A DNA stretch of 64,000 nucleotides from Thioalkalivibrio paradoxus ARh 1 (GTDB lineage Bacteria > Pseudomonadota > Gammaproteobacteria > Ectothiorhodospirales > Ectothiorhodospiraceae). Each line of letters begins with the position of its first letter. The stretch's first letter is position 1. The stretch is from positions 780,501 to 844,500 of the forward strand of contig NZ_CP007029.1 in assembly GCF_000227685.2 (NCBI RefSeq). The letters run 5' to 3'. A program made the translations under genes and the position numbers. Below, one piece after another: positions 1-64,000 of this stretch. The notes beneath the pieces are model-generated. The model was not told where the DNA came from, made no database searches, and saw only the letters and a list, made by a program, of their open reading frames with translations.

Positions 1-321
1 GATCAGCGCCTCGCCGCGTTCCAAGCCGGCCAAGACCTGAGGCAACAGAAACCCCATCCGCTCCAGTAATTCCGACCGGCGAGTGTTACCCATTCTGAGC
101 CACACGACCGGTGGCGTTCTGGCGCTGGACGCGATTCACCAGATGGCGAAGTCTTCGTCCTTGGTGACAATCACCACATCCTCTTTCGATGCCCACTCCC
201 AAAGCACTCGATCCGGCGAAGCTTCCATCCCGAGATCGGCGACGTGGTCGGCTGGACAGCCCTGGGCGCTTAACCACCGGGCAAGTGCCGGGGGCAGTTG
301 CGCATCTACCAGAGAGTGCAT
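1..321 (-). pseudogene. DUF5615 PIN-like toxin, broken by an in-frame stop; runs off the window
   Basis: The first 61 codons read as a DUF5615 protein: start M-H-S-L-V-D-A-Q-L-P-P, then H-V-A-D-L-G, then I-V-T-K-D-E-D-F, the acidic and lysine motifs of this PIN-like family. An in-frame TGA at 138-136 follows F-A-I-W. The same frame then continues open to base 1 with recognisable family sequence (V-V-W-L-R-M-G-N-T, then L-L-P-Q-V-L-A-G-L-E-R-G-E). This is therefore a nonsense mutation, not the natural end. The ATG overlaps the stop of the upstream DUF433 gene (TGATG), the usual antitoxin-toxin coupling. A toxin cut at about half length is probably inactive. The 3' end lies outside the window. 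Confidence 0.8.
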
Positions 322-545
322 CAGGCAACGGACAGCACAGGATGGTCACTCTGACGAGCGGCATACTCCAGAACGGCGACAATGTCTTCCGGTTCAAGAT
401 AGGGGTAATCCTGCAGCACCTCCTCGTGTGAGGCGCCGGCAGCCAGAAGATCCAGGACATCCTTGACCCGAATGCGCAGACCCCGCACGCACGGGCGTCC
501 TCCGCAGACGTCGGGATCGATCGTGATTCGGTGCAGTTCGCTCAC
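321..545 (-). CDS. DUF433 family antitoxin
   Basis: Small protein of about 74 residues with the DUF433 signature: I-T-I-D-P-D-V-C-G-G-R-P-C-V-R-G-L-R-I-R, then L-L-A-A-G-A-S-H-E-E-V-L-Q-D-Y-P-Y-L, then E-Y-A-A-R-Q-S-D-H-P-V-L. DUF433 proteins are short winged-helix-like antitoxins usually encoded just upstream of a DUF5615 toxin, and the same order is seen here with a one-base stop/start overlap. I prefer the GTG at 545, which gives the family-typical N-terminus S-E-L-H-R-I. An ATG at 560 would add five residues. The antitoxin is intact although its toxin partner is broken. Confidence 0.8.
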   Translation of the reverse strand: MSELHRITIDPDVCGGRPCVRGLRIRVKDVLDLLAAGASHEEVLQDYPYLEPEDIVAVLEYAARQSDHPVLSVA

Positions 546-842
546 TTGAGTCGCCACCATGCCCACCACCATTGCAGAGTAGAAGATCCCCGTGGCGCGG
601 ACAAGCGCCACCACCGGCTCTTGGGGCGGCCGGTAACGTGCCGGTTACGAGTCGCTGGCTCACGATAGCCACTGTCGGCCCAGGGTCAAGATTCCAACCA
701 CCAACCCCCAACATGTTGCTGGCAGAAGCCGAGCCAAAGCGTTCACCGAGGGGCTTCGTACGAGTGACCGGTTGCTTACCCGGTACGGTCATCAAGGGAG
801 CCTGAAAACACCTGTCGCATCGTCACGCCATTGGCGGCAGGA
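546..842. other. Intergenic region without a recognisable gene
   Basis: The gap runs from the DUF433 gene to the brnT operator region. It contains only overlapping short reading frames with no family motifs. It should carry the promoter of the minus-strand DUF433/DUF5615 pair, but I could not pick out convincing boxes. Confidence 0.4.
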
Positions 843-902
843 ATACGGGGAACCCGTATGTCTCGCCTTGCATCCACTACGGAAATCCAGTATATTTCCG
901 CT
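843..902 (+). promoter_or_regulatory. Promoter and two palindromic operators of the brnT-like module
   Basis: A sigma-70 promoter is visible: TTGCAT at 868-873, a 17-base spacer, and TATATT at 891-896. Two inverted repeats sit on it. ATACGGG-GAA-CCCGTAT (843-859) lies upstream of the -35. CGGAAAT-N7-ATTTCCG (880-900) covers the -10 and ends two bases before the toxin ATG at 903. The expected transcription start is at or next to that ATG, so the toxin mRNA may be leaderless. Palindromes over the core promoter fit autoregulation by the toxin-antitoxin complex (inference). Confidence 0.6.
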
Positions 903-1176
903 ATGGAAGACAGATTCGATCCCGCGAAGGATGCGGTCAATCAGATCAAGCACCAGCTTTCTCTGGCCGTTGGCGACCGCACTCTCGAGGACGACGATCA
1001 CCTTATGCTCCCCTGCGATCCGCGAGATCGACGGGGAGGAGCGATTCAAGGTGATCGGTTTGGTGGAGAACAAGCTGTTTACCGGCGTTTTCGTCTGGCG
1101 GGACGACCTGCCCCGTTTCATTTCCGTGCGAAGGAGCAACACAGGTGAAGAAAGAGCCTATCGTTCTGGCTGCTGA
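903..1176 (+). pseudogene. brnT: BrnT family (DUF497) toxin, frameshifted
   Basis: The N-terminal part (M-E-D-R-F-D-P-A-K-D-A-V-N-Q-I-K-H, typical BrnT D-P-A-K...N...K-H) is read in one frame as far as about base 1022. The second half (E-I-D-G-E-E-R-F-K-V-I-G-L, then T-G-V-F-V-W-R, then R-F-I-S-V-R-R-S-N) continues in the next frame and ends at 1176. One missing base near 1020-1026 (D-P-R | E-I-D) accounts for the break. BrnT is a RelE-like ribonuclease toxin encoded before its antitoxin, and an HTH antitoxin gene overlaps the 3' end here. The frameshift removes the second half, including the conserved arginine/serine region, so activity is probably lost. Confidence 0.75.
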
Positions 1177-1426
1177 TCCGGCGGACCCAGAGGATTTCAA
1201 CGTACCGCTTGAGGCGCTGGACCGCGGCCAGCGTGCGCGGCTGATCCGCAAGACACGCAGCGGGCTTGGCCTCTCGCAAGCCGAGTTCGCGCGCCGGTTT
1301 CGCGTGCCGGTTGGCACCTTGCGGGATTGGGAGCAAGCACGCGCCACGGCTCCGGATTTCGCCGTGGCCTATGTGCGCGTGATCGGGCAGTACCCGGATA
1401 TCGTTGCGCGGGCCGCCGCCTCCTGA
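1145..1426 (+). CDS. HTH-type antitoxin/transcriptional regulator paired with BrnT
   Basis: A 93-residue protein with an XRE-like helix-turn-helix in its second half: S-G-L-G-L-S-Q-A-E-F-A-R-R-F-R-V-P, then G-T-L-R-D-W-E-Q-A-R. The GTG at 1145 is preceded by A-A-C-A-C-A-G. The gene overlaps the 3' end of the frameshifted brnT by 32 bases, the usual spacing of brnT with its partner. The family neutralises the toxin and represses the operon. It lacks a classical BrnA ribbon-helix-helix and instead has the HTH partner seen in some BrnT modules. The reading frame is intact. Confidence 0.75.
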   Translation: MKKEPIVLAADPADPEDFNVPLEALDRGQRARLIRKTRSGLGLSQAEFARRFRVPVGTLRDWEQARATAPDFAVAYVRVIGQYPDIVARAAAS

Positions 1427-2197
1427 AGCAGGCCGTAACCGCCGGCATGGTGCTGCCGGTCGGGGCAGTCCAACGCCCTCAGGCGCAATGCGAAATCACG
1501 CACCGGCCTCGCGGTCCGCAGGACATCTCATTGCGGACCCGCAGGCGGTAAGGATGGGCACCCGGTTTGGGCCGAGCCCTGCCAATGGCTGTCTCTTGGC
1601 GACCCTAAACGGTCAGTCAGCGGTGACGGGTGAGTGGCTGCGGGCGCACGGAAACCTGACGCTCGGACCCAGTTTTCTGGTGGATGCATATGCGGTCCTG
1701 CCGGACCTGCCGCGTGGCCATGCGGTTCATTGCCTGCATCGAGGATCCAGCGGTGATCGGAAGGATCCTCACCCATCTCGATGCAAACCCTGAATCCGGA
1801 AGCGTCGATACGTCCGCCTTGCCGGGTGCGACCCCAGCGTAAGCTATCGGACCCACCTACCCATCGATCATTTCGAGGCCGCGATGCCAATGGCGCGGCC
1901 ACGGCAACAGCAGGCCGCGTTGCCGAAATACATCGAAAAACAGCGCAACGACAACGCTGGTTCGGGGATTTCGTGCCTATAGTGATGCTCCGTGGCGCTC
2001 CAGGCAGCCCCGCCTTTCGGGCGGCCTCGTCGTCCTGAATGATCGTCTTCGTCGTTTGGCCTGAGGCCGCTGATAGGATGATATAGGTGGTGCAAAGATA
2101 GGGCGCCCTCATCGCCATGGTCTCATCACCCATTCCGGTACACCCCGGTCATGTTGCCGATAACGACTTCCCTTGGCGACAGTGAGCATGCCATCGG
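1427..2197. other. Gene-poor stretch with a transposase remnant
   Basis: Apart from the IS91 remnant at 1699-1870 I find no gene here. The longer open frames on both strands show arginine/proline-rich translations typical of GC-rich antisense shadows and no motifs. Confidence 0.4.
1699..1870 (+). pseudogene. 3' remnant of an IS91-family transposase
   Basis: The frame from 1699 reads C-R-T-C-R-V-A-M-R-F-I-A-C-I-E-D-P-A-V-I and then I-L-T-H-L-D-A. This is the C-terminal zinc-knuckle and 'IEDP' tail seen in many IS91-like transposases. It stops at 1840-1842, but the family tail (P-E-A-S-.-R-P-P-C-R) continues in another frame from about 1781, so there is a frameshift as well as loss of the 5' part. 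It is a different copy from the intact transposase at 6776-7984, whose C-terminus does not match it closely. Confidence 0.55.
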
Positions 2198-5100
2198 TCA
2201 CGACGCTCCTGACGGCGGAACGCAAGTGGGCTCGACTGCGCTCATGCTCTCAGCCTGCAGCAAAAAAATACGCACCGCGGCGAGTTCCATTGTTTGGTCA
2301 TTCGCCTGTCCGGCAAGTGCAAGATGGGCATTCAGGCTGAGCGGCTGGGTAACGGGGTGCCCGGCCGTTGCAGACTCAAACTCACGGGCAATCTGGTCCC
2401 AGGTCTCGTTCAGGTAGTTGCGTGCCCAAGCCAGATGCGCGGAGCCGGTGCTTTCAGCCACCTCAGCGACAAGATCACGATTGTGCTCGAACGACTCAAG
2501 GGCCTGCGAAAACGCCCTTTTTTCTTTGGCGTGCAGATTCTCGAAATCGCGGCAGGACAATATCCCTGATAACTGATTGCAGGCCGCCAACGCTTCGTCA
2601 AATCTGTCCACGATTTGAGACGAAAAGAACGGGCGGTTAATGTGTTCCTTCCAGGCCTCCGCAAAGTCATGATCAGGCAGCGGTGTATGTGACGACGGAA
2701 GGAGAGCCAAGGTTGGCAATACATAGCCATTGATGACCGGTACCACTCTAAATCGCCAGTCGTTTTCAAGATGACGCTGTCCCATCGCCAGAGCGTCTTC
2801 GATATACTGTGCGTCCGCCTCAAAATCTGTTATTTCAATAAGAACGGCGACTTCCCGGGCTGGCCAGTACACGCTGTCCGCCTCGTTAACCGGGCGGGAC
2901 CAACACCGCGCATTCCAGCCTTTCTGCTTGAGCGTACCTTCCAGGGCTCGCAGCCTCCTGTGAAACCGCTGATCGGCAAGTGATCGGCATCGGAGGGCGG
3001 CCGCATGGATTGCTTTGCCTAAGTTGCCATTACGCGCCGCCTTGACAATCCCCTGAGTTGACGGCTGTCCACCGTCATGCGCCATTTCATGCAATATGCA
3101 GGCAATGTCGCCAAGGCGCTTTGCTAAAGCGTCAAGTTCACGCAGTGGCGGCTCTGCACATGTCCGCCATATTGTCGAACGCCCATGCTCACGCGCTTGT
3201 GCTGCTAGGGTCCCCGCGAAGGTGGCAGGACCCTTGGCGCGCTCTTCACTGGGAATTCTGCTCATTCGACTTAATAGATTCCCGAGCACACCGGTCAGAA
3301 GCGCCCCGAGAGACTCATCGTTTCCGGCACCCTGCGCCGGCGTCGTCATCTCCGATGTGGGCGTCTCGGGTGCAGCGTAAGAAAGTGCGTTTACCGCCTG
3401 GACAATTTCATTGATTTCAACAGTCAGCGAGTCCGCGTTCGAAATGCTCTTACCTTTGATCCATTTCTCAGTGAAGAATCGAAAGACCTTCTCGGTGCGC
3501 CTTACCAGTTCGGCCATTTTCCGAGCATAGTCGGTAAGGCTTTCCGAAGCTGATCGGGCGAGCAGGATTTGTCGAAAAGCTACATTCCACGCAACGCGGG
3601 TTTTAGCGGGAATGTTATGCCTCGGCATATTCTTTGACCAGGGCCTGTGGTCCCCGACGGTGATGGGCCGACCCTGTGGATTGATCGCGTCCGATGCCGC
3701 CGCCTCCGACTCTGGTGATATGGCGATCAGAGTCTCGCAGATGTTGCACAGGGTCTCATGGGGGTCAAGTTGTTCTTGTTCAGCCACGTAGTACCAATCC
3801 GAACGCACTGTACGTCCATGCGTTCCGTTGGGGTCAATTACCGGCGTGATCACCCAAGGTGTTTGCGACCGAAACCAGCCAAACAGAACCTCCTCGCCAC
3901 CGAACGCTTGTACCAGATTTTCGGCCACATCGGGTCCGACCAGATGGGCGGTGGCCAGCACGGCCGAGACCAGACCAATATCCTGCTCTCCATCGCCAGC
4001 CAAGTCCGGCGAGATCGTGAGCCTCACGGATTCACCCCCGCATATAGGAGCGAGGCATGAGAGGAACTTGTTGACCTGCTGCAGATTCTGGCAGGACGGC
4101 ACAACACTTCCTTTGGGAAGGTGCGCCAAGCAGGCAGGCCGAAGGTCGTCCTTTGGCAAGGCGCGGAACGCAAGAACAGCGTTTCGAATGCCTTGCCACT
4201 GCTCAAATTGCGAAAGATCGGGAATGTCGATGTGCGGGTCGGAAAACATCGACGCTAGAGACCACTGAGCACGCTGGACTCCGTGCCTTTCAAGCAGCTT
4301 CATGAACAAAATTACGCAACGTTCCACTGTCGCCAGTCCCAACCCGGTGAGGATGGCTACCCATCGATCAACGTCGGAACTGGAATGAAGCATTTCCGCC
4401 AGTCGGCGCAAGGCAGTTCCTTCGTCTTCGTCCCGCACCTTCGCGAGAATCGATTGAACCGCCGTCGGCAAGGTGTCACTGGTCACGGCCGGCAAGCTCT
4501 GCCACAGCGAGTCCGCACTCAACAATGCAGCCTCATCGTGTGATGCGTTGCACAAAGCCTGCGAGCGCAGCATATGAAGCCCGCCCAACACACCGGGACG
4601 GTTTTCTTTCACCAGGTGCTCGTCAATGAGCCGCGAGAGCGCACGACTAGCGTCGTCGGGTTTGATACCGAGCAGCTCGAACAGGTCGCGCGCCTGAACC
4701 TCTGCGCCATGAGCGCAAAGCACGGCAGTGCTTCTTATGATTGCCAGTTCATCATGACGCTTTTGTTGCTGCCGTTGCTGAATCTGTTCGCCAATCACGG
4801 CGGCAAGCCGCTGGCCCTGAGTCAGGACGTGCACATATTCGAGCATAAGGCCTTGAGACTGCTCGTAGGGTTCACGCCAGTGGCTCCAGATTGTCCGTTT
4901 CTCGGCATTGAGCTTTCGCCACACAGCCTCGGCCAGTTTTTCATCAAGACTTACGGGTATGAACTTCGTGTCGGACTTGTTGACGATAAGTGCCACATCC
5001 TCTTGGCGCAAGGAGCCAAGAAAATAGACGGAAGGGACACCCCTTAGTTCGCGGACGAGCACGTTCCACAGGTCACTGTTCGATGAACCAACGTCATCGA

Positions 5101-6088
5101 ATGCCAAACCGATTGGCGAGTTTTCGGTTGGGCGGCGGGCCCGCACAAAGCGAATAATGGAATCAGCGTCGGCGAACGAGGCTCTCGGGTTGATCTGGTA
5201 CCACCTGAGTTCACCAGAGAGAAATTTGGCACACAGCCACATAACCGCTGACTTACCAGCGCCGGACGGACCCGATACGAGAACATGCCGTTGCCGCCTA
5301 AGCGTGCGGATAACGCTACCCGTATCGTCCGGGCGGTCTAGTACGAGCCCTGCAGCGATGTGCCCCGGCCTGACCTTTACACCCTGATAGAATGCAGGCT
5401 CGCTAATGGGATTCTCAAATTCGACCGGTTCGATAACGCCGGAAGCCATGGCGCGATTTATCGCTGAAGGATCTTCAGCCTCCAAACGTTCAAGGATGCG
5501 CCGTTCGACCTCGGTGGTGGAGATCCGCCGCCTTTTTTCAAAGGGCAAGAATCCGTTGGCCTGAGACGCGTCGGCAACCAGTCTGTAAAGGTCGCTGACA
5601 ATGCCATCGGCAATGACTTCCGCTGTGCCAAGCTCTCGCGAAAGCACCTTTACACATTCCTCGCCCGGCCGTGCACAGGCAATTACGGAACGGGCTCTGC
5701 CTGTGAAGAGCTGGTCGATGCTGGCCTCATTGTAGTCGGTTCGCGGATTCTCAAGAACAACGGCAGTGGATTTTTCTTTCGTACCTTTGACTGCTGCGGC
5801 CTTAGCATGAGTGGCTACCAGGATCGCATGCACTTCGGTGCTGCTGAATGTGCTTTCTTTACGCGATTTTATTTGAATCCATATGTCGCGGCCCGCAAGC
5901 TCAACGACGCAGTCCTCTAATCCCTCAGGAACGAGGAAACCAGACGGCGCCAGGCCGGCCCACTGACGTATGAGAATAAGGGTTGAAATCAGGTGTTGGT
6001 AGTGAAAACCGCGCCCCGCCCAAGCGCCGGAACGCGATGCTTTCCAGGCTTGAATCGTACCGTTTTCGGGCTGGCCCTCTGTGCTCAT
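2198..6088 (-). CDS. PD-(D/E)XK nuclease-STAND NTPase, putative antiphage defence protein
   Basis: A 1296-residue protein. Residues ~20-75 carry a Cap4-like nuclease signature: G-R-G-F-H-Y-Q-H, then P-E-G-L-E-D around 55-60, then I-Q-I-K around 71-74 (the E...E-D...Q-x-K catalytic pattern). A P-loop (S-G-P-S-G-A-G-K-S, ~272-280), a Walker B-like strand (I-G-L-A-F-D-D-V, ~326-333) and an arginine after a short strand (G-S-L-R-Q-E-D, ~358-364) mark a STAND/AAA NTPase. The remaining ~900 residues are helical without clear motifs, a likely sensor. Nuclease-STAND fusions of this kind act in abortive antiphage immunity (Avs-like families); assigning this one to them is inference. It stands alone with no operon partner, is AT-richer than the core genes, and sits between toxin-antitoxin debris and an IS91 element. 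The start is the ATG at 6088, followed by a short charged leader. Confidence 0.75.
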   Translation of the reverse strand: MSTEGQPENGTIQAWKASRSGAWAGRGFHYQHLISTLILIRQWAGLAPSGFLVPEGLEDCVVELAGRDIWIQIKSRKESTFSSTEVHAILVATHAKAAAVKGTKEKSTAVVLENPRTDYNEASIDQLFTGRARSVIACARPGEECVKVLSRELGTAEVIADGIVSDLYRLVADASQANGFLPFEKRRRISTTEVERRILERLEAEDPSAINRAMASGVIEPVEFENPISEPAFYQGVKVRPGHIAAGLVLDRPDDTGSVIRTLRRQRHVLVSGPSGAGKSAVMWLCAKFLSGELRWYQINPRASFADADSIIRFVRARRPTENSPIGLAFDDVGSSNSDLWNVLVRELRGVPSVYFLGSLRQEDVALIVNKSDTKFIPVSLDEKLAEAVWRKLNAEKRTIWSHWREPYEQSQGLMLEYVHVLTQGQRLAAVIGEQIQQRQQQKRHDELAIIRSTAVLCAHGAEVQARDLFELLGIKPDDASRALSRLIDEHLVKENRPGVLGGLHMLRSQALCNASHDEAALLSADSLWQSLPAVTSDTLPTAVQSILAKVRDEDEGTALRRLAEMLHSSSDVDRWVAILTGLGLATVERCVILFMKLLERHGVQRAQWSLASMFSDPHIDIPDLSQFEQWQGIRNAVLAFRALPKDDLRPACLAHLPKGSVVPSCQNLQQVNKFLSCLAPICGGESVRLTISPDLAGDGEQDIGLVSAVLATAHLVGPDVAENLVQAFGGEEVLFGWFRSQTPWVITPVIDPNGTHGRTVRSDWYYVAEQEQLDPHETLCNICETLIAISPESEAAASDAINPQGRPITVGDHRPWSKNMPRHNIPAKTRVAWNVAFRQILLARSASESLTDYARKMAELVRRTEKVFRFFTEKWIKGKSISNADSLTVEINEIVQAVNALSYAAPETPTSEMTTPAQGAGNDESLGALLTGVLGNLLSRMSRIPSEERAKGPATFAGTLAAQAREHGRSTIWRTCAEPPLRELDALAKRLGDIACILHEMAHDGGQPSTQGIVKAARNGNLGKAIHAAALRCRSLADQRFHRRLRALEGTLKQKGWNARCWSRPVNEADSVYWPAREVAVLIEITDFEADAQYIEDALAMGQRHLENDWRFRVVPVINGYVLPTLALLPSSHTPLPDHDFAEAWKEHINRPFFSSQIVDRFDEALAACNQLSGILSCRDFENLHAKEKRAFSQALESFEHNRDLVAEVAESTGSAHLAWARNYLNETWDQIAREFESATAGHPVTQPLSLNAHLALAGQANDQTMELAAVRIFLLQAESMSAVEPTCVPPSGAS

Positions 6089-6423
6089 TGTGTCTCTTTT
6101 TTGTCGTGCTCTTCACAGCGCTTCTGTGCGCCGATGGACATCCGATTGGCTAGGGCATCACGCTCATCACATCGTCGGATTGCACGCCGGTATAGTTGCG
6201 GCCTATTCATTGAATTCGAAAGAAACCTTGTCGGCCTTTTCTGCTTCATCCTGTTTCATGAAAAGCCCCATGCTTGGGAGAGGGGATTCGGAGAGTAGCA
6301 AGCCTCGATAGGTAGTGTGAACCCTTCGTTCAACCGATTACCAAGGGGTGCGTGAACGCTGTCCGCTTGTCGTTCGACTGGGGACCCTCATCCATCGAGA
6401 CCGAGTGGCCGTTTTCTGGTTTA
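6089..6423. other. Upstream region of the nuclease-NTPase gene
   Basis: This 335-base stretch is AT-richer than the flanks and should hold the promoter of the minus-strand nuclease-NTPase gene. No convincing -35/-10 pair was found. A short inverted repeat, TGAAC-N5-GTTCA, lies around 6319-6333. No coding region is supported. Confidence 0.35.
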
Positions 6424-6501
6424 GGGTTGTCGGACGCCTGCCCGCGACCGCGAGCGCATGAGGCCTCCCGCCAAGATCAGGGGGCAGGCGTCCGACAACC
6501 C
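6424..6501. repeat. Perfect 20-bp inverted repeat near the IS91 element end
   Basis: Bases 6424-6443 (GGGTTGTCGGACGCCTGCCC) are exactly reverse-complemented at 6482-6501, separated by 38 bases. The position, downstream of the HUH transposase, suggests a replication origin or terminator hairpin of the element, but the repeat could also be an unrelated transcription terminator-like structure. No U-run follows. Confidence 0.7.
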
Positions 6502-6775
6502 TCCAGGGAGGAAACCGCGGGCCGCGCCCCGGTGGCCGGGGTGGCCCGGAGCGCTATGGGGATTGGATGGGCCCGGGTGGTGGGGGTGTGGGCAACGAGC
6601 ACCACCGGGAACGCGTTGGGGTGGCTGCAGGAGCCTCGGATCGGCGCGGCAGGGAGGGTTTTTCGGTGCCGCTGAAGGGTTCCGCTGCGCCCCGGGGACG
6701 ATTGGACCCAAGCGGTCTCGAGCGGTGGCTCGTGGCAGAGCCATCGCGGGTGGGCAGTCGCTGGGTGGTGCGCGG
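6502..6775. other. Non-coding 3' segment of the IS91-like element
   Basis: This very GC-rich stretch between the inverted repeat and the transposase stop shows no credible gene. Confidence 0.4.
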
Positions 6776-7984
6776 TCATGCAGCAGCCTGTGCGGGCGGC
6801 GGTGCGCGGATGTACGGTCCCCGAACCAGCGTATCCAGGATCTGCATCGGTGCTCCGCAATCCGGGCAGACGTAGGTGGGTGCGCTCGGCTCGGGTGGTG
6901 CCGGTGCCGCGGGGTCGGTGCGGTCGGTCCCGGCTGGTGCGGCCGCCGACACCTGCAGGAGTTCGCGTGCGCGGGCCAGGTGCGCCCGGCGGCCGGCATT
7001 GGCGAGCAGGCCGTAGTGTCGGATGCGGTGGAAGCCCGAGGGCAGTACGTGCAGCAGGAAGCGGCGCATGAACTCCTCGGCGGCGAGGGTCATGGTCTTG
7101 TGCTTGGTCCTTCCCTTGGCGCGATAGTCCTTCCAGCGGAAGGTGACCTGGCCCTGCTCCAGGGCGATGAGCCGGCGGTTGGCGATCGCGACCCGGTGGG
7201 TATAGCGGGACAGATACGCCAGCACGGCAGCGGGTCCGGCGAAGGGGCGCTTGGCATAGACCACCCATTCGGTCGCACGCAACGCGCGCAGCCAGGCGGC
7301 GAAGGCGGTGGTCTCGGTGAGGTGCGCATCGTTCCCGAAGAACTGCAACTGGCCGGCTGCGTGCGCGCCCGCCAGGGCCTCGAGGAAGCGGTGGCGGAAG
7401 CGCCGCGAGAGGACGCGGACCGGCAGGAAGAAGCCCGGCCGGCAGGCGATCCAGTGCTGGCCATCGGCGGAGAGGCCACCCCCGGGAACGATCCCATGCA
7501 CGTGCGGATGGTGCGTCAGCGCCGAGCCCCAAGTGTGCAGGACCAGGGTCACACCGATACGTGCGCCCAGGTGACGGGGGTCGGCAGCGATCGTCTGCAA
7601 GGTCTCGGCCGCCACCTGGAACAGCAGGCGGTAGACCACCGCCTTGTTGGTGTAGGCGATCGCCTGGATCGGCGCCGGCAGGGTGAACACCACGTGGTAG
7701 TACTCGACCGGCAACAGGTCGTTCTGCCGGTCCTCGAGCCAGCGCCGTGCCGCGCTGCCCTGGCACTTCGGGCAATGCCGGTTGCGGCAGGAGTTGTAGG
7801 CGATCTCGGCGTGGGCGCAGGCCGGGCACTGCAGCACATGGCCGCCCAGCGCTGCGCTGCGGCAGCGCTCGATCGCCGCCATGACCCGGTACTGGCCGCG
7901 GCTCAGGTGCCCGTGCTGCGCCTGCCGCCAGGCCGGCCCGTGGGTCCGGAAGATCTCCGCGACCTCAAGGGAGGAACGCGCCAT
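6776..7984 (-). CDS. tnpA: IS91-family HUH transposase
   Basis: A 402-residue transposase. The N-terminal zinc-binding region is C-P-A-C-A-H...C-R-N-R-H-C-P-K-C (around residues 52-74). The HUH nickase motif is T-H-H-P-H-V-H-G-I-V-P-G-G-G (around 155-168). A catalytic-tyrosine region reads Y-L-S-R-Y-T-H-R-V-A-I (around 260). The C-terminus ends in another C-P-D-C-G-A-P-M zinc knuckle. HUH transposases nick single-stranded ends of the element through a tyrosine link and move it by rolling-circle transfer. The frame is intact with all motifs, so the element may still be active. The gene follows the tyrosine recombinase with a nine-base gap, probably in one transcript. Confidence 0.9.
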   Translation of the reverse strand: MARSSLEVAEIFRTHGPAWRQAQHGHLSRGQYRVMAAIERCRSAALGGHVLQCPACAHAEIAYNSCRNRHCPKCQGSAARRWLEDRQNDLLPVEYYHVVFTLPAPIQAIAYTNKAVVYRLLFQVAAETLQTIAADPRHLGARIGVTLVLHTWGSALTHHPHVHGIVPGGGLSADGQHWIACRPGFFLPVRVLSRRFRHRFLEALAGAHAAGQLQFFGNDAHLTETTAFAAWLRALRATEWVVYAKRPFAGPAAVLAYLSRYTHRVAIANRRLIALEQGQVTFRWKDYRAKGRTKHKTMTLAAEEFMRRFLLHVLPSGFHRIRHYGLLANAGRRAHLARARELLQVSAAAPAGTDRTDPAAPAPPEPSAPTYVCPDCGAPMQILDTLVRGPYIRAPPPAQAAA

Positions 7985-7993
7985 GGCACGAAC

Positions 7994-8869
7994 CTACCCG
8001 GAGCGCGTCGCCTCCAGCGGACTGATCACCGTGCGCAGGAGCTCGGTGGCCACGTGCGTATAGAGGGCGGTGGTGTCCAGCTTCTTGTGTCCCAGCAGCA
8101 CCTGGATGATCCGAATGTCGACCTTCTGCTCCAGCAGGTGGGTGGCGAAGCTGTGCCTCAGCGTGTGCATCGACACCCGCTTGTCCAGCTCGGCGTTGGC
8201 TGCGGCGGCATGCACCGCGCGGTTCAGTTGCCGGGTGCTCATCGGGTCAATGACGTTCTGCCCCGGGAACAGCCAGCCGCCATCGAGCATCTTGCCCTGG
8301 GCATGGGCCACACGCCACCAGGTGCGCAGCCGCTCGAGCAGCAGCGGCGAGAGCATGGCATAGCGGTCCTTGCGCCCCTTGCCCTGCTCGATACGCAAGG
8401 CCATGCGCTCGCTGTCGATGTCGCCGACCTTGAGGTTCACCACCTCGCTGGCACGCAGCCCGGCACCGTAGGCCACCGACAGGGCCGTCCGGTGCTTGAG
8501 GTTGCCGGCCCCGGCGATCAGCCGGGCCACCTCCTGCGGACTCAACACCACCGGCAGGGTGCGCGGCACCCGCACCGGGCGCAGCTTCTGCGCCAGCGCG
8601 GCACGGTCGAGGGTCACCTCGAGAAAGAACTTGAGGCCGCTGAGGGTGCCGTTCAACGCCGTCGGTGACAAGCCGGCATCGACCAGCGACAACTGGAACT
8701 GCCGCAACTCCTCGCCGGTGACGCGGCTCGGCGCGCGCCCAAGAAAACCGGCGAAGCGCTGCACGGCCCGGAGATAGTTGCTCTGGGTCTTGGGTGCGAG
8801 CTTGCGCATCCGCATGTCATCGAGCATGCGCTGGCGTAACGGACTGATCGGGGACGTGGCCTGTGTCAT
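7994..8869 (-). CDS. Tyrosine recombinase of the IS91-like element
   Basis: A 291-residue XerC/D-like integrase with an N-terminal SAM-like DNA-binding domain ([16 protein letters not shown]). The catalytic residues are all present: Arg in G-A-G-L-R-A-S-E, Lys in G-K-G-R-K-D-R, His/Arg in H-T-L-R-H-S-F-A-T, His in L-L-G-H, and the nucleophile Tyr in A-L-Y-T-H-V. The ATG at 8869 (M-T-Q-A-T-S-P) is chosen. Longer upstream in-frame extensions encode no family sequence. It is paired with the HUH transposase, as in a subset of IS91 elements, where its exact contribution is unclear. Confidence 0.9.
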
Positions 8870-9039
8870 CGGATCGCTCCTGTCGCAGAACGAGGCGGGT
8901 TGCCTCATTCCCGAACATAGGAGATGGAATCGATGCCACCTCACCCCAGGCGCCGATCAGAGCCCCCCACTACCGCGCGAGCGGTTTAGTCCCAGGGCCG
9001 CAAGGAGCCCCTCGCGAGTCCGGGCGCAACGCGGAAACT

Positions 9040-9068
9040 CTGCACGGACTCGACGCGAGCGGTACAAT
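9040..9068 (+). promoter_or_regulatory. Possible prfC promoter
   Basis: A good -10 box (TACAAT, 9063-9068) lies 34 bases before the prfC start. The -35 at the proper distance (CTGCAC, 9040-9045) is poor. The IS91-like element ends just upstream, so the promoter may be truncated or newly formed. Confidence 0.35.
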
Positions 9069-9102
9069 GCTCGGCTTTTCTCTACCCGCTCGAGCCTGCC
9101 CG

Positions 9103-10692
<1,590 letters not shown>

Positions 10693-10916
10693 GGAAACGC
10701 TGGCCGACACGCGGAACGAAGGGCTCTGTCATCGCGAGCGACGCGCGGCAATCCAGCGGGGCTCCGGGGACCCTCTCGGCGTGATGCGCTGCGGACGGCG
10801 TTCGGCCCCCGTAGCGGACGCTGGCACCTAGCTGGCCCGTTTCCAAGCTCTCCGATAGACTCCCCGGGGACCGCTGCGCGGGTGCCAGCCCGTCGCGTGC
10901 ACCTTGGAGAACCGAG

Positions 10917-11213
10917 ATGAAGCCCCATGCCTGGATCCTGCTTCTGCTGCTGTCGCTCGCCGCGGTCCCGGGTTGCGCGATGAACGAGACCCGGGAACTT
11001 CCGGAACCGCGCGCAGGCGTGGTCACCGACATGGCCGAGTTCGAGGCCTTTCTTGCGTTGGCACCGACGCCCGACGAGTTCCGCGAGGTGTACCCGGACG
11101 TGGTGTTGATCCTTCCCGGCGACATCGCCACCCGCGAGTACCGCACCGACAACAGCCGCTACTTCGCCGACCTCGACGAGGAAGAACGCATCACCGGGGG
11201 CAGCTTCCAGTAG
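10917..11213 (+). CDS. Small hypothetical lipoprotein
   Basis: A 98-residue protein with a lipoprotein signal peptide, M-K-P-H-A-W-I-L-L-L-L-L-S-L-A-A-V-P-G-C, so the lipidated cysteine is residue 20. The mature part is acidic, with the stretch Y-P-D-V-V-L-I-L-P-G-D-I-A-T-R-E-Y-R-T-D-N-S-R-Y-F-A and a G-G-S-F-Q end. T-T-G-G-A-G-A supplies a ribosome-binding site seven bases before ATG 10917. I do not recognise the family. The C-terminal pattern resembles small envelope lipoproteins of gammaproteobacteria. Confidence 0.75.
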   Translation: MKPHAWILLLLLSLAAVPGCAMNETRELPEPRAGVVTDMAEFEAFLALAPTPDEFREVYPDVVLILPGDIATREYRTDNSRYFADLDEEERITGGSFQ

Positions 11214-11355
11214 GCGGGTCATCGGGGAAGCCCCTCGGGACCTGCTCGCTTGCAGCCGAGCCTCTCGCCGATCGGGCGCCGGGGAGTGAGGAACGTTTCC
11301 TGCATGCACACCTTGGCGCGACCCGTCTCGTGGATTCCGCGCGGGGAGGTCGGCC

Positions 11356-11523
11356 ATGAAGCGAGGCAAATGGCGCTGGAAGAAGACGAAGGTCCTGGTG
11401 GAGGCCGTGATCATTGGCCTGACCGCCGGGCTGCTGATCATCCTGTTCACCGAGAGTGGCGTCGATCGGCAGCGCAGCGCGGTTGGCGCCGCGCTGGAGT
11501 GTCACGGCACGCGGTCCTGCTGA
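11356..11523 (+). CDS. Small single-pass membrane protein (55 aa)
   Basis: This short frame begins M-K-R-G-K-W-R-W-K-K-T-K, a strongly basic N-terminus. One hydrophobic segment follows (V-I-I-G-L-T-A-G-L-L-I-I-L-F), then a hydrophilic tail with two cysteines. A G-G-G-G-A-G-G-T ribosome-binding site lies about seven bases before the ATG. The pattern (positive-inside, one TM helix, good Shine-Dalgarno) supports a real small membrane protein, but I know no homologue. Confidence 0.45.
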   Translation: MKRGKWRWKKTKVLVEAVIIGLTAGLLIILFTESGVDRQRSAVGAALECHGTRSC

Positions 11524-11733
11524 TGGTGCGCGCAGGCGCCGGACCGGCCCGGATCGAGTCCCGGCGGGAGCCGGCCGCACGCGCGTCCTCGCGCTAGCCG
11601 CCGTCAGGGCGGCCGGCTGGGCCTGCACCCGATCGGGGCGCAGTCCCCGTGCAACGCCCGGAAACGGGGCAGGGGAATTCCCAAGCGGCCGGAGTTCGCC
11701 TAAAGTCGCGTCAGACGACGACGGAGGCGGAGC

Positions 11734-12090
11734 ATGAGCCAGCGCGATTCCTCACGGCTGGATGCGATCGTGGCCAAGGCCCAGCGCGAGAAGGCCGAAC
11801 GCGAGCAGGGTTACCGCGAACGGGCCCTGAAAATGTACCCCTGGGTCTGCGGGCGTTGCGGCCGCGAGTTCACGGCCGCGAACGTGCGCGAACTCACGGT
11901 GCACCACCGCGACCACAACCACGACAACAACCCGCTGGACGGCAGCAACTGGGAGCTGCTGTGCGTGTACTGCCACGATAACGAGCACCAGCGCTACGTG
12001 GACGCGACCCCGAGCAGCGACAAGCCTTCGGGGAAGACGGCGACCCACAACCCGTTCGCGGGACTCGCCGACCTGCTCAAGCGCGACTGA
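11734..12090 (+). CDS. yajD: YajD family HNH nuclease
   Basis: A 118-residue protein. After a charged N-terminal helix there is an HNH domain: C-G-R-C-G-R-E-F (zinc CxxC, around residues 39-42), T-V-H-H-R-D-H-N-H-D-N-N-P (catalytic histidines), N-W-E-L-L-C-V-Y-C-H (N and second CxxC pair) and N-E-H-Q. This is the arrangement of the YajD family, a widespread small HNH nuclease of unclear cellular role. A GGAGG site lies six bases before ATG 11734. Confidence 0.9.
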   Translation: MSQRDSSRLDAIVAKAQREKAEREQGYRERALKMYPWVCGRCGREFTAANVRELTVHHRDHNHDNNPLDGSNWELLCVYCHDNEHQRYVDATPSSDKPSGKTATHNPFAGLADLLKRD

Positions 12091-12504
12091 GGCGCACGGC
12101 TGCCCGGTCGACCCCTGCGGGCAGGCCCGGAGGCGCCAGCTCGCCGCGTTCCACTTTCAACGGGGCGCGATGCAGTGCGGGGGCTGGTCCCCGCTGGTGG
12201 GCGCGGCGCCTGCCGGCCGCGACCTCGGACCGTGGCCCCTTGCGGGTGCCGGCCTAACTTCCATGGCCTATGTGGCCACCCCCGATGATGAAAGAGGCGT
12301 AGGGCGGAAAAGGCCGAAGGCCGTCATCCGCCAGCTGGCGCCCGGATTGCCGCGGGCGCCTGGGCGCTACGAACGCCGTACGGCGGATGACGCTGCGCTT
12401 TTCCGCCCTACGGGTCGCCCGGGACACGAGACAGGCCGTGACTCTCACGTTAAGCTCCGCCCCGAACCGTCCGCCATCGCCGCATCCGGGCGGCCGTCGG
12501 AGGC
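12091..12504. other. Convergent intergenic region
   Basis: Besides the palindromic repeat at 12278-12450 the gap between yajD and the ABC exporter shows no gene or clear U-tailed terminator. The palindrome itself could end transcription from both sides. Confidence 0.4.
12278..12450. repeat. Palindromic interspersed repeat, copy 1
   Basis: This ~173-base element is nearly the same as 38578-38760. Its ends carry a long imperfect palindrome: GTAGGGCGGAAAAGGCCG near 12299 and the reverse-complementary CTTTTCCGCCCTAC near 12398-12411, with CGTCATCCGCC / GGCGGATGACG inside. A conserved tail (CGGGTCGCCCGGGACACGAG, then ACAGGCCGTGA) follows. It lies in the convergent gap between yajD and the ABC exporter and encodes nothing recognisable. 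It looks like a MITE- or REP-type mobile repeat. Confidence 0.8.
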
Positions 12505-14367
12505 TTACCGACCGCGCTCGGGTTCGGATGCCGAATCGTGGTGGGGATCGAACTCCCGGGCCGTGCCGCTCCCCCGCGGTGACCCACTGTCGTGCTGGTG
12601 CTCCCAGAGGCGCCGGTAGGTGCCGTCCCGGGCCAGCAGCTCCAGATGGGTACCCTGTTCGATCACGCGGCCGTTCTCCAGCACCACGATGTTGTCGGCG
12701 TCCATCACGGTGGATAGCCGATGCGCGATTACCAGCGTGGTCCGCCGCGCCGCGACCTCGTTCAGCGCCGCAAGAATCGCCTTCTCCGACCTCGAGTCCA
12801 GCGACGACGTGGCTTCGTCGAACACCAGGATCGGCGGATCCTTCAACAGCATTCGCGCAATCGCGATGCGCTGCTTCTCGCCCCCGGAAACCTTCAGCCC
12901 GCGCTCGCCGACGACGGTGTCGAGCCCCTTGGGCAGGCGCGACACGAAGTCCTCGAGGTGGGCGAGGCGCACCGCCTCGCGGATTTCCTCGGGCGTCGCT
13001 TCCGGGCGCCCGTAGGCGATGTTGTATGCGATGCTCTCGTTGAACAGCACCGTGTCCTGCGGCACCACGCCGATTGCGCGGCGCAGGCTGTCCTGCGTCA
13101 CCGCGCGGATGTCCTGACCGTCGATCGTGATCCGGCCTTGATCGACGTCGTAGAAGCGGAACAGCAGCCGCGACAGCGTCGACTTGCCTGCCCCGCTCGG
13201 CCCGACCACCGCGACCTTCTGGCCCGCCGGAATCTCCAGCGAAATACCCTCGAGGATCGGGCGGTCCGGGTGGTAGCGGAAATGCACGTCCTCGAAGCGC
13301 ACCCTGCCGGAGGCGACCTGCAGATCGGGAGCGCCCGGTCGGTCCTCGACCTTCACCGGCTTCTCGAGCAGCCCGAACAGACGCTCGATGTTGGCCAGTG
13401 ACTGGCGGATCTCGCGGTAGACGAACCCCAGGAAGTTCAGCGGGATGAACAGCTGGATCATATAGGCGTTCACCATCACCAGGTCGCCGAGGGTCATGGT
13501 TCCGGCCGCGACCTGGTGGGCCGCCAACACCATCATCACCGTGATCGCGGCGGCGATGATCAATGCCTGGCCGCTGTTCAGCAGTACCAGCGACAGCACG
13601 TTCTTCATGCGTGCCGTCTCCCACGCCGCGAGCCCCCGGTCGTAGCGCTCGGCCTCGAAGCGCTCGTTGCCGAAGTACTTCACGGTCTCGTAGTTCAGCA
13701 GGCTGTCGATCGCGCGGGTGTTCGATTCGTTGTCGCGCAGGTTGGCCTCGCGCACGAAGCGGGTCCGCCACTCGGTGATCCACACCGAAAAGGCGACGTA
13801 CACCGCGATCGCCGCGAGCACGGTGAACATGAAGATCGGTCCGACCGCGACCAGCAGGATCACCGCGACCAGCAGGATCTCGATGATCGTCGGCAGGATG
13901 TTGAACACCATGAAGCGCAGCAGGAAGCTGATTCCGGCGGTGCCGCGCTCGATGTCGCGCGACAGCCCGCCCGTCTGGCGCGACAGGTGGAAGCCGAGTT
14001 CCAGCCGGTGCAGGTGCTGGAACACGCGCAGCGCGGCACGGCGCATCGCGCGTTCCGCGACGCGCACGAATACCGCGTCGCGCAGTTCGCCGAAAAAGGT
14101 CGCGGAGAATCGCAGCAGGCCATAGGCGATCAGCAGGGCCAGCGGCACGGTGACCAGCGCCTCGGCGGTACCGGCACCCTCGAAGTGGTCGACGATGTAC
14201 TTCAGCGCCAGCGGCACGGTGACGTTCGCGAGCTTGGCCAGCCCCATCAGGCCCATCGCCAGGAACAGGCGGCCGCGAAACTCGGACAAGTACGGCAGCA
14301 GGCTGCGGATGATGCGCCAGTTCACGGCCCCGTCGGGCGCGTCCACGAGCGATGCGTGCCCACGCAT
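12505..14367 (-). CDS. Atm1/HMT1-type ABC exporter
   Basis: A 620-residue half-transporter with membrane and ATPase domains fused. A six-helix exporter domain (residues ~20-320, with L-L-N-Y-E-T-V-K-Y-F-G-N-E, a hallmark of the Atm1/ABCB7 group) is followed by an ABC domain: Walker A G-P-S-G-A-G-K-S-T, signature V-S-G-G-E-K-Q-R, Walker B I-L-V-F-D-E-A-T-S-S-L-D, and switch histidine I-A-H-R-L-S-T. Bacterial relatives export glutathione-linked metals or sulfur compounds. The exact substrate cannot be read from the sequence. It is divergent from recQ. Confidence 0.9.
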   Translation of the reverse strand: MRGHASLVDAPDGAVNWRIIRSLLPYLSEFRGRLFLAMGLMGLAKLANVTVPLALKYIVDHFEGAGTAEALVTVPLALLIAYGLLRFSATFFGELRDAVFVRVAERAMRRAALRVFQHLHRLELGFHLSRQTGGLSRDIERGTAGISFLLRFMVFNILPTIIEILLVAVILLVAVGPIFMFTVLAAIAVYVAFSVWITEWRTRFVREANLRDNESNTRAIDSLLNYETVKYFGNERFEAERYDRGLAAWETARMKNVLSLVLLNSGQALIIAAAITVMMVLAAHQVAAGTMTLGDLVMVNAYMIQLFIPLNFLGFVYREIRQSLANIERLFGLLEKPVKVEDRPGAPDLQVASGRVRFEDVHFRYHPDRPILEGISLEIPAGQKVAVVGPSGAGKSTLSRLLFRFYDVDQGRITIDGQDIRAVTQDSLRRAIGVVPQDTVLFNESIAYNIAYGRPEATPEEIREAVRLAHLEDFVSRLPKGLDTVVGERGLKVSGGEKQRIAIARMLLKDPPILVFDEATSSLDSRSEKAILAALNEVAARRTTLVIAHRLSTVMDADNIVVLENGRVIEQGTHLELLARDGTYRRLWEHQHDSGSPRGSGTAREFDPHHDSASEPERGR

Positions 14368-14512
14368 GGCAGAATTCCCGGTTCATTGAGGGTGGATGCA
14401 GGGCGGCCACTCTAGGCGCGGTGCACAGCGCGGTCCAGTGTGCCCGGCGGGAAGCGCGGTTTGCATCGCCCCCAGAGGTATTCCCGATCGCCCACGGAGG
14501 GGAGAGGACAGG

Positions 14513-16441
<1,929 letters not shown>

Positions 16442-16476
16442 TTCACGGGTTTCGACCACTTGCCAGGGGATAGACG

Positions 16477-17214
16477 GTGACCGACGGTTCCTTTCTGCAA
16501 TCCTTCCATACCCTGCGCGATGGGCTCGTGTACATCGAGCCCGAGCAGGCCAGCCGCTTTGCCAAGGAGATTGCCGGGGATTTCAACCCGATCCACGATC
16601 CGGGCTCGCGGCGCTTCTGTGTCCCCGGAGACCTGCTGTTCGCGCTGGTGCTCGCACGTTACGGCGTCAGCGCGGGGATGCACCTCCGTTTCGTCGGCAT
16701 GGTCGGGGCCGGAGTGGCGCTGGTGTTCCCCGACGATCCGGGCACGGCGTTCGCCGTGATGGACAGCCAAGGCAAGAAGTACCTCGAAGTGGAGCGCGAA
16801 GGGCCAGTGGTCACGGACGGCTATACCGTCGAGGCCCTGACGCGAAGCTATGTCGCGTTCTCCGGCGAGAATTTCCCGCATGTGCTCGTCCCGCTGATGG
16901 AGCGGCACGCGGTGATGGTCAATCCGGCACGGCCGCTGGTGATGTACGACCGGATGTCGCTGTCGCTGCGCGAGCCGGTCGGTAGCCTCACCGAGACCGT
17001 GCAGCCGCGCCTGAAGGCAGCCGACATGCGCGTCGACGGCAAGCGCGGGGAAGCGCGGCTCGATTACGCGCTTTGCGTCGACGGAGAGCCGTTCGCGACG
17101 GGCAGCAAGCACCTGGTGCTGAGCGGGCTGCGCCCCTACGACGCCGAGACGGTGCGAAAGCTGGTGGACGAGTACGCGGGGTGGAAGGCGCGCTACGCCG
17201 GGGCCATCGCCTGA
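16477..17214 (+). CDS. DUF3581 family protein
   Basis: A 245-residue protein with the family features: F-A-K-E-I-A-G-D-F-N-P-I-H-D-P (the hotdog-type hydratase-like N-P-I-H region), R-R-F-C-V-P-G-D-L-L-F-A-L-V-L and S-G-L-R-P-Y-D near the end. DUF3581 is conserved in gammaproteobacteria with no proven function. The fold suggests acyl-thioester or lipid handling (inference). It starts with GTG at 16477, six bases after AGGGGA. It follows recQ by 35 bases, so cotranscription is possible. Confidence 0.85.
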   Translation: MTDGSFLQSFHTLRDGLVYIEPEQASRFAKEIAGDFNPIHDPGSRRFCVPGDLLFALVLARYGVSAGMHLRFVGMVGAGVALVFPDDPGTAFAVMDSQGKKYLEVEREGPVVTDGYTVEALTRSYVAFSGENFPHVLVPLMERHAVMVNPARPLVMYDRMSLSLREPVGSLTETVQPRLKAADMRVDGKRGEARLDYALCVDGEPFATGSKHLVLSGLRPYDAETVRKLVDEYAGWKARYAGAIA

Positions 17215-17387
17215 GTTTGCGATCCTGCTGCCGGCGGCGCCGGGAGGGTGCATTGTGGCCGCCGTGGTGCGGGTCTTGCACCGTGCCGGTGCATCGCTGA
17301 ACCTGGGAACGCAGCCGGGAGGCGGGTTGCACCTGGTCCGCGTCTTGCAGGCCTTGGTTCAGGCCCGGAAGCCGAGGAAGGTAAGCC

Positions 17388-18527
17388 ATGCTGGTCCTGC
17401 GCCTGTGCGGAGACGACGTGCCCAAGAGCTGGAATCGCTGGGGCCGGCCGCTCAGTCGGGAATCGCACCGGATCTGGGCGTTTCCGCTGCCGGAGACGAT
17501 GGATCGGGCCGAGCTGGTGCACGCGCTGGTGCAGGAAACCCCCGCGGAGAGCCTGGCGGACTGCCTGGCCGTCTGGATCCAGCCGGATTTCGACGGTCGC
17601 CTGCCGCTGTCGGTGCTCGACGAGCTCGAGCCGCTATCGGTGCTGCATACGCGCTTGCACGAGCCCTGGATCATGGAGGAACTGGGGCCTCGCGTCCGTG
17701 CGCGATTCCAGGCGATCGCCGCGCTGTCGGAACCCGGGGGGCTGCTGGGCTATCAGATGCGATGCGGACTCGATCATCCGCGCCGGGGGCTGCTCTCGGC
17801 GGATGAACTGTACCGGCTGGGCCGAGCGGCGCGACGCCTGGATGCGCTGGACCAGGCCTGCCAGATCAGCGCCTTGGTGCGCAAGGCGGAGGTCTTGCCC
17901 CGCGGAGTGCCGGTGTTCATTGCGGCACTCCCCCACTCGCTGCTGCACCGCGATCCGCATCGCCACCCGTCCTATGCCTGCGTGGAACGGCTGGGGCTGG
18001 ATCCGGCCGATATCGTGATCGAAGTCGCCCAGCGAGGGGCGGTGGACGACATCGAAATGCTGATCCGGCGCTGCGCACAGCTGCGGCAAATGGGCTTTCG
18101 CGTCGCGCTCAGCGAGGTCGGTGCCGGCTTCGGCCAGATCGGCGTGATTGCCGGTCTGGAGCCCGAGTTCGTGCGTCTGGACCCGGATCTGCTGCGCGAG
18201 GCACGCGCATCCGCCGCCGGGGCGTCGCTGTTCGAAGGGTTGGTGGCGACCGCGCGGCGCCTGGGGGCAGCGACCGTCGCCGACGGAGTGCAAACGCGCG
18301 CCGATCTGCGCCTGTACCGGGAACTCGGCGTCGATTACGGGCAGGGCGATCTGATCGCGGGCTGCGCGCCGGTGCCGGAGGCTCCGGCAGAGATGTCGGC
18401 GATCGACCCGAGAGATCCTGCGCACGGGGCGGGCGGGCCCTCTGGCGGACAAGCCACTTGCCACTCGCACCGCCCCGTGCGCACCATGAGCGATCCGGGT
18501 GATGACAGGGGAGGGCCGGCCAGGTGA
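17388..18527 (+). CDS. Degenerate EAL domain protein
   Basis: A 379-residue protein. Its C-terminal two thirds follow the EAL phosphodiesterase fold but the catalytic motifs are changed. The E-A-L position reads G-Y-Q-M-R-C, the D-D-F-G-T-G loop reads S-E-V-G-A-G-F, and V-R-L-D-P-D-L and V-A-D-G-V-Q-T replace the usual K-I-D and A-E-G-V-E-T. It therefore probably cannot hydrolyse cyclic di-GMP and may be a binding or adaptor protein (inference). The N-terminal ~110 residues are unassigned. A GAGGAAGG site precedes the ATG. The stop overlaps an upstream in-frame GTG of the PBP4 gene. Confidence 0.75.
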   Translation: MLVLRLCGDDVPKSWNRWGRPLSRESHRIWAFPLPETMDRAELVHALVQETPAESLADCLAVWIQPDFDGRLPLSVLDELEPLSVLHTRLHEPWIMEELGPRVRARFQAIAALSEPGGLLGYQMRCGLDHPRRGLLSADELYRLGRAARRLDALDQACQISALVRKAEVLPRGVPVFIAALPHSLLHRDPHRHPSYACVERLGLDPADIVIEVAQRGAVDDIEMLIRRCAQLRQMGFRVALSEVGAGFGQIGVIAGLEPEFVRLDPDLLREARASAAGASLFEGLVATARRLGAATVADGVQTRADLRLYRELGVDYGQGDLIAGCAPVPEAPAEMSAIDPRDPAHGAGGPSGGQATCHSHRPVRTMSDPGDDRGGPAR

Positions 18528-18685
18528 GCGCAGGGCATGCTTCGAACAACGGGTGCGGCGGCTGCCGGGGCGCTGTCGCCCAGTCATGGCGTCGGCCGGG
18601 GCCGCCGGTCGCGGTTGCCGGCCGAATCGAGGATGCGGACGGCCAGCGCGGGGCGGTTCCAGGATCCGCCTCGAGGCTGTGGCGG

Positions 18686-20116
18686 ATGCCGGTGGTCGCG
18701 TTGATGATCCTGTTGGTGGTCCTGGGTGGCCCGACGGTGGCGGCGTCATCGTTTACGCTGCTGCCCGAGCCGCTGCAGCAGGCCATACGGGGGCAGAACC
18801 TGCCGGCCGATGCCGTCGGCCTGTGGGTGCAGCGAGTGGGCGATCCGGAGCCACTGGTGCAGTTGCATGCCGATCGCCAGTTCAACCCGGCTTCGACGAT
18901 CAAACTGGCGACGACGCTCGCGGCGCTGTCGGAGCTGGGTCCGGATTACATCTGGGAGACGGAAATCCACGCGACCGGTCCGGTACGTGACGGCGTGCTC
19001 CGCGGGGATCTGGTTCTGCGCGGCGCCGGCGACCCGGGCATGGTCAGTGAGGAGCACTGGCGTATGCTGGCAGCGCTGCGCCGAACCGGGTTGCGCCGTA
19101 TCGACGGAGACGTGCTGCTCGATACCAGCCAGTTCCGTCTGCCGGCCGAGGATCCGGGTGCCTTCGACGGGCAGCCGCTGCGGGCCTACAACCAGCCGCC
19201 CCACGCACTGCACGTGAACGCCAACGCGCTGCGCTTTCACGTGCTGCCCGAGTCCGACGGGCGCAGCATCCGCATCGAGGCCGATCCGCCGCTGCCGGGT
19301 CTGCCGATCGTGAACCGCCTGCGTGCGTCCAGCGGCAGTTGCGGGACCTGGCAGCGCGGCATCCGCTACGAGGTCGACAACGGCGCAACCGGACCGCGGG
19401 TGATCTTTTCCGGCGACTACCCAGTGAATTGCGGCAGCTACGAGCTGTTGCGAACCGCGGTGGCGCCCGAAATCTACCAACGCGAGCTGTTCCGGCTGCA
19501 CTGGGATCAGTGGGGCGGGGAGCTGACCGGCCAGGTCCGGTATGGGGCCGGCGCGGACACCGACGCCGATCCGCTTCTGGTGCACAGGTCACGGCCGCTC
19601 GGCGACATTATGCGTGTGGCCAACAAATGGAGTTCCAACGTGGCCACCCGGCAGTTGGCACTTACGCTGGGCGCCGAGCGCTTCGGACCGCCGGCGACGG
19701 TCGACAAGGCCCGCCAGGCCCTGTACCAGGTGCTGGGCGAACTCGGCGTCGCGGTGGGCGGCATGGTGATCGACAACGGCTCCGGGCTCAGCCGGCACAC
19801 GCGGATCACGCCGTTGCAGCTGGCACAGGTGCTGCAGGCCGGATGGGACAGCCCCTGGCGCCCCGAGTTCGTGTCGTCGCTGGCGATCGCCGGTCTCGAC
19901 GGCACCCTGCGCCGGCGGTTCCAGGACGGCCCCGAGCGCGGTCGCATGCACCTGAAGACCGGACATCTGAACCAGGTTTCGGCGGTGGCCGGTTTCGTGC
20001 GGACTCGCAGCAACGAGGACGTGTTGGTCGTGTTGCTGGTGAACCACGAGAACGCCCATACCGGCGCCGGTACCGGGCTGCAGGAGGCCGTGCTGCGCTG
20101 GGTGCATGCGCTGTGA
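18686..20116 (+). CDS. dacB: D-alanyl-D-alanine carboxypeptidase/endopeptidase (PBP4)
   Basis: A periplasmic penicillin-binding protein of about 476 residues that trims peptidoglycan cross-links. The signal peptide is M-P-V-V-A-L-M-I-L-L-V-V-L-G-G-P-T-V-A-A. Active-site motifs: S-x-x-K in N-P-A-S-T-I-K-L-A-T, S-x-N in K-W-S-S-N-V-A-T, and K-T-G in M-H-L-K-T-G-H-L-N, with the long PBP4 insertion between the first two. I choose ATG 18686, directly before the signal peptide. An in-frame GTG at 18524, overlapping the EAL stop as GTGA, would add 54 residues that look non-domain-like and would bury the signal. Confidence 0.9.
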   Translation: MPVVALMILLVVLGGPTVAASSFTLLPEPLQQAIRGQNLPADAVGLWVQRVGDPEPLVQLHADRQFNPASTIKLATTLAALSELGPDYIWETEIHATGPVRDGVLRGDLVLRGAGDPGMVSEEHWRMLAALRRTGLRRIDGDVLLDTSQFRLPAEDPGAFDGQPLRAYNQPPHALHVNANALRFHVLPESDGRSIRIEADPPLPGLPIVNRLRASSGSCGTWQRGIRYEVDNGATGPRVIFSGDYPVNCGSYELLRTAVAPEIYQRELFRLHWDQWGGELTGQVRYGAGADTDADPLLVHRSRPLGDIMRVANKWSSNVATRQLALTLGAERFGPPATVDKARQALYQVLGELGVAVGGMVIDNGSGLSRHTRITPLQLAQVLQAGWDSPWRPEFVSSLAIAGLDGTLRRRFQDGPERGRMHLKTGHLNQVSAVAGFVRTRSNEDVLVVLLVNHENAHTGAGTGLQEAVLRWVHAL

Positions 20117-20289
20117 CCGGCCAAGGCGAGTGGGCACCCCAGCCGTTACCGCGGACGGTCGCCGTGTGTCTCAGGGCCACGCGGTTGGCCGGCACTGTCG
20201 GTTCCGGTGCCTCGCGTACCGGCGCTTGCGATGGTGGGGGCGGCAGCGCGTGCGGCACGGGATGGTAACGACCGCGTTCGGTACTGCGT

Positions 20290-20841
20290 TCAGTGCCGTT
20301 CCAGTTTCCCCAGTTCGGTCAGCAGCGACAGCACCAGGGACTCGCCTTGGGCGCCCATGCCGCGGCACAGCGTATCCGGATCCCGTTCGCCGTCTACCAG
20401 GCGCTTGGTGATTCCTCCGATGCGCGCCATGTCCCCGCCGGCCCGGGTCATTTGCTCGGCCATTTGTGAAAGCCAGTGCAGCGCCTGGGCATCGCCGCGG
20501 CTGGCTGCGTGGATCACCTGTGCGAGCCCGGGTGCGGCCTGGGCGGGGTCCGGACCCGATTCGGGATCCGGCAGCGTCGATGGATCCTGAAGCCCGGCGA
20601 GGATCGCCTTCACGATGACGGTGTCCTCGTCGTCCAGTCCGAGCAGCAACGCAGGATCGCGATTCCCGTCCAGAATCTTGCGGATGCGCGCGACCAGGTC
20701 GGTCCATCCGCCCTGTTCGGCCTGTGTCAGCACGGGCTCGAGTTCCGCACGTGTTTCCGGATTCTGGGCTGCCTGCACCACCAGGCGGATCAGGCCGGCA
20801 TGGGCGAGGCGGATCTGTTCATCACGGGGGGACAGGGCCAT
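20290..20841 (-). CDS. Conserved hypothetical helical protein
   Basis: A 183-residue soluble protein, all helical by composition. Repeated leucine/alanine-rich segments are seen (L-I-R-L-V-V-Q-A-A-Q-N-P-E, I-R-K-I-L-D-G-N-R-D-P-A-L-L-L-G-L-D-D-E-D, I-T-K-R-L-V-D-G-E-R-D-P-D-T-L). The phrase I-L/L-V-D-G-x-R-D-P occurs twice, suggesting an internal duplication. Similar proteins occur in sulfur-oxidising gammaproteobacteria, but I cannot give a function. It is convergent with dacB and divergent from zapG. The start is ATG 20841. Confidence 0.65.
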   Translation of the reverse strand: MALSPRDEQIRLAHAGLIRLVVQAAQNPETRAELEPVLTQAEQGGWTDLVARIRKILDGNRDPALLLGLDDEDTVIVKAILAGLQDPSTLPDPESGPDPAQAAPGLAQVIHAASRGDAQALHWLSQMAEQMTRAGGDMARIGGITKRLVDGERDPDTLCRGMGAQGESLVLSLLTELGKLERH

Positions 20842-20987
20842 GGCGTTTCGCGACGGACGGGCGAGGGCGGTCCCCGACCATAGCGCAGTTGCTGCGCCAG
20901 GGCGAGCCCCCGCCGCGGGCTTCCTGTACCTCTTGGTCTGCGGTCGGGCACAATAGGTTTCAGGGATATGCGCTGAGGAACGAAGCG

Positions 20988-21416
20988 GTGGAAGAGCAGA
21001 TGACGATGGGTCTCTGGTTGCTCCTGATCCTGCTGGCGGTGCTGCTGGCAGGCGTGCTGGGGTTCTGGATCGGCCGGACAACCAGCCATGAGCGGCGCCT
21101 GATCCGCGAACTGGAAAACGAACTCGACAGCCGTATGCAGGAACTCAATCGCTACCGCAGCGCGGTGAACCAGCATTTCGATCGTACCGCGACGCTGTTC
21201 GCCGGGATGGCCGGGGCATATCGCGATCTGTATCACCACCTCGCCGAAAGTTGCGAGGAACTGGCCGACAAGCCCACCCGGCAGCGGCTCGAAGAACGTG
21301 CGGGCCGGTTGCTGGCCAACGTGCCGGTGCGCGAGGGGCGCTCCGACTCGACGCAGCCGCGCAGCCCGGACCCGCGCGAAAGCGAGATCGACCTCCAGCC
21401 CCCGCGCCCCGATTGA
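20988..21416 (+). CDS. zapG: Z-ring associated protein ZapG (YhcB, DUF1043)
   Basis: A ~142-residue inner-membrane protein. One N-terminal membrane helix (L-W-L-L-L-I-L-L-A-V-L-L-A-G-V-L-G-F-W-I-G-R) is followed by a coiled coil (L-I-R-E-L-E-N-E-L-D-S-R-M-Q-E-L-N-R-Y-R) and the family segment V-N-Q-H-F-D-R-T-A-T-L-F-A-G-M-A-G-A-Y-R-D-L-Y-H-H-L-A. Family members link cell division and envelope synthesis. The GTG at 20988 is favoured by GAGGA eight bases upstream. An ATG at 21000 is the alternative. Confidence 0.88.
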   Translation: MEEQMTMGLWLLLILLAVLLAGVLGFWIGRTTSHERRLIRELENELDSRMQELNRYRSAVNQHFDRTATLFAGMAGAYRDLYHHLAESCEELADKPTRQRLEERAGRLLANVPVREGRSDSTQPRSPDPRESEIDLQPPRPD

Positions 21417-21547
21417 GCCACCCGCGCCAATGGGCGCGAATACGCTGTCGAGGCGGCCGGCGCCGGGAAGCGACCGATCCGCCCGTTTGCGCGCGGTCTG
21501 CGCGGCTATCGTTTCCCTGGCAGCCTGCGCCGCCGCGATGTCGGCAT

Positions 21548-24313
21548 TCAGAGCGCGCGGATGCGCTCGAGTTGCGCGCCGAGGTCGCTGCGGGCCGCGC
21601 GCATCTCGGCGACCCGGGTGCGTTCCTTCGCGACCACCTCGGCCGGCGCCCGCGCCACGAAGCTCTCGTTGGCCAGGCGGGATTCGCTTTGTTCCAGGTT
21701 GCGGTCCAGCTTCCCGATCTCCTTCGTGAGCCGGGCGATCTCGGCGTCCTTGTCGATCAGCCCGGCGAGCGGGATCAGCAGGCGCATCTCGCCGACCAGC
21801 GACAGCGCCGATTCCGGCGCCTCTTCGCCCGGGTTCAGCCAGGTGACGGACTCGGGTTTGGCGAGGAAGTCCAGCAATGTGCGGTGGCGCAGGTACAGCT
21901 CCTGGTCGTCCTCGGTCCAGTTCTGCACCAGCACCGGCAGCGGCTTGCCCGGTGCGATGTCCATCTCGGCGCGAATCCGGCGCAGGCCGGTGATGAAGCC
22001 CTTGACCCACTCGAGCTCGGTGCCGGCAGCGGCATCGGCCGGGAAATCGTCGGTCCCGACCCAGGGCCGTTCGACCAGGAAACGGGCGTCGACGCCGGCG
22101 GCAGGTTTGACGTCGTTCCAGATCGTTTCGGTGATGAACGGCATCATCGGATGCAGCAGGCGCAGTAGTGCTTCCAGCACCTGTACCAGCGTATGCCGGG
22201 TCGCGCGCTTCACCGCGGCATCCGCGTCGCCGTTCAGCACCGGCTTGGTCAGTTCCAGATACCAGTCGCAGTAGTCGTGCCAGGTGAAGTCGTACAGCGC
22301 CTGCGCGGCGAGATCGAAGCGGTAGGCGTCGTAGTGGGCGGTGACTGCGGCGGCGGTGGTGCGCAGCCGGTCCATGATCCAGCGGTCGGCGAGCGTCGGC
22401 TGCCGCAGTTCGGGGCCGAGGCCGGTGTCCTGGCCGTCGACGTTCATCAGCACGAAGCGCGCGGCGTTCCAGAGCTTGTTGCAGAAGTTGCGGTAGCCCT
22501 CGATGCGGCCCAGGTCGAACTTGATGTCGCGTCCGGTGGTGGCCAGCGCCGACAGCGTGAAGCGCAGCGCGTCGGTGCCGAACGCCGGGATGCCCTCGGG
22601 GAACTGCCCGCGCGTGGCCTTCGCGATTTTCTTCGCCATCTGCGGCTGCATCAGGCCGCTGGTGCGCTTCTCCAGCAGCGCGTCCAGCGTGATGCCGTCG
22701 ATCAGGTCGATCGGGTCGAGCACGTTGCCCTTGGACTTCGACATCTTCTGGCCTTCCGCGTCGCGAATCAGACCGGTGATGTAGATTTCCCGGAACGGCA
22801 CGTCGTCCATGAACTTCAGGCCCATCATGATCATCCGGGCAACCCAGAAGAAGATGATGTCGAAGCCGGTGACCAGTACGCTGGTCGGGTAGAAGCGCTC
22901 GAGCTCGGGTGTTTCCTCGGGCCAGCCCAGCGTCGAGAACGGCCACAGCGCCGAGCTGAACCAGGTGTCGAGCACGTCCTCGTCCTGCGTCAGCGCAACC
23001 TCCGGCCCGAGTCCGTGGCGTTCGCGCACCTCGGCCTCCGAGCGCCCGACGAAGATGTTGCCGTCGGCGTCGTACCAGGCCGGAATCCGGTGGCCCCACC
23101 AGATCTGGCGCGAGATGCACCAGTCCTCGATGTTGCGCATCCACTCGAAGTAGGTCTTCGACCAGTTTTCGGGAACGAAGCGGATACGCCCGTCCTCGAC
23201 CGCGCGGATCGCGGGCTCGGCCAGCGGGCCGACCTTCACGTACCACTGGTCGGTCAGGAACGGTTCGATCACCGCGCCGCTGCGGTCGCCGCGCGGCACC
23301 ATCAGCCGGTGGTCGTCGATCTTCTCGACCAGGCCCAGCGCGTCCAGGTCGGCGACGACGCGCTTGCGGGCCTCGAAGCGGTCGAGGCCCTGGTAGGCTT
23401 GCGGCGCGTTCTCGTTGAGCCGGGCGTCGATGGTGAAGATGTTGATCAGCGGCAGGGCGTGGCGTGTGCCGACCGCGTGGTCGTTGAAGTCGTGCGCCGG
23501 CGTGATCTTCACGCAGCCGGTGCCGAACTCGGGATCGACGTAGTCGTCGGCGATCACCGGAATGCGCCTTCCGGTCAGCGGCAGTTCGACCTCAAGTCCG
23601 ATCAGGTGCCGGTAGCGTTCGTCTTCCGGGTGTACCGCGACCGCGGTGTCGCCAAGCATCGTCTCGGGCCGGGTCGTCGCGACCACCAGATGCCCCGAGG
23701 CGTCGGCGAGCGGGTAGCGGAAGTGCCACAGCGAGCCCTGTTCTTCCTCGGACAGCACCTCCAGATCCGAAACCGCGGTGTGCAGCACCGGGTCCCAGTT
23801 CACCAGGCGCTTGCCGCGATAGATCAGCCCCTCCTCGTGCAGCCGCACAAAGACTTCGGTGACCGCGTTCGACAGCCCGTCGTCCATCGTGAAGCGCTCG
23901 CGCGACCAGTCGATCGAATTGCCGAGCCGGCGCATCTGGCTGGAAATCGTGCCGCCGGAGTGTTCCTTCCAGTCCCAGACGGCATCGAGGAAGGCTTCGC
24001 GGCCGAGATCGTGGCGGCTCCTGCCTTCGGCTGCGAGCCGGCGTTCGACGACCATCTGGGTCGCGATGCCGGCGTGGTCGGTGCCGCCCTGCCAGAGCAC
24101 CGCGTCGCCGCGCATGCGCCGGTGGCGGATCAGTGCGTCCATCAATGTGTGCTGGAACGCGTGCCCCATGTGCAGCGTTCCGGTCACGTTCGGCGGCGGC
24201 AGCAGGATGCAGTAGGGTTGGGCGCCTTCGGGACGTACCGCGAAGCAGCCGCTGTCCTCCCATTGCCGGTACAGCGCCTGCTCGATCGAGCGCGGGTCGA
24301 AACTCTTGTCCAT
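21548..24313 (-). CDS. valS: Valyl-tRNA synthetase
   Basis: A 921-residue class I synthetase that charges tRNA-Val and edits threonine. Signature sequences: [13 protein letters not shown] (HIGH box, around residues 40-52), the CP1 editing region, and [12 protein letters not shown] (around 515). A C-terminal coiled coil ends the protein ([16 protein letters not shown]). ATG 24313 gives M-D-K-S-F-D-P. It is the last gene of the minus-strand pepA-holC-valS set, a conserved order in gammaproteobacteria. A 161-base gap separates it from holC, so it may also have its own promoter. Confidence 0.97.
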
Positions 24314-24474
24314 GACGGGCCGGGGGCTTGGAATCAGCCGCACATTATACCGGCTGCCGGCGGGTGTTGTGCCGCAGTGCCCGGATTCTCGCGGCCCGGG
24401 CGCGCTCGACAGCGGCGGTTCCACCGGCCCGCCATGGCGGGGCCGGGTATTGCCCCAACGGGCCTCGATGCGGA

Positions 24475-24900
24475 TCAGTCGCCGATTTCGTGGTGCTCCA
24501 GCGGGTAGCCGCGTTCCTTGAAGAAGCGGTAGCGCTCGCGGCCCCGTGCCCGTGCCGCCGGGTCGCTACCGATCAGGTCGGCGACGCGCTCGAAACGCCC
24601 GAAGTACTCCGGCACTTCGGGCGCAAGGTTGATCAGCACGTCGCAGCGGTCTGCGGGAGCCGCCTGGTCGTGCACGGTGACCGGGCTGTCGGGATCGTTG
24701 ACATCGGTGCCATGCGGCAGGAACGCGATGTCCTCGAAGGTCCACAGCAGCCGGTCCATCTCGTCTGTGCTGCCCGCGTCCGGCGTATGGATGTGCACGC
24801 GGTGGCCCATCCTGCTGACCTTGCGCGCGAGGCGGCAGGCAAACAGGCGCCGCGCTTGCTCATCGCGGGCCGCGAGCAGGTAGAAGGCGACGCGCGTCAT
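24475..24900 (-). CDS. holC: DNA polymerase III chi subunit
   Basis: A 141-residue protein matching HolC: R-V-A-F-Y-L-L at the start, A-C-R-L-A-R-K-V (helix binding psi), then [13 protein letters not shown] and C-D-V-L-I-N-L, and a C-terminal [11 protein letters not shown]. Chi joins psi in the clamp-loader and contacts SSB. It lies between pepA and valS, 15 bases after the pepA stop, so the two are likely in one operon. Confidence 0.93.
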
Positions 24901-24915
24901 CAGGGTTCCGAGCGC

Positions 24916-26403
24916 CTACTGAGCAGCCTGATCCAGTAGGTAGTGCATCAATAGCGGTACCGGGCGCCCGGTTGCGCCCTTTTCCTTGCCGCTCTTCCAT
25001 GCCACCCCGGCGATGTCCAGGTGCGCCCAGGGATACTTTTCCGCGAAGCGCGCCAGGAAACAGGCGGCGGTGATGGTGCCGGCAGGGCGGCCGCCGATAT
25101 TGGCCATGTCCGCGAAATTGCTCTTCAGCTGCTCTTGGTATTCGTCCCACAGTGGCAGTTCCCAGGTGCGGTCGTGGCTGCGGTCGCCGGCCTGCTTCAA
25201 CGCCGCCACCAGATCCTCGTCGTTGCCGAGCACCGCGCTGGCCTGATGCCCCAACGCGATGATGCAGGCGCCGGTCAGCGTCGCGATGTCGATCACGGCC
25301 TTCGGCTTGAAGCGCTCGACCCAGGTGAGCGCGTCGCAGAGCACCAGGCGCCCCTCGGCGTCGGTGTTCAGGATTTCGACCGTCCGGCCGGAAAGGGTCT
25401 TTACGATGTCGCCCGGGCGCGTGGCACGGCCGTCGGGCATGTTCTCGGCGCTGGTGATCACGCCCACCACGTTCAGCGGCAGCTTGAGCTGACTGACGGC
25501 TTTCATCACGCCCAGCACGGTCGCGGCACCGCACATGTCGTATTTCATTTCGTCCATGGCCTCGCCCGGTTTCAGCGAGATGCCGCCAGAATCGAACGTG
25601 ATACCCTTGCCGACCAATACGATCGGTGGCGCGTCCTGCGGTCCGCCGCCGTACTCCAGCGCGATCAGCCGCGGCGGGCGCTCGGAGCCCTGTCCGACGG
25701 CGAGGATCGCCTGGGCACCGAGTTTTGCGAGCTCCTGCTCGTCGAGCACGGTGGCCTTGAGTTTCTTGTGTTCCTTCGCGAGTGCCCGGGCCGCCTCGGC
25801 CAGCGTCTCCGGGTAGAGGTCGTTGGGCGGCGTGTTACCGAGATCGCGGGTGTGATTCGAACCAGCAAGAATCGCGGCAGCCTCGACGCATGCCGTTTCC
25901 GCCTCGGCCACCTGGTCTTCGGCCACGCAGAAGATCACCCGCTGCAGCCGGACGGGCTTGACCTCCTCCTTGCCCTTGTAGTTGCTGAACCGGTAGGCCG
26001 CGTCGCCGATTCCGGCGACGAGTGTGCGTACCAGCCAGCCGATGTCCTTTCCGTCTGGCAGCAGATCGCCGGCGGCGATGGCCACCGTCGCGGCCGGGCG
26101 TTCGGCGAGCAGCTTCGCGATCGCCGTGCAGGCCTTGCGTGCGGACCCGGCCGCGAACTCCTTCGGTTTGCCGAGCCCGGCCAGCACCGTACCCGCGGCG
26201 CCCTTCGAACTGGCGGGGAGCAGCAGAGTGCTGCCGGACTCGCCATCCATCTCCCCGGCCTTGAGCACGTTCCCGAGGCTACCTTCCAGCGCGGCGTCCA
26301 GCGCGGCCGCGGCAGTGCCAAGCTTGCGCTTATGGAACACCCCCACCACGCGCAGACCCGCTTTGGGTTTGTCGATCGGATCGGTAGTGACCGAGAATTG
26401 CAT
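24916..26403 (-). CDS. pepA: Cytosol (leucyl) aminopeptidase
   Basis: A 495-residue M17 metallo-aminopeptidase. The metal and catalytic region reads V-G-K-G-I-T-F-D-S-G-G-I-S-L-K-P and M-K-Y-D-M-C-G-A-A, with the signature N-T-D-A-E-G-R-L in the second half. The N-terminal domain starts M-Q-F-S-V-T. It degrades peptides from the N-terminus, and in E. coli PepA also binds DNA. It is the first gene of the operon with holC (and possibly valS), divergent from lptF. Confidence 0.96.
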   Translation of the reverse strand: MQFSVTTDPIDKPKAGLRVVGVFHKRKLGTAAAALDAALEGSLGNVLKAGEMDGESGSTLLLPASSKGAAGTVLAGLGKPKEFAAGSARKACTAIAKLLAERPAATVAIAAGDLLPDGKDIGWLVRTLVAGIGDAAYRFSNYKGKEEVKPVRLQRVIFCVAEDQVAEAETACVEAAAILAGSNHTRDLGNTPPNDLYPETLAEAARALAKEHKKLKATVLDEQELAKLGAQAILAVGQGSERPPRLIALEYGGGPQDAPPIVLVGKGITFDSGGISLKPGEAMDEMKYDMCGAATVLGVMKAVSQLKLPLNVVGVITSAENMPDGRATRPGDIVKTLSGRTVEILNTDAEGRLVLCDALTWVERFKPKAVIDIATLTGACIIALGHQASAVLGNDEDLVAALKQAGDRSHDRTWELPLWDEYQEQLKSNFADMANIGGRPAGTITAACFLARFAEKYPWAHLDIAGVAWKSGKEKGATGRPVPLLMHYLLDQAAQ

Positions 26404-26534
26404 TCGAAACCTCGCGCGACGGGAAAGGGTTTGAACGCTAATCTTAGCAGTGTGGGTAAAGAAACGACCAAGGCGGAGGAATCGGCCGAGGCACCGCTGT
26501 GCTGTCGGTGCCGCGAACCCGGGGTGTGTTCCGC

Positions 26535-27641
26535 GTGATTCGTCCGCTGCTGATCGAGCGCTTCCTCGCACGCGACTTCCTGGTGACCCAGGCGGCGGTT
26601 ACCGCGGTGCTGCTTCTGGTGATCATCGGCGGTGTTCTGGGCCGTGTGCTGCGCGATGTCGCGGAAGGCCGGATTCCGCTCGACGTGTTGCCGGCGCTGG
26701 TCGCGTTCGGGTCGTTCAAGGGGCTGATGCTCCTGTGGCCGGTTGCGCTGTTTCTGGCATTCCTGCTGGTGCTGGGCAGGATGCAGCGCGACAGCGAGCT
26801 GATCGCGATGCAGGCCGGTGGCGTATCGTTTGCCCGCATCTATCGCGCGATCTACATGGTCGCGATTCCGGCCGCCCTGGTCCTGCTGTTTCTGATGTCG
26901 TTCGTGGTTCCCCGGGTGGAAGCGATGGTGGACCAGCTGCGCGATCGGGCCGACCAGCGATCCGACCTGGTGGGGATCACGCCGGGCCGGTTTCTGCGTT
27001 CGCGAGTGGGTGACCAGGTGTTCTTTGCGGAAAGCCTGACGCCTGACCGGCAGGCATTGCTCAGCGTTTTCATCTACCACGAACGTGCCGATGGCATCGC
27101 CGAGGTGACCGTCGCGAAGCGGGCCATTGCGGAGCTGCACGCCAGTGCCCGCTATCTGGTTCTGGAGGACGGCCACCGGTACGTCGGCGTCCCGGGTGAG
27201 GGCTCGTTTCAGATGCTCGAGTTCGACCGCCTGCGGATGCGGGTCCCGGACCCGACATTGGCCGAGCCCCGACGCAGTCTCGACGGAGTCCCGATGGCAG
27301 AGCTCTGGGAACAGCGGCACCAGCCGGTGTTCCGCGGGGAACTCGAATGGCGGCTGGCGATGCCGGTGTCGGTGCTGATGCTGGCGCTGGTCGCATTGCC
27401 GCTGGGTCTGGTGCCGCCGCGTAGCGGGCGTTACGCAGCCGTGCCGCTCGCGATCGTCGTGTATGCGCTCTACGCCAACCTGCTGATCATGGGCAAGTCC
27501 TGGGTGATCGTCGGCCAGGTGCCGATGTGGCTTGGCCTGTGGTGGGTGCATCTGCTGCCATTGTCGGTGTGGCTGGTGCTCTCCTGGCGCCGGTGTCTGT
27601 GGCCAGTGCGGTTCCGGCCGGTACGGAGCGCTGCGCGATGA
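26535..27641 (+). CDS. lptF: LPS export ABC transporter permease LptF
   Basis: A 368-residue permease of the LptBFG complex, which extracts lipopolysaccharide from the inner membrane. Three membrane helices lie at each end with a periplasmic beta-jellyroll between them. Typical features: I-E-R-F-L-A-R-D-F at the start, E-L-I-A-M-Q-A-G-G-V-S and the final helices (V-L-M-L-A-L-V-A-L-P-L-G). The GTG at 26535 gives the family N-terminus V-I-R-P-L-L-I-E-R. An upstream ATG at 26499 would add 12 residues. It is divergent from pepA, as in E. coli. Confidence 0.95.
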   Translation: MIRPLLIERFLARDFLVTQAAVTAVLLLVIIGGVLGRVLRDVAEGRIPLDVLPALVAFGSFKGLMLLWPVALFLAFLLVLGRMQRDSELIAMQAGGVSFARIYRAIYMVAIPAALVLLFLMSFVVPRVEAMVDQLRDRADQRSDLVGITPGRFLRSRVGDQVFFAESLTPDRQALLSVFIYHERADGIAEVTVAKRAIAELHASARYLVLEDGHRYVGVPGEGSFQMLEFDRLRMRVPDPTLAEPRRSLDGVPMAELWEQRHQPVFRGELEWRLAMPVSVLMLALVALPLGLVPPRSGRYAAVPLAIVVYALYANLLIMGKSWVIVGQVPMWLGLWWVHLLPLSVWLVLSWRRCLWPVRFRPVRSAAR

Positions 27642-28705
27642 CCACCGTACTCGGCCGCTATGTGATTGCCCAGGTACTGATCGGAACCCTGTTCGCGCTG
27701 TTGTTATTGGTGACGCTGGATGGCGTGTTTGCGCTGATCGGCGAGCTGGGTGACGTCGGGCGCGGCCAGTACGGGCTCTGGGAGGCAGTCGTCTACGTCC
27801 TGTTGACCTTGCCGCGTCGCGTCTACGAACTGGTGCCGACCGCCGCGCTGCTGGGGAGTCTGCTATGGCTCGGCAACCTGGCGTCGAACAGCGAGTTGAC
27901 GGCGATGCGCGCAGCCGGCGTCACGCGGGTGCGGCTGGTGAGCTGGGTGATGCAGGGCGGCCTGGTCGTGGTGGTGGGCATGGTGGGCATGGGCGAGCTG
28001 CTGGCGCCGGAGGCCGAGGCGCGCGCACAGCATCTGAAGGCGTTCGCATTCGACGAGCGGATGACGGTGGGCCGGATCGGTCTCTGGGCCCGCGACGGAA
28101 ATCGAATCGTCCATGCCGATGCGGTTCTGCCCGGTGACCGGCTGGCCGGCGTTCGTGTGATCGAGCTGGGGCCCACAGGGGATGTCCGGTCGATCACGAA
28201 CGTGGACCGGGCCGAGTTCCAGATGGACCGCTGGCAACTGTCGGGGGTCGCCCGGTCACGGGTGTCGCCGTTCGGCGTCATTCCGGAAAAGATGCCCGAT
28301 GAAGTCGTGGACCGGCTGCTGGCTCCGGAATACTTTGGCGTGCTGGTGGTGGAGCCGCGCCAGATGGCCGCGAGTGACCTGGCGCGATACATCCGGTACC
28401 TGAAGGAGAATCACCTCGAGTCCGCAGCTTACGAAGTGGCTTTCTGGCAGCGTTTCGTCCTGCCGGCCAGCACCTGGGTGATGCTGTTGCTGGCGATTCC
28501 GTTCCTGTTCGGCAGCCAGCGTGAGGGCGGTGCCGGCCGGCGCCTGTTCATTGGACTGGTGCTGGGGGTGGGGTTCGTGATCGTGATGCGCACGATGGCG
28601 CATATGGGGCTGGTCTACGAATTTCCACCCTGGGTTGCCGCCAGCATACCCCTTTGGCTGTTCCTGCTGATCGCGGTGGTGGCGTTGGCCAGGGTGAGGG
28701 GCTGA
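27638..28705 (+). CDS. lptG: LPS export ABC transporter permease LptG
   Basis: A 355-residue partner of LptF with the same layout: terminal triple membrane helices and a periplasmic domain. The sequence L-G-R-Y-V-I-A-Q-V-L opens the protein; N-S-E-L-T-A-M-R-A-A-G-V-T is the coupling region; F-W-Q-R-F-V-L-P precedes the last helices. The start ATG overlaps the lptF stop (ATGA), so translation is coupled. Together with LptB/C elsewhere it moves LPS to the periplasmic bridge. Confidence 0.95.
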   Translation: MTTVLGRYVIAQVLIGTLFALLLLVTLDGVFALIGELGDVGRGQYGLWEAVVYVLLTLPRRVYELVPTAALLGSLLWLGNLASNSELTAMRAAGVTRVRLVSWVMQGGLVVVVGMVGMGELLAPEAEARAQHLKAFAFDERMTVGRIGLWARDGNRIVHADAVLPGDRLAGVRVIELGPTGDVRSITNVDRAEFQMDRWQLSGVARSRVSPFGVIPEKMPDEVVDRLLAPEYFGVLVVEPRQMAASDLARYIRYLKENHLESAAYEVAFWQRFVLPASTWVMLLLAIPFLFGSQREGGAGRRLFIGLVLGVGFVIVMRTMAHMGLVYEFPPWVAASIPLWLFLLIAVVALARVRG

Positions 28706-28831
28706 AGTATACGTCGCTCCTCCCGTCGGGAGTTGGCTTGGGGTGCGCGTGCTCAGTGGGTGGCGGCAAGAGCGCTCAGCGCATAGGCCGTGAGGGTCTT
28801 GAGTATCGCGATCCGAGTGTCTAGTCGAGGA

Positions 28832-28864
28832 GCACCCCGGCGCACTGGACGCGCGCCGGGGTGC
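28832..28864. terminator. GC-rich 12-bp stem between convergent genes
   Basis: GCACCCCGGCGC (28832-28843) and its exact reverse complement (28853-28864) form a hairpin with a nine-base loop between lptG and the LysM gene. No U-run follows on either side, so it may act as a weak bidirectional terminator or an mRNA 3'-end stabiliser. Confidence 0.5.
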
Positions 28865-28869
28865 GTCCG

Positions 28870-31137
28870 TTACGGCAGGATCAGCGTCGTTCCGGGCCAG
28901 ACCTGGTCCGGGCTTTCCAGGATGTGGCGGTTGTTTTCGTAGATCTCCTGGACCCGCGGCCAGGTGTTTCCTTCGCCATAGAACCGGGCTGCGATCACCC
29001 CGAGGGTTTCCCCGGGCCGCACCTGATACAGCGTTCCCCCCTGGGCACGTACCGTGAGTGCCTGCTGGCGGCGCAGTTGCTCGGCGGCTTCCTCGATCGC
29101 GGCCAGTTGCTGAGGTTGTGCGCTGCTTCCGGGCCGAAGTGCGCGGTTGGCATCGCGCAGCTCTTGAGCATGTTGGGCCGCCTGTGCGCGGACGGCTTCC
29201 AGATCCAGCGAGCCGCCCTCGTCCGGCGGTAGCATCGAACGCAGGTGCGCGAGTTCGCGCTCGCTCTCGGCCTGGGCTTCGTCGCGCGCGCGTTGCACAG
29301 CCGTCAGTTCTTCCTGCAGCGCGGCCTGAGCGGATTGTGCGCGGGTCAGGTCCTGCTGTGACGCATCCAGGCGCGCCCTGAGGTCGTCCAACGTGGTCTG
29401 CAGCGAGGCGAGTTCATCGCGGGTCGCGCGTTGTTGCTGTTCGAGGTCTTCGTGCGCACTACGGGCTTCGCCGAGTTCGGTACGGGTGGACGTCAATTGT
29501 GCCTCGAGATCGGCGATTTCGGCGCGGAGCAGTGCGCGTTCCTCGCCCTGGGCGGCGAGTTCGGCGCGGGCTTCGGCGAGTTCGGCCTCGACGATATCCT
29601 TCGCAGCCTGGAGGTCGGCGGCGGCGGCCTCGGCCTGCTCGCGGCCCTGGCGGGCATCACTGGCGGCGGCCTGGGTTTCGGTCAGCTGATTTTCGAGATC
29701 GGCGATCTCGGCGCGGAGCAGCGCGCGTTCCTCGCCCTGGGCGGCAAGTGCGGCGCGGGCTTCGGCGAGCTCGGCCTCGACGATATCCTTCGCAGCCTGG
29801 AGGTCGGCGGCGGCGGCCTCGGCCTGCTCGCGGCCCTGGCGGGCGTCGCTGGCGGCGGCCTGGGTTTCGGTCAGCTGATTTTCGAGGTTGGTGATCTCGG
29901 CGCGGAGCAGCGCGCGTTCCTCGCCCTGGGCGGCGAGTTCGGCGCGGGCTTCGGCGAGTTCGGCCTCGACGACGTCTTTCGCAGCCTGGAGGTCGGCGGC
30001 GGCGGCCTCGGCCTGTTCGCGGCCCTGGCGGGCGTCGCTGGCGGCGGCCTGGGTTTCGGTCAGCTGATTTTCGAGATCGGCGATTTCGGCACGGAGCAGG
30101 GCGCGTTCTTCGCCCTGGGCGGCGAGTCCGGCACGGGCTTCAGCGAGTTCGGCTTCGAGGATTTCGTTGGCGGCCTGGAGGTCGGCGGCGGCGGCCTCGG
30201 CCTGTTCGCGGCCCTGGCGGGCATCGCTGGCGGCGGCCTGGGTTTCGGTCAGCTGATTTTCGAGGTCGGTGATTTCGGCGCGGAGCAGCGCGCGTTCCTC
30301 GCCCTGGGCGGCGAGTTCGGTACGGGCCTGGGAGAGCTCGGCCTCGACGATCTCCTTGGCGGCCTGGAGGTCGGCGGCGGCGGCCTCGGCCTGTTCGCGG
30401 TCCTGGCGGGCGTCGCTGGCGGCGGCCTGGGTTTCGGTCAGCTGATTTTCGAGGTCGGTGATTTCGGCGCGGAGCAGCGCGCGTTCCTCGCCCTGGGCGG
30501 CGAGTCCGGCGCGGGCTTCAGCGAGTTCGGCTTCGAGGATTTCGTTGGCGGCCTCGAGGTCGGCGGCGGCGGCCTCGGCCTGTTCGCGGCTCTGGCGGGC
30601 GTCGCTGGCGGCGGCCTGGGTTTCGGTCAGCTGATTTTCGAGGTCGGTGATTTCGGCGCGGAGCAGCGCGCGTTCCTCGCCCTGGGCGGCGAGTCCGGCG
30701 CGGGCTTCAGCGAGTTCGGCTTCGAGGATTTCGTTGGCGGCCTCGAGGTCGGCGGCGGCGGCCTCGGCCTGTTCGCGGCTCTGGCGGGCGTCGCTGGCGG
30801 CGGCCTGGATCTCGGTCAGCTGATTTTCGAGGTCGGTGATTTCGGCACGGAGCAGCGCGCGTTCCTCGCCCTGGGCGGCGAGTTCAATGCGGGCAGTGGA
30901 CAGTTCTGCGGAGAACATCTCGTTCTCGTCACGCAGGTTGCCGAGCTTGCCTTCGATGGCGTCGATCCGTTCCTGCAAGGCGTCGGATTCAGCCTCCGGG
31001 GCGCTGTTTCCGGAGTTGGTGGCCTGTCCGGCGCCGGGAACGCTCAGGGCCAGAAGCAGTGCGCCTGCCAGCAGTGCAGGTCGCGGGAACCCGGGTCGTC
31101 GGGCCCGTGGCTGCAGCGGGGGGTATGAGTGGTTCAT
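28870..31137 (-). CDS. Periplasmic coiled-coil protein with 63-residue repeats and C-terminal LysM domain
   Basis: A 755-residue exported protein. The N-terminus is basic, then a hydrophobic signal segment (A-L-L-A-G-A-L-L-L-A-L-S-V-P-G-A-G-Q-A). The centre is a long coiled coil with eight copies of a 63-residue unit (nine heptads) containing A-A-Q-G-E-E-R-A-L-L-R-A-E-I and E-N-Q-L-T-E-T-Q-A-A-A-S-D-A-R-Q. The end is a LysM domain (Y-Q-V-R-P-G-E-T-L-G-V-I-A-A-R-F-Y-G-E, then W-P-G-T-T-L-I-L-P), which binds peptidoglycan. It could be a peptidoglycan-tethered spacer or scaffold (inference). ATG 31137 follows AAGGAGA at seven bases. An upstream GTG at 31158 is less likely. Confidence 0.85.
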   Translation of the reverse strand: MNHSYPPLQPRARRPGFPRPALLAGALLLALSVPGAGQATNSGNSAPEAESDALQERIDAIEGKLGNLRDENEMFSAELSTARIELAAQGEERALLRAEITDLENQLTEIQAAASDARQSREQAEAAAADLEAANEILEAELAEARAGLAAQGEERALLRAEITDLENQLTETQAAASDARQSREQAEAAAADLEAANEILEAELAEARAGLAAQGEERALLRAEITDLENQLTETQAAASDARQDREQAEAAAADLQAAKEIVEAELSQARTELAAQGEERALLRAEITDLENQLTETQAAASDARQGREQAEAAAADLQAANEILEAELAEARAGLAAQGEERALLRAEIADLENQLTETQAAASDARQGREQAEAAAADLQAAKDVVEAELAEARAELAAQGEERALLRAEITNLENQLTETQAAASDARQGREQAEAAAADLQAAKDIVEAELAEARAALAAQGEERALLRAEIADLENQLTETQAAASDARQGREQAEAAAADLQAAKDIVEAELAEARAELAAQGEERALLRAEIADLEAQLTSTRTELGEARSAHEDLEQQQRATRDELASLQTTLDDLRARLDASQQDLTRAQSAQAALQEELTAVQRARDEAQAESERELAHLRSMLPPDEGGSLDLEAVRAQAAQHAQELRDANRALRPGSSAQPQQLAAIEEAAEQLRRQQALTVRAQGGTLYQVRPGETLGVIAARFYGEGNTWPRVQEIYENNRHILESPDQVWPGTTLILP
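29510..30900. repeat. Tandem 189-bp coding repeats
   Basis: A block containing GCGCGGAGCAG recurs at about 29522, 29711, 29900, 30089, 30278, 30467, 30656 and 30845, with a constant 189-base period and no indels. The units differ by a few point changes, so they look duplicated and partly homogenised. They encode the 63-residue coiled-coil repeats of the LysM protein. Confidence 0.9.
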
Positions 31138-31464
31138 GGTGTGGTCTCCTTGGGGCATTGTTGGGTCCGGTGCTGTATCGTGTCAGCCCGGTCGCTTTTC
31201 TTCTCGTTGACCGTGGGTGGCCATCCGTCTTCGAACGTGAAAACTCGGATTCGCGGCGTTACTCCTCCACAGTGTAGCCAGCGTGCCGCGGATCGGCTCA
31301 AGTCTCAAGGTTTGGTTCCCCCGGTGCCTGCGTGCATCCTGGTGCGCCCGCTGGACGAACCTTTCGCCCCGGAGGTGGCAGACTCGATGATGGATCAGGA
31401 AGATGACAGCAAGGCGGGTGCGCGGCCAGGGCGGTTCCGAAAACGGTTCCGGAGGGATCACCGG
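31138..31464. other. Divergent regulatory gap between LysM and cytochrome c genes
   Basis: 327 bases between divergent genes, expected to hold both promoters. The plus-strand frame of the cytochrome is open upstream to an M-M-D-Q-E at 31387, so a longer cytochrome N-terminus is formally possible. No other gene is visible. Confidence 0.4.
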
Positions 31465-31926
31465 GTGACCGGGCCGCGGGTGGCGCTGGCCGCAACCTTG
31501 ATAGCGGTGTTGCTGACGGCTGGCTGCACGGAGCCCCCGCGCGAGGCGGAACGACGGGACGCGCAAACCGGCCGGTGGTACACCATCGAGCAAGTCATGC
31601 AGGGCGCTCCGTTGTACGCCAGGTACTGCGCATCGTGTCATGGCGGGCAGGCCGAGGGCGCCGAGGAATGGCGACGGCGTCTTCCGGATGGCCGCTGGCG
31701 GCCACCACCGCTGAACGGCACCGGGCACACCTGGCACCACCCGCTTTGGCAACTGCGGCAGCAGATTCGGCACGGCTCCGATGCTGAGCACGGCGACATG
31801 CCGCCGTTTGCGGATGTCCTGACGGATGCGGAGATCGATGTCGTGATTGCCTGGTTTCAAAGCCACTGGCCGGACCGGATTTATGCCGCCTGGCTGGACT
31901 ACGACGCCAATTTTCCTGCGCCCTGA
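31465..31926 (+). CDS. c-type cytochrome lipoprotein
   Basis: A 153-residue protein. With GTG 31465 (GGAGGG eight bases upstream) it begins V-T-G-P-R-V-A-L-A-A-T-L-I-A-V-L-L-T-A-G-C, a lipoprotein signal with the cysteine at residue 21. A single haem c motif, C-A-S-C-H, follows Y-A-R-Y at about residue 54. A distal methionine candidate lies in H-G-D-M-P-P-F-A, typical of small electron-transfer cytochromes c. It is probably anchored to a membrane facing the periplasm. Its electron partner is unknown. Confidence 0.85.
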   Translation: MTGPRVALAATLIAVLLTAGCTEPPREAERRDAQTGRWYTIEQVMQGAPLYARYCASCHGGQAEGAEEWRRRLPDGRWRPPPLNGTGHTWHHPLWQLRQQIRHGSDAEHGDMPPFADVLTDAEIDVVIAWFQSHWPDRIYAAWLDYDANFPAP

Positions 31927-31933
31927 GCACCGT

Positions 31934-32761
31934 TCAGCGCGGGAGCGTGAGCACTCCTGCCGCTGGGTCGCTGGCGAGCGCCGGTGCCGTTGCCTTCAGT
32001 TTCTCGAGGTCGTCCGGGTGGCGGTCGATCTGCGCCAGGGCGCGGCGGAAGATCGGCCGCAGCGAGGATTTCAAATGCCTGCGGGCCTGTCCCGCCGGGA
32101 CGTTCTTCAGCCGGCAGAACAGGCCGAGCGCATAGGTCAGGTCGGCGCGTGACAGGTAGCCACTGCGCTCGGCTGCCGGACCCTGACAGGAACCGCAGCT
32201 GTTGACGCGCACGCTGAATGCCGTGTTCGCAAGCATCAGTCCGAAGCCCATGAAGACGCCGACCAGCTCGGTGATGTGTGGCCAATTCTCGCGGCCCCCG
32301 GGCGGGGGTTCGGGAGCGGCAGCGGCGACGTGCTGGGCGAAGTCGCGCGCTAAGGTTGCAATCAATGCCTCCGGGTTTCCGACCAGCTCCGGCGAGTAGC
32401 TGAACAGGGCGGTGGAAGCCGCCCCGTTCGTAGCCGGGGCGAGTGCCCGCCGGCCGCGGTACGCGGGTGGCGGCGGGTGGTGGGGGTAGGGCTGCGCGGT
32501 CAGCGCGCCCGGTTCCAGCAGCTGGCAGGGCCAGTGGTCGAGGCCCGCGTGCTTGCGTACCGACTCGAACATCAGTTGCGCCATCTCATGCACGCTGCTG
32601 GCCCGTCCCGGAAAGTACTCGGGCGTAGGCAGCACCAGATCGGTGTCGCCGAAGAACACCCCGGGACCCTGATGGCGCAGCGCCCAGGCGAAGACCTCGT
32701 GGATCCACCGCCGGGTCGTTTCATCCAGCAGTGGGTCGCGGCGGAACAGGTTCAGGAACAT
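31934..32761 (-). CDS. Conserved hypothetical protein
   Basis: A 275-residue protein I do not recognise by name. It begins M-F-L-N-L-F-R-R-D-P-L-L-D-E and contains W-A-L-R-H, P-T-P-E-Y-F-P-G, and a possible metal or disulfide motif N-S-C-G-S-C-Q-G after the segment G-V-F-M-G-F-G-L-M-L-A-N-T-A-F. No signal peptide is visible. Proteins of this pattern occur in other proteobacteria without a function. It is convergent with the cytochrome gene, with seven bases between stops. The start M-F-L-N at 32761 is chosen over an upstream extension. Confidence 0.65.
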   Translation of the reverse strand: MFLNLFRRDPLLDETTRRWIHEVFAWALRHQGPGVFFGDTDLVLPTPEYFPGRASSVHEMAQLMFESVRKHAGLDHWPCQLLEPGALTAQPYPHHPPPPAYRGRRALAPATNGAASTALFSYSPELVGNPEALIATLARDFAQHVAAAAPEPPPGGRENWPHITELVGVFMGFGLMLANTAFSVRVNSCGSCQGPAAERSGYLSRADLTYALGLFCRLKNVPAGQARRHLKSSLRPIFRRALAQIDRHPDDLEKLKATAPALASDPAAGVLTLPR

Positions 32762-32883
32762 CGACTCGCGCCTCCGGCGTGACGCGTTGGCGTTTGCGGC
32801 CCCGGCCCCGGGGAAGACCATTGCAATCGCCCCAGACTACACCGTTGGCGGTGTGCACCGCGAGCGGCGCGGCTGCGAGCGGT

Positions 32884-34314
32884 TTACAGGTACGGTGTCA
32901 GGAGCCGGGCAGCCCCGTCTCGCAGGCGCATCGGGATCGGACGTCTCTGGATCTCGTCGAGATCCAGCCGCCGCGAGCGCGAGCGCAGCTCGGATGCCCA
33001 GCCGCCCAGCCGCCGGCCCAGTTCGGCATCGTAGCATTCGACGTTGAACTCGAAGTTCAGTCGCAGGCTGCGTGGATCCCAGTTGCCCGACCCGAACAGC
33101 ACCCAGCAGTCGTCGACCAGCATCAGCTTGCTGTGATTGAACGGCGGCGGGGTGAGCCACAGCCGGCAGCCACGTTCCACCAGTTCCGCGTGCAGCGGGT
33201 TCCCGGCCCACTGCACCAGGCGCAGATTGCCGCGCTCGGGAAGCAGGATGTCGACGTTGACACCGCGCAAGGCCGTGGTCTTCAGCGCGCCGAGCAGCGC
33301 GACATCGGGCAGAAAGTACGGCGTGACGATGGTGACCCGTTCCCGGGCCTCGGCCAGCGCTGCCAGCAGCGTGAACTGGAGCACCTCGAAGTCTTCGTCG
33401 GGGCCGTCGGGAAGTCCACGGCACAGGGTCTTCCCGGGCGCTGGCCGGGTCGGCCGGTCCGTTCCCGGGGTGTTCGCAATGCGTTCCCGGGTGCTGAAGT
33501 GCCAGTCCTCGCAGAAAATCGAGTCGAGTTGGGCCACCACCGGCCCCTCGAGCTCGAAGTGGAGATCGTCGACCGGATGCCGTCCGGGGTCGGTGCGTCG
33601 GTGGCCGCGCCGGATGTTCATGCCGCCGGTGAATCCGGTCGTGTCGTCGACGACCAGCAGCTTGCGGTGGTTGCGCAGGTTGAACACCGCCACGCTGCGC
33701 GGGAGTTGCACCGGCAGGAATGCCGCGGTCCGGACCCCGAGCCGGCGCAGGTGCCGCAGCATGCTGCGGCGGCTGTAGCGGGCGCCGATGCCGTCGATCA
33801 GCACCCGCACGTCGACGCCGCGGTCCCGGGCGGCCTTCAGCCGATCGGCGAACTGCAGGCCGACCGGGTCGGCGTCGAAGATATACGTTGCGAGGTTCAC
33901 GCGCCGCTGCGCCCCGTCGATCGCGTCGAGCATTGCCCGGTAGGCCTGATCGCCATCGAGCAGCGGGGTCACGCGGTTGCCCGGCGCGACAGTGAACGGA
34001 CTCAGTGCGTCACCGGAGCCGAGCAACCCCCGCCAGCGCGAACTCAATTCGACATCCACTCCGAGGCTGGAGCGGGCCGCCGAGGCGGGACTGTGGCCCT
34101 CGCGCAGCGCCTGGGCCCGCCTGCGGATGCGGTTGATTCCGAACAGCCAGTACAGGATCGAACCGGCGAGCGGCAACAGAAAGATCAGGCCGACCCAGGC
34201 GATGACCGCCCCGGTCTCCCGGCGCTGCAGCAGCGCATGTACCGCGGTGACGATGGCCACCAGGAATACGGCGGCCGCGATGCCGCTGGCGATCCAGCCC
34301 GTCTCCAGGTCCAA
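32884..34314 (-). CDS. cls: Cardiolipin synthase (phospholipase D family)
   Basis: A ~476-residue membrane enzyme that makes cardiolipin from phosphatidylglycerol. Two N-terminal membrane helices (I-A-S-G-I-A-A-A-V-F-L-V-A-I-V, then G-A-V-I-A-W-V-G-L-I-F-L-L-P-L-A-G) are followed by two HKD motifs: H-R-K-L-L-V-V-D-D and H-S-K-L-M-L-V-D-D, the second within the G-S-G-N context. No ATG lies near the expected start. TTG 34314 gives L-D-L-E-T-G-W and leaves room for the parC promoter; TTG 34395 would extend it by 27 residues. Confidence 0.9.
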   Translation of the reverse strand: MDLETGWIASGIAAAVFLVAIVTAVHALLQRRETGAVIAWVGLIFLLPLAGSILYWLFGINRIRRRAQALREGHSPASAARSSLGVDVELSSRWRGLLGSGDALSPFTVAPGNRVTPLLDGDQAYRAMLDAIDGAQRRVNLATYIFDADPVGLQFADRLKAARDRGVDVRVLIDGIGARYSRRSMLRHLRRLGVRTAAFLPVQLPRSVAVFNLRNHRKLLVVDDTTGFTGGMNIRRGHRRTDPGRHPVDDLHFELEGPVVAQLDSIFCEDWHFSTRERIANTPGTDRPTRPAPGKTLCRGLPDGPDEDFEVLQFTLLAALAEARERVTIVTPYFLPDVALLGALKTTALRGVNVDILLPERGNLRLVQWAGNPLHAELVERGCRLWLTPPPFNHSKLMLVDDCWVLFGSGNWDPRSLRLNFEFNVECYDAELGRRLGGWASELRSRSRRLDLDEIQRRPIPMRLRDGAARLLTPYL

Positions 34315-34341
34315 GCCCGCCCCCCGTCCCGCGAGATTGCA

Positions 34342-34371
34342 TTGGAATGCACGTTTCGAACTGGCTACAGT
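34342..34371 (+). promoter_or_regulatory. Probable parC promoter
   Basis: TTGGAA (34342-34347) and TACAGT (34366-34371) are separated by 18 bases and lie about 85 bases before the parC start, in the gap divergent from cls. Confidence 0.45.
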
Positions 34372-34454
34372 ACGGCCGCGCTCGGCGCCGGGCAACTCGG
34401 TCCCGACGGCCGTGTGCTGTGCGCCGCAGTATCCCCTGACCGGAGCGGAACCCG

Positions 34455-36707
34455 ATGCCCGAGAACCTGACGCTGGACTTCTCCGATGCCGAGCGCCTGC
34501 CGCTGAAGGAGTTCACCGAGAAGGCGTACCTGGACTATTCCATGTACGTGATCCTGGACCGGGCGCTGCCGCACGTCGGTGACGGTCTGAAACCGGTGCA
34601 GCGGCGGATCATCTACGCGATGAGCGAGCTGGGGCTGACCGCGACCGCGAAGTACAAGAAGTCCGCGCGCACCGTCGGGGACGTGCTCGGCAAGTTCCAT
34701 CCGCACGGCGACAGCGCCTGCTACGAGGCGATGGTACTGATGGCGCAACCGTTCTCCTACCGCTACCCGTTTGTCGATGGGCAGGGCAACTGGGGCTCGC
34801 CGGACGACCCGAAGAGCTTCGCGGCGATGCGCTACACCGAGTCGCGGCTGTCGCGCTACGCCCAGTTGCTGCTGTCCGAACTCGAGCAGGGCACGGTGGA
34901 CTGGGCGCCGAACTTCGACGGCACATTGGAGGAGCCGAAGGTGCTGCCGGCGCGGTTGCCGAACGTGCTGCTCAACGGTGCGACCGGGATCGCGGTGGGC
35001 ATGGCCACCGACATCCTGCCGCACAATCTGCGCGAGGTCGCGGCCGCCTGTGTGCATCTGCTGGAACACCCGGATGCCACGGTGGACGACCTGATCGAGC
35101 ACATCCCCGGCCCCGATTTCCCCAGCGAGTCGGAGATCATCACCTCGCCCGCAGACCTGCGTAAGGTCTACGCGACCGGCTACGGAGCGGTGCGTACGCG
35201 GGCCCGCTACGAACGCGAGAATGGCGACATCGTGATCACCGCGCTGCCGTACCAGGTTTCCGGGGCGCGCGTGCTGGAGCAGATTGCGGGGCAGATCAAC
35301 GCCAAGAAGCTGCCGATGGTCGAGGATCTGCGCGACGAGTCCGACCACGAGCACCCGACGCGCCTGGTGATCACCCCGCGCAGCCAGCGCGTGGACGTCG
35401 AGAGCCTGATGGACCACCTGTTCGCGACCACCGACCTCGAGAAGAGCTACCGGGTGAACATGAACCTGATCGGTCTCGACGGCCGGCCCCGGGTGAAAAA
35501 CCTGCGCGAACTGCTGGTCGAGTGGCTGGGATTTCGGGTGACGACCGTGCGCCGGCGGCTGCAGTGGCGGCTCGACAAGGTGCTCGCGCGGCTGCACGTG
35601 CTGGCCGGTCTGCTGATCGCCTATCTGAACATCGACGAGGTGATCCGGATCATCCGGGAGAACGACAAGCCCAAGCCGGTGCTGATGGAACGTTTCGGAC
35701 TCAGCGACATCCAGGCCGAGGCGATTCTGGAACTGAAGCTGCGTCACCTGGCGAAGCTCGAGGAAATGAAGATCCGGGGCGAGCAGGATGAACTCACCGC
35801 CGAACGCGAGCAGCTGGAGAAGACGTTGGCATCGGAACGGCGGCTGAAGCGCCTGGTCGCGGACGAGATTCGCGCCGATGCCGAGAACTTTGGCGACGAA
35901 CGCCGGTCGCCGCTGGTCGAACGCTCGGCCGCGCAGGCGCTCGACGAAACCGCGCTGGTGCCGACCGAGCCGCTGACGATCGTGCTGTCGAAGATGGGCT
36001 GGGTGCGCGCGGCGAAAGGCCACGAGGTGGACCCGGCTGCGCTGAACTACAAGGCGGGCGATGGTTTCCTGGCCGCGCTTGCCGGGCGCAGCAACCAGCC
36101 GGTGGCGTTCCTGGACTCGACCGGCCGTGCCTACACGCTGCCGGCGCACACGCTGCCGTCGGCGCGCGGGCAGGGCGAACCGCTGTCCGGACGCGTGACG
36201 CTGGCCGACGGCGGGCACGTCGTCGGCCTTGCGACCGGGGCGCCGGACGAGCGCTGGGTGCTGGCCACCGATCACGGCTATGGCTTCGTGGTGCGGCTCG
36301 GCGACCTGTTCGGCCGCCAGAAGGCCGGCAAGGCCGTGCTGAACGTCCCTGCTGGGGCCGATGTGCTGGCGCCGCAGCGGCTGCGCGAGGTCGACACCGA
36401 TCGGATCGCGCTGGCGACCTCCGATGGCCACCTGCTGGTGATCCCCGCGACCGATCTACCGGAGATGGCGCGCGGCAAGGGCAACAGGATCATCGGTATT
36501 CCCGCGGCCCGGCTGCGGGAAGGCAAGGAGCGGGTGGTCGCGATCGCGGTGCTGCCCGCAGGCGCGACGCTGGTGGTGCACGCCGGGCGCAGGTTCAAGG
36601 GCATGGGACCTTCCGAGTGGGCCGGGTACGAGGGCGAGCGAGGCCGGCGGGGGCTGAAGCTGCCGCGCGGTTACCAGAAGGTCGATCGGCTGGAGGTGCA
36701 GATCTGA
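34455..36707 (+). CDS. parC: DNA topoisomerase IV subunit A
   Basis: A 750-residue type II topoisomerase subunit that decatenates chromosomes with ParE. The winged-helix region contains the quinolone-resistance segment [15 protein letters not shown], with wild-type Ser and Glu. The catalytic tyrosine is in [12 protein letters not shown] coiled-coil arm follows ([11 protein letters not shown]), then the shorter C-terminal beta-pinwheel typical of ParC rather than GyrA. The start is ATG 34455 (M-P-E-N-L-T-L). Divergent from cls. Confidence 0.96.
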
Positions 36708-36722
36708 AACGGATCGCAATGG

Positions 36723-36750
36723 CTTGAATTTCTCCGGCTCCGCCCCATCT
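36723..36750 (+). promoter_or_regulatory. Heat-shock (sigma-32) promoter of htpX
   Basis: CTTGAAT (36723-36729), a 13-base spacer, and CCCCATCT (36743-36750) match the sigma-32 consensus closely. A TATAAT (36750-36755) overlaps the end but is too far (20 bases) from the TTGAAT for a standard sigma-70 promoter. It lies about 50 bases before htpX, a known stress gene. Confidence 0.7.
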
Positions 36751-36798
36751 ATAATGGCCGGCCAATCTTGAATTTCTGATCAATCGCTCGGAGTCACC

Positions 36799-37689
36799 AT
36801 GAAACGTATCATGCTGTTTTTAGGCACCAACCTTGCCATCATCGTGGTGCTGAGCATCACGCTGCGCATCCTTGGGGTGGAGCGCATTCTCGACGAGCAG
36901 GGCGTGGGTCTGAACCTGAATGCGCTGCTGGTCTTCGCGGCGGTATTCGGTTTCGGCGGGTCGTTCATCTCGCTGGCCATTTCCAAGTGGATGGCCAAGA
37001 GGACGATGAGCGTGCATGTGATCGAGGAGCCGCGCAACGCCACCGAGCAATGGCTGCTCGAGACCGTTCGGCGGCAGGCCCGGGCGGCCGGCATCGGCAT
37101 GCCCGAGGTGGGAATCTACGATTCGCCCGACCCGAACGCCTTCGCCACCGGCATGAGCCGGAACAACGCGCTGGTCGCGGTCAGCACCGGGTTGATGCGC
37201 AGCATGAGCCAGGGCGAGGTCGAGGCGGTACTCGGTCACGAGGTGGGCCATGTCGCCAACGGCGACATGGTGACTCTGGCGCTGATCCAGGGGGTCGTGA
37301 ACACCTTCGTGATCTTCCTCGCGCGGGTGCTGGGGCATTTCGTGGACCGGGTCGTGTTCAAGAACGAGCAGGGCCACGGGCCGGCGTTCTGGATCACCAC
37401 CATCGTCGCCGAGATTCTGCTGGCGATCCTGGCGTCGATCATCGTGATGTGGTTCTCGCGCCAGCGCGAGTTCCGGGCCGACGAGGCCGGCGCGAAGCTG
37501 GCGGGCCGCGATCAGATGATCGGCGCGCTCGAGTCGCTGGCGCGGGCTTCCGGCCGGCCGGTCGACATGCCCGATCAGATGGCCGCCTTCGGGATCCGCG
37601 GTGGCGTGCCGCAGGGGATCAAGCGGCTGTTCATGACCCATCCGCCGATCGAGGAGCGGATCATGGCGCTGAAGGGGATGCGCGGCTGA
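36799..37689 (+). CDS. htpX: Membrane zinc metalloprotease HtpX
   Basis: A 296-residue inner-membrane M48 protease that degrades damaged membrane proteins with FtsH. Two N-terminal membrane helices come first. The zinc site is [11 protein letters not shown] (around residue 150), followed by two more hydrophobic segments and the third ligand in [10 protein letters not shown]. The end [12 protein letters not shown] is typical. A heat-shock-type promoter lies just upstream, and parC ends 91 bases before. Confidence 0.96.
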
Positions 37690-37716
37690 ACGCCGTGGTC
37701 CGGCGCCGCTTCTGAT

Positions 37717-37754
37717 GTCGCCCCTGTCCCCCGGCAAGCGGGGGAGGGGGCGAC
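37717..37754. terminator. Possible stem-loop between htpX and the MBL gene
   Basis: GTCGCCCC...CCCCC pairs with GGGGG-A-GGGGGCGAC across a short loop, with a small internal bulge, in the convergent gap. No U-run follows, so efficiency is uncertain. Confidence 0.35.
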
Positions 37755-37792
37755 GCAACCCGAGCGCGGAATGGTGGGCCACTCGGAGTCAG

Positions 37793-38452
37793 TCAGCCTC
37801 GCTGCGCGGCGATCGCCCGGTCGCTGACGAAGGGGTTGTGTCGGCGTTCCTCTCCGAACGTGGACATCGGTCCGTGGCCGGGAATGAAACGGGTTTCCGC
37901 ACCGAGCGGCCACAGCTTGGTCACGATCGAGCGCAGCAGGTCCGAGTGGTTGCCCATCGGAAAGTCCGTGCGGCCGATGCTGCCCGCGAACAGCACGTCT
38001 CCGACCAAGGCCAGCTGACTGGGCGCATGGTGAAAGACCACGTGCCCCGGCGTATGCCCGGGGCATTCATACACGTCCAGAATCTGCTCGCCGACCCGGA
38101 CGCGGTCGCCTTCCCGGAGCCAGCGGTCGGGAAGAAACGCGGCCACCTCCGCGGTTCCGAACATCCGGGCTTGCATCGGGAGCTGTTCCAGCCAGAAGCG
38201 GTCGGCCTCGGCGGGGCCGACGATCGGGATGTCGGCGCGGTCCGCGAGTTCGCGTGCGGCGCCGACGTGGTCGAGATGCCCGTGGGTCAGCAGGATCTGG
38301 CGCAGATCCAGGCCCCGGTTCGCGACCTCGTTCCAGAGCGTCTCGGCAGACCCGCCGGGGTCCACCCAGGCGGCTTCCTGGGTGTTCTTGCACCAGATCA
38401 GCGTCGCGTTCTGCTCGAAAGCGGTGACGGGTAGGGAGACGAATCCAAGCAT
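37793..38452 (-). CDS. Metallo-beta-lactamase fold hydrolase (YcbL/GloB-like)
   Basis: A 219-residue protein with complete metal motifs: T-H-G-H-L-D-H-V-G (H-x-H-x-D-H), C-P-G-H-T-P-G-H, G-D-V-L-F-A-G-S-I-G-R-T-D and I-P-G-H-G-P. The spacing and small size match the YcbL type II glyoxalase-like group, which hydrolyses thioesters such as S-lactoylglutathione. The true substrate is not proven by sequence. The start M-L-G-F-V-S-L-P at 38452 is family-typical. Confidence 0.88.
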   Translation of the reverse strand: MLGFVSLPVTAFEQNATLIWCKNTQEAAWVDPGGSAETLWNEVANRGLDLRQILLTHGHLDHVGAARELADRADIPIVGPAEADRFWLEQLPMQARMFGTAEVAAFLPDRWLREGDRVRVGEQILDVYECPGHTPGHVVFHHAPSQLALVGDVLFAGSIGRTDFPMGNHSDLLRSIVTKLWPLGAETRFIPGHGPMSTFGEERRHNPFVSDRAIAAQRG

Positions 38453-38577
38453 GGCGGGGTCCGTTGGGGCAGAGGAGTTGCGGGCCGGCAGATCCCGCGA
38501 ACCGGGGCGGCGCTCCGTGCCATTGTTGCAGACGGCGTTTTCCGCTTCCACGTGGGTTAGCAGTCATGGCCAGCGGA

Positions 38578-38760
38578 CACCCCCGATGATGACAGAGGCG
38601 TAGGCGTAGGGCGGAAAAGGCCGAGGGCCGTCATCCGCCATTCCCACGCCGGGGTTGCCGCAGGCGCCGGGGAGGCGCGAACGCCATGCGGCGGATGACG
38701 CTGCGCTTTTCCGCCCTACGGGTCGCCCGGGACACGAGACAGGCCGTGACCTTCACGTCA
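38578..38760. repeat. Palindromic interspersed repeat, copy 2
   Basis: This element matches 12278-12450 along its length, in the same orientation. It has the same palindromic ends and CGTCATCCGCC / GGCGGATGACG core. The differences are a few point changes, a six-base GCGTAG duplication near the left palindrome and a diverged central loop. Similarity extends weakly about 13 bases further left (CATGGCC). It lies upstream of the MBL gene. Confidence 0.8.
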
Positions 38761-38799
38761 GGAACGACGATGCGTCGGTGAATGCGAGGGCTGGAGGGG

Positions 38800-38928
38800 T
38801 TGACACGACATCCCGAATATTAGAAACTACTCATACGTTGATCGCTAGCCCCCCCTGCTGCGGTCAGCGTACTCCTCCATCCTCCTTTGGTGGTTATTCG
38901 CGCGGACTTCGGTCCGCGCTTTTTTTTG
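38800..38928 (+). ncRNA. Candidate small RNA with anti-Shine-Dalgarno stretch
   Basis: A perfect -35 box TTGACA (38800-38805) is followed about 100 bases later by a strong intrinsic terminator. No protein is encoded between. The -10 is weak (TAGAAA at 38821, 15-base spacer). The predicted transcript is ~95 nt and carries CTCCTCC (38872-38878) and CCTCCTTT (38881-38888), the latter matching the anti-Shine-Dalgarno end of 16S rRNA. A C-rich single-stranded region plus a long U-tail is typical of Hfq-dependent sRNAs. It could also be an attenuated leader of the kinase gene at 39117. Confidence 0.4.
38901..38928 (+). terminator. Intrinsic terminator
   Basis: GCGCGGAC-TTCG-GTCCGCGC (38901-38920) is a perfect eight-base-pair stem with a UUCG tetraloop, followed by eight T residues (38921-38928). 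Confidence 0.88.
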
Positions 38929-39116
38929 CTCCGCAGGGCTGGCCCCGAGCGGCAAGCGTCCTGCCGATGCGGCGAATGTGCCACCCGCTTCAGACACGCA
39001 GCCCTTGCGATACCCCTTCGGGATCGTTTGGTGGCGCTGCTCGAGATGGCGCGGCGATGCCGCAGCGCTGGCGTTGGGTGTCAAGGGCGGGGTTGTCGTG
39101 GCCGCCGCCTGCCTCC

Positions 39117-40604
39117 ATGATCGTGACTGTGTCGTTCCGACTCAACAATCTGCGCAACGCCGTTCTTGCCTTTGTGCTGGTGCCGCTGCTCGGGGTCCTG
39201 ATCGCCCTCGGCATGCTGGGTCTGCGGGAGTTCGAACAGCAGATGCAGCTGCGCATGCAGGAGGATATCGAACTGGTGGCGCGGTCGATTCGGCTGCCGA
39301 TTTCGACCGCGATGGTCCGCCGTGACGCGATGGACGTGCAGCAGGCGCTGGATTCGGCGTTCCAGCTGGAGCAGGTGTTCGGTGTCTACGTCTATGACGC
39401 TGCCGGCGACCTGATCGCCACCAGCGGGCCGCGCAGCCCGTCGCTCGACCGCCGCCGCGACGCCCTGCTGATCACCGCGACCGGCAGCCAGGGTGCGTTC
39501 GACGAACGCCATGGCCGCGAGGTGTTCTCGTTCTTCCTGCCGCTGACCGACGCCGGCGGTCGGATCATCGGCCTTCTGCAGATCACCCGCGACGTTTCCC
39601 GTTTCCAGGCCTACATCGCGCAGATGCGCTGGCAGGGCGGGGTGGTGATCGGGGTGCTGTCGTTGTTGTTCCTACTGATGGTGCTGTGGGGTCATTACCG
39701 CGCGGTGGGGCGCCATGTGGATCTGCTGGCCCAGGCGATGCAGCGGATCGGGCAGGGCGCGCGCGGGCTTCGGGTTCCCGAAGAGGGTCCGGACGAACTG
39801 CGGCTGCTGGCGACCAACATGAACGACATGATCGAGCGGCGCGAGGATTCGGAACGGGCCCTGGAGGCCCAGAGGGCGCAGCAGGCCGAACTCGAGGAAC
39901 GGCTGCGCCAGTCCCAAAAGCTTGCCGCGATCGGGCAGCTCGCCGCCGGGGTGGCCCATGAACTGGGCACGCCGCTCGGCGTCATTGCGGGCCGTGCTCA
40001 GCGGGCGCGGCGCCGGGCCGGAGCGGACTCCCCGCTGGCCAGGGAGATGACGAGCCTGCTCGACGAACTGGGCCGGGTCGAAGGGATCGTGCGCCAGCTC
40101 CTGGATTTCGCCCGCAGGAATCCGCTGAACCGGCGCGAACTGAGGCTGAGCGATCTGGTCGTCGATGTGGTGGCCCGCGCGCGTGCCGCGAACGACTGTC
40201 CGGAGGTTGACGTCCGGGTCGAGGCGTCCGAGCAGGACCGGGATCTCCGGGTGCAGGCGGATCCGGTGCGTCTGGAACAGGCTGTGGGCAACCTGGTCGC
40301 GAATGCGATTCAGTCCGCCCGTACCCAGGTCGTCGTCGCGTGGTGTCGGCCGCAGGATGGCGCGGATGCCGTTGTCGAACTGTCGGTGGCGGACGATGGC
40401 CCGGGCATCGCCGAGGAACACCGGGACCATGTGTTCGAACCGTTTTTCACGACCAAGCCCGTGGGTGGAGGAACCGGCCTGGGGCTGGCGGTGGCGCATG
40501 CCTCGGTGGAGGATCACGGCGGGAGAATCTGGCTGGATCGCAGCTGGCAGGACGGTGCCCGCTTCGTGATGACACTGCCCGTGCATGGAGAACGCAGCCC
40601 GTGA
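39117..40604 (+). CDS. Sensor histidine kinase
   Basis: A 495-residue membrane kinase. The first membrane helix (A-V-L-A-F-V-L-V-P-L-L-G-V-L-I-A-L-G-M) is followed by a periplasmic sensor of about 130 residues and a second helix (V-V-I-G-V-L-S-L-L-F-L-L-M-V-L-W). A HAMP-like linker comes next. The phospho-acceptor H-box is G-V-A-H-E-L-G-T-P-L. The ATPase domain shows N-L-V-A-N-A-I-Q-S-A, D-D-G-P-G-I and G-G-G-T-G-L-G-L-A. It pairs with the NtrC-type regulator downstream, with 181 bases between. The start M-I-V-T-V-S-F at 39117 is chosen because the longer upstream frame runs through the repeat and terminator. Confidence 0.9.
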   Translation: MIVTVSFRLNNLRNAVLAFVLVPLLGVLIALGMLGLREFEQQMQLRMQEDIELVARSIRLPISTAMVRRDAMDVQQALDSAFQLEQVFGVYVYDAAGDLIATSGPRSPSLDRRRDALLITATGSQGAFDERHGREVFSFFLPLTDAGGRIIGLLQITRDVSRFQAYIAQMRWQGGVVIGVLSLLFLLMVLWGHYRAVGRHVDLLAQAMQRIGQGARGLRVPEEGPDELRLLATNMNDMIERREDSERALEAQRAQQAELEERLRQSQKLAAIGQLAAGVAHELGTPLGVIAGRAQRARRRAGADSPLAREMTSLLDELGRVEGIVRQLLDFARRNPLNRRELRLSDLVVDVVARARAANDCPEVDVRVEASEQDRDLRVQADPVRLEQAVGNLVANAIQSARTQVVVAWCRPQDGADAVVELSVADDGPGIAEEHRDHVFEPFFTTKPVGGGTGLGLAVAHASVEDHGGRIWLDRSWQDGARFVMTLPVHGERSP

Positions 40605-40785
40605 CCGAGGGCACGGCGACGCGGGTGCCCGGTGTGTTGCGCGCGGTTTGCGCGGATGAACGGCAACGCCCCAAGGGGGCGGAGACCGTGATCCGCGGTG
40701 GCGGCACGGGCACGAGGGGCCGCCGCCAGCGTCGCCTTCCGGACCCATCGTCCCCATTCCAATCCACAGATTGCACGCATCGGAT

Positions 40786-42192
40786 ATGGCCGAAAATCTC
40801 GCGTTGAACGACAGCTCCGGGCAATCCCTGCCCGAGGCGGTGCTGGTGGTTGAGGATGATCCGGGTCATCGCAGCCTGCTGGACGAAGAACTGACCGATG
40901 CCGGCTATGCGGTACACGCGGTCGCGAGCGCCGAAGATGCGTTGCAGGTGATGGGCGAGCGTTCGTTTGCGCTGATCGTGAGTGATCTGCGCTTGCCCGG
41001 AGCGGACGGCATGGCGGTGCTGGAACAGGCACGGTCGCTGGTGCCGGCTCCCGGCTTCATCATGCTAACGGGCTTTGGAACCATCGATCAGGCCGTGCAT
41101 GCGCTGAAGGCCGGCGCCGACGACTTTCTGACCAAGCCCATCGACCTCGAGCACCTGCGCCTGGCGGCGGATCGCGTGCTGCAGACACGACGCCTGCGGG
41201 CCGAGGTGCAGCAGTACCGCGAGGCGCTGGGAGACCGCGGGTTTCACGGCATGCATGGGCGCAGTCCGGCGATGCTGCGCCTGTTCGAACTGATCCGGCG
41301 AATCGCGCGATCCGACGGCAGCGTATTGGTCAGCGGCGAGTCCGGCACGGGCAAGGAGCTGGTCGCGCGTGCGCTGCACGAGGAGATCCCGCGTGCAAGC
41401 GGCCCGTTCGTCGCGATCAACTGCGCGGGCATTCCCGAGACCCTGCTCGAGTCCGAGCTGCTGGGTCACGCGGCAGGTGCGTTCAGCGGGGCCCGCGGCG
41501 CGCGCAAGGGGCTGTTCCTCGAAGCGGATGGGGGCACCCTGTTCCTGGACGAGATCGGCGAGATGCCCGCCGCGATGCAGACCAAGTTGCTGCGGCTGCT
41601 GCAGGATGGCCGCGTCCGGCCGGTCGGTTCGAACGAGGAGGTCGCGACCGACGTGCGGATCGTCGCGGCGACACATCGCGATCTGTCCGAACTGATGCGC
41701 GAAGGCGACTTCCGCGAGGATCTGTTCTATCGGCTGGAAACATTCCAGATCGAGGTGCCGCCGCTCAGGGAACGCGGCGAGGACATTGAGCGGCTGGTGC
41801 GTCACTTCCTGCGCAGGCAGGCCGCGGCGCGGGAGATCCCGTTGCGGGGGCTGGCGCCGGACGCACTCCGGTTGCTGCTGGGCTATCGCTTTCCGGGCAA
41901 CGTGCGGGAATTGGCCAGCCTGGTCGAGCGCGCTGCGACCCTGGCAACGGGCGACGTGATTCAGGCCGAGGACCTGCCCGATCGCGTTCGGGAAGAACCG
42001 GGGCATGCCCGGCGGTTCGCGGCCGATCCAGCCGGCGCGGGATCCGATGAGCAGTGGTATACGCTCGAAGAACTCGAGGCACGCTACATTCGTCAGGTGC
42101 TTGCCCATACCGGTGGAAACAAGCAACGGGCTGCCCGGATCCTCGGCATTGGCCGCAAGACGCTGTACCGCAAACTGGACGGAGACACGTGA
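40786..42192 (+). CDS. NtrC-family sigma-54 response regulator
   Basis: A 468-residue activator. The receiver domain has the acidic pair V-V-E-D-D-P-G-H and the phospho-Asp in I-V-S-D-L-R-L-P-G. The sigma-54 AAA+ domain has Walker A G-E-S-G-T-G-K-E, the sigma-54 contact loop G-A-F-S-G-A (Ser in place of the usual Thr), Walker B G-G-T-L-F-L-D-E-I-G, and the arginine-finger region. The C-terminal Fis-type HTH is G-G-N-K-Q-R-A-A-R-I-L-G-I-G-R-K-T-L-Y-R-K-L. The partner kinase lies upstream. A sigma-54 promoter and candidate enhancer sites lie immediately downstream, before the DUF4168 gene. Confidence 0.93.
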   Translation: MAENLALNDSSGQSLPEAVLVVEDDPGHRSLLDEELTDAGYAVHAVASAEDALQVMGERSFALIVSDLRLPGADGMAVLEQARSLVPAPGFIMLTGFGTIDQAVHALKAGADDFLTKPIDLEHLRLAADRVLQTRRLRAEVQQYREALGDRGFHGMHGRSPAMLRLFELIRRIARSDGSVLVSGESGTGKELVARALHEEIPRASGPFVAINCAGIPETLLESELLGHAAGAFSGARGARKGLFLEADGGTLFLDEIGEMPAAMQTKLLRLLQDGRVRPVGSNEEVATDVRIVAATHRDLSELMREGDFREDLFYRLETFQIEVPPLRERGEDIERLVRHFLRRQAAAREIPLRGLAPDALRLLLGYRFPGNVRELASLVERAATLATGDVIQAEDLPDRVREEPGHARRFAADPAGAGSDEQWYTLEELEARYIRQVLAHTGGNKQRAARILGIGRKTLYRKLDGDT

Positions 42193-42220
42193 CCGTCGGG
42201 AACGGATCCTTTTGGCGCAT

Positions 42221-42298
42221 GTATCGATATGATACGCTCCGGGCGGGGCTTGGGCAGCGTCGCTGTTCTCTTGGGGTCCGGATTAATTGCTGATTAAT
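42221..42298 (+). promoter_or_regulatory. Candidate activator-binding sites upstream of the sigma-54 promoter
   Basis: GTATC-N5-GATAC (42221-42235) is an inverted repeat about 110 bases upstream of the -12 element, a usual enhancer distance. Two ATTAAT copies (42282-42287, 42293-42298) lie 11 bases apart, one helical turn. These are candidates for the NtrC-type regulator and perhaps IHF; assignment is inference. Confidence 0.45.
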
Positions 42299-42324
42299 AG
42301 GCATTTTTTGGTTACTGAGCGATC

Positions 42325-42341
42325 TTGGCACGGTCGCTGCT
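42325..42341 (+). promoter_or_regulatory. Sigma-54 promoter of the DUF4168 gene
   Basis: TTGGCACGGTCGCTGCT contains the -24 GG (42327-42328) and the -12 GC (42339-42340) with exactly ten bases between them. It matches TGGCACG-N4-TTGCT in all but one base. It is 50 bases before the DUF4168 start. Confidence 0.72.
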
Positions 42342-42390
42342 ACGTCCCTTGGTGCAACTCAAGCCAATGCAATCCGAAAGGAGCTTATTG

Positions 42391-42795
42391 ATGACCATTC
42401 GCAAGACGACGCTGACCCTCGCCCTGACCTCCCTGTTCGCGTTCGGCGGTACCGCCTTGGCTCAGGGGTACGGCGATGCCGGCGCCGGCGCGCCGCCTGC
42501 GGCCTACGGTGAACCCACCCCGGGCTCGGCGGCCATCACCGAACAGACCGTCGACACCTTTGTCGATGCCTTCGTCGCCGTGCAGCAGATCCGCGAGGAC
42601 TTCGCCGAGCGGCTCCAGTCCGCAGCCGACGAGCACGAAGCCCAGACCATGCAGCAGGAAGCTCAGGATGAGATGATGCGGGCTGTCGAGGAATCCGGGA
42701 TGAGCGTGCAGGAGTACAATGAAGTCGCGATCGCGCTGCAGGACGATCCCGAACTGATGCAGCAAATCCAGGAGAAGGCAGCGGACCGGATGTAA
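42391..42795 (+). CDS. Secreted DUF4168 protein
   Basis: A 134-residue exported protein. The signal peptide (M-T-I-R-K-T-T-L-T-L-A-L-T-S-L-F-A-F-G-G) ends at A-L-A-Q. A glycine/proline-rich linker follows, then a helical DUF4168 domain (F-V-D-A-F-V-A-V-Q-Q-I-R-E-D-F, then V-Q-E-Y-N-E-V-A-I-A-L-Q-D-D-P-E-L-M-Q-Q-I). Function unknown; family members are small secreted helical proteins. An AAAGGAG site lies eight bases before ATG 42391. Expression is probably sigma-54 dependent under the two-component system upstream, and a terminator follows the gene closely. Confidence 0.85.
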   Translation: MTIRKTTLTLALTSLFAFGGTALAQGYGDAGAGAPPAAYGEPTPGSAAITEQTVDTFVDAFVAVQQIREDFAERLQSAADEHEAQTMQQEAQDEMMRAVEESGMSVQEYNEVAIALQDDPELMQQIQEKAADRM

Positions 42796-42815
42796 TCCGC
42801 GCCTCCTCCGCGCAG

Positions 42816-42841
42816 GCCGGCCCCCTCGGGGGCCGGCTTTT
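42816..42841 (+). terminator. Intrinsic terminator after the DUF4168 gene
   Basis: GCCGGCCCCC and GGGGGCCGGC form a ten-base-pair stem (42816-42837) with a minimal loop, followed by TTTT. Confidence 0.85.
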
Positions 42842-42858
42842 CGCCGTTCTGGGGTCCC

Positions 42859-42887
42859 TTGAATAATGTGCGCGGCTTGGGTATCCT
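42859..42887 (+). promoter_or_regulatory. rplM-rpsI promoter
   Basis: TTGAAT (42859-42864), a 17-base spacer and TATCCT (42882-42887) lie directly after the DUF4168 terminator and 42 bases before rplM. Confidence 0.6.
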
Positions 42888-42928
42888 TCCGCGCTTTCTT
42901 GGAACGCCCCGCATCCGGAGCAACAGGC

Positions 42929-43357
42929 ATGAAAACCGTAAGCGCCAAGCCGGCCGAAGTCGAACGCGACTGGTACCTCGTCGATGCCGACGGCAAGACC
43001 CTGGGCCGGCTCGCCACTGAAATTGCCCGTCGTTTGCGTGGCAAGCACAAGCCCGTCTACACCCCGCACGTGGATACCGGCGACTACATCGTCGTGATCA
43101 ATGCCGAGAAGATCCATGTGAGCGGCAACAAGGCGAACGACAAGATGTACTATCGCCACACCGGGTACCCGGGTGGCCTGAAGCAGGCGAACTTCACCCA
43201 GATGATCGAGCGTGCGCCGGAGCGGGTGCTGGAGCTGGCTGTGAAGGGCATGCTGCCGAAGAACCCGCTGGGCCGAGCGATGTTCAAGAAGCTGAAGGTC
43301 TATGCCGGCAGCGCGCATCGCCATTCCGCGCAGCAGCCGCAGCCGCTCGAGATCTAG
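42929..43357 (+). CDS. rplM: Ribosomal protein L13
   Basis: A 142-residue protein of the large subunit: M-K-T-V-S-A-K...[27 protein letters not shown], and [10 protein letters not shown]. Canonical length. First gene of the conserved rplM-rpsI operon. Confidence 0.98.
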
Positions 43358-43400
43358 TCGCAGTCACAGCAGCAGAGACGACGTCAAGGACAACGCATTC

Positions 43401-43793
43401 ATGGCAATGAACCAGAACTATGGCACCGGTCGCCGCAAGACCGCTTCGGCGCGCGTCTTCCTGCGGCCGGGCAAGGGCGACATTACCGTTAACAGCAAGT
43501 CGCTCAACGACTATTTCGGGCGCGAGACCTCGCGCATGGTGGTCCGGCAGCCGCTGGAGACCGCCGAGGCGACCGACCGCTTCGATGTCGTCGTGACCGT
43601 GAAGGGCGGTGGTGCCAATGGCCAGGCCGGTGCGATCCGGCTTGGCATCGCTCGAGCGCTGGTTCAATATGACGACACGCTGCGGTCGCCGATGCGCCAG
43701 GCCGGGTACATGACGCGCGACGCGCGCGAGGTCGAGCGCAAGAAAGTTGGTCTCGCCAAAGCCCGTCGCGCCAAGCAGTTCTCGAAGCGCTGA
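43401..43793 (+). CDS. rpsI: Ribosomal protein S9
   Basis: A 130-residue small-subunit protein: [38 protein letters not shown], and the tRNA-contacting basic tail [11 protein letters not shown]. It follows rplM by 43 bases. tRNA-Gln begins 38 bases after its stop. Confidence 0.98.
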
Positions 43794-43831
43794 TGTTCCG
43801 GCCCGGAGCCAAGGCTCCAGGCCATCCCGAT

Positions 43832-43905
43832 TGGGGGATCGTCTAGCGGTAGGACTACGGACTCTGACTCCGTCAACCCAGGTTCGAATCCTGGTCCCCC
43901 AGCCA
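43832..43905 (+). tRNA. tRNA-Gln (CUG)
   Basis: Cloverleaf: acceptor TGGGGGA / TCCCCCA, anticodon stem ACGGA with loop CTCTGAC (anticodon CTG) and TCCGT, T-arm CCAGG-TTCGAAT-CCTGG, discriminator G and encoded CCA. 74 bases with CCA. A 107-bp duplication starts inside its T-arm. Confidence 0.95.
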
Positions 43906-43993
43906 ACATGCAGAAGGCCCCCTCGCGGGGCCTTCTGCATGTTGATCGAGCACGGCCAGGGTTCGAACCTGCAAGGTTCGACGCGCGAGGCGC
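43887..43993 (+). repeat. 107-bp direct repeat, copy 1 (tRNA-Gln 3' end)
   Basis: This segment starts in the T-arm of tRNA-Gln and includes its CCA end. It then has an 18-bp perfect hairpin (43904-43944, loop CTCGC) and a segment with two GGTTCGA motifs. It is repeated identically at 44054-44160, 167 bases later. The hairpin begins on the last bases of CCA and may be the tRNA transcript terminator or processing structure. Confidence 0.9.
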
Positions 43994-44053
43994 AGCCGAG
44001 CCGAACAGCGCCGCTTGCGGCGCTGGCCCGAAGGGCGAGGCCGCAGGCCGAGT

Positions 44054-44160
44054 AATCCTGGTCCCCCAGCCAACATGCAGAAGGCCCCCTCGCGGGGCCT
44101 TCTGCATGTTGATCGAGCACGGCCAGGGTTCGAACCTGCAAGGTTCGACGCGCGAGGCGC
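44054..44160 (+). repeat. 107-bp direct repeat, copy 2
   Basis: Identical to 43887-43993, including the partial tRNA-Gln 3' end and the 18-bp hairpin (44071-44111), but with no tRNA 5' part. The 60 bases between the copies contain another GC-rich palindrome (CAGCGCCGC/GCGGCGCTG). The GGDEF/EAL gene starts 18 bases later. Confidence 0.9.
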
Positions 44161-44178
44161 CCCGGCTATACTCAGAGG

Positions 44179-46329
44179 ATGCAACAGGATCCTCCAGTTG
44201 GCAGCGACGCGCCGGAACGCGCAGCCGGCGACTCCGCGGATGCGGCGGTATCGCCGGAGGGCTTTTCTGCCGAAAGCCTGCTGCGTTGCTATCGGGAGTT
44301 GTTCGACCGCGCACCCGTGGGCTACCTGGTCGTGGATTCGCGTGGACGGGTTCTGAAGGTCAACGAGACAGGATCGCTCCTGTTTTCGATCGAGCCCACC
44401 AAGCTGCTGGGCCGGCGCATTGGGGTGATGGTGGCACAGTCGGAGCGCAGCCGGCTTCGGCGCTTTCTGGCCAGCGTTTTCGACGAGGCGGGGGACCAAA
44501 CCCAAGAGATTACACTGGCCACCCGGGGCAACCCCATGACCTGGGTTCGTCTGCAGGCGCGTGCCGACGGCATGGGTCATCGTGCGTTGATCGTCGCGAC
44601 CGATTTTCGGGACCTTGGGGTCAGCCCGGACGAGATGCAGATCGCGGTGTCGGTTTACCGGGTGCTCGACCACGCAGTGATGATCGCCGATGGTGAAAAC
44701 CGCATCGTCTCGGTGAACCCGAGGTTCACGGAGATCACCGGCTACCCTCCGGATGAGGCGATTGAACGGAAGACCAACCTGCTGAAGTCGGGGCGCCAGG
44801 ACGATGCCTTCTATCAGCGAATGTGGCACGCGCTCGAAACCCGCGGGCGCTGGCAGGGCGAGCTGTGGAACCGGCGCAAGAACGGTGAGGAATTCCTGGA
44901 GTCACTGTCGATCCACACGCTGCACGATCGGGAGGGGCGGGTCCTGCGGCGCGTGGCGCTGTTCTCCGACATAACCGACCAGCGCCGCGCGGTCGAGGAG
45001 GCCCAGCGACAGGCCAATCATGATCCCCTGAGTGGACTGCCGAACCGCAACCTGTTCCTGGACCGCCTCGAGCAGGAAGTGCGCAAGGGCCAGCGCAACG
45101 CGCGCTCGGTGGCGCTGCTGTATCTGGATCTCGATCACTTCAAGGAGGTGAACGATACTCTTGGTCATCAGGCCGGAGACCGGCTGCTGCAGGAAGTTGC
45201 CCGGCGTATCCGGGCGAGCGTGCGCGAAACGGATACCGTGGCCCGTCTGGGGGGCGATGAGTTCACGGTGATAATGGGAGACCTGACCGACTTCAACCGG
45301 GTGGATCTCGTGGCCCAGGAAATCGTCGACGCCCTGGCCCGGCCGTTCCCGCTCGGATCGGAAGTGGTCCAGGTGTCCGCAAGTCTCGGGATTGCGTTCT
45401 TCCCTGCCGACGCGGACGGTTCTGCTGAACTGGTCGACCATGCGGACCGCGCGATGTATGCGGCCAAGAAGGCTGGAAGGAACCGCTACCAGTACTTTAC
45501 GCCGCAGCTGCAGTCCAGCTTGCGCGAACGCCATCGACGCATCGCGGAATTGCGCAACGCCTTGTCCAACCGGCAGCTCCAGGTCTATCTGCAGCCGGTC
45601 GTCGACCTGCTATCGGGCGAGACGCGGCTGCTGGAGGCTCTGCTGCGCTGGCAACATCCGGACGACGGTCTGATCCTTCCGGCGCAGTTTCTGCCGCTGG
45701 CCGAGGATATCGGTATCATGGGTGAAATCGGCGACCTGGTATTCGAGCAGGTGTCCGCTGTGGTCGGAGCTGCTGAACCGTCGCATGCCGAAAATCCGGT
45801 GCGTATCGCGATCAACCAGTCGCTGCGCGAGCTGTGCCATGGCCGGGGCGAACGGGGCTGGGTTGGCTATCTGGAGGAATACGGGCTTCCGTTGGACCGG
45901 GTGGTATTCGAAATCACCGAACGCACGCTACTCGAGGGCGGCACCATGGTCGAGTCTCAGGTGTGCAGGGAGATCGAGCAGGGCGTGTCGGTGGCGCTGG
46001 ACGATTTCGGGACCGGGCAATCGTCGATGACCTGTCTCGAACGCATCCCGTTCGAGTACGTCAAACTCGACGGCAGCGTGGTGCGGCGCCTTCCCCACGA
46101 CCGGCCCGCCCGGGCCTTCCTGGAAGCGGTCATCGTGTTGACCGGCAGCCTCGGGATCCGACTGATTGCGGAAGGTGTGGAGACAGAGGCTGAGCGGGAC
46201 TACCTGCGGGCCTCCGGTTGCAGGTTCGCTCAGGGCTTTCTGCTGGGCCCACCGGTTCCTGCCGAGTTCTGCCGGTACCTCAGTGGCGGGGCTCCAGCGG
46301 ATCCGCGTCTTCCCCGGGGTGAAGGGTAA
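44179..46329 (+). CDS. PAS-PAS-GGDEF-EAL cyclic di-GMP enzyme
   Basis: A 716-residue cytoplasmic protein with no membrane helices. Two PAS domains come first (around residues 40-150 and 165-275; G-Y-L-V-V-D-S-R-G, then M-I-A-D-G-E-N-R-I-V-S-V-N). The GGDEF domain is intact (A-R-L-G-G-D-E-F-T-V, around residue 360). The EAL domain keeps E-A-L-L-R-W, A-I-N-Q-S, D-D-F-G-T-G, K-L-D-G and A-E-G-V-E-T. It can in principle make or break cyclic di-GMP; which activity dominates cannot be read. Its last 50 bases overlap the convergent MFS gene. Confidence 0.93.
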   Translation: MQQDPPVGSDAPERAAGDSADAAVSPEGFSAESLLRCYRELFDRAPVGYLVVDSRGRVLKVNETGSLLFSIEPTKLLGRRIGVMVAQSERSRLRRFLASVFDEAGDQTQEITLATRGNPMTWVRLQARADGMGHRALIVATDFRDLGVSPDEMQIAVSVYRVLDHAVMIADGENRIVSVNPRFTEITGYPPDEAIERKTNLLKSGRQDDAFYQRMWHALETRGRWQGELWNRRKNGEEFLESLSIHTLHDREGRVLRRVALFSDITDQRRAVEEAQRQANHDPLSGLPNRNLFLDRLEQEVRKGQRNARSVALLYLDLDHFKEVNDTLGHQAGDRLLQEVARRIRASVRETDTVARLGGDEFTVIMGDLTDFNRVDLVAQEIVDALARPFPLGSEVVQVSASLGIAFFPADADGSAELVDHADRAMYAAKKAGRNRYQYFTPQLQSSLRERHRRIAELRNALSNRQLQVYLQPVVDLLSGETRLLEALLRWQHPDDGLILPAQFLPLAEDIGIMGEIGDLVFEQVSAVVGAAEPSHAENPVRIAINQSLRELCHGRGERGWVGYLEEYGLPLDRVVFEITERTLLEGGTMVESQVCREIEQGVSVALDDFGTGQSSMTCLERIPFEYVKLDGSVVRRLPHDRPARAFLEAVIVLTGSLGIRLIAEGVETEAERDYLRASGCRFAQGFLLGPPVPAEFCRYLSGGAPADPRLPRGEG

Positions 46330-47566
46330 CGGTCTCGTGCGGGTCGGCCTCGGTGCGCGGGTCGATTTCGGCGGCGACCACGCTGGTGCGCGTGAGCGGA
46401 ACGAACTCGGTCATCTCGGGCCGCGGCACCGGGGGCTCGCGGCGCAGCTCCAAGGCCACGAAGATGATGAAGATCAGCAGCACGCCGGCGAATGCGAGCG
46501 GCAGTACTGACGCAGAGGTCACGAACAGGATCACGCCAGCGAGTATCGGGCCGACCGCGGCCCCGATGCCGTTCATCAACAACAGGCCGCGGGTGGCCTC
46601 GAGCGCGTCGGAGGCCTCCAGCCGGTCATAGGTCTGGGCGACGCTGAGTGCGTACAGCGAGAACGCGAAGCCGCCCCAGAGCAGCGCCAGGGCAACGATC
46701 AGGCCCGGCGGGTATCCGATCGCCAGGTAGATCCCGACCGAACCCAGTGCGGTCGCGGCCGATACCACGATCAGCGCCTTGCGCCGGTCGCGCCGGTCGC
46801 TGGCATGGCCGATCGGGTACTGCAGCATGGCCCCGCCAAAGATGGCCGCGCTCAGGAACAGCGCGACCCCGGTATCGGCGAGGCCGACCTCGCGGGCGAA
46901 TACCGCGGCCAGCCCCCAGAAGGCGCCGGTGACCAGGCCCGATACCCCGGCCCCGACCGTGCCTACCGGCGCACGCCGGTAGAGATCCCGCAGCGGCAGC
47001 CGAGCCGTCTGGATCGGAACCGGCTGGGTGACGGGCGTCAGCGCGATGGGCACCAATCCCAGCGCGAACAGGATGGCGACCAGCATGAAGCTCTGGACCA
47101 TTTCCGGGCCGTAGACCAGCAGCAGGAACTGGCCGCCGCCCAGTGCGAGCAGGCTGACCGTCATGTAGATCGCGAACACCTGCCCGCGTTTCTCGACCAC
47201 CTGCTCGTTCAGCCAGCTCTCGATCACCATGTAGGTGCCCAGCAGGCTGATCCCGTTGATCAGCCGCAGCACCCACCAGACGACCGGATCGACCCAGAGA
47301 CCGTGGACCAGTGCCGCCACCGCGGAAACCGCCGCCAGCGCGGCGAAACTGCGGATGTGGCCGACGCGTCCGATCAGCCTTGGAATCAGCCACGTGCCGA
47401 CGATGTAGCCGAGAAAAAAGGCCGACATCACCAGGCCGATGGTGAGCTCGGAGAAACCTTCCGACGCCGCGCGCAGGCCGAGTAGGGTGCCGATGAGTCC
47501 GGAGCCCATCAGCAGGATGCTCATGCCGAGCAGCAGGCTGAACACGGAGCGTACGGTGGAGCCCAT
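46280..47566 (-). CDS. MFS transporter (YcaD-like)
   Basis: A 428-residue transporter with twelve predicted membrane helices. The opening is L-L-L-G-M-S-I-L-L-M-G-S-G-L-I-G-T-L-L-G-L-R, with the family signature M-S-A-F-F-L-G-Y-I-V-G-T and D-R-R-D-R-R-K-A in the central loop. The substrate is unknown. The C-terminus is acidic. The start M-G-S-T-V-R at 47566 is chosen; the long upstream frame runs antisense through metZ. The 3' end overlaps the GGDEF-EAL gene by 50 bases. Divergent from metZ. Confidence 0.88.
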   Translation of the reverse strand: MGSTVRSVFSLLLGMSILLMGSGLIGTLLGLRAASEGFSELTIGLVMSAFFLGYIVGTWLIPRLIGRVGHIRSFAALAAVSAVAALVHGLWVDPVVWWVLRLINGISLLGTYMVIESWLNEQVVEKRGQVFAIYMTVSLLALGGGQFLLLVYGPEMVQSFMLVAILFALGLVPIALTPVTQPVPIQTARLPLRDLYRRAPVGTVGAGVSGLVTGAFWGLAAVFAREVGLADTGVALFLSAAIFGGAMLQYPIGHASDRRDRRKALIVVSAATALGSVGIYLAIGYPPGLIVALALLWGGFAFSLYALSVAQTYDRLEASDALEATRGLLLMNGIGAAVGPILAGVILFVTSASVLPLAFAGVLLIFIIFVALELRREPPVPRPEMTEFVPLTRTSVVAAEIDPRTEADPHETVTLHPGEDADPLEPRH

Positions 47567-47684
47567 GGCGCGCGGGTCCGGAGCCTTTGGGGTGGGAATG
47601 CCAGAGGCAGTATAGTGTAGCCAATCCCGATGTACGGCCCCGGCGCTATCCAGCGTCGCTACCGAGCGAGACCGCGGAACCCCG

Positions 47685-48878
47685 ATGCAGGAATTCGACC
47701 CGACCGAGTACGCCCCCGAGACCGTCGCCGTGCGCGCCGGGTATCGCCGCACCGCCGAGGGCGAGCACTCCGAGGCGATTTTCCCCACCTCGAGCTTCGT
47801 GTTTGGCAGTGCCGCCGAGGCTGCGGCGCGGTTTTCCGGCGAACAGCCGGGCAACATCTACTCGCGTTTCACCAACCCCACCGTCCGGACTTTCGAACAG
47901 CGCCTCGCTGCGATGGAAGGGGGCGAGGCCTGCGTGGCCACCGCCTCCGGCATGGCAGCGATTTTGGCCAGTTTCATGGGCCTGCTGCGCGGGGGCGATC
48001 ACGTGGTTTGCTCGCGCTCGGTGTTCGGGACCACCACCGTGCTGCTGAACCAGTACCTGGCACGTTTCGGCGTTGAAGTGACCTATGTGCCGCTGTCGGA
48101 CCTCGATGCCTGGTCCTCAGCGACGCGCGCGAACACCCGGCTGTATTTCTGCGAGACGCCGTCGAACCCGCTGGGTGAACTGGTGGATATCCGCGCGCTC
48201 GCGGCGATCGCGCGCTCCCGCGGGGTGTTGCTGGCGGTCGATAACTGCTTTTGCACGCCTGCGCTCCAGCGCCCGCTGTCCCTGGGCGCGGACCTGGTCA
48301 TCCACTCGGCGACCAAGTTCCTCGACGGGCAGGGGCGCTGCATGGGGGGCGCTGTCGTCGGCGACTCCGAGCGGGTTGGCAAGGATGTCTACGGCTTCCT
48401 GCGCAGCGCGGGGCCGACACTGGCGCCGTTCAACGCCTGGGTGTTCCTGAAGGGGCTCGAGACGCTGCACCTGCGCATGCGCGCGCACAGCGACAACGCG
48501 CTGGCGCTCGCGCGCTGGCTGAGTGCGCACCCGGCGGTGACCGCGGCGCACTATCCCGGGCTCGAGGACCATCCGCAGCACGCGCTGGCCAGAGCCCAGC
48601 AGCAGGGGTTCGGCGGCGTCCTGAGTTTCGAGGTCGCGGGCGGGCGTGCCGCGGCCTGGTCGGTGATCGATGCGACCCGCATGCTGTCGATCACCGCGAA
48701 CCTCGGCGATGCCAAGAGCACCATCACCCATCCGGCCACCACCACCCACGGCCGACTGGAACCGGCCCAACGCGAGGCCCAGGGGATTACCGAAGGCCTG
48801 GTGCGGGTGGCCGTGGGTCTGGAAGCCGTGGCGGACGTGCAGGCGGATCTGGCCCGGGGACTGGACCGCCTGGTGTGA
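47685..48878 (+). CDS. metZ: O-succinylhomoserine sulfhydrylase
   Basis: A 397-residue Cys/Met-metabolism PLP enzyme making homocysteine from O-succinylhomoserine and sulfide. Marks: P-T-S-S-F-V-F, Y-S-R-F-T-N-P-T-V, S-G-M-A-A-I-L-A, D-N-C-F-C-T-P, and the PLP lysine in H-S-A-T-K-F-L-D-G-Q-G-R-C-M-G-G. The pattern fits MetZ rather than MetB or MetY. The stop overlaps the start of the next gene (GTGA). Confidence 0.93.
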   Translation: MQEFDPTEYAPETVAVRAGYRRTAEGEHSEAIFPTSSFVFGSAAEAAARFSGEQPGNIYSRFTNPTVRTFEQRLAAMEGGEACVATASGMAAILASFMGLLRGGDHVVCSRSVFGTTTVLLNQYLARFGVEVTYVPLSDLDAWSSATRANTRLYFCETPSNPLGELVDIRALAAIARSRGVLLAVDNCFCTPALQRPLSLGADLVIHSATKFLDGQGRCMGGAVVGDSERVGKDVYGFLRSAGPTLAPFNAWVFLKGLETLHLRMRAHSDNALALARWLSAHPAVTAAHYPGLEDHPQHALARAQQQGFGGVLSFEVAGGRAAAWSVIDATRMLSITANLGDAKSTITHPATTTHGRLEPAQREAQGITEGLVRVAVGLEAVADVQADLARGLDRLV

Positions 48879-51046
48879 CCGGCGCGGAGCCGCTGCCCGG
48901 CTGGTATCGCGCCGCGGTGGCGGCGGTGCACGGCGCGGATGCCGTGCGCGCGGCGCTGGCCCACGAAGCACCACCAGCGCGCCCGGTGCACGTGCTGGCC
49001 TGGGGCAAGGCCGCGGACGCGATGCTGCGGGGCGCGGCAAGCGGCTGGCCCGGGCGGATCGCCCGGGCCCTGGTCGTTGCGCCGGCCGGCACGCCGGACC
49101 CGAGCGCCGACCTCGAGTTTCCGGTGCAGCGCCAGCCCGGCGATCACCCGGTACCCGCAGCGGCGAGCTTTGCCGCCGGCGAGGCGGTGGCGGCGTTTCT
49201 ACGCACGGTTCCAGCCGGCGACGCGCTGCTGGTGCTGCTCTCGGGTGGTGCCTCCAGCCTCGCGGAACTCCCGCGCGAGGGGGTCGATCCGCAATGGCTG
49301 GCCGAGATCAACGACCGCCTTCTGGGCGCTGGGCTGGAGATCCGGGCCATGAATCGGCTGCGCTCCCGCCTGTCGCAGCTGAAGGCGGGCGGGGCGCTGG
49401 CTTTCTGCCGCACCGATGACATCCGCGTGCTGGTGATCAGCGACATCCCGGGGGATGCGCTGGCCAGCATCGGATCCGGCCCGTTCTGGCCGCCGGATCC
49501 CTCTGAACCCCGGGAACCCCCGGCCACCGGGTGGCCCGATCTGGACCGCCAGCTGCGTGTTCTCCCGCTGCCGCCTGCGGCCCGGCGCCCGCCGCATCGA
49601 TGCGTGGCCGGCAATGCTGATGCCCGCACCGCCCTGCTCGCGGCGGCGGCGCGCGACGGGCTGCCAGGCCGGGACCACGGCCTGTTCCCCGACAAAACAG
49701 GGCCTTGGCTGGCCGCCGAACTGGTTCGGCGGCTGCGGCATGGGCCGGCCGGGGTGCATGTCTGGGGAGGCGAGGTACCGGTTCGGCTCCCCGCACGCCC
49801 GGGCCGCGGCGGCCGGGCACGCCACCTCGCGGCGGAATTGCTGCTGCTCTGGGCCGCGCGGGGCTGGCCGCGGCCGCTGGCGGTGCTGGCGGGGGCGACC
49901 GATGGCGCCGACGGCGACGGCGCGGCAGCCGGTGCATGGTTCGGTGATGGACACCCTGTCGTCGATGCCGGCACGCGCATGGCTTTGCGCGATGCCCTGC
50001 GCCGCGCCGACACGGGCAGTTTCTGGGACGGGTTGGGGCAAACGTTGCCCGGGAATGCAACCGGAACGAACGTGATGGATCTGCTGGTCGTTCGATTGGG
50101 GCCCGAGTCCGTCGTTCCCGATGCGCGGGCGCGGAGCGACGACCGTGCAGATGCGACCGCTCCCCGCGACGGTGGAGCGCCCGTGCCGGAACCCGGAGTC
50201 GTGGCGCCGGTCCCGGGTGCCCGGCGGTTGCGCGGGCGGACGCCCGGCGTGCACGCGATGGCGTTGAGGGCGTTGCGGGTGCGCGACCCTGAACACAAGT
50301 GCGAATGCGCCAATCGGCTGCTCGAAGCCTGGCGCGCGGGCGATCTGCAGCTGCGGGACGACGATCCGCCTGCGGAACGCATCGAGATCCCTGGCCGCCC
50401 TGCGCGGCCGGCGCTGGTGCGGCCGCAGGAGCTGCCGCGGCGCGGCCTGCACACCGAACGCGGGCGCCAGGCCTTGCTGCACGCGATCGCGCATATCGAG
50501 TTCAACGCGATCAACCTCGCGCTGGACGCGGTCTACCGGTTCAGGGGTTTGCCTGCGGAATTCGTCAGCGACTGGCTCCAGGTCGCCGCGGAGGAGGCGA
50601 GGCACTTTCGCCTGTTGTCCCGGAGGCTCGAGGAATCCGGCTGCGACTACGGCAGCTTTGCCGCGCACAACGGGTTGTGGGAGATGGCGGTGAAGACCGA
50701 CGCCGATGCGATGCAGCGCATGGCGCTGGTGCCGCGTGTACTCGAGGCTCGGGGGCTGGACGTGACTCCGGGGATGATCCGCCGTCTCGACGCCGCTGGG
50801 GATACCGCGAGCGTGGCGGTACTGGAGGTGATTCAGCGCGAGGAGGTGGGCCATGTCGCGATCGGGTCGCACTGGTTCCGCTTTCTGGCGCGCCAGCGCG
50901 GGTTGGACCCGGAAGCGACCTTTCTGGACCTGCTGGCGCGTTACATGCCCGGGCGGGTGCGCCCGCCGTTTGCGCTGGAAGCGCGCCTCGCAGCGGGCTT
51001 CAGCCGGCGCGAAATGGAAGCGCTGGCGGGTCAGGCGGGCGAGTAG
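48875..51046 (+). CDS. DUF4147 glycerate kinase-like/DUF455 ferritin-like fusion protein
   Basis: A 723-residue protein read in one frame from GTG 48875, which overlaps the metZ stop. Residues 1-~410 resemble glycerate 2-kinase of the DUF4147/MOFRL type: V-L-A-W-G-K-A-A-D-A-M, G-D-H-P-V-P, L-L-S-G-G-A-S-S-L, V-I-S-D-I-P-G-D, then the MOFRL part A-G-A-T-D-G-A-D-G. After a charged, proline-rich linker, residues ~460-720 form a DUF455 ferritin-like domain (I-A-H-I-E-F-N-A-I-N-L-A-L-D, then E-E-A-R-H-F, then R-E-E-V-G-H-V-A-I-G-S-H-W). It could be two genes joined, with internal starts for the second, but no stop intervenes. Confidence 0.8.
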   Translation: MTGAEPLPGWYRAAVAAVHGADAVRAALAHEAPPARPVHVLAWGKAADAMLRGAASGWPGRIARALVVAPAGTPDPSADLEFPVQRQPGDHPVPAAASFAAGEAVAAFLRTVPAGDALLVLLSGGASSLAELPREGVDPQWLAEINDRLLGAGLEIRAMNRLRSRLSQLKAGGALAFCRTDDIRVLVISDIPGDALASIGSGPFWPPDPSEPREPPATGWPDLDRQLRVLPLPPAARRPPHRCVAGNADARTALLAAAARDGLPGRDHGLFPDKTGPWLAAELVRRLRHGPAGVHVWGGEVPVRLPARPGRGGRARHLAAELLLLWAARGWPRPLAVLAGATDGADGDGAAAGAWFGDGHPVVDAGTRMALRDALRRADTGSFWDGLGQTLPGNATGTNVMDLLVVRLGPESVVPDARARSDDRADATAPRDGGAPVPEPGVVAPVPGARRLRGRTPGVHAMALRALRVRDPEHKCECANRLLEAWRAGDLQLRDDDPPAERIEIPGRPARPALVRPQELPRRGLHTERGRQALLHAIAHIEFNAINLALDAVYRFRGLPAEFVSDWLQVAAEEARHFRLLSRRLEESGCDYGSFAAHNGLWEMAVKTDADAMQRMALVPRVLEARGLDVTPGMIRRLDAAGDTASVAVLEVIQREEVGHVAIGSHWFRFLARQRGLDPEATFLDLLARYMPGRVRPPFALEARLAAGFSRREMEALAGQAGE

Positions 51047-51795
51047 TGGCCGGCCTCCGGCAGGTAGTCCTGCCCGTCGAGCGCCAGCAGCCGGGGGCCG
51101 TGTGCGTCCACCGTGAGATACCCGGGGCGTTCATCCCAGGCGGGCAGCACGCAACGCAGGCAGGGTCGCCCGTCGACCTGCAGCCGGTGGATCGCGGGCC
51201 TGTGAGTGTGGCCGTGGATCAGCAGCGAGACCCCGTGTGCGCGCAGCACCTCGGCCACGGCATCCGGGTGCACATCGGTGATGTCCCGGGCCTTCTGTCG
51301 GCCCGCGTCACGGCTCGCGGCGCGCAGCCGTTCCGCCTCGGCGATGCGCTCGGGTAGCGGGCGCGCCAGAAAGCTCTGCCGCCAGTCGGGCTTGCGCACG
51401 ACCTCGCGAAACCGCAGGTAGTCGACGTCCGCCGTGCACAGGCTGTCGCCGTGCATCAGCAGCGCGGGCCCGCAAGGCAACGGGATGCGCAACTCTTCCG
51501 GCGCAATCCGCATTCCGGCCCGACCGGCATACTCGGTGTCGAGCAGGAAGTCCCGGTTGCCGTGCTGGAAGGTGACCGGCAGCGGCAGACGGGCGAGAAC
51601 GCCCGCGAGCGCCTCGGCCGCTGGAAATCGGGCGTCGTCGCCAATCCAGTACTCGAACAGATCCCCGAGAATGTACAGCGCGGCTGCGGTCCGGGCCGGG
51701 CCGTCGAGGAACGCGAGAAACTGCTCGAAGGTAGGGCTGGGCTCCCGATCCAGGTGCAGGTCGGAAACGACCAGGACCGGGGCATCCGGGCTCAT
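51031..51795 (-). CDS. lpxH: UDP-2,3-diacylglucosamine diphosphatase
   Basis: A 254-residue calcineurin-like phosphoesterase of lipid A synthesis. Metal motifs: [33 protein letters not shown] and H-G-H-T-H-R-P. Its ATG overlaps the cyclophilin stop (ATGA), giving the ppiB-lpxH order known from other gammaproteobacteria. The 3' end overlaps the DUF455 fusion gene by 16 bases. Confidence 0.95.
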
Positions 51796-52370
51796 TCTCC
51801 CGCGACGCGCGTCGCACTTTGAATGATGACCGGATCCGCAGGTACGTCCTGGTGCATGCCGACGCGTCCGGTCTTCACCTGTTCGATCTCGCGGACCAGG
51901 CTCATGCCTTCGACCACGCTTCCGAATACCGCGTAGCCCCAGCCCTGGGGGGTCTTGGAGCCGTGGTCGAGGAAGCCGTTGTCCGACACGTTGATGAAGA
52001 ACTGCGCAGTGGCTGAATGCGGATCCTGGGTGCGCGCCATGGCGATGGTGCCGGCGTGGTTCTTCAGGCCGTTGTCGGCCTCGTTCTCGATCGGATCGCG
52101 AGTGGGTTTCTGGTGCATGTCCGGATCGAAACCGCCGCCCTGGACCATGAAACCGGGGATTACGCGATGAAAGATCGTGTTGTCATAGAAGCCGTCGTCC
52201 ACGTAGCTCAGAAAATTGGCGACCGTCTTGGGTGCGGCCAGCGCGTCGAGCTGCAGCACGATGCGTCCGTGGTTGGTTTCGAGCGCGACCTTCGGTTGAT
52301 CATCAGCCATGAGAACTCCTGAAGTAGTGGTGGCTAGCAGAAACAGCAAGGGGACGAACAAACGGGGCAT
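51792..52370 (-). CDS. ppiB: Cyclophilin-type peptidyl-prolyl cis-trans isomerase
   Basis: A cyclophilin of 192 residues from ATG 52370. The core shows [13 protein letters not shown] (catalytic Arg), S-A-T-A-Q-F-F-I-N and G-Y-A-V-F-G-S-V-V. Two starts are credible. ATG 52370 (GAGGGA upstream) adds a signal-like segment [16 protein letters not shown] 52310 (AGGAG about six bases upstream) gives [10 protein letters not shown], a cytoplasmic form. It could be periplasmic, cytoplasmic or both. It is coupled to lpxH. Confidence 0.9.
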
Positions 52371-52667
52371 GGAGAGTCCCTCTCGGATGTCGTGGGCCCG
52401 CGATGGTACCGCCTGTATCCCGGGGCAGGCCAGTACGCTCCGCTGGGTGCATCCTTGGAGCGGCCCGACCGGGTCCGGCAGCCGGTGAGCACACCGCCGG
52501 GCTTGCTGCAACCGATCCTGCACCCGCCCGGCCGCAGTTCGGAGTCCGTGATGAGACCCATCTGCGCACCGGACTGGCTGCGCCTGCTGCGTGTGCCACC
52601 GCGAACACTGCCGACGGATCCACGACCGCCGCAGCGCTCGAGGGTCTGCTCGCCAATGCTGCGGCCA

Positions 52668-53537
52668 TCATGGCTCCTGCGGCTCGTTTTCTCCGAACTC
52701 GCGGGCCTTGAGGGTATTTTCCAGCAGCATGGCCACCGTCATCGGCCCGACACCGCCCGGTACCGGGGTAACCCAGGCAGCATGTCCGGAAACGCTGTCG
52801 AGGTCGACGTCCCCGCACAGCGAGCCGTCCTCGAGGCGGTTGATGCCGATGTCGATCACGGTGGCTCCGGGTTTCACCCAGTCGCTCCCTACCAGCCCTG
52901 GCTTGCCTGCGGCGGCAATCACCACGTCGGACTCGCGGGCCAGGGCGCGGGAATCGCGCGTGAATCGATGGCAGACAAGCGTCGTCGCGCCGGCGAGCAG
53001 CAATTCCAGCGCCATCGGGCGGCCCACGATGTTCGATGCTCCGATCACGCAGGCGGTGCGCCCCTTGAACGGTTCGCCGATCGCGCGTAGCAGCTGAATC
53101 ACACCCCAGGGCGTACACGGGCGCAGCCGCGGCAGGCGCACCGCGAGCCGGCCCATGTTGTAGGGGTGAAATCCGTCGACATCCTTCGCCGGATCGATGG
53201 ATTCGATCACGGTTTCCGGGTCGATGTGCGGAGGCAGCGGCAACTGAACCAGGATGCCGTCGATCGCACGATCGCGGTTCAGGCGCTCGATCAGCGCCAG
53301 CAGGTCCATCTGCGGCGTGTCCGCGGGAAGGTCGAAGGAGTGCGATTCGATGCCGACTTGGGCGCAGGCCCGGCGCTTGTTGCGGACATAGACCTCGGAC
53401 GCCGGGTTGTCCCCGACCAGCACCACCGCCAGCCCCGGTGGCCGTAGGCCTGCGGCCTTCATCGCAGCCACTTCCTGGGCGATGCGTTCGCGGTGCGTGG
53501 CCGCAATCGCGCGACCGTCGATGATGTTGGCGCTCAT
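52668..53537 (-). CDS. folD: Bifunctional methylenetetrahydrofolate dehydrogenase/cyclohydrolase
   Basis: A 289-residue one-carbon enzyme. Marks: Y-V-R-N-K-R-R-A-C (catalytic Lys region), [35 protein letters not shown] and the NAD(P)-binding P-G-G-V-G-P-M-T. The start M-S-A-N-I-I-D-G-R at 53537 is standard. Confidence 0.96.
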
Positions 53538-53652
53538 GGCAGGGATCCCGGTGGCAGGCTGCGATGATCCCATGACCGGCCTCGACCCTCAAGAACCGGC
53601 ACCGGCACGCGCCGCCGCGGGGCTTCGTGGAGCCATTGAGCCAATCGAGTTC

Positions 53653-53682
53653 TTGACCCCGTGGCCGGAGCCGGGCTAACAT
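53653..53682 (+). promoter_or_regulatory. Promoter of the tRNA cluster
   Basis: TTGACC (53653-53658), an 18-base spacer and TAACAT (53677-53682) lie about 40 bases before tRNA-Pro. A GC-rich stretch after the -10 would fit stringent control. Confidence 0.55.
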
Positions 53683-53722
53683 CCACGGCTCGCTGTACAG
53701 GGCTTAACGCGGGTTGGCACTA

Positions 53723-53799
53723 CGGGGTATAGCGCAGTCTGGTAGCGCGCCTGCTTTGGGAGCAGGATGTCGGGGGTTCGAATCCCTCTACCCCGACCA
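53723..53799 (+). tRNA. tRNA-Pro (UGG)
   Basis: Acceptor CGGGGTA / TACCCCG with A and CCA; anticodon arm CCTGC-TTTGGGA-GCAGG (anticodon TGG); T-arm GGGGG-TTCGAAT-CCCTC (one mismatch or wobble). 77 bases. First of four clustered tRNAs. Confidence 0.95.
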
Positions 53800-53815
53800 C
53801 TGCTCCAGGCCATAC

Positions 53816-53892
53816 GCGCTCGTAGCTCAACCGGATAGAGCATCGGCCTTCTAAGCCGACGGTTGCAGGTTCGAGTCCTGCCGGGCGCGCCA
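53816..53892 (+). tRNA. tRNA-Arg (UCU)
   Basis: Acceptor GCGCTCG / CGGGCGC with G and CCA; anticodon arm TCGGC-CTTCTAA-GCCGA (anticodon TCT); T-arm GCAGG-TTCGAGT-CCTGC. 77 bases. Confidence 0.95.
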
Positions 53893-53927
53893 CCGCCCGG
53901 CACGCCGCAACGGTACAGCGAAACGGT

Positions 53928-54004
53928 GGTGACCGTAGCTCAGTTGGTAGAGTCCCGGATTGTGGCTCCGGTTGTCGTGGGTTCGAGTCCCATCGGTCAC
54001 CCCA
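53928..54004 (+). tRNA. tRNA-His (GUG)
   Basis: Acceptor GTGACCG / CGGTCAC with the extra 5' G (53928) opposite discriminator C, diagnostic of tRNA-His; anticodon loop ATTGTGG (GTG); T-arm GTGGG-TTCGAGT-CCCAT; encoded CCA. Confidence 0.94.
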
Positions 54005-54021
54005 CCCCCTTCTAGCCTCTC

Positions 54022-54097
54022 GGGCCGTTAGCTCAATTGGTAGAGCAGTGGACTCTTAATCCATTGGTTGTAGGTTCGATTCCTACACGGCCCACCA
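54022..54097 (+). tRNA. tRNA-Lys (CUU)
   Basis: Acceptor GGGCCGT / ACGGCCC with A and CCA; anticodon arm GTGGA-CTCTTAA-TCCAT (anticodon CTT); T-arm TGTAG-GTTCGATT-CCTACA. 76 bases. Last tRNA before the right accessory region. Confidence 0.94.
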
Positions 54098-54338
54098 AAT
54101 AAAACAGTCACTTGCGCTGCCCTGGCGGCATGGCGCAGGTAGCCTTGGAGTTCTCCGGAACCGTTCGGGAACCGCCGAACCCAACAGCAGCCCCGTCAGC
54201 GCAGCCGCTACCGCTAGGCGCGGTGGTGAATACCGGCCCTCTGTTGTCGCGCCGGCCCGGACGGTGCGGCTTGAGTTGTTGCGACTATCTTGTGGCACAT
54301 GTTCCGCCAGATCCGCCGGCAGGCACAGGAGATCGCCG

Positions 54339-55031
54339 ATGTGCGGCCGTTTTGCCCTCCATACACCGCGGAGCCGGGTCGCGGCGCGCTACTTCGATCT
54401 GCAGTTGCCGGTCGGCGACGTCCACGCCCGCTACAACATCACCCCCGGCACCCAGATCACCGCGGTTCTCGCCACTCCTGAGACGCCGGTGTCTTTCGCC
54501 TTCTCGCACTGGGGCTTCCGGCCTCCCTGGGCGAAGGACGACGCGCCCACGCCGATCAACATCCGCGCCGAGAAGGCCGCGACCAGCCCGTACTTCCGGT
54601 CCGCGTTCGCCCACCGCCGCTGCCTGGTTCCGGCCAATGGCTGGTACGAGTGGCGCCGGACTGAGTCCGGCAAGCAGCCGTACTACATCACGCTGAAGGA
54701 TCCCGCCGACCGGGACGAGGTCGTGTTCTTCGCGGGCCTGTGGGAGCCGGCGGGGGAGGGGGCGGAAACCTGCTGCGCGATCCTGACGGAACCGGTGTCG
54801 GCGCCCATCGCGTTCATCCACGACCGTCAGCCGGTGGTGCTCGATCCCGAGTGCCGGTGGTCGTGGCTGGATCCGGGGATTTCGGATCGGGAGACGCTGC
54901 GCAGGGTCGCCCGGCGGCTGGACCCGGAACGGCTGGTCGCGTACCCGGTCTCGACCCGGGTCAACCGCCCGGCGAACGACGATCCCGGTCTGGTGGAACC
55001 GATCGCGGATACCGGGGATCCCGGCGCCTGA
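54339..55031 (+). CDS. yedK: SRAP domain protein (YedK/HMCES family)
   Basis: A 230-residue protein that crosslinks to abasic sites in single-stranded DNA through its N-terminal cysteine. M-C-G-R-F gives the catalytic Cys2. The active-site Asn/Glu lie in Y-N-I-T-P-G and P-A-N-G-W-Y-E-W, and the His in H-D-R-Q-P-V-V-L. The start is ATG 54339; longer frames would mask Cys2. It lies after the tRNA cluster and before the helicase-nuclease gene. A decayed fragment of a second copy is found beyond that gene. Confidence 0.93.
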   Translation: MCGRFALHTPRSRVAARYFDLQLPVGDVHARYNITPGTQITAVLATPETPVSFAFSHWGFRPPWAKDDAPTPINIRAEKAATSPYFRSAFAHRRCLVPANGWYEWRRTESGKQPYYITLKDPADRDEVVFFAGLWEPAGEGAETCCAILTEPVSAPIAFIHDRQPVVLDPECRWSWLDPGISDRETLRRVARRLDPERLVAYPVSTRVNRPANDDPGLVEPIADTGDPGA

Positions 55032-55287
55032 GGGGAATCGTAATGGGAGCAGGCCCGAGCCCTGATACACGACGGATCAACGGGCACTCAGGGTCACGTT
55101 TCACCGAGCGATTGGGGCGGGAGCACCCGTCGCTCTCGCGAACGGAACCGTCCGTTGTTCCAGCGCCCAGACCGACACAGCACTGCTGTCATTCATTCCG
55201 CGTGGGGTTTGCTCCGGCCGCCGGATCGGGGTTCAATGCCGCGGATGCCCGAAAGGCTTCGAACGACTCCATGGCATTCAGGAACCT

Positions 55288-58200
55288 GTGATAAACGATT
55301 CGTCCAGAAGTCAGTTCGCGACTGATTCGCTCGAGAGCCTCCGCCGCCGCCTGTTGGATCTGACGGCCCGGAACCGGCTCCTGAACTTCACGCATGGCCG
55401 TGCGGGGAACGTCCGTGTCATCGACGAACTGCCGAACGAATTGCACCGGCTGTTGCTCTCGGAGACGGAGCTGCGCTTCTCTGCGGTCCCCGACCCCACG
55501 CGTGAGCAGTTGATCGAGTTCGGGTATCTGCGCAACGACCCCGATACCGGTCTCGACGAGCGTTTGCGCAAGGATCCCACGGCCGCGGAATGGGCCCGCA
55601 CGCTAGGGCTTGCGACCGACTACGAACTGCCGAACCCGCCAGAGGAAGGCCAGCCCGCGGCGAAGCACCGGGACCGGGCGGTGCAGACTCTGATGTTTCC
55701 CGCCGAGATGGAAGCGCGCCTGCGCAAGTTGCGAAACAGCGCGGAAACCGCGATCGAGGAAACCGGCGCGAACATCTGCTACGTCGCATTCGGTTTCCTC
55801 GAATGGTTCGAGAACACAGGCAGCGACAAGGCCCGGTTGGCGCCCCTCCTGCTGGTTCCGGTGCGCATCGACCGGGGTCGGCTGAACGCCGAGAGCGGGA
55901 CCTACAACTACGCGATCTCCTACACCGGCGAAGAGATCCTTCCGAACCTTTCGCTGCGCGAACTGCTGCGCGCCGATTTCGGGCTTGCGCTACCGGAGCT
56001 CGACGAGGACACCCTGCCGGAGGACTACTTCGAGGCGGTCGCGAAGCTGATCCGAACCCCGCAGCCGCGCTGGACAGTGCGCCGGTATGCGACGGTCTCT
56101 TTATTCAATTTCAGCAAGTTGCTGATGTATCTCGATTTGGATCCTCAGCTATGGCCCGAGGAGCGGCCGATCACGTCGCATCCGATCGTCAGCCGATTTT
56201 TCGCCACGCGTACCGACGAAGGCCTCGGCACCGGGTTCGGCGACGAGTACGCGATCGACGAGCTCCCGGACGTCCATCTCAGTTATCCCGTCATCGATGA
56301 TGCCGACAGCTCCCAGCACAGCGCGCTGGTCGACGTGATCGAGGGAAAGAACCTCGTGATCGAAGGCCCTCCGGGTACCGGCAAGTCGCAGACCATCACC
56401 AACCTGATCGCGGCGGCGCTCGCCCAGGGAAAGAAAGTGCTGTTCGTGGCAGAGAAGCTGGCCGCCCTCGAGGTGGTGAAGCGGCGGCTCGACCACGCGG
56501 GGCTGGGCGACTTCTGTCTGGAGCTGCACAGTCACAAGACACAGAAACGCAAGGTGCTCGACGACATCGACGCCCGCCTGGGCAATCAGCGGTCGTACCG
56601 GACACCGCCGAAGATCGACGCGGACATTCGACGTTACGAGGAGTTGAAGGAGGAACTCAAGGCGTACGCGGAGCAGATCAACAGCGAGTGGCGCAGCACC
56701 GGCCTGTCCATTCATCAGCTCCTGATGGGCGCCACGCGCTATCGCGAGGAACTGGGGATCAACCCGGTCACCGTGCATCCCGAGGGCTTCGATGGCGGCA
56801 TGTTCACCGGCGAGATCCAGCGCAAGAGCCTCGACCTGGTGCGCACCCTCGGCGACATGCACCGGCAGGTCGCGGACCAGATCGGCGAGGGTGCGGCGCT
56901 GTACGACCATCCATGGTTCGGTGTCGGCAACCGCGATCTCCAACTCTTCGACACCGATCGTGTCGTCGGGCCGTTGCAAGCCTGGCAGCAGGCATTGGAG
57001 ACGCTCGAAGGTCTGAGTCGGCAGGCCGCCGAGCTGCTGGGGGCCGAGGGCGGCCAGCATTTCGCCCGCTTCGATCAGCTTCGGTCGCTGATCGACGACC
57101 TCGGCGCGCTGCCCGCGTTGCAGGGCGACGAGGTACTGTCGGCACTGCCGCGGCTTCGGGGCGACGCGCTGCAGCGGCTCGAGCGACAGTTGCATCTCGC
57201 GCGTGAGATTCGCCGGATTCGCGCGGAGCTCAGCGATACCGTCCGCCCGGGTGTGCTGGAAAACGCGGAGCTGCAGGAGCGCCTGCAGAGGGTGTGGGCC
57301 GAGTTGCGCGCCCTCGGACTGGACGTCGAGCTGCGCATCGATCACCTGGCTGGGCACCTGAAGGCAGTGGAACAACTCGGCGACCGCCTCAAGCAGGTGG
57401 CGGAACCGATGGTCGAGGTGTCGGTTCGGCTCGGACGCTCGGTTGCGGATCGGGTCCGGCCGACCGAAGGGGGGCTGACCGAGTTTCGGGAGTTCGTCGA
57501 GTTGACGAATCGCATCCGGCCGGCGCTTCTCGGCATGCGCAGCGAGATCTTCGAGGATGATGCACTGGATGACCTGCTGCCCGCGCTGAAGGGCGAGCTG
57601 GATGCTGTGGCGGCCGCGCAGGCCGAACTCGAGCCCCTGTTCGCGCTGGACCGGCTTCCGCCGGTGTCGGATCTGGACGAGATCCGGCGTGGCCTCGCGC
57701 GGACGGGACCCTTGCGCTGGTTCAACGGCGCGTACCGGGGCGCGCGCAGCCGGATCAGGCAACTCGCGGCGGGAGCCGGCATCCGGGTCCGGGATCTGGT
57801 CGGCCACGCGCCGCGCCTCCACGGCTTCGCGGCAACGCGCAACGGGATCGAAGAGAACACCCGGTATCGTCAGACACTCGGCAGCCATTTCGCCGGGACT
57901 GCCACGCCGGTCGACGATCTGATCGAGTTGCGGTCGTGGTACAAGGCCGTACGTCACGAATTCGGGGTCGGTTTCGGACCGAAGGTGGCTCTGGGCGACA
58001 CGCTGCTGCGCCTGGACGCGACCTTGGTCCGGGGTATTCAGTCCCTGGTCCAGCAGGGATTCCTGGACCGGATCGATGATGTCCTCGCGCGGCTTCGGGC
58101 TATCAGGGACGTGTTCCCAGGCGATGCGTCGATCCAGCAGCGCGATGCGCCCCTGATCGGCCCGGAGGCGCCCACGACAGCTCTGGAAAACCGGCTTCGA

Positions 58201-60798
58201 CAGAGTCTGCAGGCGATCGAGGATGGATTGCGGACGGACTCCGAAACCCGCCTCGAGGCGCTGCACGCGGCGGTGGTGGGGCTGGAGAAGCTGCGTACGT
58301 TGACGGATGCCTGGTCGCTGGGGATGATCGATACCGCCTGGTTCGAGGGGCAGATCGAATGGCCCTCCGCGCCCGAACACTTCAGCGAGGACACGCTCGC
58401 GACGCTCGAGCACACCGAGGAACTCGCGCGCGTGCTCGATCAGGGGATCGGCACCGATCTGCTGCGCAGCGCCATCTACCGGCATCCCGACCCCGACTTT
58501 TTTGGCACGCTCTCGGCTTTCCACACCCGGATGCGTGACGGCTGGCAGCAGCACCTGGAGCAACGGGACGCATTCGCCGAGATCACGGAGCTGGATCGCG
58601 ACGCCTGGGAACGCCGCAGCGACGGAACGCTGGCCTGGCTGCAATCGAGAAACCGCCGCGCACTCGAGCATGCGCCGTCGCTGGCCAACTGGGTCGATTA
58701 CGTTCGCGTCCGGCATCAGTGCGAGGTGGCGGGCTTTCGCGGATTGGCGATGGCACTGGAGGCCGGCACGCTCCAGCCGCAGGATGTCGAGCAGGGGTAC
58801 CGGCTCGGAATCTACGACCTGCTTGCCCGCGAGATCCTGAAGGAGATACCGGGTCTCGCGCGCTTTTCGGGCAACGCGCATCTGGCACTGCAGACACGCT
58901 TCCGCGAGTACGACGAGAAGCTGAAGCAGTTGCAACGCCAGCGGATCGCGGCCCGGGTCGCGAAGAACAAGGCGCCCGAGGGATCGTCGGGTGGAAGAGT
59001 CAGCAACTACACGGAACTTGCGCTCCTGCGGCATGAGGTGGGCAAGAAGCGGCGGCACATCCCGCTACGGCAACTGGTGTCACGCGCCGGGAACGCGCTG
59101 GCGGCCTTGAAGCCGTGCTTCATGATGGGGCCGATGTCGGTCGCGCAGTATCTGCCCCGGGGCGAGATCGAATTCGATCTCGTGGTGATGGACGAGGCTT
59201 CGCAGATGAAGCCGGAAGACGCCCTGGGCCCGATTGCGCGGGGTCGTCAGCTCGTGGTGGTCGGCGATCCCAAGCAGCTACCCCCCACCAGCTTCTTCGA
59301 CAAGATGGTCAACGAAGAGGACGAAGACACCACCGCGATCGAGGACTCGGAAAGCATCCTCGACACCGCGATGCCGATCTTTCACGCGCGGCGGCTGACC
59401 TGGCACTACCGCTCGCAGCACGAACACCTGATCGCGTTCTCGAACCACTCGTTCTACGACGGGAAGCTGGTGGTGTTTCCGGCCCCCCACGCAGAGTCCC
59501 CGGAGTTCGGCGTGAAACTCACGCGCGTGCCCCGCGGCCGGTTCGTGAACCGGCGCAACGTCGAGGAAGCGCGGATCATCGCCAGGGCCGTTCAGGCCCA
59601 CATGGTGGAGCGCCCGCAGGAGTCGCTCGGTGTCGTCGCGATGAGCGCGGAGCAGCGCGACCAGATCGAGCGCGCAGTTGAGGATCTGTCGAAAGAAGAC
59701 GCGCGGCTTCGTGACGCCATCGAGGCCCGGCTGGGAACCGAAGAGCCGCTGTTCATCAAGAACCTCGAGAACGTGCAGGGCGACGAGCGCGACGTGATCT
59801 ACATCTCCTGCACCTACGGTCCCGAGGAGGTGGGGGGCAGGGTGTACCAGCGCTTCGGGCCGATCAACTCGGACGTGGGCTGGCGCAGGCTGAACGTCCT
59901 CTTCACCCGTTCGAAGCGACGCATGCAGGTGTTCAGTTCGATGGGTTCGGAAGACATCGTTCTGTCCGAGCGCTCCAAGCGGGGCGTGGTCGCGTTCCGG
60001 GACTTTCTGGCCTTTGCCGAGACCGGTCACCTGCGCCGGGACTTCGGCACCGGCAACACCGCGGACAGCGACTTCGAGATCGCGGTATCGAGCGCGCTCG
60101 CAGCAGCCGGTTTCGAGTGCGTCCCGCAGGTTGGCGTGGCCGGTTTCTTCATCGACCTCGCCGTGCGCGATCCCGGCAACCCCGGCCGGTACCTGATGGG
60201 GATCGAGTGCGATGGAGCCACCTACCACTCCGCGCGATCGGTCCGCGACCGCGATCGACTGCGCCAAGCGGTGCTCGAGCGCCTCGGCTGGCGCATCCGG
60301 CGCATCTGGTCCACGGACTGGTATCGGAACCCTCAGGCCGAACTCGAGCCGATGATCCGGGAGCTGAACGCCCTGAAAACGCCGGTCGTGGACACCACGG
60401 CGGCCCGCGTCGACACTCGTGAACCCGAGCCGGTCGTTCCGCCGCCCTCCGAAATGCAGCTTCGGGAGACCGAGGAGATCGAGCAGATCGTCGAGGAGGA
60501 GGAAGCTCTCGATCGTGGCATCGATCAGGTCGTGCCGTCGGGTCTGAGCCTTCGGGAAAAGCTCATCCGTTTCGACCGGGAGGTCATCCGTGCCGAGCTT
60601 CCCGCCACCGCGGACAATCAGCGCCTGCTCCGGCCGGCGATGATCGAGGCGTTCCTCGAGTACAAGCCCGTCTCGAAGAGCGAATTCCTCGAGATGTTCC
60701 CGCTGTACCTGCGGCAGGCGACCGATACCCGAGAAGCCACGTACCTGGACCGGGTCCTGAAGATCATTGAGGAGTCCGAGGTCGATGCGGAAAGTTGA
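55288..60798 (+). CDS. DUF4011-helicase-Vsr-like nuclease-DUF3320 protein, putative defence system
   Basis: A 1836-residue protein. The N-terminus is DUF4011 (L-R-R-R-L-L-D-L-T-A-R-N-R-L-L-N-F). A superfamily 1 helicase core follows: Walker A G-P-P-G-T-G-K-S-Q-T near residue 360; V-M-D-E-A-S-Q-M and G-D-P-K-Q-L-P-P-T near 1300; W-H-Y-R-S-Q-H; V-Q-G-D-E-R-D; V-L-F-T-R-S. An insert of ~900 residues separates motif I from motif II. Residues ~1594-1685 form a Vsr/DUF559-like nuclease (F-E-x-x-V, I-D-L-A-V, G-I-E-C-D-G), then a DUF3320-like end. This matches single-gene defence proteins (called Hhe in catalogues, from memory). GTG 55288 follows AGGA. No partner genes. Confidence 0.85.
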   Translation: MINDSSRSQFATDSLESLRRRLLDLTARNRLLNFTHGRAGNVRVIDELPNELHRLLLSETELRFSAVPDPTREQLIEFGYLRNDPDTGLDERLRKDPTAAEWARTLGLATDYELPNPPEEGQPAAKHRDRAVQTLMFPAEMEARLRKLRNSAETAIEETGANICYVAFGFLEWFENTGSDKARLAPLLLVPVRIDRGRLNAESGTYNYAISYTGEEILPNLSLRELLRADFGLALPELDEDTLPEDYFEAVAKLIRTPQPRWTVRRYATVSLFNFSKLLMYLDLDPQLWPEERPITSHPIVSRFFATRTDEGLGTGFGDEYAIDELPDVHLSYPVIDDADSSQHSALVDVIEGKNLVIEGPPGTGKSQTITNLIAAALAQGKKVLFVAEKLAALEVVKRRLDHAGLGDFCLELHSHKTQKRKVLDDIDARLGNQRSYRTPPKIDADIRRYEELKEELKAYAEQINSEWRSTGLSIHQLLMGATRYREELGINPVTVHPEGFDGGMFTGEIQRKSLDLVRTLGDMHRQVADQIGEGAALYDHPWFGVGNRDLQLFDTDRVVGPLQAWQQALETLEGLSRQAAELLGAEGGQHFARFDQLRSLIDDLGALPALQGDEVLSALPRLRGDALQRLERQLHLAREIRRIRAELSDTVRPGVLENAELQERLQRVWAELRALGLDVELRIDHLAGHLKAVEQLGDRLKQVAEPMVEVSVRLGRSVADRVRPTEGGLTEFREFVELTNRIRPALLGMRSEIFEDDALDDLLPALKGELDAVAAAQAELEPLFALDRLPPVSDLDEIRRGLARTGPLRWFNGAYRGARSRIRQLAAGAGIRVRDLVGHAPRLHGFAATRNGIEENTRYRQTLGSHFAGTATPVDDLIELRSWYKAVRHEFGVGFGPKVALGDTLLRLDATLVRGIQSLVQQGFLDRIDDVLARLRAIRDVFPGDASIQQRDAPLIGPEAPTTALENRLRQSLQAIEDGLRTDSETRLEALHAAVVGLEKLRTLTDAWSLGMIDTAWFEGQIEWPSAPEHFSEDTLATLEHTEELARVLDQGIGTDLLRSAIYRHPDPDFFGTLSAFHTRMRDGWQQHLEQRDAFAEITELDRDAWERRSDGTLAWLQSRNRRALEHAPSLANWVDYVRVRHQCEVAGFRGLAMALEAGTLQPQDVEQGYRLGIYDLLAREILKEIPGLARFSGNAHLALQTRFREYDEKLKQLQRQRIAARVAKNKAPEGSSGGRVSNYTELALLRHEVGKKRRHIPLRQLVSRAGNALAALKPCFMMGPMSVAQYLPRGEIEFDLVVMDEASQMKPEDALGPIARGRQLVVVGDPKQLPPTSFFDKMVNEEDEDTTAIEDSESILDTAMPIFHARRLTWHYRSQHEHLIAFSNHSFYDGKLVVFPAPHAESPEFGVKLTRVPRGRFVNRRNVEEARIIARAVQAHMVERPQESLGVVAMSAEQRDQIERAVEDLSKEDARLRDAIEARLGTEEPLFIKNLENVQGDERDVIYISCTYGPEEVGGRVYQRFGPINSDVGWRRLNVLFTRSKRRMQVFSSMGSEDIVLSERSKRGVVAFRDFLAFAETGHLRRDFGTGNTADSDFEIAVSSALAAAGFECVPQVGVAGFFIDLAVRDPGNPGRYLMGIECDGATYHSARSVRDRDRLRQAVLERLGWRIRRIWSTDWYRNPQAELEPMIRELNALKTPVVDTTAARVDTREPEPVVPPPSEMQLRETEEIEQIVEEEEALDRGIDQVVPSGLSLREKLIRFDREVIRAELPATADNQRLLRPAMIEAFLEYKPVSKSEFLEMFPLYLRQATDTREATYLDRVLKIIEESEVDAES

Positions 60799-60841
60799 GG
60801 TCCCACGGTCCTATTCTCGACCTGTCGAGCTCCATGTGAAC

Positions 60842-60914
60842 GTATCTCTCGCCTTCTTGCACCGGGGGCTTCCGGCCGCCCTGGGCCAAGGACGGCGCGC
60901 CCATGCCGATCAAC
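60842..60914 (+). pseudogene. Fragment of a second yedK copy
   Basis: These 73 bases match yedK 54489-54560 with about nine differences including one inserted G. They correspond to the F-A-F-S-H-W-G-F-R-P-P-W-A-K-D-D-A-P-T-P-I-N part of the protein, but the frame is broken. Nothing else of yedK remains on either side. It lies just after the large helicase-nuclease gene, which is thus flanked by yedK sequence on both sides. Confidence 0.8.
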
Positions 60915-60943
60915 CTAGCAGCCTGCCGGACTTGGGCTGCTAG
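60915..60943. repeat. 9-bp inverted repeat next to the yedK fragment
   Basis: CTAGCAGCC (60915-60923) and GGCTGCTAG (60935-60943) form a stem with an 11-base loop exactly where yedK similarity ends. It could be a terminator without a U-run or the end of a small mobile element. Confidence 0.5.
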
Positions 60944-61087
60944 CGGAAGCCTGGATCCCCGGCGCGGATGTATGGCACTTCGGAAGGATCCCGGGTGCGC
61001 ACCACCGCGGTCTTGGTAACCGGTGATCACGGATCAAACCACCCACTGGCCCCCGCGCCAGCGCCTGACTCACTCGAGGTAATGACC

Positions 61088-61582
61088 ATGATCTCAATGA
61101 CAAAGCGCCTGTTACTGGTATTCGGAATGGCACTGTTGCCCTTCGCCCTGTTGGCCGGCCCGCCGGATGACGCGGCAGCACTGGACGGTGTCGGGCAGGG
61201 AAAGGTGGTGTTTGACATCAACAACAGCAGCGCGAGCTCCCTGAACCTGTACCTCGCGGTGATCCGGGAGACCTACGACGACCTGGTCAGACAGGGTGTC
61301 GAACCCGATATCGTGCTTGCCTTCCGCGGGCCGGCGGTGACCCTGGTATCGACGGATCGTAGTCGGTTCGATTCCGCCGATTCCGATGCCCTAGACCAGA
61401 TCGCCGATTACGTCGCGGATCTGGAGATGCTGGGCGTTCGGATGGAGGGCTGCGGGGTGGCCACCCGGTTGTTCGAGGTCGATAACAACACCCTGCTGGC
61501 GGGGATCGAGCCGGTCGGCAACACCTTTGTCTCGTTGATCGGCTACCAGGCCCGAGGCTATGCCGTGATTCCGATCTACTAG
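61088..61582 (+). CDS. Exported DsrE-like protein
   Basis: A 164-residue protein with a signal peptide (M-I-S-M-T-K-R-L-L-L-V-F-G-M-A-L-L-P-F-A-L-L-A-G). The mature part has the DsrE/YchN-like pattern: L-Y-L-A-V-I-R-E-T-Y-D-D-L, P-D-I-V-L-A-F-R-G-P-A-V, then L-E-M-L-G-V-R-M-E-G-C-G-V-A-T with one conserved-position cysteine, and G-Y-A-V-I-P-I-Y at the end. DsrE-family proteins take part in sulfur relay or in tight protein complexes; the periplasmic members are poorly known. GAGGT seven bases upstream favours ATG 61088. Confidence 0.78.
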   Translation: MISMTKRLLLVFGMALLPFALLAGPPDDAAALDGVGQGKVVFDINNSSASSLNLYLAVIRETYDDLVRQGVEPDIVLAFRGPAVTLVSTDRSRFDSADSDALDQIADYVADLEMLGVRMEGCGVATRLFEVDNNTLLAGIEPVGNTFVSLIGYQARGYAVIPIY

Positions 61583-61764
61583 GCTTCGTGAGGGTGCGCT
61601 GGGGAGCATTGCGCTTTTGTCCCAGCCGAGTTCGGGCGCTGGACATCGCGCCGGGCACCGGCCGTGCGTTCCTGTGCGCCAAGGCTTCGAACCGAGGTTG
61701 ACTCGGCCGCGTCCCTCGTGCATGCGCTACCATGAATGAAGGCGTGGTCTTGCGGGGTGCTTCG

Positions 61765-62349
61765 ATGGGCATTCAACAGGCGGTTCGGATGAATGGTGAG
61801 GCCTTTCTGGCCTGGGAGGGTGAGCAGCAGGAGAAGCACGAGTACTTTCGCGGCGAGGTCTTCGCGATGGTCGGGGCCTCGGACCGGCACGTGACGATTG
61901 CGCTCAACGTGGCGTCGGCCTTGCGCGCGCATCTTCGCGGCGGGCCCTGCCGCAGCTTCATTTCGGACATGAAGCTGCGTGTCGAGGCGGCCGATGCCTT
62001 CTTCTACCCGGACGTGATGGTGACCTGCGACGAGACGGATCGCTCCAGGGATCTGTACAAGACGGCGCCCGTCCTGGTGGTGGAGGTGCTGTCCCCCGGC
62101 ACCGAGGCCTTCGACCGCGGGGCAAAGTTCGCCGCGTACCGGCTGTTGCCGAGCCTGCGGGAGTATTTGCTGATCGACCCGGCCACGGGGGCGCTGGACC
62201 TGTACCGGCGCGATCCCGAGAATCACTGGGTACTGCATCCGCACGGTCCGCACGAGGCGGTCGAATTGCAGAGCGTTGGCCTGAACCTGACCGGTGCGCG
62301 GATCTTCGAGGACGCCCCGTGGGGCCCGTCCAGCAATGAATCGGCGTGA
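61765..62349 (+). CDS. Uma2 family endonuclease-like protein (DUF820)
   Basis: A ~194-residue PD-(D/E)XK-fold protein. Typical segments: F-L-A-W-E-G-E-Q-Q-E-K-H-E-Y-F-R-G-E-V-F-A-M, H-V-T-I-A-L-N-V, D-M-K-L-R-V (catalytic K region), Y-P-D-V-M-V-T-C, and V-V-E-V-L-S-P-G-T-E-A-F-D-R-G-A-K. The family is very common, especially near mobile DNA, and its function is unproven. M-G-I-Q-Q-A-V at 61765 is the family-like start; ATG 61732 would add 11 residues. Confidence 0.82.
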   Translation: MGIQQAVRMNGEAFLAWEGEQQEKHEYFRGEVFAMVGASDRHVTIALNVASALRAHLRGGPCRSFISDMKLRVEAADAFFYPDVMVTCDETDRSRDLYKTAPVLVVEVLSPGTEAFDRGAKFAAYRLLPSLREYLLIDPATGALDLYRRDPENHWVLHPHGPHEAVELQSVGLNLTGARIFEDAPWGPSSNESA

Positions 62350-62467
62350 TGTCAGCTCCGGGCGACCAAGCGGGATCCCGCGTGAATCCATCGGCCGACC
62401 GGTCAGGGACGCAGGGCGACGGTCGCGCATCTCTGCACGACCGCAGCCCTGCTGCGGCACGAGGAGG

Positions 62468-62735
62468 TCAGGGCAGTGCCGGAATCTCGAACTTCGGCAT
62501 TTCGCCGGTCAGGGTGTGCAGGAAGGCCACCAGGTCGGCGACTTCGTCTTCCGAGTATTCACGACCCAGCATCTCCCGCCCCATGATCTCCACTGCTTCT
62601 TCGAGCGTGGCCGTCGCGCCGTTGTTCATGTAGGGGTAGGTCAGCGCGACGTTGCGTAGGGTCGGGGTCTTGAACGCGAAGCGGTCGGCGTCCTTCCCGG
62701 TGACCAGGAAGCGACCCTCGTCTTCGGAACCGGGC
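62468..62735 (-). pseudogene. C-terminal fragment of a di-haem cytochrome c peroxidase
   Basis: The last ~88 codons of a cytochrome c peroxidase/MauG-type protein: D-R-F-A-F-K-T-P-T-L-R-N-V-A-L-T-Y-P-Y-M-N-N-G-A, then F-L-H-T-L-T-G-E-M. The haem-binding domains are missing. Similarity stops abruptly at about 62735, where an unrelated plus-strand gene fragment begins. The open frame upstream of that point is fortuitous antisense. Confidence 0.8.
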
Positions 62736-62737
62736 AC

Positions 62738-63384
62738 TTGGGTATGGACATGGTGACCGCCGACGGTCATCTGGTGCATGCCAGTGCCGATCAGCATCCC
62801 GACCTGTTCTGGGGCCTGCGCGGCGGTGGCGGCAACTTCGGCGTGGTGACCGGTTTCGACTACCAATTGCATCCCGTCGGCCCCGAGGTCGTTGGGGGCG
62901 TGGTGGCCTGGCCTGCCAGCGAGGCCTCGGCGGTGCTCGAGCACTATCGGCACCTGGCCGAGCAGGCGCCCCCTGAACTGACCCTGGTCGCCATGATGCG
63001 CCCGGCGCCGTCGTGCTCCTGGCTGCCCAAGGAGTGGCATGGCAAGCCGATCGTAGCATTGCTTGCCTGTTACAGCGGTGATCCGGAGCAAGGCGAGGCG
63101 GCAGTCGTCGCCCCAATCAAGGCGTTCGGTCAGCCCATCGGTGACATGCTGGTTCGGCGCTCCTATGCGGAGCTGCAAAAGCTGCTGGATGTGACGCAGC
63201 CCAAGGGGCGGCGCTACTACTGGAAGAGCGAATATCTGCCGGGTGTCGAGCCCGCGCTCTGCGAGAAGGTGATCGAGCATGCCGGACGCATTCGCTCGCC
63301 GCACTCGGCAGTGATCCTGTTCCAGCTCGCCGGCGCGTTGAACCGGCTCGACAACGACCACTCCCCGGTGGGCAATCGCAACGC
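62738..63384 (+). pseudogene. FAD-linked oxidase (BBE-type) fragment, truncated at both ends
   Basis: The sequence begins inside the FAD domain (V-T-A-D-G-H-L-V-H-A, then P-D-L-F-W-G-L-R-G-G-G-G-N-F-G-V-V-T) and runs through the substrate domain to D-N-D-H-S-P-V-G-N-R-N-A. The N-terminal FAD-binding histidine/cysteine part and the C-terminal BBE motif are absent. The left break abuts the peroxidase fragment. The right break is just before the group II intron, so the intron or an earlier deletion removed the 3' part. Confidence 0.8.
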
Positions 63385-63407
63385 CCCCCCTCTGTCAGCA
63401 TGGAAGT

Positions 63408-64000
63408 GTGTGCCGCAGCGTGCGGATTGGATGACAGGAGTCTGCCATGAAGCACTAGAAGCTGCTCAAGTGATGGAGGGACCGACCCTCCGGAGTCTGC
63501 CTACAGGGGCCGGCTCCAAACCGCCCCGAGCGGCATTGGCTGAAGACCGTTGTCGTGAGCATCGAGGGAAAAGGCATACCCACGTGGTATGTCAGGTACG
63601 AATCAAGAAGGCGAGTGACCACGAACCATCGTCGAGGTGTCGAAACTGATAGGTGACATCAAAACCAAAGGCCACTTTTACTTTTGGGAGCAATCCACCG
63701 GAAACCTGTTTACTGGGTGGATGATGTCCGGCATAGAGATGGCGCGAGTTTGATTCAGGCGCTTGAGTGGAACTGCGGGAACTCGGGATCGTGATGTGAA
63801 GGGAGAACGTCAAGTGAAGAAAAGCGAGACGGAGAGTACCGATGCACGAGCCGAGGACGGATCGATCCGTACGAGCGACGAAGCGTCTGTAATGGCCGCC
63901 GAGCGAAGGGATCGAGTTGTTCCGATTGGGTCACGAACCAACTTCGAGAGGAGGATGAGTCCGTGGCACCAATGAGACCGTTTGATATTTCCAAGATGCT
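63408..64000 (+). mobile_element. Group II intron, 5' part (continues beyond the window)
   Basis: A GTGTG 5' boundary at about 63408 is followed by a short hairpin (CCGCA-GCG-TGCGG). Then comes a long structured, non-coding stretch typical of intron domain I-IV, e.g. AGGAGTCTGCC, AAACCTGTTTACTGGGTGG and GAGACGGAGAGTACCGATG. A reverse-transcriptase start follows at 63972. The exact boundary is approximate; the 3' end and catalytic domains V-VI lie outside the window. Confidence 0.65.
63972..64000 (+). CDS. ltrA: Group II intron reverse transcriptase/maturase, start only
   Basis: The last 29 bases read M-R-P-F-D-I-S-K-M, matching the N-terminus of bacterial group II intron reverse transcriptases (R/K-P-F-x-I-x-K). 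The frame is open to the window edge. An A-G-G-A-G-G site lies 12-17 bases upstream. Confidence 0.55.

Follow-up and report, generated by a model that had tools for sequence, protein, structure and literature searches.

Class II glycerate kinases, which are unrelated to the class I enzymes, are recognised by the motif D-X(0,2)-G-X(0,1)-D-[GP]-X(4)-[APS]-[ACDGST] (PMC2063504). The class II enzymes characterised by 2007 were reported to produce 2-phosphoglycerate. Structures are available for TM1585 (2b8n) and PH0495 (PDB 1x3l), and we take K47, D189, R325 and D351 to be the catalytic-site residues of TM1585. DUF455, a ferritin-like, predicted di-iron domain, is widespread (at least 593 related stretches in one scan). 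No function for DUF455, PF04305 or COG2833 was found in the open-access literature; the passages of PMC6214176 and PMC4520260 that mention the domain assign it none, and the Haemophilus influenzae protein HI0077 is called ferritin-like in an otherwise unrelated table row of PMC3877243. In the same literature we found no described function for a glycerate kinase paired with DUF455, in agreement with an earlier note on the DNA analysed here.

The window, a stretch of 64,000 nucleotides from Thioalkalivibrio paradoxus ARh 1, holds both families in one open frame, and the fusion is real. The frame begins with GTG (48875-48877), runs uninterrupted from 48878 to the stop codon at 51044-51046 and encodes DUF4147, MOFRL and DUF455, in this order, in a single protein (Table 1). 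The in-frame joining of two unrelated families described in the earlier note was thus borne out by the open frame and the Pfam domains, and the linker contains neither a missed stop nor a frameshift. An upstream extension to 48251 in the lists of open reading frames was rejected, since that stretch is an alternative frame inside metZ. In the whole genome (one contig, 3.76 Mb), the fused gene gave the single DUF4147 match and the single DUF455 match. The model of the full-length protein comprised two confident domains (pTM 0.64). PADLOC returned no match for the fused protein, and a promoter and terminator scan of 47400-51300 gave no signal exceeding chance.

Table 1. Features at the fused locus (window positions; residues of the fused protein, P0001, are counted without the initiator)
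Feature	Position	Strand	Basis and remarks
metZ, O-succinylhomoserine sulfhydrylase, first gene of presumed operon	47685..48878	+	NF006003, TIGR01325
Fused gene, class II glycerate kinase–linker–DUF455	48875..51046	+	Pfam; GTG start, 723 aa
DUF4147 domain	48905..49504	+	Pfam; residues 10-209; catalytic-site positions K44, D189
MOFRL domain	49754..50080	+	Pfam; residues 293-401; R313, D342, class II motif
Linker, rich in D, R, A, P, not conserved	50093..50242	+	about residues 406-455
DUF455 domain, ferritin-like	50282..51016	+	Pfam; residues 469-713; predicted di-iron ligands
lpxH, convergent neighbour, conserved synteny, outside fusion	51031..51795	-	TIGR01854

The kinase half has the DUF4147 and MOFRL order of TM1585 and PH0495 (149.7 bits, cut-off 23, E 1.2e-43, and 63.7 bits, cut-off 28.3, E 2.1e-17, respectively), together with the same aligned catalytic-site positions and the class II motif, to which residues 342-352 (DGADGDGAAAG) correspond. 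K44, D189, R313 and D342 align with the hand-counted chain positions 59, 201, 337 and 363 of 2b8n, which correspond to the native TM1585 numbers provided that the tag is 12 residues long. Among 54 kinase loci, K44, D189, E299 and R313 were retained wherever readable and D342 in 51 of 52 readable loci, the exception being L111; this set and that of the 154 DUF455 loci used below include duplicates, some from one genome. The fused kinase is distant from 2b8n, however (E 6.1e-23), and compared with the canonical class II type it is of a lower-scoring type that carries DUF455 as a C-terminal extension. The NCBIfam glycerate 2-kinase equivalogs scored far under their cut-offs (NF041176, 111.6 of 550 bits; NF040791, 82.3 of 670 bits). 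Judging by their short names, these models were presumably built on archaeal enzymes, so the low scores bar only the naming of the kinase as one of these two equivalogs; scores so far under the cut-offs also mean that its substrate could have shifted.

The DUF455 half scored 323.7 bits with PF04305 (cut-off 34.3; E 1.1e-96) and covers positions 3-246 of the 247 in the profile. It thus shares with other PF04305 proteins the whole domain and the E, ExxH, E, ExxH pattern, but in the relatives read theirs are separate proteins, with frames mostly of 265-315 aa, whereas here the domain is the C-terminal part of 723 aa. A DUF455 frame of 759 aa in genome G048 held no second Pfam domain. The predicted di-iron ligands are E541, E573xxH576, E623 and E656xxH659, and all six positions were kept in 154 of 154 DUF455 loci. 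Among the fold matches listed, the model of this half (pLDDT 95.4) was most similar to aldehyde-deformylating oxygenase (Z 15.1, rmsd 3.0 over 183 residues), followed by VlmB (Z 14.6) and MiaE (Z 13.4), with bacterioferritins and others close behind. Helical bundles easily reach middling Z values. In predicted fold, possibly a related four-helix bundle, and presumably in ligand pattern the domain resembles these three oxygenases; at approximately 10-18% identity in the listed rows, the resemblance is one of fold only. Foldseek gave no match with an E-value of 0.001 or less, and those to di-iron oxygenases were weak (no E below 0.029), so the relation rests on fold and ligands. A phmmer sequence search for a solved DUF455 structure, with E up to 1, found none.

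To see how far the fusion extends, 58 genomes were searched, 30 of them from Thioalkalivibrio. DUF4147 was detected in 13 of the 30, and in 11 it was fused to DUF455 (G000, G008, G010, G013, G014, G016, G017, G019, G023, G027 and G028, the gene of G028 being cut by a contig end). The survey of relatives therefore added ten Thioalkalivibrio genomes with the fusion seen in the window, and not all relatives have separate genes. The two remaining genomes differ: in G015 the kinase and DUF455 are separate genes with an ATGA overlap, and in G003 the kinase is followed by a short tail in which, by comparison with sister genome G014, the beginning of DUF455 is joined directly to its end. G003 seems to have lost the DUF455 core by an in-frame deletion, if the gap is not due to a misassembly. 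Together with the standalone DUF455 of the sister clade, this loss indicates that kinase and DUF455 are separable. In a midpoint-rooted tree of metZ, lpxH, ppi and folD (27 of 29 rows, L075 and L092 having no marker genes; five rows less than half filled), the eight DUF455-only rows of the genus grouped together (100/100), and the 13 rows with class II kinase formed a clade of their own (99/99), which includes the separate pair of G015 and the deletion in G003. G015 was placed beside the window's pair with poor support (53/18), and this result fits either one fusion that followed the divergence of G015 or a later split of the gene in G015.

Outside the genus, kinase and DUF455 were separate genes in the relatives read, often as neighbours. 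In sister genus g3, metZ, kinase and DUF455 were adjacent and separate in three of three genomes; elsewhere in the family, kinase and DUF455 lay on different contigs (G030), or a kinase stood beside metZ with no DUF455 (G033). In a class sample of 369 Gammaproteobacteria, the fused protein found matches in 232 genomes and DUF4147 in 131. At least 70 genomes had both families among the matches listed (paired by hand, window left out). In 28 of the 70, the kinase directly preceded DUF455, with both genes on one strand; in the others, again among the matches listed, the DUF4147 match ended 1.3-4.8 kb upstream (4 genomes), was elsewhere on the contig (8) or was on another contig (30, some of these assemblies being fragmented). 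None of the 24 junctions that were read among the 28 adjacent pairs was fused; this set excludes G160, G221, G388 and G273, the last with a kinase fragment only. Likewise, among the matches listed for a phylum sample of 398 genomes, none but the window's spans both domains.

Several candidates for further fusions were rejected. Frames of approximately 660-770 aa in other genera had raised the possibility of a fusion by stop codon readthrough, but at the junctions read a stop (TAA, TAG or TGA) ends the kinase frame and a new start codon follows shortly, so the genes are separate; that the split neighbours share a phase is due to how the junctions were picked. In L118 the frame starts are 1208 bases apart, which is not a multiple of three and thus indicates a short overlap in another phase. 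Apparent DUF455-into-kinase frames in G126 and G300 cross four and five stops, respectively, and the kinase of G055 is a separate gene approximately 2 kb upstream.

Separate neighbours elsewhere and a fusion in this genus only point to a lineage-specific fusion of old neighbours. We consider it likely that the gene encodes a bifunctional protein that arose, probably once, within the sulfur-oxidising genus Thioalkalivibrio by fusion of two neighbouring operon genes. Its N-terminal half would serve as the cell's D-glycerate kinase, converting ATP and D-glycerate to 2-phosphoglycerate. The C-terminal half would bind two metal ions through the ligand residues named above, and may activate O2 on a substrate as do aldehyde-deformylating oxygenase, VlmB and MiaE. 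The disordered linker would tether two independently folding domains, and the main effect of the fusion would be equal amounts of both, translated from a message that the GTGA overlap couples to metZ, and not new chemistry. The fusion is a new architecture of known parts. With its recurring operon (a kinase of predictable substrate, and metZ), it narrows what to assay for DUF455, and it supplies a one-chain construct for such work.

The best evidence for the function of the fused kinase comes from the distribution of glycerate kinases in the genus. Class I glycerate kinase (PF02595) was found in 16 of the 30 genomes, class II in 13 and both in none; the incomplete genome G006 had neither of these two classes, which were the ones compared. 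Such mutual exclusion would be expected if one glycerate kinase had replaced another. It supports a glycerate kinase function, with the proviso that a single replacement may underlie it, so that the 30 genomes cannot be counted as 30 tests. The genus is thus a natural experiment, one clade having class I and the other class II glycerate kinase, with DUF455 in both. Among the neighbours of class I kinase genes, a GntP permease was recognised, as was a CDP-alcohol phosphatidyltransferase (G001); other long frames tested there matched no family. A photorespiratory glycerate role gained no support, as no glyoxylate carboligase exceeded the cut-off in 36 genomes. In Cupriavidus necator, according to PMC7486775, phosphoglycolate salvage runs through glycerate as well as through a malate cycle. 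In the genome that contains the window, a glcD-like gene scored 563.2 bits, just under the cut-off of 567.9, and lies close to malate synthase G.

The operon setting bears on whether the two domains act in one pathway. The first gene is well identified as metZ (NF006003, 688 bits, cut-off 522; TIGR01325, 579 bits, cut-off 510), as is the downstream lpxH (TIGR01854, 230 bits, cut-off 190). In keeping with the translational coupling to metZ proposed in the earlier note, the fused gene overlaps the end of metZ: its GTG shares bases with the TGA at 48876-48878 (GTGA), and the same overlap was present in the 11 other genomes of the genus in which metZ and kinase were readable (L060, L061, L064-L067, L077-L081). 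The link to methionine and sulfur metabolism suggested in that note was not supported as a biochemical one; the connection is one of gene order with metZ only. The order is metZ, kinase, DUF455; in some species, DUF455 follows metZ without a kinase.

Fusion of neighbouring genes has long been read as a pointer to a common function. It is conceivable, though unlikely, that DUF455, as an O2-activating di-iron enzyme, makes or consumes a compound handled by the divergent class II kinase, with which it shares a metZ-linked operon present in many Gammaproteobacteria, and that the fusion is the channelling form of this pair. If so, the Thioalkalivibrio fusion would be the first handle on the uncharacterised DUF455 family. 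This reading gains from the contrast between the 28 of 70 class genomes with the kinase just upstream of DUF455 and the eight genomes with a high-scoring canonical kinase, none of which had this arrangement (both among the matches listed). However, of the 16 genus genomes with a class I kinase, 15 have kept DUF455 as a separate gene (surroundings read in 10 of the 15), which is thus independent of the class II kinase, while G003 retains the kinase and has lost DUF455. Moreover, among 80 named DUF455 loci the kinase was just upstream in six (one of them, L135, being the fused gene of G019) and approximately 3.5 kb away in one, and was unmatched by tblastn in 73, of which five had less than 1.5 kb of upstream sequence. 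In L142, L147, L152 and L186, and similarly in L103, a mere 1.2-1.3 kb lies between the beginning of the metZ match and DUF455, too little to fit a kinase in; metZ and DUF455 are thus linked in part of the class, with the kinase as an optional member. The linker, little constrained and predicted to be disordered, also argues against channelling and fits a bifunctional protein whose halves are simply co-produced.

Residues 414-452, in the linker, form the sole stretch with pLDDT below 50 in the full model. The spacing between the matched domains varies from 20 to 58 aa across the fused genes (approximately 50 aa in the window), and all linkers are stop-free and in frame, yet dissimilar between lineages. 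It is quite unlikely that translation also, or even mainly, begins internally at the ancestral DUF455 start (V458/M461) and yields a free DUF455 half, which would make the functional units two proteins. A GTG at this position is kept in 10 of the 11 fused genes, and in the window this site has a somewhat more favourable pairing energy with the anti-Shine-Dalgarno sequence (-5.5) than the gene start (-4.3). However, the pairing energies across the 11 genes range from -5.5 to +1.9 and are never outlying within their own gene (percentile 0.23 to 1.00), and no Shine-Dalgarno sequence is conserved there. Furthermore, G014 has GTA instead of GTG, GTG makes up 38-67% of the valine codons anyway, and the next ATG is CTG in G013. 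An internal DUF455 start thus has little support across the fused genes, although one is conceivable in the window itself.

Pairwise dN/dS in eight pairs among ten fused genes was 0.22-0.32 for the kinase and 0.08-0.18 for DUF455. For the linker, five of the eight pairs allowed an estimate (0.36-1.34); two of these five had 14 codons only (0.36-0.45), and some constraint is possible in such short linkers. Both domains are under purifying selection and the linker under little or none; both halves look functional. It is very unlikely that one domain is a decaying passenger, that is, a dead kinase or a dead DUF455. The kinase is indeed the faster-evolving domain, with 61-64% identity within the genus against 84-88% for metZ (80% against 94% for the close relative G010), and DUF455 is deleted in G003, but the dN/dS of both domains is well under 1, the catalytic and ligand residues are retained, and class I glycerate kinase is absent from these genomes.

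Finally, the chance that two genes were joined artificially, through a mistake in sequencing or assembly, is negligible: although the sequence is GC-rich and the domains are separate in all relatives read outside the genus, ten other assemblies carry the in-frame fusion with linkers of different sequence and length, which argues against an artefact.

Among the 30 Thioalkalivibrio genomes, the class I glycerate kinase (PF02595) was found in 16 and the class II enzyme (DUF4147) in 13, while one genome had neither and none had both. In one of the genomes (G001), a GntP permease gene adjoins the class I gene. In G003, the sister of the fusion-carrying G014, the DUF455 core of the ancestral fusion was apparently removed in-frame, and the kinase, the linker and a short tail are left of it (L061).

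At L142, L147, L152, L186 and L103, which are DUF455 loci in relatives, DUF455 is located directly 3' of metZ. Since the space between the two genes is too small for a kinase, we conclude that the metZ-DUF455 linkage is independent of the kinase. Furthermore, at eight DUF455 loci a related gene (approximately 240 to 295 aa), the product of which has a signal- or lipoprotein-like N terminus, is located immediately 3' of DUF455; no Pfam family was found for it at these loci. In the window, lpxH occupies this position.

The window also harbors a perfect 107-nt direct duplication, and the start of its first copy lies in the 3' end of tRNA-Gln. Both copies contain a 41-nt hairpin-like palindrome, which does not occur elsewhere in the window. 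Finally, the similarity of the Hhe-like protein to Hhe spans most of its length, and its domains comprise DUF4011, helicase motifs and an MTES_1575 nuclease.

Coordinates of features in the window and at loci of relatives
Feature	Position	Strand	Remark
Kinase, G003	L061:4111-5304	-	
Gene 3' of DUF455	L095:2554-3330	-	
Gene 3' of DUF455	L118:3781-4542	-	
Gene 3' of DUF455	L124:5779-6537		
Gene 3' of DUF455	L142:8762-9523		
Gene 3' of DUF455	L150:8800-9528		
Gene 3' of DUF455	L157:8774-9505		
Gene 3' of DUF455	L162:3802-4686		
Gene 3' of DUF455	L168:8798-9520		
tRNA-Gln	window 43832-43905		
107-nt duplication, first copy	window 43887-43993		
107-nt duplication, second copy	window 44054-44160		
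Four-tRNA cluster	window 53723-54097	+	Pro, Arg, His, Lys
Hhe-like protein	window 55288-60798	+	1,836 aa; 1836 bits to anti-phage defence helicase Hhe
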